Source: Planctomycetota bacterium (GTDB taxonomy: Bacteria > Planctomycetota > Planctomycetia > Planctomycetales > Planctomycetaceae). From it: DNA of 64,000 bases. The stretch's first letter is position 1. Each line of letters starts with the position of its first letter. The notes under the pieces were generated by a model. It was not told the DNA's origin. It saw nothing but the letters and a program-made list of their open reading frames with translations, and did not search any database. The stretch is taken from positions 62,001 through 126,000 of the forward strand of contig JAQCEJ010000002.1 in the NCBI GenBank assembly GCA_027618475.1, given 5' to 3'. Below are positions 1 through 64,000 of this stretch, one piece after another. The position numbers and the translations under genes were made by a program.

Positions 1-17
1 GACAGGAACCGCAAGTA

Positions 18-908
18 ATGCGTCCTCCGGGACGAAGGCGGAGACTACGCTGGCCGATTCTCTTGTTCATAGCCACATGTATTTCGACGTTTCTGGCCGG
101 GATGATCCCCGGCGGAGGCATGCCCGATCCGAGTCAACTGGGGAACCTGCCGGAGGCGATTCGGAGTCAGCTAATACACAATGGGGCGGTGTTTTCGGGA
201 TCGTTGATGTTGATCTTGTTCTGTCACGAGATGGGGCATTATCTACAGGCACGACGGCACCGAGTCCATGCCACGTTTCCATTTTTCATACCGATGCCAT
301 TCACACCATTCGGCACAATGGGAGCGGTCATTTTTCAGGAGCCAGGTGTTGCCGATCGGCGGCAAATGTTCGACATCGCCGTGAGCGGTCCCTTAGCGGG
401 GTTGATTATCGCGTTGCCGATTGCTTTTTGGGGAGTGCAAGAATCGGTTGTGGCTCAGTTTCCACCGGGTCCGAAGTTGATGTCGTATGGCGATCCATTG
501 ATTTTGAAATGGATGATCGCCGCGAAACATGGCCCTTTGGCAGCCAATCAAGATATTCTGCTCAATGACAATCCCCTCTTATTCGCGGGTTGGGTGGGGA
601 TATTTATTACTGCATTAAATTTGTTACCTGTCAGTCAACTCGATGGAGGACACGTTCTGTACACGCTCCTGGGCCCCCCCGCCCGTCGGGTGGCGAAAAT
701 GTTTATGCTGGGGGCGTTAGCTTATATGTTCATGACTGATAACTGGACCTATTTTTTCATGTGGTTTCTAGTGCTGTTTATGGGTGTTTCGCATCCTCCC
801 ACGAGGGATGATCGCGTTCCGCTGGGAACGTTGCGCACGATTATCGGGTGGGCGACACTGGCGTTTATTATCGTGGGGTTCACACCGATGCCATTGCAGA
901 TTCAATAA
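18..908 (+). CDS. M50 family site-2-type membrane metalloprotease (possibly 5'-partial)
   Basis: Intramembrane zinc protease of the M50 (site-2 protease) family, expected to cut a membrane-bound substrate within the bilayer. The zinc-binding HEMGH motif sits at about residues 69-73 in a hydrophobic segment. The second catalytic motif, LLPVSQLDGGH, lies near residue 205 and supplies the Asp. Several membrane helices precede and follow these motifs. The reading frame is open to the left edge of the window, and relatives often carry an N-terminal extension, so the true start may lie outside. The first ATG inside the window (18) is followed by an Arg-rich stretch and a membrane segment, so it could also be genuine. 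The downstream gene is convergent. Confidence 0.85.
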   Translation: MRPPGRRRRLRWPILLFIATCISTFLAGMIPGGGMPDPSQLGNLPEAIRSQLIHNGAVFSGSLMLILFCHEMGHYLQARRHRVHATFPFFIPMPFTPFGTMGAVIFQEPGVADRRQMFDIAVSGPLAGLIIALPIAFWGVQESVVAQFPPGPKLMSYGDPLILKWMIAAKHGPLAANQDILLNDNPLLFAGWVGIFITALNLLPVSQLDGGHVLYTLLGPPARRVAKMFMLGALAYMFMTDNWTYFFMWFLVLFMGVSHPPTRDDRVPLGTLRTIIGWATLAFIIVGFTPMPLQIQ

Positions 909-921
909 TGACGGAATGACC

Positions 922-1482
922 TTACGGGATCAATTTTTCCTCGATGTGGATTTCATCATCGGTGATACCGGCCTGGTGTAATGCTTCTAGAAGTTCCATC
1001 TCGGTACTGACTCGCGATGACCCTCGGCGAGAAATCAAGACACGTAAGCCCGCCTCGTTCGGCTTGATGATTTCTGCACGTTTGACGATTTCGCTCAAAT
1101 TGATCGGCTGCCATTCGAGAGGTGCGTCATTGCTAGATGAATCGGCGGCGACAAGATAGTTGCGGTCGTCGGTCAGGAGGCGTAATAGATGAGGTTGTGA
1201 GGATGCCGAGGACGAATCGTCGGATTTCGTATCTTCGCCATCGGAATTCTTTGCTCCGTTGGAGAGCGATTGAAACATCGAATTCGATTCGGGTGTCATG
1301 ATCTTGACGGTCGTCTCATCCACAGCGGTGGTCTCCACCGGCGGGTTGTTGTCGGTCGATGTTTGCGGATGTCCTCCCGGGAAGAATCCGAGTTCGTGCC
1401 CGAAAAAATAAAGAATTGCCAGAATGGTGGCCGGCCCCCAGAAGACGACCCGTCTGGCTGTGATGATCCGTCCCTTGGACAT
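922..1482 (-). CDS. hypothetical single-pass membrane protein
   Basis: About 186 residues, not recognised. A basic N-terminus (MSKGRIITARR) is followed by one membrane segment at about residues 12-30. A low-complexity Pro/Thr/Asp/Ser-rich linker comes next, then a C-terminal part of mixed composition. The frame opens further upstream to 1566, but I chose the ATG at 1482 because an AAGGG-like ribosome site precedes it and the membrane anchor then sits at the N-terminus as usual. Convergent with the M50 protease gene, ending 13 bp away. Function unknown. Confidence 0.6.
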   Translation of the reverse strand: MSKGRIITARRVVFWGPATILAILYFFGHELGFFPGGHPQTSTDNNPPVETTAVDETTVKIMTPESNSMFQSLSNGAKNSDGEDTKSDDSSSASSQPHLLRLLTDDRNYLVAADSSSNDAPLEWQPINLSEIVKRAEIIKPNEAGLRVLISRRGSSRVSTEMELLEALHQAGITDDEIHIEEKLIP

Positions 1483-1961
1483 GTTTTCGCACCCTTTGGT
1501 AAATTTACAACTCACGTCGAAAAACGTCTGTGAACTCGTAACATGACGCCCGCTCGCCCCGACCATCGATAGAACGCATGATTTGTCGGATTTTCGATGT
1601 TTTCGACCGAAAATACATCACTGAGAACCGATTCGATTGTCGGCGATATCGCAAAATTTAGAAAATAGGCTCGATTCTCAGGAGATAATCGATCATCATC
1701 TCGGATTGCAGGAGATTCAACAAGATCGGTTTTTACTCTAAAAACTTATGTCGATCACATCTTAACAAACGACATATTTGCAAGAGTTCCGATATAAATA
1801 GCAATAGTTTCAGATAATCAATAAACGGGAAAACGGGTTTATCAATGTGGCTTCGATAGTGAAGCACCGTGACGAGTCGTTGAATCAAAGCAATTGCGAA
1901 GACGGCGGCCATTCTTTCGGCCTGTTTTTCTCACGCAGGCGCACACATGTAAGGAATGCCG
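1483..1961. other. AT-rich intergenic region between divergent genes
   Basis: Upstream region shared by the minus-strand hypothetical and the plus-strand carbamoyltransferase. It is visibly richer in A+T than the flanking genes, especially 1570-1830, and should hold promoters for both. No convincing -35/-10 pair, riboswitch or RNA gene was recognised. Confidence 0.4.
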
Positions 1962-4139
1962 ATGTCGAAGGTTTATGGAACGTATCTGCCACGATTTCCG
2001 TGGCTGGGCGAACTGACATCCTGGCTCTCGCGCCCCGTTTACGAATTATTGTTCAAACGAGGAAATCTCCGATCGATATCCTCGCCGCAAGCCGAGCAAA
2101 TCATCCAGCACATCCAGAGCAAAGTTGCGGCGGGGGGAACGGCGTATGTCGCCGGACTGGGGATTGCGGGACACAATGCCGGTTCTTCGCTGGTGGAAAT
2201 TTCACAGGATCGCGGAATTCAGTTCCTCTGCAATAACGAGGAAGAGCGGTACACGGGGATCAAGCATTTTTCGGGTTATCCCGATCTGTCGCTCAAAGAA
2301 GTTCAAGTGGTCTTACGCGAGCGAGGGTTAACTCTCGACGACGTTGATGCCTGGACGCTCAGTTGGGATTATCTCGGCATCTCTCCTTTCGGGCTCAAGC
2401 ATTTGATGAATCAGTTCCCCGCCGGGCTACAATTGCTGAATCCCAAGAGCTTTCCGAAATGGAATTTCTGGAGCACCGGTCGGCGTGCACGTACCTTTTC
2501 GAAATACATGTCCGAAAAATTCGACATGAAGACCCGGCCGACGATGCTGATGATGCCTCATCATGAGAATCATGCGTCGTTTTCGTTTGCAGTATCTCCG
2601 TTCGGCCGAAGTCCTGATCCCACGTTAGTTATCGTGCTCGACGGTTGGGGAGATAGGGGATCGATGTCGGTCTACCAGGCGAATCGGGACGGTTTTCGCC
2701 AACTGTACTCGAACGAAAGTTTATGCGATTCGCTCGGTTGCTTTTATTCGCTAATTAGTTCGACTCAGGGAGGATGGACGACACTCAGCAGCGAGGGCCG
2801 CTATATGGGGGCGGTCGCGTGGGGTGACCAGGACCGACTGACGAATCCATATTATCGGCGGCTGCGGCAGATTTTCTATTTTGCCGAAGAGGGGAAGATT
2901 TATATCAATCGTTCCATGACGAATTGGCAGAATACAGGTGAAGTCGCCCCTTACACACAAGCGCTTAAAGATATCATCGGTGAGCCAATTGCGGCTGACA
3001 AGATGTGGAACCCCGATGCCGTGCTGAATGTCGCTGACGTACAACATTCGCCAATTACCCGGCAACGCGTCGATATTGCTGCGGCGTGCCAGTTGGTGTT
3101 CGAGGACGGGATTTTTCATATCGTCGATCATTACCTGCGCACAACGGGTGCGACACAACTGGTGATGACCGGCGGAACGGCCCTCAATTGTCTGTCGAAC
3201 ATGCATCTGCTCGAAAAATACGATGAGAGCTGGTACGAGAAAAATCTCGGCAAAACGGCCCGATTGAATCTTTGGGTTCCGCCGGTGCCGGGAGATGCCG
3301 GCGTGACAATCGGAGCGGCTTACAGTTTTGCTATGCGCTGCGGTTTTTCAGCAGGACATTCTCTCGATCATGCTTTCTATTGTGGCAAGGGTGTTGCAAC
3401 GTCGGAAATACTTGAAGCAATCAACGAGGATAAAGACATCGGTTACGAGGAGTTGGGGAACGTCAACCTGCCAGGGGATTTGGAAGCGATTGCCGACCTC
3501 ATGGCATACATTATTTCGCAAGACGGCGTTGTGGGAGTGTATCAGGGGGCGGCGGAAACCGGTCCTCGCGCGCTCGGTCATCGCTCGATTTTAGCGAATC
3601 CGTGTAATCCCGAAACGTTGGAGAATATCAATCGGCTAGTGAAGTTTCGCGAACCGATCCGACCGCTTGCACCGATGGTCACTCGAGAACAGGCCGAACG
3701 TTTCTTCGAGCTTTCGCCCGGAGCTGTGAGTGATGACTATAACGCCTACAATTACATGGTGCTGACGGCGATGGCTCGCCCCCTGGCATACTCGAAAGTC
3801 CCGGCAATTATACACAAGGATGGAACGGCTCGTTTGCAGATCGTTCGACAACAGACCGACCCTTTGATTTATGCCTATCTTAAAGCGATGGGACGGCGCG
3901 TCGGTGCCGAAGTGTCGGTCAATACTTCGCTCAATGTCGGCAGTCCCATCGTGCAGTTTCCGGTTCAGGCGCTGGCAGCAATGAAGCGGGCCAAAGCGTT
4001 AACGACGATGGTTATGGTCGGAGAGACCGGTGAAACTTATCTGGTCTGGCATCGCGACGCGACGCCACCCAAAGATAGCGGTGAGCAACTTCAGAAATGG
4101 GTTGCCGAATATCGCTCGTCTCAGGTAATTTCTGCATAA
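1962..4139 (+). CDS. NodU/CmcH family carbamoyltransferase
   Basis: Transfers a carbamoyl group from carbamoyl phosphate, via carbamoyl adenylate, to a hydroxyl of a small molecule or glycan. The N-terminal Kae1-like part has GLGIAGHNAGSSL and NNEEERYTGIKH near residues 65-110, and the metal-binding PHHENHASFSF motif near residue 200. The C-terminal domain has GAAETGPRALGHRSILANP near residue 530 and FREPIRPLAPMV. Length (725) is somewhat above the usual 550-620, mostly from the N-terminus. An upstream in-frame ATG at 1956 directly abuts the AAGG ribosome site, while the ATG at 1962 has 7-nt spacing and is preferred. The gene stands alone, with no glycosyltransferase or antibiotic cluster nearby, so the acceptor cannot be inferred. 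Confidence 0.9.
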   Translation: MSKVYGTYLPRFPWLGELTSWLSRPVYELLFKRGNLRSISSPQAEQIIQHIQSKVAAGGTAYVAGLGIAGHNAGSSLVEISQDRGIQFLCNNEEERYTGIKHFSGYPDLSLKEVQVVLRERGLTLDDVDAWTLSWDYLGISPFGLKHLMNQFPAGLQLLNPKSFPKWNFWSTGRRARTFSKYMSEKFDMKTRPTMLMMPHHENHASFSFAVSPFGRSPDPTLVIVLDGWGDRGSMSVYQANRDGFRQLYSNESLCDSLGCFYSLISSTQGGWTTLSSEGRYMGAVAWGDQDRLTNPYYRRLRQIFYFAEEGKIYINRSMTNWQNTGEVAPYTQALKDIIGEPIAADKMWNPDAVLNVADVQHSPITRQRVDIAAACQLVFEDGIFHIVDHYLRTTGATQLVMTGGTALNCLSNMHLLEKYDESWYEKNLGKTARLNLWVPPVPGDAGVTIGAAYSFAMRCGFSAGHSLDHAFYCGKGVATSEILEAINEDKDIGYEELGNVNLPGDLEAIADLMAYIISQDGVVGVYQGAAETGPRALGHRSILANPCNPETLENINRLVKFREPIRPLAPMVTREQAERFFELSPGAVSDDYNAYNYMVLTAMARPLAYSKVPAIIHKDGTARLQIVRQQTDPLIYAYLKAMGRRVGAEVSVNTSLNVGSPIVQFPVQALAAMKRAKALTTMVMVGETGETYLVWHRDATPPKDSGEQLQKWVAEYRSSQVISA

Positions 4140-4449
4140 GCCTCGCCGAGAGATCGTCATCGCGATGGAATTCCCCCGTTCATCACATTAGCGGATGTCT
4201 CTTGCGCAATCGCCCCGATCGCTAAACCTTTTCTATAGATCTTTCACGCCGCAGTTTGCGCGGAGTGATATTTCCCATCTTTTTCTGCACGTCGTCGAAC
4301 AGGTGATAGACTTGAGTGCGTGTTCCTGTGTCATCGATCGCTGTTGGTTTTCTTTGTGAAAGCCGCACTCGATGTTTTGAAACGTTATCCCCTGGGGGAA
4401 ACGCGGCAGGAATTTTCGCTCGATCGTATGCCGTGCAGTTGAGGTGGAG
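4140..4449. other. intergenic region upstream of the envelope operon
   Basis: About 300 bp between the carbamoyltransferase and the next gene. It probably holds the promoter of the six-gene envelope operon. Nothing specific is recognised beyond a GAGG ribosome site at its end. Confidence 0.3.
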
Positions 4450-5847
4450 ATGTTCTTAAGACGTTCCTGGTTAAGAAAATGTGTGATAGGAAACGTCGGT
4501 CTCGTGATTTTTGCGGGACTCGGCTTTTATCTTCCTGCACAGAATGTATTTCGCCGCTATCAGCCGCGTGTCGAGATTCTTCCGGCCCCCCCCGAGGAAG
4601 AACCGCTTGTGGAACTTCTTCCTCCTCCTGCACGTAAGTTGGACGACTCATCTGCGGAGACTTTGGAGCCGATTCTGGGGACTCCGCTGACAGAGATCGA
4701 ATCGGACTTTGCCGATGACAATATTACTTTCCCAGAAATCCCTTATGTCGATCTCTCGTTGCGCGATGTAACCTCGGTGAATCTGCCCTTGTCGTTATCC
4801 GCTATCGTTCCGTCTCGCGTACAGGCAGGAACGGGGGCATTGTTTCAATTGAAGATCACCAATACGAGCGAACGTTCGATGGATTATACTGATATTGCCT
4901 GTCATTTCAGCGGATCGCTGGCATTTCCCGGAAGCTCAATTCATCACGTCAAAAGGCCGCTGAGTTGCCTCAAGCCAAACGATTCGCGCGAAGTCATGCT
5001 GACATTGGTGGGGACCGAACCAGGATGGGGACTTTGCCGGTTCATTTTGACTGCCCAGGGAATCGAACCGATCGAACAGCAGTATCAGATTCAGGTGATT
5101 CCGCGTGTGTGGGACTTGAGCCTGATTGGTCCCGAAACCCGTGCGGCGGGTCAGCGGTCGGAGTTCATGTTGCGATTGTCGAATCGAACAACCGAAGATT
5201 TATGTGGACTTCAGATTGGCATGACCGCCGCGTCTCTTCTCAAACCGACTGCTTTGAGTGGAGGATTGCAACATGACGGAACGGGGCATATATGGAAACC
5301 GAGCGATCTTGCGCCGGGTCAGTCGCTGCTGCTACCGTTTGAATTTATGTGTGCTGAGGCGTCGGAGCAGGCGTGTGTTTCCGTTTGGGTGAACGGAGAG
5401 TCGATTCCCGAAGACAAAATCGATGCCTGTCTCACCATCACTCCTCCGCACGATCAGCTTGGTATCGAATTCGCCGACGTGAAGGATCCTGTCCGGCGCG
5501 GCGATGACATCGTCTATGAAGGACGAATCGAAAACCGATCGTTGCAATCGATGCACGATGTTCGAATTGTTCTGAAATCGACATCGGAAGTAGCGTTGAT
5601 CGCAGTCGATGCGGCATGGGAACCGGCATATCTTATGCTTCCGAAACTCGACTGGGTCATCGAGCAGCAACGCCTACAATGCAACAATATTGGCGAATTT
5701 CCGACGAATGCACGGCTGAAACTCTCGGTGACAGCCCGCGGAGTTGAACTTGGGGATGCCCGGCTTCGCCTCGATGTGACGATGAAAGAAAATTCGACGC
5801 CGCTGTCGATTACGGAATTCACATCCGTGGCCGCACCATTTCCCTGA
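4450..5847 (+). CDS. hypothetical envelope protein with repeated Ig-like (DUF11/CARDB-type) domains
   Basis: N-terminal basic stretch and one membrane anchor or uncleaved signal (about residues 10-28), then a Pro/Glu-rich linker. Three segments follow that resemble beta-sandwich repeats of the DUF11/CARDB type: LFQLKITNTSERSMDYTDI, SEFMLRLSNRTTEDLCGLQI and IVYEGRIENRSLQSMHDVRI. The protein is likely exported and membrane-anchored. A GTG at 4444 is in frame, but the ATG at 4450 has a GAGG site 5 nt upstream. First gene of a co-directional set followed by VWA, TPR, TolQ and ExbD genes, so an envelope role in that complex is likely. Exact function unknown. Confidence 0.65.
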   Translation: MFLRRSWLRKCVIGNVGLVIFAGLGFYLPAQNVFRRYQPRVEILPAPPEEEPLVELLPPPARKLDDSSAETLEPILGTPLTEIESDFADDNITFPEIPYVDLSLRDVTSVNLPLSLSAIVPSRVQAGTGALFQLKITNTSERSMDYTDIACHFSGSLAFPGSSIHHVKRPLSCLKPNDSREVMLTLVGTEPGWGLCRFILTAQGIEPIEQQYQIQVIPRVWDLSLIGPETRAAGQRSEFMLRLSNRTTEDLCGLQIGMTAASLLKPTALSGGLQHDGTGHIWKPSDLAPGQSLLLPFEFMCAEASEQACVSVWVNGESIPEDKIDACLTITPPHDQLGIEFADVKDPVRRGDDIVYEGRIENRSLQSMHDVRIVLKSTSEVALIAVDAAWEPAYLMLPKLDWVIEQQRLQCNNIGEFPTNARLKLSVTARGVELGDARLRLDVTMKENSTPLSITEFTSVAAPFP

Positions 5848-5943
5848 TGAGGAAAATCTGATGTTGACGCCTTGATTGAGCCCTCATAGACTTCGATAGA
5901 GGGGATAAATTCAAGATAGGCCAACTGTTTAAGGATTTTCTGC

Positions 5944-7020
5944 GTGAGCATGTCGTCGGCACCCGACATGGTGAATCAGGCCGGCATGTCAAACGTCCCG
6001 GTCGGGGAACCTCGGCATAAGACGTGGAAGACGGTGCTCCCGAGTTGGCTCCTATCCGCCGTTGTTCACGCGGCGATCGCAGCGCTGATGATCTGGTTGA
6101 TGCGCCCTCAGACTACGGGAGGTATTGGAGACAACGAGTCCGATTTTCGCAATGTCGGACTATTTGTCGTTCCTGCAGCACCTGAGGCAGGATCCGAAAC
6201 GGAATCGGAAACGCAAAACGAAACGCTGGAGCCGGTCGAAAGTCAGTCGTTGCTGATCCCATCGAAGTTGTCTCAGGAGTTGCCTGCGTTATCGAATACC
6301 CTTCCTGTCGAATTGCCGGAATTAAAAAAGCCGTCGCAAGTATTAGGACCAGGGCGAGTGGGTGATCCGCTGGCGACCAGCGCGAACGATCCCGACGATT
6401 TGATTCGCCCTAACGGCCGGCCGAACAAAGCGGCAGGTTCGTCGCATCATGGGGAGTCGGCCTCGGTGAAGTTTTTTGATGCCGAAGGAAATGGGAGCCG
6501 ATTTGTTTTCGTAATCGATTCGTCGAGCAGCATGGCCGAGTTTAATGCGATGCGGATGGCAAAAGCACAGTTGATGGCGAGTCTGCAGCAGATACAGAAT
6601 GATCAAGAGTTTCAGATAATTTTCTATAATACCGAGTATCGCTCGCTGACGGTGAGAAACGATCCGCCGCATATGATGCCGGCAACATCGATCAATCGCG
6701 TGCTGGCGGGTACGTTTATCGACGCGGTGCAGCCGACCGGCGGAACAATCCATAAACCGGCGCTTGAGTTGGCTCTGTCATTCAAACCAGATGTTATTTT
6801 TCTATTGACCGACGCTGGCCAACCGGTATTGGGGCCGAAGGAATTACAGGAAATCAAAAATATCAACCGCGGAAAAACAAAGATCCACACTATCGAATTC
6901 GGCGAGAGAGCACAGCTTCGGTCAAACGATCCCCAAGCCGACAACTTTCTAATAAAACTGGCGCGTCAGAACGGCGGCACGTATGTGTATCGCGACGTGC
7001 GGGATTTTCAACAGCGTTAA
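5944..7020 (+). CDS. TonB-like membrane-anchored protein with von Willebrand factor A domain
   Basis: A cytoplasmic N-terminus is followed by one membrane helix (about residues 34-52) containing SAVVH, an SxxxH pattern like the functional Ser/His pair of the TonB transmembrane helix. A Glu/Pro-rich periplasmic linker reaches to about residue 175. A VWA domain follows with a complete MIDAS: DSSSS near residue 196, TGGT near residue 263 and the TD pair in LLTDAG. Starts are possible at GTG 5944 or ATG 5950. Three genes downstream lie TolQ/ExbB and two ExbD genes, so a proton-motive-force-driven motor acting on a VWA domain is inferred. Family homology supports the VWA call; the TonB analogy is motif-based. 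Confidence 0.75.
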   Translation: MSMSSAPDMVNQAGMSNVPVGEPRHKTWKTVLPSWLLSAVVHAAIAALMIWLMRPQTTGGIGDNESDFRNVGLFVVPAAPEAGSETESETQNETLEPVESQSLLIPSKLSQELPALSNTLPVELPELKKPSQVLGPGRVGDPLATSANDPDDLIRPNGRPNKAAGSSHHGESASVKFFDAEGNGSRFVFVIDSSSSMAEFNAMRMAKAQLMASLQQIQNDQEFQIIFYNTEYRSLTVRNDPPHMMPATSINRVLAGTFIDAVQPTGGTIHKPALELALSFKPDVIFLLTDAGQPVLGPKELQEIKNINRGKTKIHTIEFGERAQLRSNDPQADNFLIKLARQNGGTYVYRDVRDFQQR

Positions 7021-7081
7021 CACGGCAGCACCTTATTCAAATCAGCCGACCACGACCCCTGTCTTTGCGTAATCGAATCGA

Positions 7082-8164
7082 ATGACCATACACCTCATCA
7101 GATCTGCTGTGAAATTATCAACTATTGTTGCTGGACATCGTTTGTCATGGTGCCGCGGCATCCTGGCGGTCGCGGTGGCCTCTGTTTGCAACGGCGGAGT
7201 GCATGGCGACGATCGGTTGTTCTTCGAGCTGGATGACTCAGGAGGACGGGGAACCGTCACCGGCACGATTATCAACGTGACGGGTAATAAAGTTGTATTC
7301 CGCACGGGGACAGGCGTCATTCGCGATTTTTCGACGGCGGAGGTTCTCGAAATTGAGACGTCGCAAACCGACGCTCAACGAAACGGCAAAAAATTGTTTC
7401 GCGAAGGGAAATCGGCCGAGGCGATGATCGAACTCGCGAATGCGATTGGACAGGAGCAACGGGGTTGGATGCGACGTGAAATCCTTACCGATATGATACG
7501 TTGCAGTATTCGGTTGGGAAATTACGCGCAGGCTGGAACACGGTTTCTGCTGTTGCTGCAAAGCGACCCGGACACATCGCATTTCGATCTGATTCCGCTA
7601 CAGTGGTCGTCATTTGATCGCAATCTCGCGTGGGCGAATGAAGCCGAACGCTGGATTGAAATGCCTCAGCCCTCAGCCCAATTAATGGGGGCAAGCGTAC
7701 TGCTTGAAGAATCGGCGTCTGCCGCGAACGCCGAACGATTGCTGGAAAAGCTCGCGACAAATTCCGATCGCCGCGTGGCGTATCTCGCGCAAATGCAGTT
7801 ATGGAGATTGCGGTTGAAATCAGGAGATGTCACGACGTCGGAGCCGCAACGCTGGCAAAGCCGAATTGACGAACTTCCCGAGGAATTGCGATACGGAGGC
7901 TATTTTCTATTGGCGCAGGCCTATCTTCAGCGGGGGGCTCAGAACAGTGCCGTCGCTGCGTTTCTGTGGTTACCGATGACCGATGCTCCCGATCATCGGC
8001 TCTCGGCCAGAGCTCTCCTTGAAGCGGCTGAGACATTAGCGAGCATCGGACAGTCCGACAAAGCGAGTCAGCTGTATCAGGAACTGTTGAAACGCTACGG
8101 CGACACAACGATGGCACAAGATGCTCAGATTTTGTTAGAACGATTAACGCCGGAATCCCATTGA
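7082..8164 (+). CDS. TPR-repeat exported protein in Tol-like operon
   Basis: An N-terminal signal-like hydrophobic stretch (about residues 20-42) is followed by a small beta-rich region (TVTGTIINVTGNKVVFRTG) resembling an SH3-like module common in planctomycete exported proteins. Helical TPR-like repeats follow, clearest at the C-terminus (ALLEAAETLASIGQSDKASQLYQELLKRYG). Probably periplasmic. Its place between the VWA gene and TolQ recalls CpoB/YbgF, the TPR protein of Tol-Pal operons, but that is analogy only. Ends 82 bp before the channel gene. Confidence 0.6.
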   Translation: MTIHLIRSAVKLSTIVAGHRLSWCRGILAVAVASVCNGGVHGDDRLFFELDDSGGRGTVTGTIINVTGNKVVFRTGTGVIRDFSTAEVLEIETSQTDAQRNGKKLFREGKSAEAMIELANAIGQEQRGWMRREILTDMIRCSIRLGNYAQAGTRFLLLLQSDPDTSHFDLIPLQWSSFDRNLAWANEAERWIEMPQPSAQLMGASVLLEESASAANAERLLEKLATNSDRRVAYLAQMQLWRLRLKSGDVTTSEPQRWQSRIDELPEELRYGGYFLLAQAYLQRGAQNSAVAAFLWLPMTDAPDHRLSARALLEAAETLASIGQSDKASQLYQELLKRYGDTTMAQDAQILLERLTPESH

Positions 8165-8246
8165 AAACGGCGACTTAATACGACGAACACCGCGAAATAT
8201 TAGTATTCGAGACGTTCGTCCTAATACTTGTGAATGGTGCGTATCC

Positions 8247-9017
8247 ATGATATTTCAAATCAGCCTTATCGCCGGCGCAGGATTGATCGCTCAATCGGAT
8301 ATGGTTCGCGAAATAATTTCCGCAAGCGGCACGATTGGGTTACTAATCGTCGTATTGAGCCTGTTTATGGTGGCAATGATCATCGAGCATTTGCTGACAT
8401 TGCGTGCCAGTTCACAGATTCCGCGTGGCATGACCGATCTGTTGCGTCAAGCGATTGAAGAAAAACGCATTGTCGATGCAAGTCAGGCATGCGCCGATCA
8501 GGATTGTCTGCTGGGGCAAATCATGAGTGCTGGATTAGAAGAACTGCCAATGGGATTTGCCGCCGTCGAAAAATCGATGGAGGATGCTTGCCAGGAGCAA
8601 TCGGCCCGGCTTTTGCGAAAAATCGAATACCTATCGGTCATAGGCACGATCGCTCCTATGTTGGGCTTGTTGGGAACAGTCTGGGGAATGATTCTAGCGT
8701 TCATGGAGTTCGAGCAGAAAGCCAATCCGCAGGTTGCCGAGCTTGCACCCGGCATTTATAAGGCGTTGGTTACGACGCTTGAGGGGCTCAGCGTCGCTAT
8801 CCCTGCCCTTGCCTTTTACGCCTACTTTCGCAATCGAGTTGACGAACTTGTAGCGAGGGCGGCAAGAACGGCGGAGCACATCTTCGCCGAATTGCGACGG
8901 CGACAACAACTGGAACGCCGATCGGTCAAGGGGGGGCAATCGCCTTCATCAGCCACAAATTCGGCAAGCGAACACCGTCCGCGGATACCGCCAGTCGCGC
9001 TGGAGCGTGATGTGTAA
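8247..9017 (+). CDS. MotA/TolQ/ExbB proton channel family protein
   Basis: Inner-membrane proton-channel subunit that, with ExbD/TolR partners, couples proton flow to force on a periplasm-spanning protein. Membrane helices lie near residues 28-50, 130-155 and 175-200. The diagnostic segment GTIAPMLGLLGTVWGMI sits near residue 135 and the third helix region (LVTTLEGLSVAIPALAFY) near 175. The basic C-terminal tail (about 205-256) is cytoplasmic. The next gene is an ExbD homologue starting about 40 bp downstream, as in exbBD and tolQR operons. Confidence 0.9.
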   Translation: MIFQISLIAGAGLIAQSDMVREIISASGTIGLLIVVLSLFMVAMIIEHLLTLRASSQIPRGMTDLLRQAIEEKRIVDASQACADQDCLLGQIMSAGLEELPMGFAAVEKSMEDACQEQSARLLRKIEYLSVIGTIAPMLGLLGTVWGMILAFMEFEQKANPQVAELAPGIYKALVTTLEGLSVAIPALAFYAYFRNRVDELVARAARTAEHIFAELRRRQQLERRSVKGGQSPSSATNSASEHRPRIPPVALERDV

Positions 9018-9056
9018 TCAGGTTTGCGTTTTCGGATTTCTACAGAAAGATACGCG

Positions 9057-9476
9057 GTGAGAATTCCGTCTTCCACATCTCGATCGGGCTTGCGATTCGA
9101 TATGACGCCGCTGATCGACATCGTGTTTCAACTCATCATATTTTTTCTGGCGGCAAGCCATCTGTCGCGTCACGAACCGTTGAAGGAAATCGAACTCCCC
9201 GAAGTGCAGTCCCGTCCCGAACAAGTTCCGTCAGCACCAAAGCGAATTATCATCACGGTGGATGTCGACGGTTCGTACACGTTGGGAGACAAAATGATCA
9301 CGCTGGAAGAAGTCGAACAGTTGCTGATGCAACGCAGCGGCGATTCATCGGATGAAAAACTGGAAGTTCAGATTCGAGCCGATCGGAACGCCGTGTATCA
9401 CTCGGTCGAACCATTGATGAAGGCCTGTGCCAGCGCAGGGGTTACAAATGTGAAGTTCCCGGTGGTCAGCCCGTGA
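9057..9476 (+). CDS. ExbD/TolR family protein (first copy)
   Basis: Single-pass stator protein pairing with the upstream TolQ/ExbB channel. The MTPLIDIVFQLIIFF helix keeps the Asp needed for proton translocation. A periplasmic domain of about 100 residues follows (IIITVDVDGSYTLGD, LEVQIRADRNAVYHSV). The frame is open from a TTG at 9024, but the GTG at 9057 is preferred: it gives an N-terminus (MRIPSS) parallel to the next gene's MRIPSY and has a GAAAGA site upstream. Length about 139 residues matches the family. Confidence 0.85.
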   Translation: MRIPSSTSRSGLRFDMTPLIDIVFQLIIFFLAASHLSRHEPLKEIELPEVQSRPEQVPSAPKRIIITVDVDGSYTLGDKMITLEEVEQLLMQRSGDSSDEKLEVQIRADRNAVYHSVEPLMKACASAGVTNVKFPVVSP

Positions 9477-9508
9477 TTGACGATACGACTTAAACTCGAA
9501 AATATTGT

Positions 9509-9982
9509 ATGCGAATTCCATCATACGTCCGACGAGTTAATCGCGAGCAGCCGACGATGACGTCGATGATTGACGTCGTTTTTTTATTGTTGATTTTCTT
9601 TGTTTGCGCGTCCGTGGGGATGACACAGGAAGATTTGCTGTCGACTCTGCTCTCAGGAGGAGATACCCCCTCGTCGACCGAAGTCGTCGAAGAAGATCTT
9701 CTCGACGATGTGTGGATCAAAATCTGGATCGACGATGACGGTGAATGCGTGACAGAAATGAACGATCGCGTATATCCAGAATTCGATGACCTCCGCAACA
9801 CGCTGCTGCGACTGGCCGAAGCGGCCCCCGAAATTCCCGTTATTCTCGATATTGCTTCTGAAGTCACCATGGGTGATGTGATTCGACTTTACGATACCTG
9901 CCAGGAAGCGAATTTTCATGTGATTCAATTCGCTGTGCACCCTGCGGTCGCTCCGCCGAAAAAACTGGTGCCGATAAATTGA
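9509..9982 (+). CDS. ExbD/TolR family protein (second copy)
   Basis: Second ExbD homologue directly after the first. It begins MRIPSYVRR and has a membrane helix with the conserved Asp in SMIDVVFLLLIFF. It differs from the first copy by an acidic insertion after the helix (about residues 45-75, rich in Glu and Asp) and a longer C-terminus. The periplasmic part ends with the usual alternating fold (IPVILDIASEVTMGDVIRLYD). Tandem divergent ExbD genes suggest a heteromeric stator. The last gene of the operon before a 500-bp gap. Confidence 0.85.
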   Translation: MRIPSYVRRVNREQPTMTSMIDVVFLLLIFFVCASVGMTQEDLLSTLLSGGDTPSSTEVVEEDLLDDVWIKIWIDDDGECVTEMNDRVYPEFDDLRNTLLRLAEAAPEIPVILDIASEVTMGDVIRLYDTCQEANFHVIQFAVHPAVAPPKKLVPIN

Positions 9983-10346
9983 GGGCTCGCAGAAGTCAAA
10001 TCCTCCAATATTTCTTGGACGGAAAGTTATTTTTCGACACGCCATTAGGATCTGAGAATCTCCAGATCGGACTGAATCGGAGGTGATTTGGAGATTCTGA
10101 CGGCGATTTCACCACCGATTTTCTCGAAATTGAGAGAATGGCATGACGAAGATCGGCTTTTGCGGGCAGGAGATTCCTAACTCCAAGAAAAGTTGAGGTT
10201 TAGGAACTCTCAGAATTTTACAAACCGGTCCCTTGAATACCGAAAACCGATCTGGCATAGTTCACGCTTCAAGTGGGTCGAGGTTCTCTCGTCATTTTTG
10301 ATATGAGATAGTCGTTCCCACAGTTATTGATGTAGACGATCGTTTT
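9983..10346. other. intergenic region upstream of the nuo cluster
   Basis: This gap separates the ExbD genes from the nuo genes and should contain the nuo promoter. It holds a 10-bp inverted repeat (10055-10064 with 10089-10098), and its GGAGATTC core recurs at 10169. No RNA gene is recognised. Confidence 0.35.
10055..10098. repeat. imperfectly spaced hairpin, 10-bp arms
   Basis: Arms AGAATCTCCA and TGGAGATTCT are exact reverse complements separated by 24 bp. There is no T-tract afterwards, so an intrinsic terminator is not clearly indicated. It could be a terminator for the ExbD operon or a binding site ahead of nuo. Confidence 0.35.
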
Positions 10347-10502
10347 TTGAAATGTACGTCTCGAAAAACCGCGTCGCGTGAATGGTCTGTCATCACCGAT
10401 CGAGGATGGCAACGGATCGATTCGTCCTTTGATGAAAATGACTTGATTCCCTATCAGTCCACCGTCGTAGGTTGGATTGAAGAACGAAAGCAAACGCAAT
10501 GA
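10347..10502 (+). CDS. possible short ORF translationally coupled to nuoH
   Basis: An open frame runs from 10302 to the TGA at 10500-10502, which overlaps the nuoH ATG (10499) in an ATGA arrangement typical of coupled genes. The only plausible start is TTG at 10347, giving 51 residues with protein-like composition (for example SREWSVITDRGWQRI and VVGWIEERKQTQ). No ribosome site is evident. It could be a genuine small gene, the tail of a decayed gene (nuoI and other nuo genes are missing here), or chance. Confidence 0.25.
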   Translation: MKCTSRKTASREWSVITDRGWQRIDSSFDENDLIPYQSTVVGWIEERKQTQ

Positions 10503-11845
10503 TGACGACGTTGGCAGCATCAACGCTCGCCGAATTCATGAACGGCTATGTTTCGCCCGAGCTGGCCTTAATGCTGGCGGCGCTATTTCATGCCGGAGTG
10601 CTGTTGCTGGTTTTTGCTCATGCGGCGTTAATTTTTATCTGGCTCGAACGTAAGGTTTCGGGCCGAATTCAAGACCGTCTGGGGCCGACACGCTGCGGCG
10701 GGAGGTTTGGTTGGGCGCAAGGTCTTGCTGATGGAATTAAACTCATTCAAAAAGAAGACCTCATCCCCCGCGATGCGGATGCTTTTTTGTTTCGGCTTGC
10801 CCCGTATCTGGCTTGTATCGCGTCGTTCGGCGGTTTCATGGTACTGCCGTTTGCAGCCGACTGGGTCGCGGTCAATCTCGATACCGGTTTGTTTCTGCTC
10901 TTCGCGATTCTGTCGCTCGAAGTGCTGGGGATTGTGCTCGCCGGCTATTCTAGCGGTTCGAAGTGGTCACTGTTCGGCGGAATGCGTGAAGCGGCCCAGA
11001 TGGTAAGTTATGAAATTCCTCTGGCGATCTGTGGCTTGATTCCTATCGTTGCCGCCGGAACGCTGAACTTGACGGATGTTGGCCAAATGCAGGTCGGGCA
11101 TTTCGGGAACTGGTTCCTGTTTCACGATCCATTTACTTTTTTTGCGTTTTTCGTGTATTTCACTGTGGCTACGGCGGGCTGCAAGCGAGCCCCATTCGAC
11201 CTCGCCGAGGCCGAGAGCGAACTCGTGGGCGGCTTTCATACCGAATACAGCGGGATGCGCTGGTCTTATTTCTTTATGGCCGAGTATGCCAGCATGCTGT
11301 TGGTCAGCGGTGTGGCGACGCTACTGTTTCTTGGGGGCTGGAGTACCGGGCTTCCGTTCATCGACCAGCCGATTTTTGTCGACCTCAAGAGTTGGAACCC
11401 CGGCATCGGTCCTGAAGGGTTTGTGCTTGGCAGCTACATCAGCAATTTGATCGGCATGTCGGTCTTCTTGCTGAAATCGTCGTTCCTGGTCTTCGTACAG
11501 ATTTGGGTCCGTTGGACTTTCCCCCGCTTGCGGATCGATCAGGTGATGACCACCTGCTTGAAATATCTTGTGCCGATGAGCTGCTTTCTGTTCCTCGGTG
11601 CCACTATGTGGCCATTGCTGATGGCGATGGGAAAAGGTCAGAAGACGACGATCTGGCCACAGCCGCTCGGAGACCGGACGGTACAGGTCCACGAGCACGT
11701 ACTGCATCCGATAAACGAACCGAAGATTCAAATTGCAGATCGTGGCGAACAGACGGTTGACTTTTCCGAGACGCCAGTTATCGCGAAGGAAGCAATATTG
11801 ACCGAGGCGATGCACTCGCCATCGGAGCAAGGGATACAGCCATGA
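10499..11845 (+). CDS. nuoH: NADH-quinone oxidoreductase subunit H
   Basis: Membrane subunit at the joint of complex I, contributing to the quinone-binding chamber. The conserved loop GWAQGLADGIKLIQKED (about residues 75-91) and the DLAEAESELVGGFHTEYSG loop (about residues 233-251) are diagnostic. About eight membrane helices are visible. The protein is about 448 residues against the usual 330-350; the surplus is a polar C-terminal tail from about residue 380. The stop overlaps the start of nuoJ by 4 bp, leaving no nuoI between them, unlike the common H-I-J order. Confidence 0.95.
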   Translation: MMTTLAASTLAEFMNGYVSPELALMLAALFHAGVLLLVFAHAALIFIWLERKVSGRIQDRLGPTRCGGRFGWAQGLADGIKLIQKEDLIPRDADAFLFRLAPYLACIASFGGFMVLPFAADWVAVNLDTGLFLLFAILSLEVLGIVLAGYSSGSKWSLFGGMREAAQMVSYEIPLAICGLIPIVAAGTLNLTDVGQMQVGHFGNWFLFHDPFTFFAFFVYFTVATAGCKRAPFDLAEAESELVGGFHTEYSGMRWSYFFMAEYASMLLVSGVATLLFLGGWSTGLPFIDQPIFVDLKSWNPGIGPEGFVLGSYISNLIGMSVFLLKSSFLVFVQIWVRWTFPRLRIDQVMTTCLKYLVPMSCFLFLGATMWPLLMAMGKGQKTTIWPQPLGDRTVQVHEHVLHPINEPKIQIADRGEQTVDFSETPVIAKEAILTEAMHSPSEQGIQP

Positions 11846-12462
11846 ATGGTGGGCAAGTTTTGTTCGGCATATTTGCATTGTTGACCTGTGGAGGAGCTGT
11901 GGCTGTGGCTTTGACGCAGAACGTCGTCCGTATGGCATTTTGGTTGATCGTCTCGCTTGGCTCGGCGTCAGGACTGTTTTTTCTGCTGAATGCCGATTTC
12001 GTAGGGGCGACGCAACTTCTGATTTACGTCGGTGGCACAGTGGTGCTGCTGATCTTCGGCGTCATGCTGACGACATCGGGTCCGTTATTGAAAATTCCTT
12101 CTTCTCCGGGGGAGTTGATTCAATCGGCGGTGGTCGGCGTGCTGTTTATCTCGATGTTCTTTTTCACCGTATGGTCAGTCGATTGGGAACATGTTGCCAA
12201 TACGGCGCGCGTCCACGATTCCACCACCGATACGGTCGCGTTGCAGAATGATACGACGGGTCGACCGATCGGAATGGCTTTTCTGGGGGTGCGTCCCGAT
12301 CGCGATCTGGGTGCCGCCGAAGGACAGCCCTTGTCGACGGGGTATTTTCTTCCGTTTGAAATTGTTTCGATGCATCTGCTGGTCGTCCTGATCGGTGCGG
12401 CCTATCTCGCGCGAGCGAAACGGCAAATCACCACCGCCGAAAGTAGGAGCGAAGTGGTGTAA
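11842..12462 (+). CDS. nuoJ: NADH-quinone oxidoreductase subunit J
   Basis: Complex I membrane subunit with five predicted helices and the typical N-terminal FWLIVSLGSASGLFFLLNADFVGATQLLIYVGG core (residues 34-66), where the conserved helix-3 region includes FVGATQLLIYVGGTVV. Length 206. The ATG overlaps the nuoH stop, indicating translational coupling. A polar loop at about residues 112-155 lengthens the region between the last helices. Ends 73 bp before nuoK. Confidence 0.92.
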   Translation: MNGGQVLFGIFALLTCGGAVAVALTQNVVRMAFWLIVSLGSASGLFFLLNADFVGATQLLIYVGGTVVLLIFGVMLTTSGPLLKIPSSPGELIQSAVVGVLFISMFFFTVWSVDWEHVANTARVHDSTTDTVALQNDTTGRPIGMAFLGVRPDRDLGAAEGQPLSTGYFLPFEIVSMHLLVVLIGAAYLARAKRQITTAESRSEVV

Positions 12463-12535
12463 AACGCCGACGAATCGGAATCGATCCAAACGATGTCACT
12501 TAGTAGGTCGTAGGCGATGAAGTTAAAGGTGAAGT

Positions 12536-12847
12536 ATGGAAGGCGTTGATCTGAAGTTGTTTCTCCTTGTGGGAGCTGTGTTGTTTGTGTGCGGAGTCAT
12601 CTGCATGACGAGCAAACGCAACGGCATCGGTGTACTGATCGGCGTCGAACTGGTGTTGAACGCGGCCAATTTGAATTTCGTCGCTTTCTCGCGATACACG
12701 CCCTTGGGACTCGACGGGCAAATCATGGCATTATTCGTGATCGTACTGGCAGCGGCCGAAGCAGCCGTTGCCCTGGCGATCGCACTCAATTTTTATAATA
12801 ACCATCTGACGATCGACGTCGATCGCGCCGATGAACTACGGGGTTGA
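12536..12847 (+). CDS. nuoK: NADH-quinone oxidoreductase subunit K
   Basis: Small three-helix subunit of the proton-pumping arm, 103 residues as expected. It shows VELVLNAANLNFVAFSRY with the conserved helix-2 Glu, and the second conserved Glu in AAAEAAVALAIALN of helix 3, both part of the charged axis. Followed 3 bp later by nuoL. Confidence 0.95.
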   Translation: MEGVDLKLFLLVGAVLFVCGVICMTSKRNGIGVLIGVELVLNAANLNFVAFSRYTPLGLDGQIMALFVIVLAAAEAAVALAIALNFYNNHLTIDVDRADELRG

Positions 12848-12850
12848 TTC

Positions 12851-15349
12851 ATGTTGCTGGCTGATGCTTCAGTTTCATCATTGGGAAATACCCTGGCGAT
12901 CTTGCTGGGGATTGCCTGCTTGTTGCCGCTGTGCGGATTTCTGATCGAAATCTTCGCCGGGTATTGGAGCGATCGTCTCAGCAAAACCCCTGCGCTAATG
13001 GCCGTCGGCTGTATCGGCGGTGGATTTGCCTGTAGTCTACTCGCCCTGATTCTGTGGGGAAACGCCACGTGTTGGACGGCACTTAAGGCCGATGAACACG
13101 GAGCGGCACATCATTCCGTCCGAGACGACTCTGCCGAAACTCAACTGGCGCTTGCCGACGAGGAGTTGCATGCAGACGAGCATTCGTCAGCCGGAGCCGA
13201 CGACCACCATGCCTTTCATCCCGAAGTTGAACATCACGTTGCATCTGAAGAAGGGCACGACGACCATGCCGCCGAGGGACTCGTCCCGGCTCATGCGGTT
13301 TTCAGCGGCACGATTTATCGGTTAGCGAAATTCGGCAATCTGGATATTACTGTCGATTATTACATCGACAGTTTGACTCTGGTGATGTTTGTGATGGTCA
13401 CATTCATCGCGACGTGTATTCATATCTTCGCCATCGGTTACATGAGCGAAGAACTGACTCATGAATACGTCGATCACGCCGTACACATGTCCGACGGTCA
13501 CCATCTGCATCGACCGGGGCGGTTTTACCGTTTCTTCGCGTACATGTCTCTGTTCTGTTTTTCGATGCTCGGGCTGGTCTACTCCGGCAGCATTTTTCTC
13601 GTCTTCGTCTTCTGGGAACTCGTCGGCATCTGCAGTTATCTGCTGATCGGGTTTTACGTCGAACGAAAGTCGGCGAACGTCGCGGCGAACAAAGCCTTCA
13701 TCATGAACCGCGTCGGCGACTTCGGATTTCTGATCGGTCTGATGATTCTGTGGACGTCGTTCGGCACCTTTCGTTTCGCCGAAGAGATCGACGACCACGG
13801 TCAGGCACACGCCGGTCTGTTTCACATGGTTCGCGGCGACAAGGGATTGATGAGGGTGTCGTCGGAGACAGGCGACGTCGTGATGTGGGGAGAACACGAA
13901 GAAACGCTGTTGGACGAAAACGACCAGCCGCGGACGATTCCATATTATCTCCTCGTCATTGCCGGTCTGGGGATTTTTGCGGGGTGCGTCGGCAAGAGCG
14001 CACAGTTTCCGCTACAGACGTGGTTACCCGATGCGATGGAAGGTCCAACGCCGGTCTCGGCTCTGGTGCACTCAGCGACGATGGTCGCGGCGGGTGTCTA
14101 TCTCGCGGGACGATTTTTCCCGATGTTTACAACCGATGTGCTGCTGGTGATTGCCTACACCGGTTGCATAACGCTGTTTGTTGCCGCGACAATTGCGATT
14201 GTGGCAACTGACATCAAGCGGGTACTTGCCTATTCCACGATCAGCCAGTTGGGTTACATGATGCTGGCGATTGGCGTAGGGGGCTGGGGAGCCGGTTTGT
14301 TTCACTTGATTACACACGCCTTCTTCAAATCGTTGATGTTCCTGGCATCGGGAAGTGTGATTTTTGGTTGCCATCACGAACAGGAAATGCCCAAGATGGG
14401 GGGGCTATGGCGGAAGATGCCGATCACTGCTCTTACGATGCTGGTCGGCGTGATCGCGATCGCCGGTTTGGCGATACCCGTAACGATCATGGGGGCAAGA
14501 ATTGCATTTTCCGGGTATCATTCGAAAGATGCGATCGTCGCGACGGCCCTTGCCTTTACCGAGGCCAACAGCATGCATTTTCTGTTGTTTCTGACACCGT
14601 TGGTGACGGCGGGGATCACGGCGTTTTACATGTTCCGTCTCTGGTTCTACACCTTCGCGGGGGATCCACGGGATAAGCACGTCTACGATCATGCTCACGA
14701 AACGCCCAAGGTCATGACGATTCCCCTGTTGGTATTAAGTCTGTTCGCAGCAGGATGTGCCATCGGCGGCGAAGAGGGAGTGTTGTACCGTCTGTTGAGC
14801 AACAGCGAACCGGTCGGTGTCGCTGCAGGACGTATGTCTGGTGCCGGAGGTATCAGCTTACCCAGCCACGAAGCGATTCATCTGGTGCATGCCCAGGCCG
14901 GGACGTGGGCCTTGATCGTTGCCGTATTGGGGGCGTTCCTTGCTTACGTATTTTATGGTGCTCGCTGGGTTAATCCGACGGAAGTCGGACAGAGTTTCCC
15001 CCGACTGTATCGGTTTCTCGTCGAAAAATGGCAGTTTGATGCGTTATACGATGCGATGTTCGTACGACCGGTTCGCATCATCGCGGGCTGGTTCGTGGTG
15101 TTCGATCGCGTGGTGCTCGATGGTTTCTTACATGCGGCGGCGAGTTCGGTCGTCCACATTTCGAAATGGGACCGCCGTTTCGACGAATCGATTATCGACG
15201 GCTTCGTGAATCTCATGGCCAGTGTGACGTTTGGCATCGGACGATCGTTCAAGAAAGTGCAGACGGGTATGCTGAGGCAATACATCACCTTTATTGCATT
15301 AGGTGTATTGGCGTTATTTGTGCTGATGTTGAGTTTCTTTCCGAATTAG
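12851..15349 (+). CDS. nuoL: NADH-quinone oxidoreductase subunit L with His-rich insert
   Basis: Large antiporter-like subunit of complex I with the lateral helix at the C-terminus. The core motifs FWELVGICSYLLIGFY (about residue 256), LQTWLPDAMEGPTPVSALVHSATMV (about 395-419, in the pump channel) and AYSTISQLGYMMLAIG are present. Length is 832 against roughly 610-650. Much of the surplus is an acidic, His-rich insert at about residues 80-150 (13 His) between the first helices, plus loops near 190-210 and 310-360. The gene follows nuoK by 3 bp. Confidence 0.93.
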   Translation: MLLADASVSSLGNTLAILLGIACLLPLCGFLIEIFAGYWSDRLSKTPALMAVGCIGGGFACSLLALILWGNATCWTALKADEHGAAHHSVRDDSAETQLALADEELHADEHSSAGADDHHAFHPEVEHHVASEEGHDDHAAEGLVPAHAVFSGTIYRLAKFGNLDITVDYYIDSLTLVMFVMVTFIATCIHIFAIGYMSEELTHEYVDHAVHMSDGHHLHRPGRFYRFFAYMSLFCFSMLGLVYSGSIFLVFVFWELVGICSYLLIGFYVERKSANVAANKAFIMNRVGDFGFLIGLMILWTSFGTFRFAEEIDDHGQAHAGLFHMVRGDKGLMRVSSETGDVVMWGEHEETLLDENDQPRTIPYYLLVIAGLGIFAGCVGKSAQFPLQTWLPDAMEGPTPVSALVHSATMVAAGVYLAGRFFPMFTTDVLLVIAYTGCITLFVAATIAIVATDIKRVLAYSTISQLGYMMLAIGVGGWGAGLFHLITHAFFKSLMFLASGSVIFGCHHEQEMPKMGGLWRKMPITALTMLVGVIAIAGLAIPVTIMGARIAFSGYHSKDAIVATALAFTEANSMHFLLFLTPLVTAGITAFYMFRLWFYTFAGDPRDKHVYDHAHETPKVMTIPLLVLSLFAAGCAIGGEEGVLYRLLSNSEPVGVAAGRMSGAGGISLPSHEAIHLVHAQAGTWALIVAVLGAFLAYVFYGARWVNPTEVGQSFPRLYRFLVEKWQFDALYDAMFVRPVRIIAGWFVVFDRVVLDGFLHAAASSVVHISKWDRRFDESIIDGFVNLMASVTFGIGRSFKKVQTGMLRQYITFIALGVLALFVLMLSFFPN

Positions 15350-15455
15350 TAATGTGGCCATTCGATGCGAAATGGCCGTTGAAAAGATATGTTTTCGAAA
15401 TCTGTACCGGGTCTCGCTAAGAGAGCGGTAAAGCTACTGAGGGAATCGACGGAAA

Positions 15456-17063
15456 ATGAGTGACATCGTGTTGTTGACCTCGATTATTTTCACGCCCACG
15501 ATTGGCTCGATCGTCTTGTTGTTGTTTCATCCGAAGTCCGAAGAGTCGATGAAAAACTGGGGGCTGTTCGTCACCGCCGTCACGTTCGTGTTGACTCTGT
15601 TCCTGCTCAAAGACTTCGACTCCACGCAAGCGGGGATGCAATTCACAAGCACGATTCCGTGGATTCCACATTGGGGCGTCAATTACCAGCTCGGAGTCGA
15701 TGGCATTAGCCTGCCGTTGGTGCTACTGACCAGTCTGATCAGCATGCTCGCGATGATGGCGTCGTGGAGCATTACAAAACAGGTTAAAGGTTACCTGATG
15801 CTGTTCCTGCTGCTCGAGACCGGAATGCTCGGTGTCTTTATGGCACTCGATTTCTTTCTGTTCTACGTCTTCTGGGAAGTCATGCTCCTGCCGATGTATT
15901 TTCTCATCGGTATCTGGGGAGGACCGCGAAAGGAATATGCGGCAATCAAGTTCTTTCTGTATACGCTCGTTGGCGGCGTATTGATGTTTATCGCCATGCT
16001 AATGTTCTACTTCGGTAGTGCCGACTCCTCTCAGGGCATTCTCCCAACGTTTGATCTGCTGAGACTTGCCGAAATCGGCCAGGGACTGGTTCCCGGAGTG
16101 ACGTTCAGTCCAACGGTGCAGTCGATTGCCTTCGTGCTGTTGTTCATCGGCTTTGCGATCAAGTTGCCATCGTTGCCATTTCATACGTGGTTGCCCGACG
16201 CCCACGTCGAAGCCCCGACGCCGATCAGTATGATTCTGGCCGGTGTGCTCTTGAAAATGGGAGGATATGGCATCCTGCGAATTGCATTTCCGCTCTGTCC
16301 ATACGGTGCCCAATGGGGGGCATACGCTTTGGTTCTCATCGGTGTCGTCAGTATTCTTTACGGTGCGTTTGCTGCAATGGCTCAGACCGATTTCAAACGA
16401 CTGGTCGCTTATAGTTCGGTCAGCCACATGGGATATGTGCTTGTCGGTATGGCGGTCTGGACGATTGGAGCCGACGGAGTGACGGTCGGACGCGATTACT
16501 GGGTGCAGGGAATGAATGCGGCGATGTTCCAGATGCTGGGCCACGGAATATCATCGGCCGGCATGTTCTTTATCGTTGGTGTGATTTATGACCGCGTTCA
16601 TCACCGCGATCTCAATAAGTTCGGCGGACTCGCCGGCTTGATGCCGCTCTACACCGGTTTTGCTGCGGGCTTGTTTTTCGCGGGTCTCGGATTGCCAGGC
16701 TTGTGCGGCTTCATCGGTGAAGTTTTCGTGACGCTGAGCGCGTGGAATTATTCGAAACTTCTCGCGGTGTTCGTCGCGTCGGGGGTAATTCTGACGGCAG
16801 GATACATATTGTGGACAATCCAGCGCGTCTTTTTCGGACCGGAATATAAGGGGCCACACCCGGAAGCCCTCACGCAGATGAACGGACGCGAAATTGCGAT
16901 CGCATCGGTGCTGTTGTTCTTCGCTGTGGTGTTGGGAGTGTTCCCAAATACGATGTTCAGCCTGATGGGGGCTTCGATGGAACAGTTAGTATCGGCGATG
17001 GATATCGGCTATCAGAACGCCGTTCAGACCGTCAATGACATACAAACGACGATGCTGAAGTAA
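15456..17063 (+). CDS. nuoM: NADH-quinone oxidoreductase subunit M
   Basis: Antiporter-like proton-pumping subunit of complex I, 535 residues. Diagnostic segments: LGVDGISLPLVLLT near residue 78, FYVFWEVMLLPMYFLIGIWG near 134 with the conserved helix-5 Glu, LPFHTWLPDAHVEAPTPISMILAG near 242, and AYSSVSHMGYVLVGMA near 322. About 14 membrane helices. Separated from nuoL by 106 bp and followed 56 bp later by nuoN. Confidence 0.95.
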   Translation: MSDIVLLTSIIFTPTIGSIVLLLFHPKSEESMKNWGLFVTAVTFVLTLFLLKDFDSTQAGMQFTSTIPWIPHWGVNYQLGVDGISLPLVLLTSLISMLAMMASWSITKQVKGYLMLFLLLETGMLGVFMALDFFLFYVFWEVMLLPMYFLIGIWGGPRKEYAAIKFFLYTLVGGVLMFIAMLMFYFGSADSSQGILPTFDLLRLAEIGQGLVPGVTFSPTVQSIAFVLLFIGFAIKLPSLPFHTWLPDAHVEAPTPISMILAGVLLKMGGYGILRIAFPLCPYGAQWGAYALVLIGVVSILYGAFAAMAQTDFKRLVAYSSVSHMGYVLVGMAVWTIGADGVTVGRDYWVQGMNAAMFQMLGHGISSAGMFFIVGVIYDRVHHRDLNKFGGLAGLMPLYTGFAAGLFFAGLGLPGLCGFIGEVFVTLSAWNYSKLLAVFVASGVILTAGYILWTIQRVFFGPEYKGPHPEALTQMNGREIAIASVLLFFAVVLGVFPNTMFSLMGASMEQLVSAMDIGYQNAVQTVNDIQTTMLK

Positions 17064-17119
17064 TTCGTACCGGTATTTCCACGCTCGAGACAGAATAGAC
17101 ATACGAAACTGAATCGATT

Positions 17120-18742
17120 ATGACTTTTGAAGTTCTGCTCAACCAGGTGATCGGCGAGACGCTGACGGTCTCGATTTGCCGATTTGGCCCTGAATTAATC
17201 GTCAGTGCGACGATTCTTGTGTTGCTTTTGAACCGGTTGTTCGGGATCGATCGTTGGGTTGCCCCCTATTGGACGACGCTCATCGGTTGTATGATTGCGC
17301 TGGGTTACGCCACGAATCAATATCTGCTGTTGCAGCAGGGAACTCTCCCGGCAGGTGAATATTTCACCGGTTTAATGATGTTCGACGGGTTTACGGTGTT
17401 CCTGCGTATCTTCTTGTTGCTGTTTCTGATTCTTGTGACCGTGTTGACGGTTCTCAGCGGGATTCCCGACCTGGAGGACGGTCCCGACTTTTATACATTG
17501 CTTCTCGGTTCGACGATCGGCATGATGATTATGTCTGGTGCCAATCATCTGTTGATGCTGTTCATTGGCATCGAAATGACCAGCGTACCGAGTTATGCGA
17601 TGGTCGGATTTCTGAAGGGACGACGCCAGAGCAGCGAAGCGGCATTGAAGTATGTTGTCTATGGTGCCGGTGCTGCCGGAGTGATGCTGTACGGGATCAG
17701 TCTGATCGCCGGAATGCTGGGAACTGGTGACATGCCGTTGATTGCTGAACGGATCGGACAGTTAACCGGAACGGCTTCGAACTTCGAGAGCCCTTTGGTT
17801 CGAACGCTGATGCTGGCGATCGTGATGGTGTTCGTCGGGTTATCGTTCAAACTGTCGTTGGTGCCATTTCATTTCTGGTGTCCTGACGCGTTCGAAGGGG
17901 CATCCGCCGAAGTCGCCGGCTATCTTTCGGTGGCATCGAAGGCAGCGGCATTTGGATTACTTATTCGTTTCTGTCTGGCGCTGACAGGGACAATCGAGGG
18001 CGCGGCCTCGTCTCCGATCTACCTGTTTTTGGGGCTCGCAATAGGTTTTGTCGCGATGGTGACGGCAACATTCGGCAATCTGGCTGCTTATGCTCAGACG
18101 AATGTCAAACGCTTATTGGCGTATTCGACGATTGCCCACGCCGGTTACATGCTGATGGCCGTCGCGGCGATGATGGTGCTGCTCAATGCTCCCAGTGGTG
18201 CCGGTTTGACATCGTTCGAACGTCAGGAACTGGCGGCCAAAAGCATCGAAGGATTGTTGTTCTATCTGGTCGTCTATCTCTTTATGAATCTCGGCGCGTT
18301 CGCCATTGTGGCGCTGATTCGGAACGAAATATACAGCGAAGAGATCTCAGACTATAAGGGCCTGGCCCGACAGACGCCGGTTTTGTGCGTCTGCATGGTG
18401 ATCTGTCTGGTAAGTCTGATCGGCATACCGCCAATGGCCGGTTTCTTCGGCAAGCTCTTTGTATTTGCTTCGGTTTTTCAGTCGGCGAAAGTGCACTGGG
18501 CGATGTGGGTGGTCTTCCTCGTCGGTGCGATCAACACGGTCTTCAGCTTGTATTATTATCTGCAGGTCCTGAAAACGATGTTTCTTGACGAACGGCCGGA
18601 AGGGGCGAGGACAATCGATATTCCGCTTAATCCGAGTGGCTGGTATGTCATCTTCGTCACTGCCCCGCTGTTGCTTCTGATTCTTTGTACCGAGCAATTG
18701 ACTCAAACCGCTCGTACCGTTGCCGCGGGACTGTTTCTGTAA
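17120..18742 (+). CDS. nuoN: NADH-quinone oxidoreductase subunit N
   Basis: Third antiporter-like subunit of the complex I membrane arm, 540 residues. It shows LFIGIEMTSVPSYAMVGFLKG near residue 150 (helix-5 Glu), VPFHFWCPDAFEGASAEVAGYLSVASKAAAFG near 247, and LLAYSTIAHAGYMLMAVAA near 332. The C-terminal YYYLQVLKTMFLDE region is also typical. Last of the six nuo genes. Subunits A-G and I must be encoded elsewhere if the enzyme is complete. Confidence 0.95.
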   Translation: MTFEVLLNQVIGETLTVSICRFGPELIVSATILVLLLNRLFGIDRWVAPYWTTLIGCMIALGYATNQYLLLQQGTLPAGEYFTGLMMFDGFTVFLRIFLLLFLILVTVLTVLSGIPDLEDGPDFYTLLLGSTIGMMIMSGANHLLMLFIGIEMTSVPSYAMVGFLKGRRQSSEAALKYVVYGAGAAGVMLYGISLIAGMLGTGDMPLIAERIGQLTGTASNFESPLVRTLMLAIVMVFVGLSFKLSLVPFHFWCPDAFEGASAEVAGYLSVASKAAAFGLLIRFCLALTGTIEGAASSPIYLFLGLAIGFVAMVTATFGNLAAYAQTNVKRLLAYSTIAHAGYMLMAVAAMMVLLNAPSGAGLTSFERQELAAKSIEGLLFYLVVYLFMNLGAFAIVALIRNEIYSEEISDYKGLARQTPVLCVCMVICLVSLIGIPPMAGFFGKLFVFASVFQSAKVHWAMWVVFLVGAINTVFSLYYYLQVLKTMFLDERPEGARTIDIPLNPSGWYVIFVTAPLLLLILCTEQLTQTARTVAAGLFL

Positions 18743-18783
18743 GTTCCTTGCTGCCGATCGATTCTCAAAGGCGAATTTCACAT

Positions 18784-19233
18784 ATGACGTCCTCTGCATG
18801 CCTGGTGAAACTGAACGAATTGCTGATTCGACTGGATCGGAGTTTACTGCAATATGTGGGAGAGTCGTGGCCCTGGATCGATGCTGAATCGCAGGAAACG
18901 CTCGACGAATTCAACGGACTCATCAAACGTCAGAAGAACGATGTGGCCCGGCTTGTGCAGGTGCTCATATCGAATCGCTGGGCGATCGATTTTAGCAACT
19001 ATCCGACAGATTTTACCGATAAGCAGTTTCTCTCGCTTAATTTTCTCTTCCCACAAATTATCTCGGTCGAGAAGTTCAGTAAATCGATCTGTGACGAGAC
19101 GCTATCCTGTTGCCGCGATGATGAAGCCATTGCCGATCTGCTCAAACAGATCGCTGCGAACCAAGCTGACGGGATTGCGAGACTCGAAAACTTGCTAAAA
19201 AACCGCAAAACAGCTGCAATAGCATCGGTATAA
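18784..19233 (+). CDS. hypothetical helical (ferritin-like?) protein
   Basis: 149 residues and predicted almost wholly helical: LVKLNELLIRLDRSLLQYV, DEFNGLIKRQKNDVARLVQVLI, then a C-terminal pair of helices (DDEAIADLLKQIAANQADG). The arrangement of an N-terminal helix pair and a C-terminal helix pair resembles small four-helix bundles, but no metal-binding ExxH pattern is evident, so ferritin-like is only a fold guess. The frame opens upstream to 18685; the ATG at 18784 is preferred because the upstream residues overlap the nuoN 3' end and are unlike a protein N-terminus. Lies between nuoN and the TatD gene, 41 bp and 19 bp away. Confidence 0.6.
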   Translation: MTSSACLVKLNELLIRLDRSLLQYVGESWPWIDAESQETLDEFNGLIKRQKNDVARLVQVLISNRWAIDFSNYPTDFTDKQFLSLNFLFPQIISVEKFSKSICDETLSCCRDDEAIADLLKQIAANQADGIARLENLLKNRKTAAIASV

Positions 19234-19252
19234 GTCACACAGGAATGGTGAC

Positions 19253-20035
19253 ATGGAGTTGATTGATACTCACGCTCACCTCGATGAAGACGCCTTCGCG
19301 CCCGATCTCGATGAGGTGCTGTTGCATGCAGAGCAGGCGGGTTTGACATCGATTATCACCATCGGCACAACCGCCGCGAGCAGCGCCAGGTCGATCGAAC
19401 TGGCTGCTTCAACGCCGTTTGTCTGGGCGTCCGTCGGTATCCATCCGAATTACGCTTCCGAGGCTCATCATGGTGATTGGGAAATAATCGAAACACTCGT
19501 TCGTGAGACCAAAGTGGTCGCTCTTGGCGAAACGGGACTCGACAAATACTGGGATTTTGCCCCGCTGGACGTGCAGCGACAATATTTCAGCCGCCACCTC
19601 GCACTTTCTCGCGAAACTGGTCTGCCGTTTATCGTCCATTGTCGCGATGCAGAAGATGAAGTTCTCGAAATACTCGAAGCAGCGGCAAAAGTTGGACCGC
19701 TTAACGGGGTGATGCACTCGTTCTGCGGCAGTGAGGAGACCGGTCGGCGTTGTCTTGATTGGGGCATGTATCTTTCGTTTTCAGGGATGATCACCTACAA
19801 AAAAAATAAAGAACTTCTTGAGATGGCGGCTCGATGTCCCGACGATCGTATTCTCGTCGAGACCGATGCCCCATATCTTGCCCCAACGCCGCATCGTGGC
19901 AAGCGAAACGAATCAGCGTTCGTCAAGCAGACGGCGCAACATCTGGCGGATGCTAAAGGGATGCCGCTCGATGAACTATCATACCTCACGACTGAAAACG
20001 CCCGCCGACTGTTCCAGTTGACCGTCGTTGACTAA
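19253..20035 (+). CDS. tatD: TatD family metal-dependent hydrolase
   Basis: TIM-barrel metallohydrolase of the TatD family, reported in this family as 3'-5' DNase/RNase or D-aminoacyl-tRNA deacylase. The metal ligands are all visible: THAHLD at residues 5-10, GETGLDKY near 92, FIVHCRDA near 126, VMHSFCG near 152 and ETDAPYLAP near 205. Length 260 matches. A GGTGAC-type sequence precedes the ATG. Upstream neighbour is the helical hypothetical. Confidence 0.93.
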   Translation: MELIDTHAHLDEDAFAPDLDEVLLHAEQAGLTSIITIGTTAASSARSIELAASTPFVWASVGIHPNYASEAHHGDWEIIETLVRETKVVALGETGLDKYWDFAPLDVQRQYFSRHLALSRETGLPFIVHCRDAEDEVLEILEAAAKVGPLNGVMHSFCGSEETGRRCLDWGMYLSFSGMITYKKNKELLEMAARCPDDRILVETDAPYLAPTPHRGKRNESAFVKQTAQHLADAKGMPLDELSYLTTENARRLFQLTVVD

Positions 20036-20123
20036 ACGGAAATCTTCTACAGGATTCCCCTATCGTCGGGTCGAATTCCGCAGGCCGTTCGATTATCTTA
20101 CGCACATGATAATGGCATAGCCG

Positions 20124-20142
20124 TGATCGATATCATCGATCA
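20124..20142. repeat. short perfect hairpin, 8-bp stem
   Basis: TGATCGAT and ATCGATCA flank a 3-nt loop in the 145-bp gap after tatD. There is no T-tract, so its use as a terminator is uncertain. Confidence 0.3.
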
Positions 20143-20180
20143 GATATTTGCGTTCGGCATAAAGTGATTTCAGGACACTC

Positions 20181-20549
20181 GTGATGGGGTGGTGGCAAAG
20201 TGCATTCGCTGTGCGACCGAGTCAGCCGTGGATTCCTACGGCGGATGAGGAAGCCCTTGTCGACCGAATCGCCGAAGCAATCGTCCGTCGCGAAATGACG
20301 GCCCCAGCACTTATCGGCCTCGAAATGTGCCGACCGCTCAATTACGTTGGTTCACAATCGCTACATGTATTAATGCCGATTATGTCTCCGTTTGTCGATG
20401 CGGCAACGACAACACTGTTGGCGCAGCTGCTCGAACATCGGGAAGCGATTGAATTGATCTGCGAGCGGATCAATCGCTGTGAAAGCGATCAGAACAGGAC
20501 TGCGAATGATTCAAAGCCGGCGGATTGTACCGAGCATCAACCAGGATGA
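20181..20549 (+). CDS. small hypothetical protein upstream of the GlmL-like operon
   Basis: About 122 residues, not recognised. It contains AEAIVRREMTAPALIGLEMCRPLNYVGSQ, a pattern in which a short amphipathic helix leads into an FVDAATTTLLAQLLEHREAIE helix, with a hydrophilic tail. No signal peptide or clear membrane helix. Start either GTG 20181 or ATG 20184. It ends 6 bp before the GlmL-like ATPase gene, so it is probably the first gene of that operon and may be a subunit or regulator of the system. Confidence 0.6.
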   Translation: MMGWWQSAFAVRPSQPWIPTADEEALVDRIAEAIVRREMTAPALIGLEMCRPLNYVGSQSLHVLMPIMSPFVDAATTTLLAQLLEHREAIELICERINRCESDQNRTANDSKPADCTEHQPG

Positions 20550-20555
20550 TTTGCG

Positions 20556-22379
20556 ATGCCACTGCCGAAACCCGAAAACCTGGAAGTCATTCTTGCCACT
20601 GATTGCGGTAGCACGACGACCAAAGCGATTCTGATCGAGAAAGTCGGAAACGAATATCGCCAGACATTTCGTGGCGAAGCCCCGACCACCGTCGAAGAAC
20701 CGGCTGCTGATGTCACCGTGGGAGTCGTTAATGCCATTACCGAGGTGGGCGAACTCGCCGGCCGAACTTTTATTGACGACAACGGCGAAATCATCCGTCC
20801 GCGTAATGGAAATATCGGTTGCGATCTGTATATTTCGACGTCGAGCGCTGGGGGTGGTCTGCAAATGATGGTGGCCGGTGTCGTCAAACAGATGACCGCG
20901 GCGAGCGCCAAACGGGCAGCGTTAGGGGCAGGGGCGATTGTGATGGATGTCATCGCATGCAACGACAATCGTCCTGCCCACGAGCAGATTCAACGAATAC
21001 GCGAACTGCGGCCCGACATGATTCTCATTTCCGGTGGCACGGATGGGGGCACGACAATGCACGTTGTGCAACTGGCCGAACTGATTGCCCCGGCGAAACC
21101 ACGTCCTCGATTTGGTGGACAATTTCAGATGCCCGTAATTTATGCGGGAAATAAGGATGCCGCCGGACTTGTGAAGGAAACACTCGACGATAGCGTCGCA
21201 CTTTCGATCGTTGAGAATATACGTCCTGTTCTCGAACAGGAAAACCTCGGCCCGGCCCGCGATCGTATTCACGATTTGTTTCTTGAGCACGTGATGGCCC
21301 ACGCACCGGGATATGAAAAACTCATCAAGTGGGCCGATGCACCCATCATGCCGACGCCCGCTGCCGTGGGTAACATCTTGCAGACAATTGCCGAGAAGCA
21401 GGGCATCAACGCTGTTGGCGTCGATATTGGTGGGGCCACGACGGATATGTTCAGCGTCTTCGGCGGGGTCTTCAACCGCACGGTGAGTGCGAATCTCGGG
21501 ATGAGTTATTCGATTTCGAACGTCTGTGCGGAAGCAACGTTTTCGTCGATCCTTCGGTGGGTGTCGATCGAGATGGATGAAAAAGATTTGCGGAATCGCG
21601 TTAAAAACAAGATGATTCGTCCAACGACGATTCCGCAGACGATGGAATCGCTGATCTTCGAGCAGGCTGTGGCTCGAGAAGCATTACGCCTGGCATACAT
21701 TCAGCACAAAGAGTTCGCGACGACACTTAAAGGTGTACAGCAGCAGCGTTCGGTGGGTGATACGTTTCGCCAGCAGGCGTCAGGGCAGACGCTGGTCGAC
21801 AATATGGCCCTCGATCTTATTGTCGGGTCGGGAGGGGTTCTTTCGCATGCCCCGCAACCGCAACAGACCGCTGCAATGATGGTCGATGCTTTCGAACCGG
21901 AAGGAGTCACCACGCTCGCCAAGGACAGCATTTTCATGATGCCACATCTTGGCGTACTTGCACAGGTTCATCCGCAGGCAGCGATGGAGGTGTTTGAACG
22001 GGACTGTCTCATTTATCTCGGGACGTGTATCGCACCGAAGGGAATCGGTAAAGAAGGACAGTTATGCCTGAAGTACAATATCAAATCGACTTCGTTGACA
22101 AAATCAGGCGAGTTAAAATTCGGTGAATTGCAATTATTCCTGCTTCCCGATGGCGAGACCGCTCAATTGACGCTCGAACCTGCCCGCAGATTTGACGTCG
22201 GCGCAGGAACCGGAAAACCGTGGTCGGGAAAAGTCCGTGGCGGAACCGTCGGACTGATCTTCGACGGTCGCGGCCGGCCGCTGCAATTCCCATCCGATCC
22301 GAAACAGGCGCGACAGCGCGTGCAGTCGTGGACGGATGAAATGAATTTATATGATATGAAGCGAGTTGGTCAGACGTAG
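20556..22379 (+). CDS. GlmL/MutL-like ASKHA-fold ATPase
   Basis: Related to MutL (GlmL), the actin/hexokinase-fold protein found beside glutamate mutase. The phosphate-1 loop ATDCGSTTTKAILIE is at about residues 14-28, and the phosphate-2 loop VGVDIGGATTDMFSV is near 288. LDLIVGSGGVLSHAPQP near 423 is the adenosine-type glycine motif. At 607 residues it exceeds typical MutL (about 460). No glutamate mutase (MutE/MutS) or B12-binding gene is nearby; the companions are a barrel-sandwich/KOW protein and membrane proteins. The role is therefore probably not mutase reactivation. Cytoplasmic by sequence. Confidence 0.8.
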   Translation: MPLPKPENLEVILATDCGSTTTKAILIEKVGNEYRQTFRGEAPTTVEEPAADVTVGVVNAITEVGELAGRTFIDDNGEIIRPRNGNIGCDLYISTSSAGGGLQMMVAGVVKQMTAASAKRAALGAGAIVMDVIACNDNRPAHEQIQRIRELRPDMILISGGTDGGTTMHVVQLAELIAPAKPRPRFGGQFQMPVIYAGNKDAAGLVKETLDDSVALSIVENIRPVLEQENLGPARDRIHDLFLEHVMAHAPGYEKLIKWADAPIMPTPAAVGNILQTIAEKQGINAVGVDIGGATTDMFSVFGGVFNRTVSANLGMSYSISNVCAEATFSSILRWVSIEMDEKDLRNRVKNKMIRPTTIPQTMESLIFEQAVAREALRLAYIQHKEFATTLKGVQQQRSVGDTFRQQASGQTLVDNMALDLIVGSGGVLSHAPQPQQTAAMMVDAFEPEGVTTLAKDSIFMMPHLGVLAQVHPQAAMEVFERDCLIYLGTCIAPKGIGKEGQLCLKYNIKSTSLTKSGELKFGELQLFLLPDGETAQLTLEPARRFDVGAGTGKPWSGKVRGGTVGLIFDGRGRPLQFPSDPKQARQRVQSWTDEMNLYDMKRVGQT

Positions 22380-22409
22380 CGGGGCTAGGGGTCGCAGAAA
22401 GATCGGATC

Positions 22410-23540
22410 ATGGCGAAGGCATATACTCCCGGACTGAAAGTCTTGCCGCGGCTGCGTGAAAAGTCACGGCGTATATTGCCGATCACCGGAGAAGTCCTCG
22501 TAGTGCAAGGACAACAAGTCGGCGCACGTGATGTAGTCGCCCGTTCGCTGATGCCGGGCGACGTTGTACCGGTGAATGTCGCCAATATGATGTCAATCTC
22601 GGCGGGCGACGTCCCCGACTGTCTCTTCAAAAAGGAAGGAGATTATATCGAATCAGGGGAACTCATCGGCCGCAGCAAAGGCATTTTTGGGTTTTTCCAA
22701 TCCGATTTCAAATCTCCGGCGACCGGTACGATCGAGTCGATCTCAGCAGTGACCGGCCAGATGATCGTCCGTGGTGCTCCGCTTGCCGTCGAAGTGACGG
22801 CGTTTCTCTCTGGGACGATTGTGGAAGTTATTCCTGGCGAAGGGGTCGTTGTCGAAGCAATTGTTTCACTTATTCAAGGCATTTTTGGCATCGGCGGCGA
22901 AGCGCATGGGCCGCTCCGCATGATTTGCGAGAAACCCGATCAGGAAATGACTGAAGACCTGATTCAACCCGAACACAAGGGTTGTGTTCTCGTGGGTGGT
23001 TCTCGCATGACCGGAGCGGCAGCGAAACGAGCCATCGCCGTCGGTGCGGCGGGAATTATTTCGGGCGGGATGGATGATCAGGATCTTAAGGAGATTCTTG
23101 GTTACGATCTCGGCGTTGCTGTGACCGGATCGGAACGAATCGGCACGACGCTTATTCTTACGGAAGGGTTCGGTTCGATTGCGATGGCTCAGCGGACATT
23201 TACATTGTTCAAATCGCGCGAAGGTGCTGAGACAGCGATCGACGGTACGACACAGATTCGCGCGGGCGTCGTCCGACCTGTGATTGCTATCCCCTGGCCA
23301 GAAGGGAGCAATGAGACCGCCAATGCCATGATGCAACCGACACCATCGGTTCTGGAGGTCGGTGGTCACGTACGAATCATCCGCGATCCCTATTTCGGTG
23401 CGATCGGCAACGTAACCGATTTACCTCACGAATTGCAGGGGCTAGATTCGGGGTCAAAAGCGAGAGTGCTTAAAGTAAAAGTGACCGACGGAACCGAAGT
23501 GGTCGTTCCGCGAGCGAACGTCGAATTGATCGAAGGGTGA
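22410..23540 (+). CDS. barrel-sandwich and KOW-like domain protein of the GlmL/DUF6754 cluster
   Basis: 376 residues with no signal peptide. Residues about 20-130 look like a barrel-sandwich fold (FKSPATGTIESISAVTGQM, then GAPLAVEVTAFLSGTIVEVIPGEG), as in biotinyl/lipoyl-type carriers but without a clear biotinyl-lysine MKM motif. A central Gly-rich alpha/beta part has GSRMTGAAAKRAIAVGAAG. The C-terminus is KOW-like (GGHVRIIRDPYFGAIGNV). It starts 30 bp after the ATPase and ends 9 bp before the next gene. Function unknown; possibly a soluble adaptor between ATPase and membrane complex. Confidence 0.6.
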   Translation: MAKAYTPGLKVLPRLREKSRRILPITGEVLVVQGQQVGARDVVARSLMPGDVVPVNVANMMSISAGDVPDCLFKKEGDYIESGELIGRSKGIFGFFQSDFKSPATGTIESISAVTGQMIVRGAPLAVEVTAFLSGTIVEVIPGEGVVVEAIVSLIQGIFGIGGEAHGPLRMICEKPDQEMTEDLIQPEHKGCVLVGGSRMTGAAAKRAIAVGAAGIISGGMDDQDLKEILGYDLGVAVTGSERIGTTLILTEGFGSIAMAQRTFTLFKSREGAETAIDGTTQIRAGVVRPVIAIPWPEGSNETANAMMQPTPSVLEVGGHVRIIRDPYFGAIGNVTDLPHELQGLDSGSKARVLKVKVTDGTEVVVPRANVELIEG

Positions 23541-23549
23541 GGAGTCCCG

Positions 23550-24812
23550 ATGAAGAATCGACAATATTGGCGAACGTGGGCGAGAGCGATCTGCCTTATT
23601 GGTTGCCTTCTGGTAAAAAACGGGTCCTATGTGACGTTTGCTCAAGACATGGCAAACATCGAGCCGCTGTCCCCCCCTGCTCCGCCGTCGCAGGTCGTGG
23701 CGAAGGATGCTCCAAATGATACGGGGACTTCACTGGTCGTCATGTGGGTGCTTTCGCCCGACGATCGCGACGAATTCTTACCCCGCAGAGTCATCGGTTA
23801 TGACATTTTGCGAAAAACATCGGAGAGTGGAGAGTATGTATCGGTCGGTGAACAGACTTACCAAAAGAATAGATTCACCGATACCAAATGCGAACGGGGC
23901 AAGGCGTATTGGTACCAGGTGGTTGCAATTGGTCCGAGCGGCGAACGTTCGGAGGGTGTTGCCACACCGACGCCGACCGGGCCGGAACCTCAATGGATTG
24001 ACGGATCGCGATTGTGGTTTGGATTCGAGTTGTCGATCGTATGTGCGGCCGTATTGTATTATATCGGGCGTGCCAACAAGGGGGATCATTTCACGATCCG
24101 TCACATTCCAGGGTTAGACGCCGTTGACGAGGCGGTCGGTCGGGCGACCGAGATGGGACGCCCTTGTTTGTTTGTGCCGGGAATTCAGGACATAAACGAT
24201 ATCCAAACTGTCGCGGGCGTGACGATTCTTTCTCGCGTCGCAGGCCTGACGGCACAATACGATGCCCCGCTCGAAGTACCGACGTCGCGATCATTGGTGA
24301 TGACGACCGCACGCGAAACCGTGCAAGCGTCATATCTCGCGGCCGGTCGTCCAGATGCGTATCGCGAAGACAACATTTACTACCTCACTGACGAACAATT
24401 CGGTTACGTGGCGGGTGTTACCGGAAGCATGATGCGCGAGAAACCGGCAGCGTGCTTTTACTTCGGCGCGTTCTACGCTGAGTCGCTGATACTCGCCGAG
24501 ACCGGAAATTCGATCGGTGCGATTCAAGTCGCCGGAACGGCCGAATCGAGTCAACTGCCGTTCTTCGTCGCAGCGTGCGATTACACACTGATCGGCGAAG
24601 AATTTTTTGCCGCATCGGCCTATTTGTCGAAACAGCCGGCACAACTGGGAAGTCTCAAGGGACAGGACTTCGGCAAATTGTGCGGAGCGGGTCTGATTGC
24701 GATCGGTTGCTTGCTAGCAACAACGATCAGCATCTCGGAATTTCCGATGATCAAAACGGCGTTGGATTATCTTAAGAACAACGTACTGGGAGATGGAGGC
24801 CTGTTACCATGA
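23550..24812 (+). CDS. FN3 and DUF6754 domain membrane protein
   Basis: N-terminal signal-like segment (about residues 8-30). A fibronectin type III-like domain follows at about 45-145 (LVVMWVLSPDDRDEF, YEIL-type strand, KAYWYQVVAIGPSGERS). A single membrane helix lies near 155-172. A conserved cytoplasmic domain of the DUF6754 type comes next (VGRATEMGRPCLFVPG, VAGVTILSRVAGLTAQYDAP, QVAGTAESSQLPFFVAACDY). A final membrane helix lies near the C-terminus. 420 residues. Overlaps the next gene by 4 bp. Confidence 0.7.
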   Translation: MKNRQYWRTWARAICLIGCLLVKNGSYVTFAQDMANIEPLSPPAPPSQVVAKDAPNDTGTSLVVMWVLSPDDRDEFLPRRVIGYDILRKTSESGEYVSVGEQTYQKNRFTDTKCERGKAYWYQVVAIGPSGERSEGVATPTPTGPEPQWIDGSRLWFGFELSIVCAAVLYYIGRANKGDHFTIRHIPGLDAVDEAVGRATEMGRPCLFVPGIQDINDIQTVAGVTILSRVAGLTAQYDAPLEVPTSRSLVMTTARETVQASYLAAGRPDAYREDNIYYLTDEQFGYVAGVTGSMMREKPAACFYFGAFYAESLILAETGNSIGAIQVAGTAESSQLPFFVAACDYTLIGEEFFAASAYLSKQPAQLGSLKGQDFGKLCGAGLIAIGCLLATTISISEFPMIKTALDYLKNNVLGDGGLLP

Positions 24813-25498
24813 AGCGGACGATTCCTGTACTTATCGCTTCGATTGCCGGTCTCGTGCTGATTATCGCCCATTTCGTACCGCCGGCTCAGTCATGGGGAGA
24901 TGAGGTCAACACATGGTTTCAGATCCTAGCGGCGTTCGCTTTCTTTCTGGGAGGAGGGAGTCTGCTGAAAATGCACCTCAAACGCATCTCCGATCAACAG
25001 GAGGGCTGGGGGTTTTCGGCGGTGACGTTGTTGGCATTCGGCATTACGCTGATCGTGGGAATTTTCAAACTGGGTGTATTACCGAGCGAAACGTATCCAA
25101 CGAAACCGTGGTCAGGAGAATATCTCGGCGACGGCGGGGCATTGTGGTGGATTTATCAGTATCTGTTTACTCCACTAAATGCGACGATGTTTGCACTCTT
25201 GGCGTTCTTCATTTCCTCGGCTGCGTTTCGCGCGTTTCGCGCCAAGAATACCGAAGCGATGATATTGCTAGTCACGGCAACGATCGTACTCGTCGGGCGG
25301 ACTTACGCCGGGGCCTTTCTGACGGAGGGGTTCAACCCACATTGGCAGCTCGCGGCGATTATCGACGAATGGTTCATGTCGGTGTTCAACACCGCCGGGG
25401 CTCGCGCGATCAAAATCGGCATTGCTCTCGGTGTCGTCTCTACATCGCTCAAAGTGCTAATCGGCACTGATCGTTCGTATTTGGGAAGCGAGGAATAA
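24809..25498 (+). CDS. hypothetical multi-pass membrane protein of the GlmL/DUF6754 cluster
   Basis: 229 residues with about six hydrophobic helices and short loops. It is not a recognised transporter family. The ATG overlaps the stop of the DUF6754 gene (ATGA), and it ends 5 bp before the next gene, so translation is coupled. Probable membrane component of the same complex. The 90-residue stretch LGDGGALWWIYQYLFTPLNATM and following helix is the most distinctive part. Confidence 0.65.
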   Translation: MKRTIPVLIASIAGLVLIIAHFVPPAQSWGDEVNTWFQILAAFAFFLGGGSLLKMHLKRISDQQEGWGFSAVTLLAFGITLIVGIFKLGVLPSETYPTKPWSGEYLGDGGALWWIYQYLFTPLNATMFALLAFFISSAAFRAFRAKNTEAMILLVTATIVLVGRTYAGAFLTEGFNPHWQLAAIIDEWFMSVFNTAGARAIKIGIALGVVSTSLKVLIGTDRSYLGSEE

Positions 25499-25503
25499 CC
25501 ATC

Positions 25504-26361
25504 ATGACCTTGCTTAAAGAGGGACAAATTGATCGGCGATGGATCTACCTTGCCATGTTGTGTGCCGTGGGATTGCCGATTCTGCTGCAATTGACATTTC
25601 CCGAAATACCATCTCCGAAAGTGCTCGACGTTTTCGACGCTGTCGATAAACTCCCCGAGGGATCGCGCATATTGATGGCCTGCGATTTTGATCCGGCGAG
25701 CGCAGGGGAACTCGAACCAATGATGTCGGCCTTCGTGAGGCATTGCGGTACGAAAAATCATAAGTTGATTTTTCTCGCACTGTGGCCGCAGGGTGCACCT
25801 GTTATTAAGTCAAATATCGTCATCCTGAATAAGGAATTCCCTGAATATGAATACGGGAAAGATTACGTGAACCTCGGTTATCAACCGGGAAATGAAGTCG
25901 TATTGAAAGTCCTGGTGACCGACTTCAAAAAGCAATGTTCGACCGACGTTGACGGAACGAGCACTTCGACACTACCGCTCACGAGAGATCTCACAAAGAT
26001 TCAGCAGCTTTCACTCGTGATTTCCGTAAGCACGGGAAATCCAGGGACGACCGAATGGGTGCAATACGTCGCTTCGCCGTTCGGCATGCCGATGGTTGCG
26101 GGTACGACTGCCGTGCAGGCGCCGAGCTTATATGCGTACATTCCACGGCAGCTTATCAGCGTACTCGGAGGGATTAAAGGAGCAGCCGAATACGAACAGG
26201 CGATTATCGATCATTATCCCACAATGGGGGAGAATAACGGAGCTCGTGAAGGACTCAGGCGGATGGGGCCGCAATTGCTCGGTCACCTGTTAATCGTCAT
26301 GTTAATCGTCGTGGGAAATGTGCTTTATTTTTCCCAAAAGGAAAAAGGAGTCGGCGCATGA
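25504..26361 (+). CDS. hypothetical membrane-anchored protein of the GlmL/DUF6754 cluster
   Basis: 285 residues with one N-terminal membrane helix (about 13-30) and one near the C-terminus (about 260-278). Between them lies a mixed alpha/beta domain of about 220 residues (SRILMACDFDPASAGELEPMM, KLIFLALWPQGAPVI, then LSLVISVSTGNPGTTEWVQYV). The central domain resembles an alpha/beta sensor or receptor fold, but the family is unknown. Ends overlapping the next gene by 4 bp. Confidence 0.65.
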   Translation: MTLLKEGQIDRRWIYLAMLCAVGLPILLQLTFPEIPSPKVLDVFDAVDKLPEGSRILMACDFDPASAGELEPMMSAFVRHCGTKNHKLIFLALWPQGAPVIKSNIVILNKEFPEYEYGKDYVNLGYQPGNEVVLKVLVTDFKKQCSTDVDGTSTSTLPLTRDLTKIQQLSLVISVSTGNPGTTEWVQYVASPFGMPMVAGTTAVQAPSLYAYIPRQLISVLGGIKGAAEYEQAIIDHYPTMGENNGAREGLRRMGPQLLGHLLIVMLIVVGNVLYFSQKEKGVGA

Positions 26362-27257
26362 AACCTGACAAAGTCATAGCGGGGATCATGTTAGTTGTGG
26401 GACTCGTCGTACTATTTCGCACGAGTACCGGTGGAATGGGGCAATCTTACTCGCGTGAAGTGACGGTCAGTCCGGCATCTGCACCCGACGTTCAGTGGTC
26501 TAAATACGAAGACGCATTTCCGCGTGAACAAGGCGAACCGGGAGTCTCATTCAGCTGGTCGCGGACGCTGGGGTTGTGGATTTCGGCGTTGTTGACGCTT
26601 GCGATCTTTTCGTTTCTTCTGGGCGATAACGTAGTCTACAAACTAGCCGAGGCCATCTTTCTGGGCGTCTCAGCAGGGTACGTGATGGTTGCCGGTTTTT
26701 ATGACGGGATCGTGGGAAAACTTCTGGCGGGTTTAGCTCCGACACTCATGCGAGATTCGCTGCTTCCCGGCTTACCGCCGGAACAACAGACGAATTGGTT
26801 GAACATTGTTCCTCTTATTCTCGGCATGATGCTGTTATGGCGGCTTTCGCCAAAGGGAGGATGGATCTCGCGGTGGCCGATTGCCCTGTTCATCGGCATC
26901 ACCGCCGGGTTTCGGATGCTGGCATACTTTGAAGCCGATTTTGTCGGACAGATTCAAAATACGATTGTCCCTTTGTTAGTCTTTGCCGCCGATGGGAGTT
27001 TTGACTGGGTGCAATCTGTCAAGAATTTGCTGATGGTGACAGGGGTGCTCTCAACGCTCACATACTTCTTCTTCTCCGTCGAACATACGGGTGTAATTCA
27101 TCGCGTTTCACGAGTGGGAATCTGGGTGCTGATGATCACCTTCGGAGTCGGTTTCGGTATGACCGTCATGGGACGCATTGCGTTGCTTGCGGCACGACTG
27201 GAATTTCTGTTCGACGATTGGTTATGGTTGATCGATCCGCTTAATCGGCGATCGTGA
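26358..27257 (+). CDS. hypothetical multi-pass membrane protein, last gene of the GlmL/DUF6754 cluster
   Basis: 299 residues with an N-terminal signal/anchor helix, a short polar segment (about 30-65), then about seven membrane helices (for example FLGVSAGYVMVAGFYDGIVG and ALFIGITAGFRMLAYFEADF). A short luminal loop lies near residue 135. Overlaps the preceding gene and is followed by a gap before an SDR gene, so it probably closes the operon. Not recognised. Confidence 0.65.
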   Translation: MKPDKVIAGIMLVVGLVVLFRTSTGGMGQSYSREVTVSPASAPDVQWSKYEDAFPREQGEPGVSFSWSRTLGLWISALLTLAIFSFLLGDNVVYKLAEAIFLGVSAGYVMVAGFYDGIVGKLLAGLAPTLMRDSLLPGLPPEQQTNWLNIVPLILGMMLLWRLSPKGGWISRWPIALFIGITAGFRMLAYFEADFVGQIQNTIVPLLVFAADGSFDWVQSVKNLLMVTGVLSTLTYFFFSVEHTGVIHRVSRVGIWVLMITFGVGFGMTVMGRIALLAARLEFLFDDWLWLIDPLNRRS

Positions 27258-27295
27258 TGGCAATGTGAGATAAATGCATCTGAGGACATAACATA

Positions 27296-28027
27296 ATGGG
27301 AATGCTCGAAAATCAGGTGGCAGTGATTACCGGGGCCAATCAGGGGATCGGCAAAGGGATCGCGAAAGCACTCGCGGCGGAAAAATGCCGTCTGGTGCTC
27401 TGTGCACGGAATACCGAAAAACTTCACGCGGTTGCCGACGAACTGACTCAGCAGGGGCTTGATGTTCTCGCGATGCCGACAGACGTCAGCGACGAGGCCG
27501 CCGTAACTGCACTGTTCGAGGAGACGATGAAACGGTTCGGCCGCGTCGACATTCTCGTCAATAACGCCGGTGCGTTTGATGGCGGTCGGTTTCACAAGCT
27601 CACCTTGGAAGCGTGGAATACGGTTGTGGGTGCTTGTCTGACGGGGACATTTTTGTGCAGTCGGGCCGCTTTTCGTATCATGAAGGATCAAGGGGGGGGA
27701 CGCATCCTCAACATCGGTTCGATATCGGCACAGCGGGCTCGCGAAGGAAGCGCTCCGTATACCTCGGCGAAGTTCGGCGTATGGGGGTTGACGCAATCGA
27801 TTGCTCTCGACGGCCGCCCATATGGCATCACCTGCAGTTGCCTGCACCCAGGAAACGTTCTCGTCGAACGCCGCGTCGATTCGGGAAAAACCAGCGATGA
27901 TGAACCGATGATGAATACAGAAACGATTGCCAAGGCGGCGCTGGCGATGTTGACAGTCCCATCGGATGTGAATTTTCTGGAAGCAATTGTGTTGCCGCGT
28001 GATCAAGTGTATTTAGGCCGGGGATGA
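27296..28027 (+). CDS. short-chain dehydrogenase/reductase (SDR)
   Basis: NAD(P)-dependent oxidoreductase of the classical SDR type. The nucleotide-binding TGANQGIGKGIA motif is at residues 14-25, with NNAG near 89. The catalytic Ser lies in NIGSISAQ near 139 and the YTSAK triad Tyr/Lys near 152. Length 243 is typical. NADP versus NAD preference and substrate cannot be told. It starts 38 bp after the preceding membrane-protein gene but seems functionally separate. A hairpin terminator follows before the convergent DUF1501 gene. Confidence 0.9.
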   Translation: MGMLENQVAVITGANQGIGKGIAKALAAEKCRLVLCARNTEKLHAVADELTQQGLDVLAMPTDVSDEAAVTALFEETMKRFGRVDILVNNAGAFDGGRFHKLTLEAWNTVVGACLTGTFLCSRAAFRIMKDQGGGRILNIGSISAQRAREGSAPYTSAKFGVWGLTQSIALDGRPYGITCSCLHPGNVLVERRVDSGKTSDDEPMMNTETIAKAALAMLTVPSDVNFLEAIVLPRDQVYLGRG

Positions 28028-28150
28028 AAGTATGAGTTTCATTACCCGATGGGCTGTGGAATATGCGCAAAATTGCACAGAAGATCGTGGTGTTCTGAGA
28101 GTTTTCTTCCGGGTCGCGATCACCACGTAAACCGATGTGATGTTTTCACA

Positions 28151-28182
28151 CAGAGCATCAATTCAGTTGTATTGACGCTCTG
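28151..28182. terminator. candidate bidirectional terminator hairpin
   Basis: CAGAGCATCAAT and ATTGACGCTCTG form a stem of 12 positions with one mismatch and an 8-nt loop, in the 198-bp gap between the convergent SDR and DUF1501 genes. A T/C-rich stretch follows on the plus strand. Position suits a shared terminator. Confidence 0.5.
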
Positions 28183-28225
28183 TTCTCTTCGTTGCGGTCT
28201 CCGCACCTTAGCGGTTGACTGCATT

Positions 28226-29716
28226 TTAGAAAAGTTCCGTAATGGGCTTGCCGAAGTCGGTCAGACGGCGGGGACGATTGAGTGTATCGGGGTAAATCGT
28301 TTCGGGATCGATTCCCAGAGCATGGTACACTGTTGCAATCAAATCATAAGGATGCACGGGCGAATTCTTGGGATAGGCGCCAAAGCGGTCGGACTCCCCG
28401 AAGATGCTACCGGGGCGAATACCGCCGCCGGCAATCAGAAAGCTGTAACAGTCGGGCCAATGATCACGACCGCCGGGGCCGACGTTGTTCGTTGTGGCCG
28501 ATCCGAGTTTAGGCGACCTCCCGAATTCTCCTATCGCGATGACAAGAGTCGTTTCTAGCAGTCCGCGTTGAGACAGGTCTTCGATAAGAGCCGACATCGA
28601 ATGATCGAACACCGGGCAACGATGGTCTCGAAGCATCGGGAAGTTGTTGCGGTGCGTGTCCCATGAACCGTCGGGACCGGGGGCCGGTTCGTCATCGGCA
28701 CGCGCGGGCCACGTGACTTGCACGTACCGTGTTCCTGCTTCAATCTGTCGGCGCGCTAGAAGACAACTCTGTCCGAATTTCGTCATCCCGTAACGTTCTC
28801 GCGTCGCTGCCGATTCTTCGTCCAACTGAAATGCTTTCATCGCCCGATCGGATTGCAATAGCGACCACGCCTGTTCATAAAACGTATCGAAGTCGAGAGC
28901 GTTTCCTCCGGCGCGAGCAACGTCGTCGGCGACGATGTTGCCATCCAGCCCGGTGTTACGGAGAGTCGTTTCGGCCGAGACAATTGATCGTAGGTCCATG
29001 CGGGCTCGGAGTCGATCGGAGTCAACTCCATCCGGCAGTTGAAACGTATCCAGTTTGAGCGGCTGTGTCGGGTCACCATACATGGTAAAGGGATCGTGTG
29101 CCGCACCGAGGAGTCCCCCACCCTGGCCGACGCCTACGATCACGTTTTCTTTCACGGGCGAACAGAGGGCAACATAATTCATATTGCCGAGTTGGGCGGG
29201 ACGGTAACGCGACACGACCGATCCGACCGACGGAAGATCGTCACGCGATGGAGGAACAGACAAACCGGTTCGCGAAAAGTTGTCGGGATCGTGTCCAGTC
29301 ATCAGCATATAAATCGCTGAGCCGTGATTCGGGAGTCCCTTCGGCTTCACACCGATCGAACGGGCGACGGTGAATTTGTCGGCCTGTTGAGCAAGTTTCG
29401 GCAATACTTCGCCGAGAAACATACCCGATGCTGCTGTTGCAATTGGTTGAAATTCACCCCGAATCTCGGCGGGAGCATCGGGTTTGGGATCCCACAAATC
29501 GATGTGACTTGGCGACCCCTGCAAGTAGACGAGAATTACTGATTCGGCACCACCGAAACTCGATTGCGGCGTCATCACTGGTGTCGCTCGCGCGTGTTGT
29601 AATCTCAATATTTGTGGGAGCGAGAGTCCGAACAGAGAGAGTCCGCCGATCGACAGTAACTCCCGTCGTGCAAGCCGATCGCACAGTTTTCCTGGCTTTC
29701 CTAGGATATTTAACAC
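28226..29716 (-). CDS. DUF1501 family Tat-exported protein (sulfatase-like fold)
   Basis: 496 residues beginning with a twin-arginine signal (ARRELLSIGGLSLFGLSLP at about residues 16-34). The body matches DUF1501, a planctomycete-expanded family of alkaline-phosphatase/sulfatase-like fold. Characteristic segments: VYLQGSPSHIDLWDPK near 63, RYVQVTWPARAD near 327, MSALIEDLSQRGLLETTLVIAIGEFGRSP near 374, and GRDHWPDCYSFLIAGGGI near 416. The usual partner DUF1549/DUF1553 gene is not beside it. Enzymatic activity is not established for the family. Confidence 0.9.
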   Translation of the reverse strand: MLNILGKPGKLCDRLARRELLSIGGLSLFGLSLPQILRLQHARATPVMTPQSSFGGAESVILVYLQGSPSHIDLWDPKPDAPAEIRGEFQPIATAASGMFLGEVLPKLAQQADKFTVARSIGVKPKGLPNHGSAIYMLMTGHDPDNFSRTGLSVPPSRDDLPSVGSVVSRYRPAQLGNMNYVALCSPVKENVIVGVGQGGGLLGAAHDPFTMYGDPTQPLKLDTFQLPDGVDSDRLRARMDLRSIVSAETTLRNTGLDGNIVADDVARAGGNALDFDTFYEQAWSLLQSDRAMKAFQLDEESAATRERYGMTKFGQSCLLARRQIEAGTRYVQVTWPARADDEPAPGPDGSWDTHRNNFPMLRDHRCPVFDHSMSALIEDLSQRGLLETTLVIAIGEFGRSPKLGSATTNNVGPGGRDHWPDCYSFLIAGGGIRPGSIFGESDRFGAYPKNSPVHPYDLIATVYHALGIDPETIYPDTLNRPRRLTDFGKPITELF

Positions 29717-29867
29717 GGTATCTACTCCGTTGCGGACAACAATAAAAAACGCAATCGCGAATGAGTCCCATTGTCACTTATGCAAGAATCGTTGACAAGC
29801 GGATTCTGCGGGACTTCCACCGGAAGGACATTTTGACGGCGGAATCTGGAGCTTCTATCTGCTGGAT

Positions 29868-30878
29868 TCATGTAAGTTGCTCTTTCTCAACGGGAGGTGT
29901 GACCCGAAGAAGCGATACGCTCTGATCCGACGACGCATTGGTCCAGATAATGTCACCACATGATGCAGGTATCAACACGGTTTCTCCTCTGGAGAAGGCT
30001 CGCTCATAGTTTGAGTCCTTCGTCCGTAACGAGCAAGCGCCATTCAGAACCATCCAGACTTCGAATGAATGGGATGGAGAACTTGATAACTGCTGAGGTA
30101 CGGCGTACGACGTCATCGTAAAATAGTCGCATTCGACGAGTTTCGTTGCACGGTTTCCCGGTGTGGATTCGCTTTCCGGCGTACCACGCACGGGATCGAT
30201 GGGGCCGCGCGTCCAGTCGATTGATTTAAGTGCCGCATCTTTGTGGAGCTGTCGTGGCCGGCCGTCGGTCCCTAACCGATTCCAGTCAAACAGGCGAAAT
30301 GTGGCATCGCTTGTCTGTTGCACCTCAGCAAACAAGACACCGCCGCCAACCGCATGGACCGAACCGGCAGAGAGAAAAATGCAATCCCCCGGCTGAGGGT
30401 GAAAAGAGTGAAGACATTCGGCGACGGTGCCATTTTCCAGGTGGCGGGTCAGGTCATCATGAGTGATTCCCGATTTGAGTCCAGCGAAAATCTGGGCATC
30501 GGGAAGCGCTTCGAGAATGACCCACGCCTCGGTCTTTCCCGATTCATCACCGATCAGTTCGTGTGCCAAGGCGTCTGTCGGATGGACTTGCACCGAGAGC
30601 AAGTGGTTTGCTTCCAGGAATTTGAACAACAGAGGAAACCTGACGCCTGACGGAATCGCCTGGCCGACGAGGTCGGAGGAGTGTTCGGCCCATAATTCAT
30701 TGATCGTGCGGCCTGCGAATTCGCCCTCGGCAACGCGGCTGATGTGCAGTGGGTGTCCGCTGAGTTCCCACGATTCGCCATACGGTCCAGCAGTCGGAAG
30801 GTGCTTATGTAGTTCTATAAGTTTACGACCACCCCACACCTGGGGACGAAGAAACGGTTCAAAAACCAGCGGATTCAT
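29868..30878 (-). CDS. manA: mannose-6-phosphate isomerase, type I
   Basis: Zinc enzyme interconverting mannose 6-phosphate and fructose 6-phosphate. Zinc-ligand motifs are visible: LLSVQVHPTD near residue 92, GKTEAWVIL near 112, and SAGSVHAVGGG near 171. The N-terminal FEPFLRPQVWGGRKL and GESWELSGH segments are typical of the short bacterial form. Length 336. No polysaccharide genes nearby. Starts at ATG 30878. Confidence 0.92.
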   Translation of the reverse strand: MNPLVFEPFLRPQVWGGRKLIELHKHLPTAGPYGESWELSGHPLHISRVAEGEFAGRTINELWAEHSSDLVGQAIPSGVRFPLLFKFLEANHLLSVQVHPTDALAHELIGDESGKTEAWVILEALPDAQIFAGLKSGITHDDLTRHLENGTVAECLHSFHPQPGDCIFLSAGSVHAVGGGVLFAEVQQTSDATFRLFDWNRLGTDGRPRQLHKDAALKSIDWTRGPIDPVRGTPESESTPGNRATKLVECDYFTMTSYAVPQQLSSSPSHSFEVWMVLNGACSLRTKDSNYERAFSRGETVLIPASCGDIIWTNASSDQSVSLLRVTPPVEKEQLT

Positions 30879-31115
30879 CGGATCAACCTCGTCATTATAA
30901 ATTCAAGCTACAAATGCGTTATGACAGCGGCCTTTCGGATAATAATCGATGAACTACAGTGTGCTGGAGTATTTTAGCACGTCAAAACAAATTGACCCAG
31001 TAGAACTACGCCGCCGATGGAGTCTCTCAAGACAGGGGATGTCCCTCATTCGTTGTGAGAGCCGGCTTTAACTGCGAGTCTGACTGCTCATTCGTTTTCC
31101 ACGGCAACGGGCCGT

Positions 31116-31141
31116 ATCAGCATGAAGTGGATCATGCTGAT
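31116..31141. repeat. perfect hairpin, 10-bp stem, 6-nt loop
   Basis: ATCAGCATGA and TCATGCTGAT are exact reverse complements around loop AGTGGA. No T-tract follows on the plus strand. May be a terminator-like structure or protein-binding site in the gene-poor region. Confidence 0.4.
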
Positions 31142-31551
31142 GGTGATCATTGTATCTCGAATTCGATTTCGCCGTTCGTTATCCCTCCCCCATCCTGATT
31201 CAGTTGCGCCGAGCCCTGAAAAACCGGGAATTTCAGGCCCATGACCGACGTCGGTTGCGCTTTCGGCGAACTTTGTTTGTGATGCAAAAAAGGGCTCTAA
31301 ATCTCTCCAGATTTCGTTTCACCAGCCTCTCGCACGCATTTCGCGCGCGTTTTATGGCCAAAATGCGCACTTTTGCGCAGATTTGACATATTCAGAAACA
31401 GGGATGCATTTTTTACGACCACGCCAACATAAAATGGTTTGAAAAACGTTGCGCGCAACCCAATCGTGTTTGCGCCTATCGAAAATTCCTTCTCCCCGAG
31501 TCTTTGGACCGGGGACAAGGTGGCCGCAGGCCGGATGAGGGGGCCTTTCAT

Positions 31552-31612
31552 CGGAATGACGAATGTCGAAATCCGAATAACGAAAGAATTCCCATTGACC
31601 GAATGTCCGAAG
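31552..31612. repeat. GAATGACGAA-type short degenerate tandem repeat
   Basis: Words of the form CGAATG, CGAAAT, CGAATAA and CGAAAG recur at 6-9 bp spacing through this stretch, which lies just left of the MITE-like element. The low-complexity pattern appears non-coding. Confidence 0.4.
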
Positions 31613-31633
31613 GAGATGAGAGTCCCAGTCTAC

Positions 31634-31642
31634 GTGACTACC
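31634..31642. repeat. 9-bp target-site duplication, left copy
   Basis: GTGACTACC here and at 32064-32072 flank the MITE-like element directly at its terminal inverted repeats, as expected after transposition. Confidence 0.75.
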
Positions 31643-32063
31643 GGGTGCATCCGTTAAATGGTGGAGGTCATTCGGGTGGTCGGGACAGCTTTGTGTCCCG
31701 GTCGCGCAGCGATAAGAGGACTTCTCAGCCGAGGGCTTCGACCTCGATCCGGCCTCACAGTGGCCAGCTACAGAGGCATAACTGAAGGTGGTCTACCGGC
31801 GCGAAGGGCCAGCCGTTCCTATAGCCAGGTCCGCAAGGGCCTGGTCCATGTCGTGTGTAGAAATGTCTTGAAGGCCCAACGGGCCGGCCATTTCATTTGC
31901 GATCGGAGATGAGCTAAGAGTAATTATACTGACGAACTGTCGGCCCGTTGGGCCTGAAGAGAATTGACGTGTGGCCTTATCCCCGGCCCTGCGGACCGGG
32001 CTGGACGAAGTTCTGGCCCTTTGGGCCGGAAAACAGGGGGACTACCATTTAACGGATGCACCC
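31643..32063. mobile_element. 421-bp MITE-like non-autonomous transposable element
   Basis: Perfect 20-bp terminal inverted repeats, 31643-31662 (starting GGGTGCATCCG) and 32044-32063, bounded by an identical 9-bp direct repeat. No transposase is encoded. The interior is packed with small GC-rich hairpins: 31681-31700, 31825-31844, 31873-31885, 31942-31954, 31984-31999 and 32015-32027. The copies at 31872-31886 and 31941-31955 are reverse complements over 15 bp. The 9-bp duplication would suit IS4- or IS1-type transposases acting in trans, but the family is not recognised. It sits 37 bp after the stop of the flagellar-like gene. Confidence 0.8.
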
Positions 32064-32072
32064 GTGACTACC
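32064..32072. repeat. 9-bp target-site duplication, right copy
   Basis: GTGACTACC, identical to 31634-31642 on the other side of the element. Confidence 0.75.
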
Positions 32073-32099
32073 CAGCCAACGCCGCTGATCTTGCACGCA

Positions 32100-33752
32100 T
32101 TATTGATGCGTAGCCGAGCGGCGCGACGCAACTGAAGATGTTTCGGGAAAGAGTTCGGCGAGCATCTGCTGAAACATCTGTAGCTGCTGCCAATGCTTCG
32201 CTTCTTGATCGACATCAACGTTCGCGTCTTCCAGAAACCCTTGTTTCACTATGCCGGCAACGTTGTCACCCGTTGAAAGATCGATCGGCTTTCCCGATGC
32301 GGGTGTCTCTGCATAGATCGACGATACGACAGGAGCTAGTGCGCTTTCATCGAGGAAGTCATAGATGGCGATCGTTCCCAGTGGAACAACTTCACCTGGT
32401 TCCGGTTGGGGACGAGTTTTCGGTTCCGTTTTGTAGATCACCTCTCCCTTCGCAGAGATGATGATTTTCGAAGCCTCTTCGGGAATGACGATGGATGGAT
32501 ATACCACGTATTCGGTCCCTCCTGCCAGCAGGACTGGCACTCGAGATTCGTTCAACGCCCAACGCCCGTTGCGCGTATAGAATGTGTTGCTGTCTTTAGT
32601 CACTCGGAACCAGCCGCGACCTTCAATGGCAACATCCCAGGTTCGTCTGGTTTCCCGTAGTGTTCCCGGCTGAATATTGATTTGCTGGTCGAACTCCAAG
32701 GTGTCGACATCTGAATTGAGAATATTTTCATCGTATAATGCGCCTCGAGCGCTGTCGGTGGGACGGTTATCGTCAGTCAAAAGGGACTGTTGCTGGGGAA
32801 CGGCGAAGAGTTCTGCCGGAATCCTGTCGGCGTAATTGATGATTCTCGCCTTGTAGCCGGGGGTTCTCGCGTGAATAAGGTTCTGCAGCGTGACCGTTTG
32901 AGCAGTATGTAATACGGACATCGCGAGCCGAACCGTTTGTGCCTGGTTTGGTTCGGTTGATGCATCATCATCAACGATCGGCGAAGATGGCGATACCGAA
33001 TCGTGGTCGAGAACAGGAATGCGGGGACCAAAGCGTTGTGGCGGGATGACGGTGTGATGTTGCCGTAGACGTAATAACTCGCGCACGGTTTCCGGCGGGA
33101 TCCCCTTCAGTTGACTGCCCCAGATTTCACGTTCTTCCCGTGTGGCATCGGGCCATTCGTCGTCGAATAGCGAATCGAATGCCCCAGTCGACTTGTGATC
33201 GGAAGGAAGTGGAACAGCGTTATCGGAGTCGACAATCTTCTGTGGAACGGCTCGATCCGTATCCGGCGGAAAGTTCGACTCAGACGAATCAGACTTATCA
33301 GCAGAATTTCGTCGGTCAGAAATTGTTTTCGACGGAGAATCGTTGCTTCTCTTCAAAGGGGGGGCGTCAGTTAATGCGGCAACTTCATGCTCGGACTCAT
33401 TGATTCGGACGAAACCGTCACGATGTCCCGATTCTATGGGCTGGGCTCCCGTATCGTCGAACGGATCAGGAACAGCATTCCGATCGATTGTGGTGGTTTC
33501 CAAAGTCTGAACAACGTTCGGCGAACTTGAAAAAAATGGGCAGCAGGTCGTGTCGGACGCATTGGCAGCAAGCGGCGAAACAATCGCCCCCGAGTGCTGC
33601 GGAAAGGCCGAAGCCACGAATGTGTGGGGGGCAGCATTTGTCAATGACGACTTGAATGAGGCCGGCGTTTTGGCCAGACGGTGTCCTGCGGCAATCAGCA
33701 GAAACAGTCCCGTCATCAATCCGATCTGTAGGAGCTTGTGCCCAAACTGCAT
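32100..33752 (-). CDS. flagellar rod/hook-like protein with long N-terminal extension
   Basis: The C-terminal half (from about residue 273) matches FlgE/FlgF/FlgG-type hook-basal body proteins: LQNLIHARTPGYKARIINY corresponds to the rod N-terminal motif (NLANxxTPGYK). GRGWFRVTKDSNTFYTRNGRW near 378 and QGFLEDANVDVDQE near the C-terminus correspond to the conserved core and the SNVD-type ending. In normal FlgG these start at residue 1. Here about 270 residues precede, with a membrane segment at 8-24 and a disordered Ser/Asp-rich region, then a helical patch near 205-230. No other flagellar genes are visible nearby. Confidence 0.8.
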   Translation of the reverse strand: MQFGHKLLQIGLMTGLFLLIAAGHRLAKTPASFKSSLTNAAPHTFVASAFPQHSGAIVSPLAANASDTTCCPFFSSSPNVVQTLETTTIDRNAVPDPFDDTGAQPIESGHRDGFVRINESEHEVAALTDAPPLKRSNDSPSKTISDRRNSADKSDSSESNFPPDTDRAVPQKIVDSDNAVPLPSDHKSTGAFDSLFDDEWPDATREEREIWGSQLKGIPPETVRELLRLRQHHTVIPPQRFGPRIPVLDHDSVSPSSPIVDDDASTEPNQAQTVRLAMSVLHTAQTVTLQNLIHARTPGYKARIINYADRIPAELFAVPQQQSLLTDDNRPTDSARGALYDENILNSDVDTLEFDQQINIQPGTLRETRRTWDVAIEGRGWFRVTKDSNTFYTRNGRWALNESRVPVLLAGGTEYVVYPSIVIPEEASKIIISAKGEVIYKTEPKTRPQPEPGEVVPLGTIAIYDFLDESALAPVVSSIYAETPASGKPIDLSTGDNVAGIVKQGFLEDANVDVDQEAKHWQQLQMFQQMLAELFPETSSVASRRSATHQ

Positions 33753-33827
33753 TTCCGCCTCCTTGCGGTCGTTACGAGATCTGGAAATCCTCCAGAACCG
33801 TATCGGAAATGCCCTCTTGAGACAAGA

Positions 33828-34160
33828 TCAGCCGTCGATATCGGTGGTGGGGCGCGTCGGTTGCGGCGTTGAATCGGGGTTCTGGGCGTCATAAACTATC
33901 TTTTGCCGCATCATGCTACGCCCCCACGTGACGTAATGTAATGCCAGGAAGAACACAAAAAAGATGGGAATGAAGATCATTTTTACCAGACCGGGAAGAA
34001 TCATGGCAACGAGAAACAGCAGCCCCAATCCCATACTAGCCACACCCAATAGTGCCACGTAGGTCGCCAAGTTACGACCTGATGATGAACCATTCGGAGG
34101 GGACATAATGTCAGAAATCCCAAGAAAATACACAGTGGGCGTTGAGGACGAAACGGTCAA
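33828..34160 (-). CDS. small hypothetical membrane protein
   Basis: 110 residues with two hydrophobic helices (about 35-55 and 60-80), a polar N-terminus and a Pro/Thr-rich C-terminus. Its TTG/ATG-region start at 34160 overlaps the end of the SRPBCC gene; an internal ATG at 34106 (MSPPNGSSSGRN) is an alternative. Operon with the SRPBCC gene is likely. Not recognised. Confidence 0.55.
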   Translation of the reverse strand: MTVSSSTPTVYFLGISDIMSPPNGSSSGRNLATYVALLGVASMGLGLLFLVAMILPGLVKMIFIPIFFVFFLALHYVTWGRSMMRQKIVYDAQNPDSTPQPTRPTTDIDG

Positions 34161-34609
34161 TCCTGTTCCAGCAGTTGTTTCAACTTTTTGTAACGTAAGT
34201 CGAAACCTTCGTCGAGTGAATCGAGAATGCGGCTTTCCGTCACCATAAATCCGAGCAACCCACCGGGAGGGAGAAACTCGATCGTGTCGCGGATTTTGAC
34301 CTGATCCGGGGCGATGGCCTCGAAGTGATGCTCATGAATCCACGATTTCAATGGACCTTTCACCTGTTGTTCGACAAAACGCGTCGGCCGGTCGAGTTCG
34401 GTGATCTCGTGAATCAGTTCCTGTACCTGCCCAAAACTTTGGATTTTGAATTCCAGTGTGGTTCCCTGGAAGATTTCTTCAGGTGCCGAGACAAAATGCA
34501 AGCCCATATTGGGAGGGCTGATCAGGGAGATGTTTGCCGGCCTGATCAGGAAATCAAATGCCCGGTCGACCGTGCATTTAATAATCGTGGAAACTTCAAA
34601 AACTGCCAT
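34157..34609 (-). CDS. SRPBCC superfamily protein
   Basis: 150-residue helix-grip fold protein of the SRPBCC/polyketide-cyclase type, which bind hydrophobic ligands in a deep pocket. It begins AVFEVSTIIKCTVDRAFDFLIRPANI, the usual first strand and helix. The C-terminal long helix (LDSLDEGFDLRYKKLKQLLEQ) is typical. The frame opens further to 34660, but ATG 34609 places the fold at the N-terminus. Ligand unknown. Confidence 0.75.
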   Translation of the reverse strand: MAVFEVSTIIKCTVDRAFDFLIRPANISLISPPNMGLHFVSAPEEIFQGTTLEFKIQSFGQVQELIHEITELDRPTRFVEQQVKGPLKSWIHEHHFEAIAPDQVKIRDTIEFLPPGGLLGFMVTESRILDSLDEGFDLRYKKLKQLLEQD

Positions 34610-34845
34610 ACGAGGCTCACTTCTATGATGTTGATTCGCGGTTCTAGTTCGGATTACCAATATCAGGAAAGTTTAAGGCATCGCTCGCGAATTATGAATG
34701 TCTATTCTTCGTATTTTTGAATTCAACATTGAGACGTCGCCAATAGTTCGTGATTCTGCTGACCGAATTATGCTATGTTCTCCTCCTGTCGCGGAATAGC
34801 CATTCGACTCGGGACTTCGCTCAATACTTGCTACGGTGCGTCTTC

Positions 34846-35787
34846 ATGCAATTTCCCAATGAACTCTTACGACAATGCTGGATCCTCGCAGGTCCGACGG
34901 CGAGCGGCAAGTCAACGCTGGGATTGCAACTTGCGGAACGAATCGATGCTGAAATCATCGCCCTTGATTCGATGACATTATACCGGGGAATGGATATCGG
35001 CACCGCTAAGCCGTCAGAGGTGGATCGTATTCGTGTTCCACATCATTTACTGGACATCGTGGATCCGGCGGATGAGTTTAGTGTTGTCGACTTCCTGCAC
35101 GCTGCGCAAGAAACGTGTAAAAATATCACGAGTCGAGGCAAAACACCGTTGTTCGTCGGTGGGACAGGTATGTACCTAAAGGCACTGCTCCGCGGTGTAT
35201 TTCCTGGTCCCGCCGCCGACTGGGAGTTCCGAAAAAAACTGGAAAAAACAGCACGTGAGGAGGGTTCGGAAGCGCTTTGGGGTCAGTTGCATAGGATCGA
35301 TCCCAAGACGGCAAATCGGTTAAGTGCGAACGACGTTCGTCGCGTCATTCGGGCGATCGAAGTTCACGAATTGACCGGAGTGCCCATGTCGGCCCAACAG
35401 CAGCAGATGCCTTTACCGATTGAACAGCGTCCTCATCACGTCTATTGGCTCTCTCCGCCGCGAGACTGGCTACATCACCGTATTGAGCAACGCGTCGGCG
35501 AAATGATGGATGCCGGCTGGCTCGAAGAAGTACGCCAACTGCTGTCACGTGAATTACCGCTCAGCCGAACGGCCAGCCAGGCGCTTGGATATCAGGAGCT
35601 GATTGCACATCTCGCGGGAGAGTGCACGCTGAGTGAGGCCGTCGAACAACTGACTATCCGCACGCGTCAGTTCGCAAAAAGACAACATACGTGGTATCGT
35701 CATATCGAAGAATGCCGGCCCATTGAGATCACGGGAACGGAAACGGCAGAGGATCTCATCCAGGTGATATTAATGGATTCAAAATAA
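34846..35787 (+). CDS. miaA: tRNA dimethylallyltransferase
   Basis: Adds a dimethylallyl group to A37 of tRNAs that read codons starting with U. P-loop LAGPTASGKST at about residues 14-24. The family motifs DSMTLYRGMDIGTAKP, VPHHLLDIVDPADEFSVVDF and PLFVGGTGMYLKALL follow. C-terminal ASQALGYQELI and RTRQFAKRQHTWYRH are the tRNA-contacting motifs. Length 313. The frame extends 32 codons upstream, but ATG 34846 matches the family N-terminus. Confidence 0.95.
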   Translation: MQFPNELLRQCWILAGPTASGKSTLGLQLAERIDAEIIALDSMTLYRGMDIGTAKPSEVDRIRVPHHLLDIVDPADEFSVVDFLHAAQETCKNITSRGKTPLFVGGTGMYLKALLRGVFPGPAADWEFRKKLEKTAREEGSEALWGQLHRIDPKTANRLSANDVRRVIRAIEVHELTGVPMSAQQQQMPLPIEQRPHHVYWLSPPRDWLHHRIEQRVGEMMDAGWLEEVRQLLSRELPLSRTASQALGYQELIAHLAGECTLSEAVEQLTIRTRQFAKRQHTWYRHIEECRPIEITGTETAEDLIQVILMDSK

Positions 35788-35833
35788 CGAGAGATGTCTT
35801 TCACAAAGATTCAACTTTGGCCTGTTCCTCTGG

Positions 35834-37753
35834 TCAGTTCAACTCCATTGCCTCTTCCCAGTGTTCATACAGCTGAGCAAGTTCTTCTTTGGCTTGCTCG
35901 TACGTGGACGTAATTTCGCGGAGCCGTTGGCCGTCGCGATGGTATTCGGGGTTGGCCAGATCATCCTCACACTGAGCGATCAACGATTCATGCCGGGCAA
36001 TGTCGTCTTCGATATCGTGGACTTTACGATACGGGTATTTGCGTTTGCGTTTCGATGCTGATGCCGATTCATTGTCGTGAAGGTCGGGCTTATTTGGTGT
36101 CGTCCTGTTTTCTCTCCGCAACTCCGGTGACACAGCAGAAATTTCTCGTTGTTGATTCTGCACGAAGGCGAGATACCCGGAATAATTTCCTTCAAAGTAG
36201 CGAAGCCGGTCGGGTTCGAAAACCAGCACATGTTGAGCGACGCGGTCGAGAAAATAACGGTCGTGACTCACAAATAGCAATGTGCCGTCAAACGATTGCA
36301 ATGCCTGTTCGAGAGCGTCTCGCGCCCAGAGATCGAGATGATTCGTCGGTTCGTCGAGAACCAGCAGGTTCGCTTTGAGTGCAGCGACTTTTGCGAGGGC
36401 GACCTTACAGCGTTCGCCGCCACTCATATAACCGACCGCTTGCAATGCGAGTTCACCACGGATACCGAACCGGGCGAGTATGTCGCGCAGATGGGCCGGC
36501 ATGATCTCGGGCTGATCCGGAGGTCGAATCGCTTCAATGGCGTTGGCGTCACTGTCGACGCTCATGAGTTGCTGGTCAAAATAGGCGATTTTTACGTTCG
36601 TTCCCAGACGTACTTTCCCCGATTGCGGCGTCAGTTCGCCGATTAGTGTTTTCAAGAGCGTTGTCTTGCCGCAGCCATTGGGACCGAGAATTCCCAGGCG
36701 TGCCCCCCGTTCGACCATCAGTGAAAAATCTTCCATGAGCGGCCGGTCGTAACCTTGCGTAAGATGCTCGACATCAATTGTCCAGTCACCGCTTCGCACA
36801 GTGGGGGGAAAGCTCATCGGGAATGTGACGATGTCACGGGGCAAATCAACCTGTTCAAGTCTCGCCAGTTTTTTCTCACGGTCGTGGGCCTGTGCGCTCT
36901 TTTGGCCGTAGAAATTCCGGCGAATAAATTCTTCAGTTTTTTCGATGAAATCCTGTTGCTTTTCATATGTTTTTCGAAGTAGGGCGTTTCTCTCTTCACG
37001 TTGACGCCAGTAGGCCGAAAAGTTTCCTTTGTAGTCTTCGATTCGGCTCGCATAGAGTTCAAGCGTGCGATTCGTCACGCGGTCGAGAAAATACCGGTCG
37101 TGACTGACGATAATCATCGCTTGTTGGGTTCGGTTCAAATAACCTTCTAACCACTCGGTCGTTTCAATGTCGAGATGATTGGTCGGTTCGTCAAGCAGCA
37201 TGACTTCAGGAGCTTGTAACAGCAGTTTTGCCAGAAGACAACGATTTTGTTGCCCTCCGCTGAAGGTCGACATCGGTCGCGGATAGTCCTCCTTTTGAAA
37301 ACCGAGACCCTGCAAAACTTCATCAATGCGGTGATCGATATGGAAGGCATCAAGTCGGTCGAGTTTGTCGTGCAATTGATCGTATCGGCGATGAAGTCGT
37401 GATTGAACTTCTGTGTCTGTCGATTTGGCGAGTTGCTGCGTCAATTCGAGCATCTCATGTTGAAGCTGGTAGAGAGACGCGAGCCCCGCTTTAGCGACGC
37501 TGTGCAACGTTTGATCGTCGGTGAATTCCGTCTTCTGTTCGAGCAATACAATCTCGGAATTCGGATGCCGTTCGACAGTACCCGCATCGGGTTCGTCGAG
37601 CCCTGCAAGAATTCGCAGCAGTGTCGTTTTTCCGGTGCCGTTCGGTCCCACCAGTCCGATACGTTCTCCTGGCCGAACTTCGAAAGTAATCTCTCGAAGA
37701 ATGGGTTCGGTATCGAACTGACGGGTAACCTCATGCGCGGCGAGCAGAATCAT
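35834..37753 (-). CDS. ABC-F family ATPase (Uup/YheS-like)
   Basis: Soluble tandem ABC ATPase of the ABC-F class, acting at the ribosome in translation quality control or rescue. Domain 1: Walker A GPNGTGKTT near residue 36, signature FSGGQQNR near 163, Walker B VMLLDEPTNHLD near 180. Domain 2: GPNGCGKTT near 355, MSGGERCKVALAK, LLVLDEPTNHLD near 467. A charged C-terminal coiled coil spans about 575-635, as in Uup. No membrane domain. 639 residues. Divergent from the thioredoxin-like gene. Confidence 0.92.
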   Translation of the reverse strand: MILLAAHEVTRQFDTEPILREITFEVRPGERIGLVGPNGTGKTTLLRILAGLDEPDAGTVERHPNSEIVLLEQKTEFTDDQTLHSVAKAGLASLYQLQHEMLELTQQLAKSTDTEVQSRLHRRYDQLHDKLDRLDAFHIDHRIDEVLQGLGFQKEDYPRPMSTFSGGQQNRCLLAKLLLQAPEVMLLDEPTNHLDIETTEWLEGYLNRTQQAMIIVSHDRYFLDRVTNRTLELYASRIEDYKGNFSAYWRQREERNALLRKTYEKQQDFIEKTEEFIRRNFYGQKSAQAHDREKKLARLEQVDLPRDIVTFPMSFPPTVRSGDWTIDVEHLTQGYDRPLMEDFSLMVERGARLGILGPNGCGKTTLLKTLIGELTPQSGKVRLGTNVKIAYFDQQLMSVDSDANAIEAIRPPDQPEIMPAHLRDILARFGIRGELALQAVGYMSGGERCKVALAKVAALKANLLVLDEPTNHLDLWARDALEQALQSFDGTLLFVSHDRYFLDRVAQHVLVFEPDRLRYFEGNYSGYLAFVQNQQREISAVSPELRRENRTTPNKPDLHDNESASASKRKRKYPYRKVHDIEDDIARHESLIAQCEDDLANPEYHRDGQRLREITSTYEQAKEELAQLYEHWEEAMELN

Positions 37754-38125
37754 TTATAACCGACCGTGGTAAAACATGGACACAATGTCTTGTGACCAGT
37801 GTGATGTTAATAGAACTGGATTCATAACCCGTTTGGTGACGGAATGATCGTTCAAATGACAGAGAGAAGACCGCTATCCAGAGGGTTATGAAACCGTTTG
37901 TAGGCAAGCCGCCCCGACAATTCGGCAGGAGCGTGGAAATTATAGGGATTTTGTTCGTTACATTCAAAGTCGGTCACCAGTGATACGCAAGGCTACCCAT
38001 TCGGGGAATTTGGCGGTTTCGCAACGGTGAAATGCCTGATTGCAATTGCAATCATCGCCCCGAGAGATGAATATAATAGTTTCGACGATGATGCGTCGAT
38101 GCAACGCTACTCCTGTGGGAACGAT
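37754..38125. other. divergent intergenic region containing a hairpin repeat
   Basis: 372 bp between the ABC-F gene and a thioredoxin-like gene, holding repeat A (37811-37903). Promoters for both directions are expected. No -35/-10 pair was clear enough to list. Confidence 0.4.
37811..37903. repeat. 93-bp dispersed hairpin repeat, copy A
   Basis: Ends with a perfect 10-bp stem: TTCATAACCC (37821-37830) with GGGTTATGAA (37883-37892). It aligns along its length with copy B at 54230-54324. One stem position differs between the copies on both sides (C/G here, T/A there), so the base pair is preserved. Function unknown. Confidence 0.7.
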
Positions 38126-38806
38126 ATGAGATTTTCATACGGTCGTGCCGATCGCCAGAATCGCCCCTTGCTATCAAGGATGTCGCCATCGCTGACCATG
38201 ACGGTGTTTTTCACCTTCTTAGCCAGTTATGAGATACTTGTGTGTGCCGTGTTGATGGCAGATACGAAAAGCACCGTCAACATTGTCCCAACCGACGACA
38301 TCGTCGAGGCAAAACGTCCGTTTATCTCCGGTCGGTTGGTTGGAGACGAAGTTCCCTACTTTTATGTGCGGGCAGTCACCGGGCCGATGATGAACCGTTC
38401 GGTCTGTTATGTCTGCCGTAATGGACAGCGGCCGGTTGTGATGGTTCTTATGCAAACTCTTAGTCCTTCCGCACGCGATCTGTTAATTGAAATCGATCGT
38501 GTCGTCAATAAATCTCGTGCGTATGGACTTCGCTGTTTTGGCGTGCTGGTCAGCGACGAGCCGATGCGCGATGTCTCGCATGTGCAGACGTTTGCATTCG
38601 ATGGCAAAATCGAAATGCCGCTGACCATCGGTGCCCCGATGGTGGCGTTACCGAGTTGTCAGAATCTCAATCCCGATGCTGACGTTACCGTGATTTTATA
38701 TCGGCAGCGAAAAGTAGTCGCAAATTATGCCTTCCGCGGCGATATGCTTGATGAGGACGCAATCAAGCGATTGGGGCAGACGATTCGTGCATTCGCCGTT
38801 AAGTAG
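38126..38806 (+). CDS. hypothetical exported thioredoxin-like protein
   Basis: About 226 residues. A hydrophobic signal-like stretch (residues 24-44) is followed by a domain with possible thioredoxin-like alternation: SVCYVCRNGQRPVVMVLMQ contains a CxxC, then LLIEIDRVVNKSRAYGLRCFGVLVSDE and the C-terminal VTVILYRQRKVVANYAFRG strand pair. The CxxC lies just before the first central strand, as in thioredoxins. The frame opens from 38027; ATG 38126 has a GGGA site upstream. It ends 3 bp before the convergent MFS gene. Confidence 0.6.
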   Translation: MRFSYGRADRQNRPLLSRMSPSLTMTVFFTFLASYEILVCAVLMADTKSTVNIVPTDDIVEAKRPFISGRLVGDEVPYFYVRAVTGPMMNRSVCYVCRNGQRPVVMVLMQTLSPSARDLLIEIDRVVNKSRAYGLRCFGVLVSDEPMRDVSHVQTFAFDGKIEMPLTIGAPMVALPSCQNLNPDADVTVILYRQRKVVANYAFRGDMLDEDAIKRLGQTIRAFAVK

Positions 38807-38809
38807 CGT

Positions 38810-40069
38810 TTACTCGGCTGCGGTGGCCTGCTCCGTTTCGATTTTCACCGGGCGTTTCAACATCGCGACCATACCGATGCCAACGGTCATCAGCACGGTT
38901 CCCGCCCAATAGGGATAGGAAATATGCTGGAAGTATAGGATCGTACCGACAAATGGTCCGCCGATGCGTGCTAAAGCCGACATGCTCTGTCCAACGCCCA
39001 GGATCCCCCCCTGCTCCGATTCGAGACTCTGCAATGAGAGCAGTGATTGCAGCGAAGGCGTGACGGCCGAGAACCCAATCGTCGCCAGCGGAACGATGGC
39101 GAACAACATGGAAAGCGACTGTTGTTGAGCGGTGAGTCCGATGAGCAACAGACCGATGCTCATCAGAACCGTACCGATCAACGCCAGCCGGTTTTCTCCC
39201 CAGATCGGCAGCAGACGGCGGACAAGAAATCCTTGGCTCAGAGCCAGGATAAAACCGATGTAGGCAAAAACATAAAAATTGTAACGTTGCCCTAATCCCA
39301 GATGCTGCGTCAGCAATGAGAGCGTGACTTCAAATTGAGCGAACGCAAATGTCGTGAGAAACATGGTCGCGAGAATGACGCCGATAGAGGGGCGTCCGAG
39401 TGCCATACGCAGACTGCTGATGTCGAGCCAGTGGTGTCCCGACGGTCGTGAGTCGCTCTTAAGCGACTCCGGCAGTTTCACCATCGCATATAAACACGCG
39501 ATTCCCGAAAGGACCGCGGCGACATATCCGGGGCCTGCACTCGGTGCACCGCCGACTTCTTCCGTGACGAAAAACGCACCGATCAGTGGACCGAATGTAA
39601 AGCCGACGCCGAATGCTGCTCCGATCAGTGCCATACCCCGGCTGCGCTGCGTCGAATCGGTAACGTCGGCGATGTAAGCCTGTGCGGTGGGGATCGTCGC
39701 TCCAAAGATGCCAGCACCGATGCGAGTGACAAACAGCCATGTCAGCGCACTCATGCCGGCGACCGTCGCTTCTCGCTCGAATCCGGTTGCCCAACCAAAC
39801 AAAGCGTAACTGATCGTCGAACCGGCCAAACCCAGAATCAGAATGGGTCGGCGTCCCACTCGGTCGGAAATTCGTCCCCAGATGGGAGCGAATACAAATT
39901 GCATGGCCGAAAATGACGACATCAGCAACCCGAGGGTCATTCCTTCGGCCTCAAAATATTTTCCATATCGAGGCAACAAGGGTATCACGATGCCAAAACC
40001 CAGCAGATCGATCATGACGGTGAGAAAGACAATGACCAGTCCGGTCCGACGAGGCTTCGAGTCCATCAT
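38810..40069 (-). CDS. MFS transporter (TetA-like)
   Basis: Twelve-helix major facilitator superfamily permease, 419 residues. The loop 2-3 motif GRISDRVGRRP is near residue 61, and the first helix ends FGIVIPLLPRYG. The N-terminal half resembles the DHA1/TetA drug-efflux subfamily. Substrate unknown. Convergent with the thioredoxin-like gene, almost touching. Confidence 0.9.
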   Translation of the reverse strand: MMDSKPRRTGLVIVFLTVMIDLLGFGIVIPLLPRYGKYFEAEGMTLGLLMSSFSAMQFVFAPIWGRISDRVGRRPILILGLAGSTISYALFGWATGFEREATVAGMSALTWLFVTRIGAGIFGATIPTAQAYIADVTDSTQRSRGMALIGAAFGVGFTFGPLIGAFFVTEEVGGAPSAGPGYVAAVLSGIACLYAMVKLPESLKSDSRPSGHHWLDISSLRMALGRPSIGVILATMFLTTFAFAQFEVTLSLLTQHLGLGQRYNFYVFAYIGFILALSQGFLVRRLLPIWGENRLALIGTVLMSIGLLLIGLTAQQQSLSMLFAIVPLATIGFSAVTPSLQSLLSLQSLESEQGGILGVGQSMSALARIGGPFVGTILYFQHISYPYWAGTVLMTVGIGMVAMLKRPVKIETEQATAAE

Positions 40070-40299
40070 GAGCTTTCAGCAGGTTGCGATGATTCAAAAA
40101 AAAGGATTGATTTCAAAAATGGCAAAACAAAAGGTTAAGAGAGCGAGATGATTCAGCCGGGTGTTTTTCGTGGTATCCAGGGCTCAATTCGATCGATGAA
40201 TGACTTACGTGTTGTTCATGGTCCGTCCTATTTCACACAACGAACACCATGAAATACACGAAACATCATTTTGTTATCCTGATCAAATGAAGTGATTTT

Positions 40300-40407
40300 T
40301 TACGGTCGCATAAAAAGCCACACGAGCCAGCTTAACAGAGGGAAGACGACAAAAATCAAGATGAACGTCGTCCAGTTTGCACGAGATTGATCGGGCCAGC
40401 GTCCCAT
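40300..40407 (-). CDS. possible 35-residue single-helix membrane peptide
   Basis: A small frame encoding a polar N-terminus (MGRWPDQSRANW) and one membrane helix (FILIFVVFPLLSWLVWLF) ending RP. It lies in the gap between the MFS and Gfo/Idh/MocA genes, on their strand. No strong ribosome site is seen. Composition strongly suggests a real single-helix peptide, but it is very short. Confidence 0.35.
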   Translation of the reverse strand: MGRWPDQSRANWTTFILIFVVFPLLSWLVWLFMRP

Positions 40408-40443
40408 GATGGATTATGCCGTATTATGCAGAGAGGAACGAGA

Positions 40444-41970
40444 TCAGGCGAGAACTTCAGGATCGTCTTCCGGTACGGCGGGGGAATCGGGATCGAACCA
40501 TTCCTCCTTAAAGACAATTCGCTTCTTGTGTTTCATCGCCAGATTCGATGTGAGAGCCATAATGGCATCTCCCATGGCGACAGTGCCGTTGCAGCGTAAT
40601 CCACCTTCCGATGGAGGAGAATAATTATTCGTACGGATGCAATGACAGAAGTGTTCCATTTCTTCGGTGTACCCGCGACTGACTTTCGTGCCGACTGCGT
40701 CGGCGGCGACTCCGGCCTGTGCCGTCGGAGCCAGACTGGCGCTCGCCTGCAGCACAGGGCCACCGTCGTCGCCTTGAATGAGCGACAACCGTTGTTCGAG
40801 ACCACCGGCGGAACCAGGCCCCGCTTCTTTGTAGAGCAAGGCTTCTTGTTCCTGCAGCACCATCAAGGTGCCGCGGCTGCCGAATACGGTTTCGCCGTAA
40901 GGTTCCAGGCGATTGGTATTGATTGACGAGTACGTCACGATCACGATATCGTCATTGTCATCTTGATAATGCGGACCCGGGAACTCGAACGTGACGTATA
41001 CGTGGTCGTCGATTTCACGGGTGTCGTTTTGTTTGTCGGGCGATCCGACCCCTTTGACGCCGTAGAAATTCTTGCCCCCGTACCCCTGCACCGCCAAGGG
41101 ATGGACTTTCCCTAAAAATATGCTGCAAGCGTCGAGTTGATGACTGCCGAGTTCAGCCATCAATCCTCCGCCCGTCTTGTTATAGAGTCGCCAGTTGATC
41201 AGTTGTTCGACAGAATCGAAGCCGTATTCGGTGATCGTCTTTTCGAGAGCTTGGCGGTCCTCGCGGGAAATCGATTTATTCCAGCTGTCGCGGTCGGGAA
41301 AGCTATTGTTTCGATGCCAACTGGCGCGGATGAATTTGATATCGCCCAGTAAACCGTTCCGGATCAAGTCGTTGCAGTTGTCGTAAAGGACGCTGTAATG
41401 CCGTTGATGCCCCACCGCGAGCAATCGATTTTTTTCACGAGCGACTTTGATCATCTCTTTACACTGTGAAATATTATGGGCCATCAGTTTTTCGGTCAGC
41501 ACATGCTTGCCCGCTTTCAGCGCTTCGATCGCGATGGGGGCATGTTGATTGAGCGGCACGGCAATAACTACCGCTTCGATCTCAGAATCGGCGAGGAGTT
41601 CCGAATGTGAATTATATCGTCGGATGCTTTTCACCTTATCGCGGCCAAGCTTTTCGATCAGTCCGACACGGTCAGTGTTACCGTCACCGAAAAAGGCGCG
41701 GTCCCGATTTGTTGGTCGAATATCGGCGATCGCAACAATATCCATATAGGCGGGGGGATGCTGTGTGAGTAGAACACTTCCTTCATCGCCGGTGCCGATG
41801 AAACCGGTTTTGACCGGATTCCCTGTGAGCTGAGAATAACCGAAGTATGCCGCCCCCAGAGTGGGAACCGTCGCGGCCACACCTTTGAGAAACGAACGCC
41901 GCGAATGACCGACGGCTTCGTTAAAGTTGTCTTTTCCTATTTGACGTTCTACAGGCGTCAGGTTCATCAT
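40444..41970 (-). CDS. Gfo/Idh/MocA family oxidoreductase with Tat signal
   Basis: NAD(P)-dependent oxidoreductase acting on sugars or related polyols. A twin-arginine region ([19 protein letters not shown], about residues 22-40) indicates Tat export, common for planctomycete members. Rossmann motif [13 protein letters not shown] near 56 and the family motif [27 protein letters not shown] near 137. The C-terminal domain is the usual beta-sheet substrate domain. 508 residues. Starts at ATG 41970 or 41967. Confidence 0.9.
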
Positions 41971-42072
41971 TGTGCTCCTTGATCGACAGCGAGTGAGACA
42001 GAAGTTCGCTCTCAGCTGAAATTATTAGAGGATTATCTCATGTTCTAAAGTTTCCGTGATGCAAATTCGGTA

Positions 42073-43299
42073 TCAATTCGATCGTCCAAAAAATGCATCC
42101 ATACCAAACCATTTTCCTGTCGGTAACATGGCAAGAAACAGCAAGACGAGTATTTCAATCATGTGCTGATTGACGATCAACGCATGTTGCGGGCTCGGCG
42201 GTAGGGGAACGCCCGGAAAGGGAGGCATCGCGAGGTAAAACATCGTTAACAGGAACGCCGCCGCAAATGCACTTAAACGAGAGAAAAGACCGGCGATAAG
42301 CAGTCCACCCAGAATCACTAATCCCCACATTGTCGATTCATCGACAATCCGGAGTGGCGTCCACTGTTCGGGGACCGGACCACGCGCAAGCTGCTCCGGA
42401 GTAAGAAGTTGTTCGGCAGCTCGCTGCATCTCTTTCGTCAACGATTTGACCGGACCAACGAGTTTTGACCTCAGTTTCTGAAGTTCGGTTCCGATTTTCT
42501 CGAGATGATCGAACTGAAAATCCTGTTCTGCGTTCGCGAGTGCTGTCTCATAACTTTTGATTTTTTCGGGATAAAGCTCGAAGGCTTCCTGACGATAAAG
42601 TTGAATGCTGCCGAAACTCGAGGCGAGATTCTCGATTCGTGTGTCAAAACTTGAGGGATCATCGGGCAAGGTCGACCGTTTGAGTGCGGCTGTAAGTTGG
42701 TCTTTGTAACTGAGCCGCGATGAGAGTTGATATAGTCGTCTCACGGCTGCGTCGAATTCACGCGCGGCTTCGTTTTCTGGTGGCTTGTCGTCGTTGGGAT
42801 CATCATCGACCAATCGTAACAGGGTGTCACGTTCCCGAGGGGTCATGTGCAATTCGCCGCTGACGATCAACTGCTTATTTTCGGCGTCGAATCGAATCAC
42901 GCCCGCCAACCCCTTGGGGATGGAGACTTCGTCGGGCAACCGGTTCAATTTAACCTTGAAATCCTTCGGGCCATTGACAAGGAGATCGAGTTTTTTGAGC
43001 TGGTCTTCCGACAGATCGGGATGACGGGCTTTGAAGCGTGCGATCCAGTCGTCCCACCGCGAAACCATTGTGTCGAAATCGAGCCAGCTGGTTTCGTCGG
43101 GATCGCCGGTTGCCTTTCGGAATTCCTCACGCAGCGGTCCCTGACTATTACGCAGATAACCCGCCGAAGTCCACGGATCGGCCGTCGACATCGTGCGGAC
43201 TTTCCACAGTCCTTCATACATCAAATGCCAGCCGATCGACATGCGAATGACGATCAGCCAAAAAGCGGCGAATCCGCCGATAGTTTTATAACTGCTCAC
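42073..43299 (-). CDS. DoxX-like membrane protein with large insert
   Basis: N-terminal membrane helix (GGFAAFWLIVIRMSIGWHLMYEGLWK) followed by about 270 residues of charged, helix-rich sequence, then three C-terminal helices (MWGLVILGGLLIAGLFSRLSAF onward) ending LLFLAMLPTGKWFGMDAFFG. The helices resemble DoxX four-helix proteins, split by the insert. The insert (about residues 40-310) has no clear family. Function of DoxX relatives varies. Confidence 0.75.
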   Translation of the reverse strand: MSSYKTIGGFAAFWLIVIRMSIGWHLMYEGLWKVRTMSTADPWTSAGYLRNSQGPLREEFRKATGDPDETSWLDFDTMVSRWDDWIARFKARHPDLSEDQLKKLDLLVNGPKDFKVKLNRLPDEVSIPKGLAGVIRFDAENKQLIVSGELHMTPRERDTLLRLVDDDPNDDKPPENEAAREFDAAVRRLYQLSSRLSYKDQLTAALKRSTLPDDPSSFDTRIENLASSFGSIQLYRQEAFELYPEKIKSYETALANAEQDFQFDHLEKIGTELQKLRSKLVGPVKSLTKEMQRAAEQLLTPEQLARGPVPEQWTPLRIVDESTMWGLVILGGLLIAGLFSRLSAFAAAFLLTMFYLAMPPFPGVPLPPSPQHALIVNQHMIEILVLLFLAMLPTGKWFGMDAFFGRSN

Positions 43300-43472
43300 C
43301 GATCCTTACCCTTCACAATACGTAACCATCGCGCCTTTGAGTAGGCGAGTGACTTCACGCTTCAGTATGCATTCTATTGTCTTGTCGTGGATGAGCCAAT
43401 GTCCAGCCGGATTTCTAATAAGACGCCGACTGAATTGTTTCGCGGTGTCGATTGTGCTTACGCGAGGAGGGA

Positions 43473-44615
43473 TCAAGAGAATTGATCGATGTCTTGGTGA
43501 AAAAAAAGATTTTCCGGAGGGATGTTACAAAGTATCGGCTTTAATGTTCTGCCCGTCTCGGGTGGCGGGGTTAAGATGGCAGCGATCTCGGGATGATTTT
43601 TACAATATTCTCGCCCCTTTTCGACACCCATGACAAAAAAAGCCGTCGATAGGGTATCGGCTATTTCTGCCGTGGGGGCAAAGACCGTCACCGAAAGTTG
43701 CCCTTCAACTGGCCAGCCGATTCTTGGATCGATGATATGATTATAACGTCTTCCCTGAATTCGGTAGAACTGCACTCCAGATCCACTCGTGGCCATTGCC
43801 TGATTGCTCAGCAGGATCGTAGCCCACGTTTCACGAGGAAAGAGCGGGTTTCTCAGTCCAATCGGCCAGCCAGAGTGTCCGGCGTGTTTTCCGCGAGCGA
43901 GAATACTGCTGTGTCCGCCGTGGATCAGCCAATCATCGACCCCCGCGTCTGACAGGACATCCCCGGCCCGATCGACGGCGTATCCTTTACCATTGGCGCC
44001 GAAATTCAGTTCGACACCTGTGCCATCAAATGCCACCGTTAAGTTTTCGTTGTCGAGCTGGACGTGATGCATGCCGACCACGAATATCGCAGTGGCGATT
44101 TCATCGGGGGTGGGAAGTCGATGATCATCCTGACAACGCCGCCAGAGGCGAAGCAACGGGCCTGCAGTAGGATCGAACGCACCGTTTAATTCAACCGAGA
44201 GTTCGCGAGAGCGGAGGAGTAAATCAAACAGATTCTGTTTCACGGAGAAAGGCATTCGGGCGGCGTAACGATTGAGCCGTGAGACTTCGGAACTGTCGCG
44301 ATAAACGCTGAGCTGTTCTTCAATCTCGCCGACGAGATTGAGAGACTCCGACGCCGGCGCGAGTTGGGACTTAGGGCCTGGATTGAGAATCACCGTAAAA
44401 TCGCAAGCCATAGCCCGTGCCCCGAGCCGGACGGTGTCACCGGCAGTGGGAATGATTCTTGAAGAGCCATCAGCAATTTCATTAAACAAGGAGTCGTTTG
44501 CTGTCGGCTGATGGTTTCCCACATTGGCCGCGAAACCCCGGGTCAGAAAATTCCGTCGGTTTGTAGTAGAATCGTTCTTCATGACATTGTCAGAACTACT
44601 GAGATGCCACGGCAT
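43473..44615 (-). CDS. apbE: FAD:protein FMN transferase (ApbE family)
   Basis: Covalently attaches FMN from FAD to Thr/Ser residues of flavoproteins, usually outside the cytoplasm. Motifs: GAFDPTAGPLLRLWR, GANGKGYAVDRAGDVL, IHGGHSSILARGKH, NHIIDPRIGWPVEG, ATSGSG. An N-terminal NRRNFLTRG patch suggests Tat export. ATG 44615 overlaps the leuD stop (TGATG), supporting coupling; an ATG at 44582 is an alternative start nearer the Tat motif. Confidence 0.9.
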   Translation of the reverse strand: MPWHLSSSDNVMKNDSTTNRRNFLTRGFAANVGNHQPTANDSLFNEIADGSSRIIPTAGDTVRLGARAMACDFTVILNPGPKSQLAPASESLNLVGEIEEQLSVYRDSSEVSRLNRYAARMPFSVKQNLFDLLLRSRELSVELNGAFDPTAGPLLRLWRRCQDDHRLPTPDEIATAIFVVGMHHVQLDNENLTVAFDGTGVELNFGANGKGYAVDRAGDVLSDAGVDDWLIHGGHSSILARGKHAGHSGWPIGLRNPLFPRETWATILLSNQAMATSGSGVQFYRIQGRRYNHIIDPRIGWPVEGQLSVTVFAPTAEIADTLSTAFFVMGVEKGREYCKNHPEIAAILTPPPETGRTLKPILCNIPPENLFFHQDIDQFS

Positions 44616-45211
44616 CAAACGTCGGAAAAGTGACTCATGTACGGAATCGCAGCCGCTTTTTCCTGAATGTCATCGACTCCCTCAAGCAGTCGGCTGAGTG
44701 AGTCGAATTCACCCGTCACGAGCGCTTGTCGGGCATTGTCGCTCATTTCGCAGGGAATCTTTTTTTCGCCAAAACGGACTTGCAGGTCTCTCACATTTAC
44801 AACCACAGTTTGCTTTGGATTCTGTTTGATCGATTCCGCCAGCGTTTCCAGAACTGCTCGTTCCACACGCACACAAGGGATGCCAAGTGATGTGCAGTTA
44901 CCGAAGAAGATTTCCGCAAATGATTCGGCGACGACGGCATGGATGCCCCAGCGCAACAGCGACTGCGGCGCGTGCTCGCGAGACGACCCGCAACCAAAGT
45001 TTCGCCCGGCGACGAGAATCGACGCGCCTTTGTATCGAGGGTCGTCGAACGGATGATTAGGGTTTTGATTACGATCGTCTTCGAAAGCATGTTCGCCCAG
45101 CCCGTCGAAGGTCACACATCGCAGATAGCGGGCGGGAATGATGCGATCGGTGTCGATATCGTCGAGCAACAAGGGAATGCCGCGTCCTTCAACGGTTTCT
45201 ACGTTTGCCAT
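44615..45211 (-). CDS. leuD: 3-isopropylmalate dehydratase small subunit
   Basis: Small subunit of isopropylmalate isomerase in leucine synthesis. It begins with the swivelling domain motif LLDDIDTDRIIPARYL, and has GRNFGCGSSREHAPQSLLRWGI near 70 and FFGNCTSLGIPCV near 105. 198 residues, as usual. Order leuC-leuD-apbE in one direction, with the leuC gene about 95 bp upstream. Confidence 0.95.
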   Translation of the reverse strand: MANVETVEGRGIPLLLDDIDTDRIIPARYLRCVTFDGLGEHAFEDDRNQNPNHPFDDPRYKGASILVAGRNFGCGSSREHAPQSLLRWGIHAVVAESFAEIFFGNCTSLGIPCVRVERAVLETLAESIKQNPKQTVVVNVRDLQVRFGEKKIPCEMSDNARQALVTGEFDSLSRLLEGVDDIQEKAAAIPYMSHFSDV

Positions 45212-45306
45212 GATAATATCCTGATGAACGGTTTTGCAGATCTCACGGTAGTGATGGAATTAAAAAGAGTATCGCCGAACATATACGCATCAATTTAATA
45301 AACGGT

Positions 45307-46716
<1,410 letters not shown>

Positions 46717-47268
46717 AGATCGTTTATTTTCACTCCTGTACAGTCAATTAGAGGCGTTACGCGTGATAGCAGATCGGCGAAACGATTGATTAATTCTAAC
46801 GGGAGCTGACATTCGCGCGCAGTCTCGACTCAGGAAATTCTGCAATCGGTTATCGGTTTGCGCTGTGACATACGAATATTCGGTACGCTTTGTGTCGGTG
46901 AGCGTTACTTATGGCACTCTATCGGATGCACTTAAAATGGAGCGTGGTAGTTGTAACATCTATTGTAATAATGGCTTGAGTCTAATTTTGGCTTCGTTTC
47001 GGATGAGGTCGTTTCGTTGACCGTTATTCGCGCCACTTCGTCAGTCAGGTTTTGATAAAATTCGGTGGTGATACATTGTCAAGGGCTCAGGCAATCTCTA
47101 AAATGAGCAACTTCGACTCAACACCTTGCGGTTACAAAAGTTACAGGAGTCGAACCCACGAAGTGTCCACGGTGTCGTTTTCTTCTCGGCCTTTCGGTAT
47201 CAGGCCGATACGTCGTGATTCACAGGGTTCGATCGCCAAATAGGTCGGTCACTTAGGACGAGCAGATT
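46717..47268. other. divergent intergenic region between leuC and ffh
   Basis: 552 bp with no gene recognised. It should hold promoters for leuCD-apbE and ffh. A tRNA T-loop-like GGGTTCGACTCC string occurs on the minus strand near 47145, without matching stems. No T-box, riboswitch or SRP RNA was recognised. Confidence 0.4.
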
Positions 47269-48750
47269 GTGTTTGAAAACCTGACAACCAGTTTGAAAGG
47301 CGCTCTCAGCGTCATTGGTCGCGGTACGCTGACCGAATCGAATATTCGTGAAGGGTTGGAGGCAGTGCGGCAGGCACTGTTGGAAGCCGACGTCAATTAC
47401 GATATCGCCCAACAGTTTATCGAAAAAGTCACCGCCGAAGCGGTCGGTGAAAAGGTTCTCAAAGCCGTTCGTCCCGATCAGCAGATCGTTGGAATCGTTC
47501 ATCAGGAACTAATCAACCTGATGGGGCCGGTCGATCACAGCCTGCATTTGCGGCGGGATGGTATCACCGTGTTGATGATGTGCGGTTTGCAAGGTAGCGG
47601 TAAGACGACGACGTGCGGCAAACTTGCTCGTATGTTGAAGGAGCAAGGAAAGAAGCCGATGCTCGTCGCGGCCGACTTGCAGCGCCCCGCCGCCATCGAG
47701 CAGTTACGTGTAATCGGCGAGCAGATTGAAGTTCCAGTTCACACCGAAGATCCACAGGGAAACTCGGCACTGAAAGTCTGCCAGAACGGCATGAAGGCCG
47801 CAAAAACAGCGGGAAAAATCGATGTTCTGATTCTCGATACCGCCGGACGATTGCACGTCGACAAGCAATTGATGCAGGAACTCGAGCAGATCGACACCAA
47901 GTTGCAGCCCGATCAGATTCTGTTCGTGTGCGACGCAATGACTGGTCAGGATGCCGTTAACAGCGCGAAGGCCTTTAACGAAGCGCTCGAACTTGACGGA
48001 GTGATCCTCACGAAACTCGACGGCGATACACGCGGTGGTGCTGCGCTCAGCGTCAAAGCGGTCACCGGGGTGCCAATCAAATTCGTCGGTGTAGGCGAAC
48101 AACTCGATCGCATAGAATCGTTCCATCCCGAACGAATGGCAGGACGGATATTGGGTATGGGGGATGTCGTTTCGCTCGTCGAACGCGCCCAGCAGCAGCT
48201 CAACGCCGACGATATGGCACTTCAGCAGGAAAAGCTGAAAAAGGGCCAGTTTACACTCGATGACTTCAAAAACCAGATGGGGCAGATTCGCAAGCTGGGG
48301 CCGATCAAAGAAATCATGAAGATGATCCCCGGGATGGGATCGCTGGTCGATTCCAATCCCGACCTGGATGCAGAATCGGATATGGGCCGCATCGAAGCGA
48401 TTCTCAGTTCGATGACACCGAACGAACGGGAAAATCCCGAATTGATCGATCGTAGCCGTCGTCACCGCATTGCACGGGGTAGCGGCACCGATCCTGCCGA
48501 AGTCAATAAACTCCTCAAAGATTTCCAGAACATGGCCGGAATGATGCAACGGATGGCCAATCTTGGTATGCGGGACCGGTTACGGGCAGTGCGGGAACTT
48601 GCTGACGGAGGGATGCTTAACCCCAATGCTGAAATTCACAAAACAAAAGAACGAAGCAAGCGGGGAGGCGGCGACCCGATAAAACTGAGGGAAGATAAGA
48701 AGAGGAAACGAAAGGATGCGGCGAAACAACGCAAAAAAAATCGTCGCTGA
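47269..48750 (+). CDS. ffh: signal recognition particle protein
   Basis: SRP54 GTPase that targets nascent membrane and secreted proteins. P-loop [15 protein letters not shown] near residue 104, [10 protein letters not shown] near 187, [13 protein letters not shown] near 245. The Met-rich M domain from about 325 binds SRP RNA ([32 protein letters not shown]), with a basic C-terminal tail. GTG start at 47269 after an AGGACGAG site. 493 residues. Head of the ffh-rpsP-trmD-rplS block. Confidence 0.97.
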
Positions 48751-48918
48751 CACCCCGTCGATGAATGACAAACGATAGTCGATGCGTTAGAATCGACAGG
48801 AATTCGGTGGGGGGATTAACACAAAGCAGATCGATGACACTTGGTGGATCTTGCGGCAAGTCCATTAAAAAGTCGATCGATTCCAAAAATTCTGCGAATG
48901 GTTTGTAAGGAGAATCGA

Positions 48919-49305
48919 GTGGCAGTTCGGATACGTATGAAACGCATGGGACGCAAGCATCGTCCATTTTATCGGGTCTGTGTGATTGATGGACAGAAGG
49001 CACGAGAAGGTCGTGCCATCGAAGAGGTCGGTACGTACGATCCAATGGTCCACGACAAGTCTCAGCGTGTGAAATTGAATCTCGAACGGATCGAGTATTG
49101 GATCTCGGTCGGTGCACAGCCGAGCCATAATGTCGCCACGATGATTAAAAAGGTGAAGACCGGACGGTTCGGCGAAGCGACTGCTCCCCCTCCGATGCAA
49201 GAACCGAAGCCGATCCCTGTGGCCGAAGAATCTCCCGCTTCGGACGCATCGACTGAAGAGCAGGCAGAAAATACAGAAAATGCCGAAGCAACGGCAGCGG
49301 AATAA
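48919..49305 (+). CDS. rpsP: 30S ribosomal protein bS16
   Basis: Small-subunit ribosomal protein. It begins VAVRIRMKRMGRKHRPFYRVCVID, the canonical bS16 start, with GTG at 48919 and AAGGAG 6 nt upstream. An upstream in-frame extension to 48841 is not coding. The fold ends near residue 80 and an acidic, Ala/Glu-rich tail of about 45 residues follows. Part of the ffh-rpsP-trmD-rplS operon. Confidence 0.95.
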   Translation: MAVRIRMKRMGRKHRPFYRVCVIDGQKAREGRAIEEVGTYDPMVHDKSQRVKLNLERIEYWISVGAQPSHNVATMIKKVKTGRFGEATAPPPMQEPKPIPVAEESPASDASTEEQAENTENAEATAAE

Positions 49306-49344
49306 TTCCTGGTTGCAATTGTCTTTAACAGTAATCACACGTCG

Positions 49345-50025
49345 ATGCGTTTTGATATTGTCACGTTGTTTCCACAGATTTTTCATAGTTACTTGCAACA
49401 AAGCCTGCTGAAACTGGCCATTCAGCGTGATTTGGTTCAGGTCCGACTGTGGGATTTCAGGCTCTGGTCGAAGGAGAGAATGCAGAAGGTCGATGACAAA
49501 CCGTTCGGGGGCGGACCGGGAATGTTAATCGGTTGCCCTGCCGTCTTTGACTGTGTTGAAGCAGTTCAAATCGATGATGACGAACCGGCACAACTGGTGA
49601 TGTTGACCCCGCAGGGACAACGGTGGAATCAGGAACTCGTCAAGGAATTTGCACGACGCCATCATCGACTCATGCTATTGTGCGGCAGATACGAAGGATT
49701 CGACGAACGCATTCGTGAGGGACTCAAACCGCGTGAAATTTCAATGGGGGACTTCATCACCAACGGCGGTGAAGTCCCAGCAATGGCGATGATCGACTCG
49801 ATGATCCGGTTGATTCCCGCCGTGTTGGGGGATGAGGCAAGTCATCGGGAAGATACCTTTTCGCAGCATGATTTTTGGGAATACCCGCAATATACTAGGC
49901 CACGAGACTTCCGGGGGATGGCTGTTCCTGATGTATTACTTGGCGGTGATCATTCAGCTATTCAGCGTTGGAGAGAAGAACAAAGTCTGTTACGATCGCA
50001 ACAGCGAAAAGAACACGGCGAATAA
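49345..50025 (+). CDS. trmD: tRNA (guanine-N1)-methyltransferase
   Basis: SPOUT methyltransferase that makes m1G37 in tRNAs, using S-adenosylmethionine. Conserved KPFGGGPGMLIGCP near residue 52, LCGRYEGFDERI near 112, and the trefoil-knot SAM site ISMGDFITNGGEVPAMAMIDSMIRLIPAVLG near 132-162. 226 residues. No rimM between rpsP and trmD, unlike many bacteria. Confidence 0.97.
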   Translation: MRFDIVTLFPQIFHSYLQQSLLKLAIQRDLVQVRLWDFRLWSKERMQKVDDKPFGGGPGMLIGCPAVFDCVEAVQIDDDEPAQLVMLTPQGQRWNQELVKEFARRHHRLMLLCGRYEGFDERIREGLKPREISMGDFITNGGEVPAMAMIDSMIRLIPAVLGDEASHREDTFSQHDFWEYPQYTRPRDFRGMAVPDVLLGGDHSAIQRWREEQSLLRSQQRKEHGE

Positions 50026-50081
50026 GAGTCGCCCGTTTGTGACATAAAGAGATAGTGCATTACAGTCAAGGAAATGGAACG

Positions 50082-50447
50082 ATGTCCGATTTATTGAAAC
50101 TCACAGAAGCCTCCAGTTTACGAGAAAATCCGCTGGAATTTGCAATCGGCGACACCGTCGAGGTTCATACGCGAATTCTTGAGGGAGATAAGGAACGCAT
50201 CCAGATTTTTTCGGGGATCGTCATTGCCCGCCGCGGCGATGGAACTCGTGAAAACTTCACGGTGAGACGCATCGTCGCCGGTGAGGGAGTCGAGCGGACA
50301 TTTCCGGTCAATTCACCGAAAATTGCCAAACTGGTGGTGAAACGCCACGGCCGCGTTCGTCGTGCGAAACTCTTCTATCTGCGAGACCGTGTCGGTAAAG
50401 CCACACGATTGGCCGAACGGCGCGAACGCAAACAAGATGAGGAATGA
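50082..50447 (+). CDS. rplS: 50S ribosomal protein bL19
   Basis: Large-subunit ribosomal protein at the subunit interface. Conserved FAIGDTVEVHTRILEGDKERIQIFSGIVIARRG and RRAKLFYLRDRVGKATRL. ATG 50082 is preferred over an upstream frame start at 50055 since it matches the family N-terminus. 121 residues. Follows trmD by about 55 bp and precedes yraN. Confidence 0.96.
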   Translation: MSDLLKLTEASSLRENPLEFAIGDTVEVHTRILEGDKERIQIFSGIVIARRGDGTRENFTVRRIVAGEGVERTFPVNSPKIAKLVVKRHGRVRRAKLFYLRDRVGKATRLAERRERKQDEE

Positions 50448-50478
50448 ACCTTTCTCGGTTCGGAGAAGGGAACATCTG

Positions 50479-50874
50479 ATGAAAAAATGGCTGCGTAAGC
50501 TCCTGGGAAATGAAGGGGAGCAATACGCAGCCAATTTTTTAAAAACGCTTGGGTATCGCATCATCGCGCAGCAGGTACGTACACATTTCGGCGAAATTGA
50601 CCTGATCGCTATGGATGGTGACGTCCTGGTATTTGTGGAGGTCAAAACCCGGCGATCGAATCGTGCGGGAATGCCCGAAGATGCTGTCACTCAAGCCAAA
50701 CAGCGCCACATCACTCGCGCGGCATTAGCCTGGCTTAAAAAACATCGGGCGCTCGAACGCCGCAGCAGGTTCGACGTCGTTTCTCTTGTGTGGAGCGACG
50801 ATCATCAACCGCCGGACGTCCGGCATTTGATCAATGCCTTCGCCCCAGAAGGCTCGGGCAATATGTACTCCTGA
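50479..50874 (+). CDS. yraN: UPF0102 (YraN) family nuclease-like protein
   Basis: 131-residue endonuclease-like fold of the YraN family. GNEGEQYAANFLKTLGYRI near residue 10, and the restriction-nuclease-like FGEIDLIAMDGDVLVFVEVKTR core with Asp, Glu and Lys (E-x-K) near 38-60. Function unknown in most bacteria; often linked with ribosomal protein operons, as here after rplS. ATG 50479 follows a GGAGAAGGG ribosome site. Confidence 0.9.
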   Translation: MKKWLRKLLGNEGEQYAANFLKTLGYRIIAQQVRTHFGEIDLIAMDGDVLVFVEVKTRRSNRAGMPEDAVTQAKQRHITRAALAWLKKHRALERRSRFDVVSLVWSDDHQPPDVRHLINAFAPEGSGNMYS

Positions 50875-50922
50875 AATGGATGGATTTGTCTTTCCTCGTT
50901 CTTTCTTTCAGATGGATCCGAA

Positions 50923-51954
50923 ATGAAAATCGGTCTGGTGGGTTATCAAGGTGGAGGCAAGAGTTCGCTCTTTCAATTATTGACGGGCATTGTTCCTGAT
51001 CCGAGCAAAGTCCATTCGGGACAGGTCGGCATGGCGACCATTCATGACGAGCGTTTCGATGGTCTCGTCAAGTTGTTCAATCCAAAAAAAATCACACCTG
51101 CCAAAATTGAATTGTTCGATACGCCCGGGCTCAGTCGCAGCCAACAGGAGGGAAACGCACAGAAACTTGGCATCATCCGAGAATCGGCCGTGCTCGTGCA
51201 GGTAATCGGTTTATACAGTGGGGGCGATCCCGTCGCTGAAGCGATGGCCTTTCAGGACGATATTATTCTCGCCGATTTGCAGGTGGTCGAAAACCGACTC
51301 GAACGACTGAAGAAGGATGTCGCTCGCGCTCGTCCTGACCGTGCCGAATTACAGAAAGAACTTGAAGCCCTCGAACCGATCGCTGTTCGTCTGAACGCGG
51401 GAGAACTTCTCCGCGATTTGGAATTCACCGAAATTCAGGAAAAAGCGTGTCAGTCGTTCCAGCTGCTCTCACGAAAACCGAGACTCATTGTCTTGAATAC
51501 CGCCGATTCACAGAAGGATCCGGCTGTTTTAGCAAAGGTTACTGCGATAGGCGATCGCGTCGTTGCAGGCCCCGTCGGTCTCGAACTCGAAGTCGCTTCT
51601 CTTCCGGAAGTCGATCGTGAAGAATTCGCCTCTGCGATGGGGTTGACCGATTCAAGTAAGGCGGTATTACTCAAGTCGATTTTCGAAATTACCGATCTCA
51701 TCACCTTTTTCACGTGCGACGAAAAAGAAGTTCATGCGTGGCTACTCACACGAGGTTCGACGGCGTTGGAAGCTGCCGGTTCAATTCATACCGATCTGGC
51801 TCGTGGTTTTATTCGAGCAGAAATTATGTCGGTTGCCGACTTGTTGCGGTTGAGATCGGAGCGCGAAGTCAAAGCCGCCGGCTTGCATCACGTCGAGGGA
51901 AAAGAATATATCATGCAGGACGGCGACGAAATCGTTGTCCGTTTCAGCGTATAA
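50923..51954 (+). CDS. YchF-like GTPase/ATPase with C-terminal TGS-like domain
   Basis: OBG-family P-loop protein. P-loop GYQGGGKSSL near residue 8, switch-region VGMATIHDERFDGLVKLFNPKKI near 35, FDTPGLSRS (Walker B/G3) near 66, and a coiled-coil insertion near 110-160. The C-terminal DUF933/TGS-like domain (FFTCDEKEVHAWLLTRG, HTDLARGFIRAEI, GDEIVVRFSV) is typical of YchF. The nucleotide-specificity motif reads LNTADS, not NKxD, as in YchF-like proteins. 343 residues against about 363; sequence is divergent from canonical YchF. Confidence 0.85.
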   Translation: MKIGLVGYQGGGKSSLFQLLTGIVPDPSKVHSGQVGMATIHDERFDGLVKLFNPKKITPAKIELFDTPGLSRSQQEGNAQKLGIIRESAVLVQVIGLYSGGDPVAEAMAFQDDIILADLQVVENRLERLKKDVARARPDRAELQKELEALEPIAVRLNAGELLRDLEFTEIQEKACQSFQLLSRKPRLIVLNTADSQKDPAVLAKVTAIGDRVVAGPVGLELEVASLPEVDREEFASAMGLTDSSKAVLLKSIFEITDLITFFTCDEKEVHAWLLTRGSTALEAAGSIHTDLARGFIRAEIMSVADLLRLRSEREVKAAGLHHVEGKEYIMQDGDEIVVRFSV

Positions 51955-52123
51955 CATGGGACACAGGTTTTTGCGTCGTAGGCCATCGTTCCCTTATACA
52001 CCGTTTATCCTTTCTGGGCGCTCGGTACCTCAGGGGCGTCGAGGCGTTTATTCCGTCGACATCAGGGTTATGAAACTCTTCTAGACGGTTGAAAATGGTT
52101 TGACTTCGCATTGGGAATGTATC
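51955..52123. other. gap upstream of uvrB with a half-copy of the hairpin repeat
   Basis: 169 bp between the GTPase gene and uvrB. At 52063-52084 CAGGGTTATGAAACTCTTCTAG matches the right end of copies A and B, without a clear left partner. A GGGAATG ribosome site precedes the uvrB ATG. Confidence 0.4.
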
Positions 52124-54220
52124 ATGCCTAATTTCCAACTGGTCAGCGAATATGCACCGGCGGGAGATCAGCCACAGGCAATTGCTTCTCTGGTCAATGG
52201 GCTTAAGGCCGATCGTCGCGATCAGGTGCTGCTTGGTGTCACGGGTTCGGGCAAGACGTTTACGATGGCGAACATCATCGCACAGATGAATCGGCCGACA
52301 CTCGTTCTCTCGCATAACAAGACGCTGGCCGCGCAATTGTACGGCGAATTTCGCGAATTTTTCCCACACAATGCCGTTTCTTACTTCGTGAGTTATTATG
52401 ATTATTACCAGCCTGAAGCGTACATTCCGCAGCGTGACATTTACATCGAGAAAGATGCGTCAATCAACGATGAAATCGATCGCTTACGACTGATGGCAAC
52501 CAGTGCCTTGGTCAGCCGTCGCGATGTCGTAGTTGTAGCGAGTGTCAGCTGTATCTATGGACTGGGTTCCCCGAAAGATTATCTGGAAATGATGGTGCCG
52601 CTGTTCATCGGCACCGAGATCGATCGTAACGAACTGTTGCTCAAACTGATCGACATACAATACGAGCGCAACGATGTCGAATTGGCCCGTGCCCGTTTTC
52701 GTGTACGCGGTGACGTCATCGAATGCTGGCCGGCATATGAAGAATTTGCCTATCGCATCGAGATGTGGGGCGACGAAGTTGAAAAACTTTCGATGATCAA
52801 TCCGGTCAGCGGTGAGATGATCAAACCGGTGACCGAAGCATACATTTATCCCGCGAAGCATTTCGTGCTCCCGGCGGAACGGATTGAATCTTCACTGGAG
52901 GAAATTCAAGCTGAACTTGAACGGCAACTCGAAGTCTTTCGCCGCGAGGGGAAACTACTGGAAGCGCAACGATTGAGCGCACGAACTCGATACGACATGG
53001 AATTGATGCGGGAAACCGGTTTCTGTCCCGGCATCGAGAATTACAGCCGAGCGCTGGCAGCGCGTAAGCCCGGAGAACCACCGCACACTCTACTCGACTT
53101 TTTTCCAGATGATTTCTTGCTGTTCGTCGACGAATCGCATGCCACAATTCCACAAATACGGGCGATGCATGCCGGGGATCATTCGCGAAAGAAGACGCTC
53201 GTCGAACATGGTTTTCGGTTGCCGATGGCGATCGACAACCGTCCGCTGAAATTTGACGAATGGAATGCCCGACGCAAACAGACGATTTTTGTCTCGGCAA
53301 CTCCTGCCGATTGGGAACTCGATCAGTCGGGTGGGGAAATCGTCGAGCAGGTTATTCGTCCGACGGGATTGATCGATCCCGAGATTCACGTTGTCTCGGC
53401 ACGCGGTCAGGTACCCCACCTCATCGAACAGATTCGAGAACGGGCCGAAAAACAGGAACGAGTGCTTGTTACGACGTTAACGAAACGACTGTCAGAAGAT
53501 TTGACGAATTATCTGCTGGAAGAAGGCGTTCGCTGCCGCTGGCTTCACTCCGAACTTGATGCGTTTGAGAGAGTTGAAATTTTACGAGAACTGCGTGAAC
53601 ACCAGTTCGATGCGCTGATCGGTGTCAACCTGCTCCGTGAAGGTCTCGATTTGCCGGAAGTCTCACTTGTCGTCATCCTTGATGCCGACAAGGAGGGTTT
53701 CCTTCGCAGCGAAACGAGTTTGATTCAAACGATCGGGCGATCGGCCCGCAACGTGAATGCCAAAGTGATCCTCTACGCCGACAGAGTTACAGAAAGCATG
53801 CAGCGTGCGATCGATGAGACGAATCGTCGCCGCCAGTTGCAGATGGATTACAACCACAGACACGGTGTAACTCCCGAGACAATTCAGAAGGCGATCCGTA
53901 AAGGAATCGAAGAAGAAATTCGCGCACGACAACTCGTGCAAGAAGCAGGTGGTTTCACCGATCTGAACCAGGCCGTCTCGGCAGATTTTATCGCCGAACT
54001 CGAACACGAAATGCTGGTCGCCGCCGAAGACTTGAACTTTGAACGGGCGGCTGAGTTGCGCGATCGCATCGCGCAACTCAAACAACAGACTGGAAAACCA
54101 ATTCCTGAGGAATCATCGCGAGCAGGAACAAAAAAACTCGACCGCCGTCGCGGCCGCAAGGGGCGTCGCGGGTCAGGCGGTTCATCCGGTCGCCGGATTC
54201 CGAAACCCGAGCGACCCTGA
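52124..54220 (+). CDS. uvrB: excinuclease ABC subunit B
   Basis: DNA helicase-like subunit of nucleotide excision repair that verifies damage and recruits UvrC. Walker A LGVTGSGKTFTMAN near residue 37, beta-hairpin SYYDYYQPEAYIPQRD near 90, FVDESHATIPQ near 335, helicase motif VTTLTKRLSEDLT near 445 and GRSARN near 540. The C-terminal UVR motif (LEHEMLVAAEDLNFERAAELRDRI) is complete. A basic Gly/Arg-rich tail extends the end. ATG 52124 follows GGGAATG; an upstream TTG at 52100 is in frame. Confidence 0.97.
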   Translation: MPNFQLVSEYAPAGDQPQAIASLVNGLKADRRDQVLLGVTGSGKTFTMANIIAQMNRPTLVLSHNKTLAAQLYGEFREFFPHNAVSYFVSYYDYYQPEAYIPQRDIYIEKDASINDEIDRLRLMATSALVSRRDVVVVASVSCIYGLGSPKDYLEMMVPLFIGTEIDRNELLLKLIDIQYERNDVELARARFRVRGDVIECWPAYEEFAYRIEMWGDEVEKLSMINPVSGEMIKPVTEAYIYPAKHFVLPAERIESSLEEIQAELERQLEVFRREGKLLEAQRLSARTRYDMELMRETGFCPGIENYSRALAARKPGEPPHTLLDFFPDDFLLFVDESHATIPQIRAMHAGDHSRKKTLVEHGFRLPMAIDNRPLKFDEWNARRKQTIFVSATPADWELDQSGGEIVEQVIRPTGLIDPEIHVVSARGQVPHLIEQIRERAEKQERVLVTTLTKRLSEDLTNYLLEEGVRCRWLHSELDAFERVEILRELREHQFDALIGVNLLREGLDLPEVSLVVILDADKEGFLRSETSLIQTIGRSARNVNAKVILYADRVTESMQRAIDETNRRRQLQMDYNHRHGVTPETIQKAIRKGIEEEIRARQLVQEAGGFTDLNQAVSADFIAELEHEMLVAAEDLNFERAAELRDRIAQLKQQTGKPIPEESSRAGTKKLDRRRGRKGRRGSGGSSGRRIPKPERP

Positions 54221-54229
54221 TATCATGAC

Positions 54230-54324
54230 TAGATCTGGTTTCATAACTCGGTTGGCGACGGGATAATCGTCCACATTATCCGGAATTATCCGCCGTCCAG
54301 AGAGTTATGAAACTGCTTGTATAG
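54230..54324. repeat. 95-bp dispersed hairpin repeat, copy B
   Basis: Perfect 12-bp outer stem GTTTCATAACTC (54238-54249) with GAGTTATGAAAC (54302-54313). An inner pairing joins GACGGGATAAT with ATTATCCGCCGTC-like sequence. Homologous over its full length to copy A (37811-37903). Lies between uvrB and the RraA-like gene, 9 bp after the uvrB stop. Confidence 0.7.
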
Positions 54325-54370
54325 AAATGACAACATCGAAACACACCCCAACCTGACGAAGGAATCGATA

Positions 54371-55036
54371 ATGTCCGCCAGTTCTTTGCCATTTACGCTC
54401 GAACAATTACGCACCACGTTGTATTCAGCAGTTGTTTCAGATGCTCTCGACAGCATGGGATATCGTCATCAGTCGCCACGAGTCGAATTTCGACCGATGA
54501 CGGTGCCAGGGGTCTTGATTGGACGTTGCAAGACGACGTTATGGGCAAATATGGCCCACGACGATCCACGGCCATATGAACTCGAACTCAAAGCCGTTGA
54601 CGATTGCCGCCCCGATGATGTGATGATCGCTGCTGCGTCAGGTTCGCAGTATTCGGGAATTTGGGGGGAACTTCTCTCTACAGCGGCGAAGAACAGCGGC
54701 TGTGTCGGCGTGATTTGTGACGGTGCAGTACGCGATGTCAGCAAAATGCGGGAGATGGGGTTTTCGGTCTATGCCCGCAGTACCTGTGTTTATGACAGTC
54801 TCCATCGTCAACGCGTCATTGACGTTGATGTTCCTGTCGAAATAGATGGTGTGCGATTCTGCCCAGGAGATCTCGTCGTTGCCGACGATGACGGCGTGGT
54901 GGTCGTGCCTCAGGCCGTCGAAGCCGAAGCGATTCAAAAAGCGTGGGACAAAGTTCACGCTGAAAATCGAACACGTGACGCGATCCGTGACGGCATGAAG
55001 GCAACTGTGGCCTATGAAACATTCGGCGTTCTATGA
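54371..55036 (+). CDS. RraA family protein
   Basis: 221-residue swivel-fold protein of the RraA/MenG-like family, which includes RNase E inhibitors and 4-hydroxy-4-methyl-2-oxoglutarate aldolases. AVVSDALDSMGYRHQ near residue 20, SGIWGELLSTAAKNSGCVGVICDGAVRDVSKMREM near 96-130 (GxxG and R/D pattern of the aldolase group), and the C-terminal GDLVVADDDGVVVVPQ. The Arg/Asp pair is consistent with HMG/CHA-aldolase activity. ATG 54371 is chosen over an upstream in-frame ATG at 54317, in the repeat. Confidence 0.85.
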   Translation: MSASSLPFTLEQLRTTLYSAVVSDALDSMGYRHQSPRVEFRPMTVPGVLIGRCKTTLWANMAHDDPRPYELELKAVDDCRPDDVMIAAASGSQYSGIWGELLSTAAKNSGCVGVICDGAVRDVSKMREMGFSVYARSTCVYDSLHRQRVIDVDVPVEIDGVRFCPGDLVVADDDGVVVVPQAVEAEAIQKAWDKVHAENRTRDAIRDGMKATVAYETFGVL

Positions 55037-55038
55037 AT

Positions 55039-56349
55039 TTACCGCTTCGATCGATTCTCGATCGGTAACGACGATTGTTTCGACTGTTGTCGATTGAGTG
55101 CCAGATGACGTTCGGACTGCGATTGTTGATAGACGTAATGGAGCAAGCGTCGCTGTGCGTCCGTTAGAATCTGGTCTCGGCGCAGCATGGCCGTTGCTGC
55201 AGCGTGAAGTGCCGCTGGAAAATTCAGGCTGTCGTCGAGTTCACCTCTCCAGATACGGCCGAACGATGGAATGTGCTTGGGGAGCAATCCACCGTTGGGG
55301 AGAATCATACACATTACGCCGATGGAAGAACCGGTATTGAACAAGCTTCCGAGACCGGTCTTGGTGTGGTCGCCGATATAGCACCCCACCTTTTTCAGTC
55401 CTGTTTCGATCAGTTCCCCCTGGAGAGGAACTTTTACCGTCGAGTAGTCAGTTTTCAAATCGCTGTTCGTGCTGAGCGCTCCGAGGTTAACCCAGGGGCA
55501 GACGTAGCTGTGGCCGAGGAATCCGTCGTGATATTTATTGACGTAGGCGTGCAGAATGGTCGCTTCAACTTCACCGCCGACACGGCAATATGGCCCAATT
55601 GTTGTCCCACTGCGAATATTCGCTCGGAAGATTCTGGCGGCACGACCGATGTGAGATGGCCCTTCGATTCTAGTAAACGACTGCACGATGGCTTCATCAT
55701 CAATCGAAACCGGACCATGTCGGGCGTCGATAACCACGAACGGTTCGATGTCCGCCGTCGGTGAAATCCATACCTGATCAGGCGAACCGAGAACGGTGAC
55801 ATGTTGAGGAATTTCGATTTGCTTCGGCATTGCCTGTCGGATGCGGAAGTCAATCAGTAATTGGGCTGGATTCGCATCGATGAGATCCCACGGATACTCG
55901 ATAATTCGCCCGAGGGCTCGGCGGGCCTTCCGTGAGCGGACAACGCTCCACAGCAAGTCCTCATTCCCGTCCTGAATCAGGATCTGTGCATCCTGGGGGT
56001 CGAGCGTCAAATACACGAGCGTATCGTCAATAACTCCAGCTTCTTCCACATCGAGATTTCGCAAATGATGTATGTCAGAAGCTGTCGGCAGCCAGCGACC
56101 ATTCAGCAGAAGCAATGGAGTACGCCGATCACCTAAAAAATCGTTGATCGGCACATCCGGATATTCTTCGTGATACGTATCGACGAGATGTTCGCGTACG
56201 AAAACCGACCATTCGTCGATACCAAGTTGGCGAATCAATCGCTCTCGCAACGAACTCGAACCGCACACGAGCTCAAACACCGGTCTCAACAAAGAGAGCG
56301 GAGCGAGCTGATGCGATTTATCGTCCTCGAAAAAGCCTACTCGAAACAT
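55039..56349 (-). CDS. GlmU-like putative sugar nucleotidyltransferase
   Basis: 436 residues. The N-terminal part begins MFRVGFFEDDKSHQLAPLSLLRPVFEL and is a degenerate nucleotidyltransferase-like domain. The C-terminal part is a left-handed beta-helix with hexapeptide-type repeats (IGRAARIFRANIRSGTTIGPYCRVGGEV, then HDGFLGHSYVCPWVNLGALSTNSDLK). Matches the GlmU-related family described mostly in Bacteroidota and Planctomycetota. Substrate is not known. Convergent with the RraA-like gene. Confidence 0.8.
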   Translation of the reverse strand: MFRVGFFEDDKSHQLAPLSLLRPVFELVCGSSSLRERLIRQLGIDEWSVFVREHLVDTYHEEYPDVPINDFLGDRRTPLLLLNGRWLPTASDIHHLRNLDVEEAGVIDDTLVYLTLDPQDAQILIQDGNEDLLWSVVRSRKARRALGRIIEYPWDLIDANPAQLLIDFRIRQAMPKQIEIPQHVTVLGSPDQVWISPTADIEPFVVIDARHGPVSIDDEAIVQSFTRIEGPSHIGRAARIFRANIRSGTTIGPYCRVGGEVEATILHAYVNKYHDGFLGHSYVCPWVNLGALSTNSDLKTDYSTVKVPLQGELIETGLKKVGCYIGDHTKTGLGSLFNTGSSIGVMCMILPNGGLLPKHIPSFGRIWRGELDDSLNFPAALHAAATAMLRRDQILTDAQRRLLHYVYQQSQSERHLALNRQQSKQSSLPIENRSKR

Positions 56350-56638
56350 GTCTGTTTATCCGGCACTTGATAGGACGGACAATAGAGAACCACACGACAC
56401 CAACAGATCCTTCGAGTGTTCTGATGTTATACGATCTCGTAAAATACGATATAGGCAATGACATGGTCAGAATCGGATTCCCGCATCAGAACTCCAAGCG
56501 GGGCGACACTATACAACAGGGGGACAAACGCGAACAGAGCATTTTTCCCGACTCTGCGTACACCATCCCTCGGAAGGCATAGGAGGATATCATTCCGTTT
56601 GTCAGTGCAAACTCACTGTCAATGCGATATCGAAAAGT

Positions 56639-57475
56639 TCACGTCTTAACTGATGTCATCATGTTTGGAACATATACAACAGAGCGAGATGCCGCATCTC
56701 TCCGCAGAGTGTTGGTAATGCCCAGAACCGTTTCAGCCGTGCCAAGTACAAGATAGCCGTCGGGACACAGGGATTTGGCAATGCCGTCGAGAATCCGCTT
56801 CTTATTTTCTGCATTGAAATAAATCAACACATTGCGGCAAAAAATGATGTCGAATTCTCCCGGAAAGCGAAGATCATCGAGCAGGTTGAGCGGTTTAAAG
56901 GTCACCATATCGCGAATCTCGTTCTTAATCTGCCAACTTCGCTCAAACTGAACAAAATATTTCATCAGATATTGAATCGGTAGCCCGCGCTGAACTTCAA
57001 ATTGTGAATAGACCCCCTCTTTCGCCAGCGTGAGAGCATTATGAGAAATATCAGTTCCTAAAATTTCGATATGCCAGGTTCTAGCAATCTCGGGAAATTG
57101 CTCGTGCAACAGCATCGCCAGTGAATAAACCTCTTGCCCGGTGGAACAGGCAGCACTCCAGATACGAATATGGCGATCGAGCCGCCGGGCATTGATCACC
57201 GCGGGCAGCAGGGTCTTCTGCATTTCTTCAAACGGGTGTCTATCACGGAAAAAAGAGGTCTCGCTCGTCGTCATGGCTTCGACAACGGCATTGCCGATCA
57301 TGTCATCCTGCTTCGTCCTAAGTATATGAATCAACTCCGTTACGTCGGCGATCCCCCAACTTTGTGCGAGAGGAATCAATCGTGTTTCGAGCAGGTATTC
57401 TTTTCCCGCGCCTAGCGCAAGGCCAGAACATGATTCAAGATAATGGGTGAGAAATTCATAATCGATGCGGTTCAT
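56639..57475 (-). CDS. cheR: CheR-type protein-glutamate methyltransferase
   Basis: S-adenosylmethionine-dependent methyltransferase that methylates chemoreceptors. N-terminal helical domain to about residue 80, then the SAM fold: IWSAACSTGQEVYSLAMLLHE near 104, ILGTDISHNALTLAKEGVYSQ near 138, and FDIIFCRNVLIYFNAENK near 208. 278 residues. Follows cheY on the minus strand, 155 bp later. No receptor or CheB is visible in the window. Confidence 0.93.
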   Translation of the reverse strand: MNRIDYEFLTHYLESCSGLALGAGKEYLLETRLIPLAQSWGIADVTELIHILRTKQDDMIGNAVVEAMTTSETSFFRDRHPFEEMQKTLLPAVINARRLDRHIRIWSAACSTGQEVYSLAMLLHEQFPEIARTWHIEILGTDISHNALTLAKEGVYSQFEVQRGLPIQYLMKYFVQFERSWQIKNEIRDMVTFKPLNLLDDLRFPGEFDIIFCRNVLIYFNAENKKRILDGIAKSLCPDGYLVLGTAETVLGITNTLRRDAASRSVVYVPNMMTSVKT

Positions 57476-57630
57476 AATGCGACTGTTCCCGTACTTCTGA
57501 TGCGATTGAGATGCGGAGCGATCCCATCCAGGAAGTGTCCGTGTGTGTCAAGATCTTGCGAGCGTCGGATTCGAATTGACCCGCACAACGCGGGAGTCGT
57601 CAACGGTTATCTCGTTGATCTTGCGCGTGA

Positions 57631-57999
57631 TCAAAGCACACCTGTTTCCTGCAATTTGTTGCGAATAATTTCTTCGGTAAACGGCTTCATGACATACTCG
57701 TTGGCCCCCGACTGCATGGCCTGAACGATCCGTGGCATCCCATTTTCGATTGTACACATCACGACAACGGGTTGTGTCGGCAAAGGTTCAGCACGCAAAG
57801 CCTGCAAAAACTGCATTCCATCCATGATGGGCATATTCCAGTCAAGCAGCACTGCGTCAATCGGTGAATAATTTCGGACAATGCGAAGGGCATCCTCACC
57901 GTTTTCTGCTTCGAGAACATCTAACCCGAGAGAACCTAATACTCGTCTCGATACCAATCGAACGGCTCTCGAGTCATCGACCACCAGAATTGTTTTCAT
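57631..57999 (-). CDS. cheY: CheY-like response regulator
   Basis: Single-domain receiver, 122 residues. Acidic pair VVDDSR near residue 7, phospho-acceptor Asp in VLLDWNMP near residue 53, the switch Thr in VVMCTIENG near 82, and the conserved Lys in VMKPF near 105. Its start lies 1 bp after the stop of the HPt-globin gene, so the two are coupled. A likely phosphate acceptor from that HPt domain. Confidence 0.93.
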   Translation of the reverse strand: MKTILVVDDSRAVRLVSRRVLGSLGLDVLEAENGEDALRIVRNYSPIDAVLLDWNMPIMDGMQFLQALRAEPLPTQPVVVMCTIENGMPRIVQAMQSGANEYVMKPFTEEIIRNKLQETGVL

Positions 58000-58000
58000 A

Positions 58001-59218
58001 TCATGTTGTTTCCCTAAAGGGGTTTGAATTCAGTGTGACACCCACACGGGATTCAGAACTCAAGTCGTTTTCACGCGTCCCAGGACATCGAAGTCCAGCG
58101 GATTGCATCTGTTCTGCGATAAACGCGATGGTATCCTCCCATGCGGACTGTAGTTCGTCCGTCCATTGCGATCCGGCAAATTCCTCAAGTACAGCAAGCA
58201 GGGTTGTACGGAAGGAGGCGTAATCACTGCGGGAAATTCCATACTCGATGTGACGCAAACACAGGTCGTGCAATAATCTTGTAAGCACGACAGGGCGATT
58301 CGCCGATTTGACGACGATCGCCAATAATTGGATGAATTGTTGTCTTAGATCAGGAAAATTTGTATGGACAAAAAACGCTTTGTATGCAGGATAGTCCTTG
58401 ATTAGCTTCTCGAAAAAGCGTTTTGCCAAACGGTCGGACTGCGGTGCGAACAGTTCGAAAGACTGTTGCAAGTGCTTTGAATTCAAGAGAGGAGAGCTGT
58501 CTGCCAGAGATGGTGCCGGTGGATTCTCGATCACGCGTGTGAGATCTTTATTGTAAGTCCTGTGGTCGAATTTCGAATCGTCACATGACTTGACCAGATG
58601 GACTTGTTTTCCGGTGATTTGTGGCAGGTCACACTCGGGCGTGAAAACCAAGTCTGTCTCATTAGCAATAAAGACGCCGTTTTGTGTAGCACTCAGGCAT
58701 TTCGTATCCGTGATGTCCGATATCCCGGACGATGTGTTCGGAGTATTCAATGCTGACACGGCTATTGTATTAATGATGCGTGGATCGTCATCAACATCTG
58801 CTTCACCTGCTGGGCTCACGTCTGACGAGGCCGGATTACCACGCAGAGCGAGGTTGCTTAGTCTCTCGATCAGATCAGCAGTGTCGCGTCGTGGTTCTTG
58901 GCCTGTTGCTTCCAGCGTCCGAAGAAACGATCTGATTTCATCGACCGCTTCGTGTACAATCGATATGGAGCATGGCGTCACGGAAAGCAAATGCTCTCGC
59001 ATCTGACCGATGACGTTTTCTGTCGCATGAGCGAGATGTCCCAATCCTGCCAGGCCGATAAAACCGCACGTTCCCTTGATCGTATGAATCGTTCGAAAAA
59101 TACTGGCCAGCAAATCGACGTTATTGGGCTCCATTTCCAACGTGACAATCTGGTTGTCGATTCCAGCCAGGTTTTCCCAGCATTCGGCGAGAAATTCCTC
59201 CAGAATATCGTCATCCAT
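58001..59218 (-). CDS. HPt-globin fusion protein
   Basis: 405 residues. Residues about 1-100 form a CheA-type histidine phosphotransfer domain with phospho-acceptor His45 in [16 protein letters not shown] low-complexity linker spans about 115-245. Residues about 248-373 form a globin domain of the flavohaemoglobin/Vitreoscilla type: [18 protein letters not shown], then [10 protein letters not shown] (an E7-like Gln), the proximal His323 in [11 protein letters not shown], and [16 protein letters not shown]. The B10 position appears to be Phe, not the usual Tyr. There is no CheA kinase core. ATG 59218 follows an AAAGGG site; the frame opens to 59410. Followed immediately by cheY. Confidence 0.8.
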
Positions 59219-59876
59219 ACGATACAACCCTTTGTGGGACCGACGATCTTTGTCGAGGCTATTGCAACGCCGAGTGAGGACAACACATACGGTGCGATCA
59301 ACGGAGGGGGGGACCTCCTCAACGTCAATAGATAGCGGTGGTTCCTTGATGAATTGCCATTGTGTTGGTGAGACTGACTTCAGCAATTTTAGAGAAGCCG
59401 GAGCTGTCAAACTGAGCGATCGCTTTATAGGAATCGCTTTCGTCCGCTCGGCGACACGACGTGTTCTATCGACAAGACAGTCGTAATATATTTACAGCTA
59501 CCTCTTTGTAACACGATAATGCGCACTGAACGCCGCGCCGATTTTGACGTTTCTACGACCACTGTCAGTCCTACTGAGAGCAGCAGGAACTCCGATCGTT
59601 TCGATTGTGGTTGCGTCATACCAAAGTGCGAGCGGTCTTCGGTCCGGGTTAACATGAAGATTGTTTTATGACTTGTGGATTGGCGAGTAGTTGTTTCCCA
59701 AGAAACGGCTTACTACAATAATCGCGCGTGCGCAAAGTCGACCTGAACATTCGGTGTGTTGCGCGAAATGGTGAAACAGATACTGATGGTCGATTCCAAC
59801 TTGGAAAATACGTAAACCGTAGACAGATTTGACCGGTAGGATTGAAATAGAAACAGGCATCTTAAGGAGAAGTTTG
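59219..59876. other. divergent intergenic region between HPt-globin and gapA
   Basis: About 650 bp. Within it, 59219-59410 is an open but probably untranslated extension of the HPt-globin frame. The rest has no recognised gene. An AAGGAGA ribosome site ends it. Promoters for both directions must lie here. Confidence 0.4.
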
Positions 59877-60899
59877 ATGGCAGCGGTTAAAGTGGGGATT
59901 AACGGATTTGGACGGATCGGTCGAATTACATTACGCGTGATGATGTCCCGCCCCGACGAATTCGACGTACAGGCGATCAATGACTTAGGCGATCCGCAGC
60001 ACCTCGGCCTGCTGCTCAAATACGATAGCGTGCAGGGACGATTTCCAGGGACCGTCGAAGTCGAAGGCAGCACGCTTATCGTTAACGGTAAACGTATTCG
60101 GGTCTGTGCCGAACGCGATCCTCGCAAACTGCCCTGGAAGGAATTGGGAGTTGAAGTGGCCCTTGAATCGACCGGGTTTTTTACAAATAGAGCAAAAGAA
60201 GATAAGCCTGGTTATGACAGCCACATTAGTGCCGGAGCCCGCAAAGTCGTGATTTCCGCACCGGCAAAGGATAAGCCCGATTTGACGGTCGTTCAAGGGG
60301 TCAATGACGAGCTGCTGACATCAGGGCATCACTGCATATCGAATGCCAGTTGCACAACGAACTGTTTAGCGCCGATGGCCAAAATCTTGCACGAAACATT
60401 CGGCATCGAAACAGGTTTGATGACGACCGTGCACGCTTACACGAACGACCAGCGCGTGTCAGATCAATTGCATTCCGATCCACTACGTGCCCGCGCAGCC
60501 GCTTTAAATATCATTCCGACTTCGACGGGAGCCGCAAAGGCCGTGGGGGAAGTCCTTCCTGAGCTCAATGGGAAGTTGACCGGATTGAGTTTGCGAGTTC
60601 CGGTAGCCGCCGGCAGTATTACAGACCTGACAGTCAACCTGAAAAAAGATGCCACCGCCGATGCCGTGAATGCCGCCATGAAAGCTGCTGCGGAAGGGCG
60701 TCTCAAGGGGATTCTACAATACAATACCGATCCAATCGTTTCATCCGACATCGTGGGCAATACCCATAGTTGCATCTTCGATTCGACGTGGACGACGTCG
60801 ATTGGCTCACGGATGGTTAAAGTCATGGGCTGGTACGATAACGAATACGGATATTCGAGCCGTACCGCCGATTTGATTGCACGAATCGCAAAACTTTAG
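59877..60899 (+). CDS. gapA: glyceraldehyde-3-phosphate dehydrogenase, type I
   Basis: NAD-dependent glycolytic enzyme oxidising glyceraldehyde 3-phosphate to 1,3-bisphosphoglycerate. [13 protein letters not shown] near residue 7, catalytic Cys in [12 protein letters not shown] near 153, catalytic His in TVHAYTNDQ near 180, and SWYDNEYG-type ending ([12 protein letters not shown]) near 316. 340 residues. ATG 59877 has AAGGAGA 6 nt upstream; an in-frame extension to 59829 lacks such a site. Followed by a 447-bp gap before rpe. Confidence 0.97.
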
Positions 60900-61346
60900 T
60901 TCTCAAGCGACGTATAAAAAGTTGAATCGGTGCGACTCGAATCTAGAACTGAAGACGATCCATTGGTGGACTCGTCAACATCCCACTCTTTGACCCTAAG
61001 GCGAAGGAGCGGGCTGGCAATGCATAACATATTCACTTGAAATGACTTACAGGCTGTTGGTGTTGTGGGTATGCTCACTGCTGGCAGCGGTTTGCGTACT
61101 TTCCACGGGAAATGCCTCTTGAGTTCGCCGCTGTCAAGTGTATACGCAATAGCAGTGCGGTTTCCTCTTCGGCTTTACTCAGCTTCAAGATTACGTACAA
61201 TGTTGAACTTGGTGATCGATCATTTCAATATCATCAAAGCCTAAGTTAACCGATACCGATATGTTGCGTGTGTGGGCCGATTTCTAATGAATCATTTACA
61301 TCGTTAACATTCGGTTCTTTTCACCACTCGTAAACGAATACCTGAT
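60900..61346. other. intergenic region between gapA and rpe
   Basis: About 450 bp with no gene recognised. It probably contains the gapA terminator and the promoter of the rpe operon, but no clear hairpin-plus-T-tract is visible. Confidence 0.35.
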
Positions 61347-62054
61347 ATGGGCCGAATGGCGACTCTGGATTCATTCCGGAGGAAATCTCCCATAATTGCA
61401 CCCTCGATGCTGAAGTGTGACTACGGCAACTTGCACCGTGAGGTGTCGTTGCTGGAAGCCGCGGGTGCCGAATCGCTCCATCTGGATGTCATGGATGGAC
61501 ACTTCGTCCCGAATCTCTCCTATGGTGCAATGGTCGTTAAACGTATTCGCGAGTTGACCGATCGGATATTGGATGCTCACCTGATGATTTCCGACCCTGG
61601 CAGGTATCTCGACGATTTTGTCGATGCGGGCTGCGATAGTGTGACAATTCACATTGAAGCCGTCCCCGATCCGACTGAACTGTTGCATGCCATTCGTCAG
61701 CAGGACGTCGTTGCCGGTCTCGCCATCAATCCTGAAACACCAGTGGAGGCTGTCGAGCCTTTTCTGTCGTTGTGCGATTTGATTTTGGTCATGAGTGTCG
61801 AACCGGGTTTCGGCGGGCAGAAATTTATCCCATCCGCCTTAAATAAACTGACTCGCCTCCGCGAGTTGAGCAACGCCCAGGCAACATTTTCCATCGATGG
61901 TGGTATTGATCTGACAACGGTCGGCTCGGCTGCTGCCGCTGGTGTCGATATCTGTGTAGTGGGATCGGCAATCTTTGATTCCTCAGATTATCGTGCTTCG
62001 ATGCAACAATTACGCATCGAAGCACATTCGTGTCGTCAGGCTGCAGCATTGTAA
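61347..62054 (+). CDS. rpe: ribulose-phosphate 3-epimerase
   Basis: TIM-barrel enzyme interconverting ribulose 5-phosphate and xylulose 5-phosphate. IAPSMLKCDYGNLHRE near residue 16, LHLDVMDGHFVPNLSYG near 44, AHLMISDPGRYL near 74, VMSVEPGFGGQKFIPSALNK near 150 and SIDGGIDLTTVG near 184. Metal ligands His, Asp and Asp are in these motifs. 235 residues; a second ATG three codons in is possible. First of a coupled set with the phosphatase-like gene and accD. Confidence 0.96.
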   Translation: MGRMATLDSFRRKSPIIAPSMLKCDYGNLHREVSLLEAAGAESLHLDVMDGHFVPNLSYGAMVVKRIRELTDRILDAHLMISDPGRYLDDFVDAGCDSVTIHIEAVPDPTELLHAIRQQDVVAGLAINPETPVEAVEPFLSLCDLILVMSVEPGFGGQKFIPSALNKLTRLRELSNAQATFSIDGGIDLTTVGSAAAAGVDICVVGSAIFDSSDYRASMQQLRIEAHSCRQAAAL

Positions 62055-62064
62055 GAAAATTTTT

Positions 62065-62724
62065 ATGTCACGCGTTATTCTTATCTCTCCCGGGTCAACC
62101 GATTTCGACGAACAGGCTCGCATACAGGGCACGCTTGAACTCCCGTTGAATCAAAACGGTATCAGGCAGGTTCAGGAAATGGTTTCTGATCTGGGGCCGT
62201 TATCGTTGGAAGCGATTTATTCGGCCCCGGAAGGTGCTGCCCGCGAGACAGCCGATCTCGTTGGGACTTCTCTGGGGATTCGTGTTACACCATCCGATGA
62301 TCTCAGAAATCTGAATCAGGGTTTATGGCAAGGACTGCAGATCGATGAAATCCGCCGAAAATTCCCTCGCGTCTTCAAACAATGGGAAGAATCACCCGAG
62401 ACAATTCGGCCTCCCGATGGTGAAACGATTTCTGAAGCAAAATCTCGGATCAAAAAAGGCTTGCAAAAACCTCTCTTAAAATACAAATCGATCGCGATCG
62501 TGGCTCCTGAACCGGCGGCGAGTCTGATTCGCCAGATTATTTCGAATGATGACGAAGCCGAAATATGTCCGATTTGTAATGGACCTCGTGGAGCCGGTTG
62601 GGAAGACTTGTTGCCGATTGATGTCGTATCTCCTGCTCCGTCAGATGAAAATACACTTTCCGACCACACGCTTCAGCCTCCCCCCCTGACCTTCACCGCT
62701 CTTCCAGGAGCATCCCATTCATGA
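62065..62724 (+). CDS. histidine-phosphatase-like protein lacking catalytic residues
   Basis: 219 residues with the phosphoglycerate mutase (histidine phosphatase) fold pattern: [19 protein letters not shown], then [46 protein letters not shown] and [16 protein letters not shown]. The catalytic RHG is SPG (residues 8-10), and the second His, normally in a (V)SHGG segment, is Pro in VAPEPAA. The acid Glu in the middle motif appears to be Gln. Therefore probably not a phosphatase. Stop overlaps accD start by 4 bp. Its C-terminus is Pro/Ser-rich. Confidence 0.8.
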
Positions 62725-63575
62725 GTACGTCACCTCAGCAATCAGAAGTCTCCGCTTCACAGGATCTTCCGCGTAAGCGCGGCGTTCCTGAGGGGCTATG
62801 GATTCGATGCGACGGATGTCATGACACCGTGTTTCGCAAAATGGTGGAGAAAAATCTTGGCGTCTGTCCACAAGCGGGTTGTGGCCACCATTTTTATGTG
62901 CCTGCCAAAAGCCGTATTCAGCAACTGTTGGACGAAGGAAGTTTTGAAGAATGGTTTGCCGAGATTTTGCCTCTCGATCCTCTGTCATTTCACGATAAAA
63001 AACCATACCGCGATCGCTTGCGGGATGAACAGCAAAAGTCGGGATTGAGCGAAGCGTGTCTCGTCGGACGCGGTTACCTTCGAGGACGTCCTGTCGTGCT
63101 CGGGGTAACCGATTCATCGTTTATCATGGGGAGCATGGGGTCGGTCGTTGGCGAAAAATTGACGCGAGCAATCGAAGCCGCCACGCGATTACAGTTGCCG
63201 CTGCTGATCGTAAGTGGTTCCGGAGGGGGAGCCCGTATGCACGAAGGGATTTATTCTCTGATGCAGATGGGCAAAGTCTGCGCGGCGCTGGGGCGGTTCC
63301 ATGAGAAAAAGGGGTTGTACATCTCAGTATTGACGAATCCGACGATGGGAGGGGTTGCCGCAAGTTTTGCGTCGTTAGGTGATGTGATCCTGGCTGAGCC
63401 AAAGGCGCTGATCGGTTTTGCGGGACCGCGCGTCGTACAGGCGACCTGCAAGATTGAGCTTCCCAAAGGATTCCAGACAAGTGAATTCCTGCTCGAGCAT
63501 GGATTCATCGACAGGATCGTCGCCCGCGCTGATTTACGCAGTGAGATCGCGCGCATCATCGACTACTGCGGATAG
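62721..63575 (+). CDS. accD: acetyl-CoA carboxylase carboxyltransferase subunit beta
   Basis: Beta subunit of acetyl-CoA carboxylase carboxyltransferase, transferring the carboxyl from biotin to acetyl-CoA for fatty acid synthesis. N-terminal zinc ribbon: [11 protein letters not shown] and [12 protein letters not shown]. The carboxyltransferase core has [18 protein letters not shown] near 155 and [37 protein letters not shown] near 193-229. 284 residues. The second zinc pair reads C-x4-C instead of C-x2-C. accA is not in this window. Confidence 0.95.
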
Positions 63576-63592
63576 GGCTCCGGTCGTCGCGA

Positions 63593-63645
63593 GTTATTCA
63601 TGGCGTTCGAACATCGTGGTTCCGTCGAACCATGCCATCGATAAC
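63593..63645. terminator. candidate accD terminator-like hairpin
   Basis: GTTAT, ATGGC and GTTCGA pair with TCGAAC, GCCAT and GATAAC segments around a 14-nt loop with one small bulge, 18 bp after the accD stop. No T-tract follows, so the call is tentative. Confidence 0.35.
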
Positions 63646-63850
63646 AATATGTCGCCGATCGGGAAATTTCGTTTTCTTCCTTGACATGATGATTTCTGCG
63701 GATGCGAAAACAACGCGACTATCGCTAAAATCATCGAAGCATTCAGACATCGGATGAAATTAGAGATCCGATCACCAGTCCTCTGAACCCGAATTCGTGC
63801 ACATGTTTGCGTACGAGATATTTGTTTTCCCGCAACGAGGATGACCGCAC

Positions 63851-64000
63851 ATGGGGTTCTTCAAGAACCTGTTTCGTCGAACGCCCAAAGTCGAAAAAAT
63901 CGACGTTGCAAAGCGTTTTGAATTGATGAACCGAATCGGTCAGGGGAGCATGTCCAAAGTCTGGAAAGCCCGCGATCCTGCGGGGAAAATCGTCGCCATC
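63851..64000 (+). CDS. serine/threonine protein kinase (partial, 3' end cut)
   Basis: The first 50 residues are present. FELMNRIGQGSMSKVWKARDP is the Gly-rich loop of eukaryote-like protein kinases (near residue 23), followed by the beginning of the VAIK strand at the window edge. The start ATG 63851 is preceded by a GAGGATG-type stretch. The rest lies beyond the window. Transcribed in the same direction as accD, 275 bp away. Confidence 0.85.
   Translation, partial: MGFFKNLFRRTPKVEKIDVAKRFELMNRIGQGSMSKVWKARDPAGKIVAI

Follow-up and report, generated by a model that had tools for sequence, protein, structure and literature searches.

Several described systems come close to the locus examined here. 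In the available part of a cryo-EM study of E. coli TonB-ExbBD and TolAQR (PMC12215075), the Ser and His of the TonB/TolA motif touch ExbB Ser34 and Trp38, equivalent to TolQ Ser28 and Trp32, while the later Leu and Ser of the SHLS motif are less conserved in Ton. The strand formed by TonB residues 45–51 binds ExbD in the E. coli structure, and TolA residues 50–56 are predicted to bind TolR (PMC12215075). By the numbering of that paper, as far as its available text goes, the TonB box begins at H+25 and the TolA box at H+28.

Force transducers that combine an SHLS motif with a vWA domain were described in 2025 (Williams-Jones et al., PMC12204202), and AF3 modelling in the accessible portion of that work places the helix of such proteins at the same motor site. 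A 2026 review (PMC12905483) cites the paper, with vWA unmentioned in the portion of its text available. Since SHLS-vWA transducers have already been described (PMC12204202, available text), the locus reported here is a further member of a published type. It lies in a planctomycete DNA stretch of 64,000 nt, referred to below as the window.

Gene cluster and the VWA protein

Open reading frames and a profile search of the window revealed five genes on one strand, in the order VWA, TPR, ExbB, ExbD, ExbD (Table 1). The original prediction, made from the sequence of the VWA gene and its surroundings, had named the ExbB homologue and both ExbDs, and these were confirmed; the TPR gene, a regular part of the cluster, was missing from it. 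The exact start of P0001 is uncertain because in-frame ATGs occur at codons 3, 9 and 15.

Table 1. Positions of the cluster genes and of the parts of the VWA protein in the window.
Feature	Position (nt)	Strand	Details
VWA transducer candidate, P0001	5944..7020	+	358 aa; GTG start; ORF call, Pfam, AlphaFold2
Transmembrane helix of P0001, residues 34–52	6043..6099	+	S38 at 6055–6057, H42 at 6067–6069
Candidate motor box RNVGLFVV, P0001 residues 69–76	6148..6171	+	about 27–34 residues after H42
VWA domain of P0001, residues 174–355	6463..7008	+	complete MIDAS D192/S194/S196/T268/D290
TPR protein, P0005	7082..8164	+	360 aa; profile matches, fold model, orthologue adjoining VWA in many loci
ExbB/TolQ-type motor subunit, P0002	8247..9017	+	PF01618, 5.4e-32
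First ExbD, P0003	9024..9476	+	TTG start; PF02472, 8e-25; helix Asp in LIDIV
Second, divergent ExbD, P0004	9509..9982	+	PF02472, 9.9e-17; helix Asp in MIDVV

The helix of P0001, SWLLSAVVHAAIAALMIWLM, carries S38-A-V-V-H42, so that the SAVVH helix of the original prediction is borne out. Its likeness to TonB extends to the Ser and His; the positions of the SHLS Leu and second Ser are occupied by M49 and M53. A Pfam search found no TonB_C (PF03544) in P0001. The linker (residues 54–172), predicted to be Pro/Glu-rich, does contain these residues (14 Pro, 12 Glu), and its 27% P+E+D is not extreme. The proposed VWA domain with full MIDAS was recovered: VWA_3 (Pfam) matches residues 187–348 at 8.7e-8, and the five MIDAS residues are all present and are invariant in alignments A1 (37 rows) and A2 (66 rows). 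Rows were picked after an SxxxH filter, so the invariance of S38 and H42 in A1 and A2 is by construction, while that of the MIDAS residues is unaffected. In an AlphaFold2 model of P0001 (66 sequences), helix 34–52 is confident, the linker is disordered (pLDDT about 50) and residues 174–355 adopt a VWA fold with pLDDT mostly above 90. Its nearest solved folds, by fold search, are ordinary VWA domains (ITIH, BatB, integrin I). Neither the VWA nor the TPR protein had a useful match in a PDB sequence search.

The TPR protein P0005 is probably secreted. Its model (mean pLDDT 91.6) has an N-terminal helix, a five-strand beta domain (residues 44–92) and then TPR helices. The C-terminal part resembles YbgF/CpoB (TIGR02795, E 5e-11), at 43 bits and therefore below the curated cut-off of 90. 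The fold search returned generic TPR proteins, with a C. jejuni flagellar periplasmic scaffold chain as a weak match at rank 4 (TM 0.38).

An Ig-like gene (P0006, 4444–5847) lies upstream of the VWA gene and encodes an N-terminal helix and a Pro/Glu-rich stretch without SxxxH. It was rejected as a member of the system because its closest homologues sit elsewhere in their genomes; a relative adjoins the cluster at only two other loci (L048, L056), on the opposite strand. Directly downstream of the cluster, window positions 10499–17063 hold respiratory-type genes, which we take to be of the respiratory complex I (Nuo) type, and relatives of these are found near the cluster in up to seven loci.

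We read P0001 as a force transducer of the TonB/TolA kind whose effector is a VWA domain, at a probability of roughly 0.75. By domain content, it is neither TonB nor TolA.

Occurrence in related genomes

The window genome comprises 5.9 Mb in 218 contigs; it gave 8 MotA/ExbB-type and 10 ExbD-type matches, and neither TonB_C nor a receptor plug domain was detected in it. When 79 related genomes were searched with the VWA protein, 75 had a match, and a clear TPR orthologue was present in 54 of the 79. TonB_C was found in 18 of these relatives and was not detected in the other 61. VWA and ExbB orthologues occurred together in 59 genomes, VWA alone in 8, ExbB alone in 1 and neither in 11, by cut-offs of our own choice and with phylogeny uncontrolled, as the absences include all of one family. 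Genomes tend to have either all or none of the close VWA, TPR and ExbB orthologues, and VWA and ExbB go together even where their genes are apart. Such a separation was seen in several genomes, for example with VWA and ExbB on different contigs. A phylum-wide search gave matches in 136 of 149 genomes, and outside the class most of the matches listed cover the VWA part only.

TolB_N was found in none of the 40 genomes searched, the window genome included. This absence, the wide distribution of the VWA and TPR genes and the YbgF/CpoB-like C-terminus of P0005 (below cut-off) fit a more specific proposal, a functional variant of the transducer explanation, in which the VWA system replaces Tol-Pal and a pulled VWA, with the CpoB-like TPR protein, tethers the outer membrane or drives division invagination. 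However, a missing Pfam TolB_N match leaves room for a divergent TolB, and genomes of one family (f3) seemingly lack close VWA, TPR and ExbB orthologues altogether. A replacement of Tol-Pal is a tentative idea, and we consider it somewhat doubtful.

Conservation of the SxxxH motif and its gene neighbourhood

The first sample comprised 121 VWA loci including the window (80 stretches and the next 40 matches listed). Neighbours were counted by profile within 6 kb, and the anchor helix was defined as the 17 consecutive residues of highest hydrophobicity N-terminal to the VWA domain. The original prediction expected the SxxxH pair to be conserved among homologues, and it was present at 104 of the 121 loci; two rows (L145, L087) had no helix, giving 104/119 among the VWA proteins with one. 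In the ORF of L087 no anchor could be identified. All 42 loci with VWA and TPR had the motif, 32 of these also having ExbB: 29/29 with VWA, TPR, ExbB and ExbD, 3/3 with VWA, TPR and ExbB, and 10/10 with VWA and TPR only. It was found at 9 of 11 VWA-ExbB-ExbD loci without TPR, and at neither of the two loci with ExbB only, both of which have another VWA type. Among VWA loci without an ExbB, ExbD or TPR gene within 6 kb, 53 of 66 retained SxxxH, indicating that gene linkage to the motor is not needed for the motif.

A second sample of 80 loci was gathered with a peptide pattern that lies within the VWA domain, and spans Planctomycetaceae, Gimesia, Schlesneria, Rhodopirellula and others. Here, SxxxH was found at 79 of 80 loci, and the one exception is an ORF truncated by the end of its contig; the two samples are not fully independent, as some genomes are common to both. 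A conserved ExbB neighbourhood had also been anticipated, and VWA occurred with ExbB, ExbD and TPR at 47 of the 80 loci, with TPR only at 11 and with ExbB and ExbD at one. At the remaining 21, none of these genes was in reach, some of the loci being near contig ends.

Two VWA proteins (L090:6751–7818 and L157:4555–5727) have SxxxN instead of SxxxH, and the gene for the former adjoins ExbB and two ExbDs. Two others (L142:2359–3543 and L144:5058–6257) have an N-terminal GYF-like domain, a poly-Leu helix and an adjoining ExbB gene without SxxxH; these represent a different VWA-motor arrangement. An SxxxH-VWA protein without ExbB, ExbD or TPR within 6 kb is encoded on another contig (C211) of the window genome (L110:6366–7577), and 52 further loci are of the same kind. 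Such orphan proteins may share a motor in trans. A tree of the 121 VWA domains showed the neighbourhood classes to be clustered without forming single clades, and many orphans fell in separate supported groups; bootstrap values were not yet stable and two very long rows were included, and the tree is used for the statement on orphan grouping only.

In bacteria, VWA domains commonly serve in adhesion or protein binding. With this in mind, and with many SxxxH-VWA genes having no motor gene nearby, the helix could be a mere signal anchor and the VWA protein a MIDAS adhesion or chaperone protein that sits beside motor genes by chance. Against this, when the letters of the helices were shuffled, SxxxH appeared in a mean of 11.5 of 119 (maximum 24) versus the 104 observed, and the motif is rare elsewhere: of 411 helices from other ORFs (250 aa or longer), 7 carry it; by eye, those seven are unlike N-terminal anchors of the P0001 kind. 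A fixed membrane His is needless for a simple anchor, and a motor-box-like strand is kept as well, making this explanation unlikely.

Candidate motor box

Over 51 family proteins, mean strand propensity peaks at H+27/28. In P0001 this is the segment at residues 69–76, where R69 and G72 are at least 90% conserved in A1 and G72 also in A2. The AlphaFold2 model of the lone P0001 chain has no strand at this position, and the support for a motor box therefore comes from sequence only. We regard the propensity peak as the strongest independent point for motor coupling.

ExbB, ExbD and TPR partners

Among PDB chains, TolQ is the closest to P0002. In their alignment, P0002 S38 pairs with TolQ Ser28 and V42 takes the place of TolQ Trp32; the GT and TT pore threonines and the AIPA proline are kept. 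The contact Ser was present in all 44 aligned VWA-linked ExbBs, and the partner Trp in none (the ExbB of L144 did not align and was left out). As a marker of SxxxH partnership the Ser was rejected, being found in 44/44 VWA-linked ExbBs versus 20/24 from loci without a VWA neighbour. With the Ser kept but non-specific and the Trp absent, the ExbB side neither proves nor excludes contact.

The helix Asp pattern was missing from five ExbD rows (3 of 40 for ExbD1, 2 of 37 for ExbD2); one of these (L094) has LLDLV, so that the Asp is present, and the remaining four are long ORFs running from stop to stop. It is very improbable, and by the sequences already largely refuted, that the VWA protein itself serves as the axle, in the manner of the second vWA family of PMC12204202, where an Asp helix replaces TolR in the pentamer: the VWA and ExbB genes do adjoin, but the P0001 helix has no Asp and the cluster encodes two ExbDs that have one.

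Paralogous sets of a related TPR, ExbB and two ExbDs are common (e.g., L178–L187 and L120). The TPR protein most probably acts as a scaffold on the motor side and not as the VWA ligand, since related TPR genes adjoin ExbB-ExbD-ExbD sets with no SxxxH protein nearby. As a ligand it was disfavoured, a related TPR being found at 8 of the 10 paralogous ExbB-ExbD-ExbD loci L178–L187; at these 10 loci, no ORF of at least 150 aa with an SxxxH helix was found. One such TPR-ExbB-ExbD-ExbD set in the window genome (contig C165, L120:1–7016) is preceded by a gene for a TPR protein of 1205 aa, and no SxxxH protein is encoded close to it. An assignment to the anti-phage system Zorya was rejected; PADLOC matches of the ExbB to ZorA were weak and the VWA protein had no match.

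A second SxxxH family with toroid domains

On another contig of the window genome (C53), ExbD adjoins a gene for a 752-aa protein, P0007 (L126:9446–12141), with two helices, the second containing SLLVH, a long linker and a C-terminal squalene-cyclase-like domain (weak matches to PF13243, 6.8e-5, and TIGR01787, 4e-7). Relatives of this alpha/alpha-toroid protein were found in all 79 genomes, many of the matches covering the toroid part only. Of 56 read, 40 had ExbB or ExbD in the locus, and 37 of these had SxxxH; without ExbB/ExbD in the locus it was 11 of 16, and in three of the 16 the ORF encodes no anchor helix. As in the VWA family, strand propensity is highest at H+27/28, with a less sharp peak.

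TPR, ExbB, ExbD and toroid genes occur in a row at nine loci (L246, L252, L254, L255, L256, L257, L258, L260 and L264), seven of which have SxxxH; the motif is missing from L254, and in L260 the helix carries the His without the Ser. Four more loci (L247, L265, L266 and L267) carry TPR, ExbB and toroid. In the window genome the set is split, with TPR-ExbB on contig C109 and ExbD-toroid on C53, and two shorter toroid proteins encoded there have SxxxH (L248, L249), a further one SxxxQ (L250) and another no such motif (L251).

Squalene, hopene, prenyltransferase and toroid are unmentioned in the available text of PMC12204202. In a literature search outside whose coverage lie most subscription papers and all preprints, no paper was found linking ExbD either to planctomycete squalene-hopene cyclase or to the squalene oxidase repeat, and no title on force transducers in planctomycetes other than PMC12204202. 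The SxxxH toroid family with its own TPR-ExbB-ExbD-toroid operon is apparently undescribed so far.

Considering both families, we slightly favour a reading in which the planctomycete TonB-type anchor would be a reusable coupling module, with the toroid proteins as a second type of transducer in their own operon. VWA and toroid paralogues without nearby motors would share a few ExbB/ExbD motors in trans, and the proton-driven envelope work of the window organism would be carried out through at least five SxxxH arms (two VWA, three toroid).

Proposed mechanism and significance

The mechanism proposed for P0001 rests on gene order, the motif, conservation of the MIDAS and of the strand, and the predicted fold; from these we infer the docking, stoichiometry, pulling and class of ligand. 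ExbB would form a pentamer around an axle made by the two ExbDs, perhaps as a heterodimer. The VWA protein would dock on the outside of ExbB through S38 and H42 of its helix, and on the periplasmic ExbD dimer through the strand at residues 69–76. Proton flow would turn the ExbD axle and pull on the flexible linker, and the VWA domain would then tug on, or release, a ligand held via its metal site and situated in the outer membrane or the outer part of the periplasm.

The original prediction of a motor coupled to a VWA domain gains from the conserved SxxxH motif and neighbourhood, neither of the two outcomes that would have contradicted it having been observed, and from the motor-box-like segment; the ExbB side is ambiguous, and the idea has been in print since 2025. 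Points against a transducer are the absence of the Trp in all 44 VWA-linked ExbBs, the contact Ser in 20 of 24 ExbBs that have no VWA neighbour, SxxxH in 53 of 66 VWA proteins far from motor genes, the lone-chain model with no strand at the motor box, the SxxxN protein of L090 beside motor genes, and L087 without an anchor.

Several ExbB/ExbD motors are kept in these organisms though TonB_C and TolB_N mostly or wholly escape detection (61/79 and 40/40 genomes, respectively), and the identity of the motor cargo would show by what means a diderm envelope of this kind receives its energy. The VWA type allows a direct test, in which one His is changed and the envelope function that fails is identified. 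If the toroid type is real, fusion of the TonB anchor to unrelated effector folds would have happened on more than one occasion, and a further group of orphan motors would gain a partner.

Comparison with known systems

The TPH-vWA family of PMC12204202 has in common with this locus a vWA protein adjoining a TolQ-like gene; according to the available text, that family has an Asp in the helix and no ExbD/TolR, whereas here there are two ExbDs and no helix Asp. The helix of P0001, SAVVHAAIAALMIW, resembles that of TolA, SAVLHVILFAALIW (TolA letters as given in the accessible part of PMC12215075). Further likenesses to the Tol system are the closeness of P0002 to TolQ and the YbgF/CpoB-like TPR neighbour, while the lack of a TolB_N match in the 40 genomes, the two ExbDs and the VWA effector set the locus apart. 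With TonB, P0001 shares the SxxxH helix, a strand about 25 residues past the His, a linker, a globular effector and the ExbB and ExbD partners. It differs in having VWA in place of TonB_C, in not keeping the full SHLS and in an ExbB without the Trp, and its genome has no detected TonB_C or receptor plug domain.

The closest match is to the SHLS-vWA transducers of PMC12204202, from which, so far as the available text describes them, P0001 differs in nothing essential. Shared features are the N-terminal SxxxH helix, the disordered linker and the C-terminal vWA domain, and, at the level of the cluster, the TPR gene, a tolQ-like gene and two different tolR-like genes. The motor box predicted after the helix in that work has a counterpart in P0001, as judged from its amino acid sequence. 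Relative to the part of PMC12204202 available, the present analysis adds the cross-genome counts, the paralogues that have no motor gene close by, and the family of toroid proteins.
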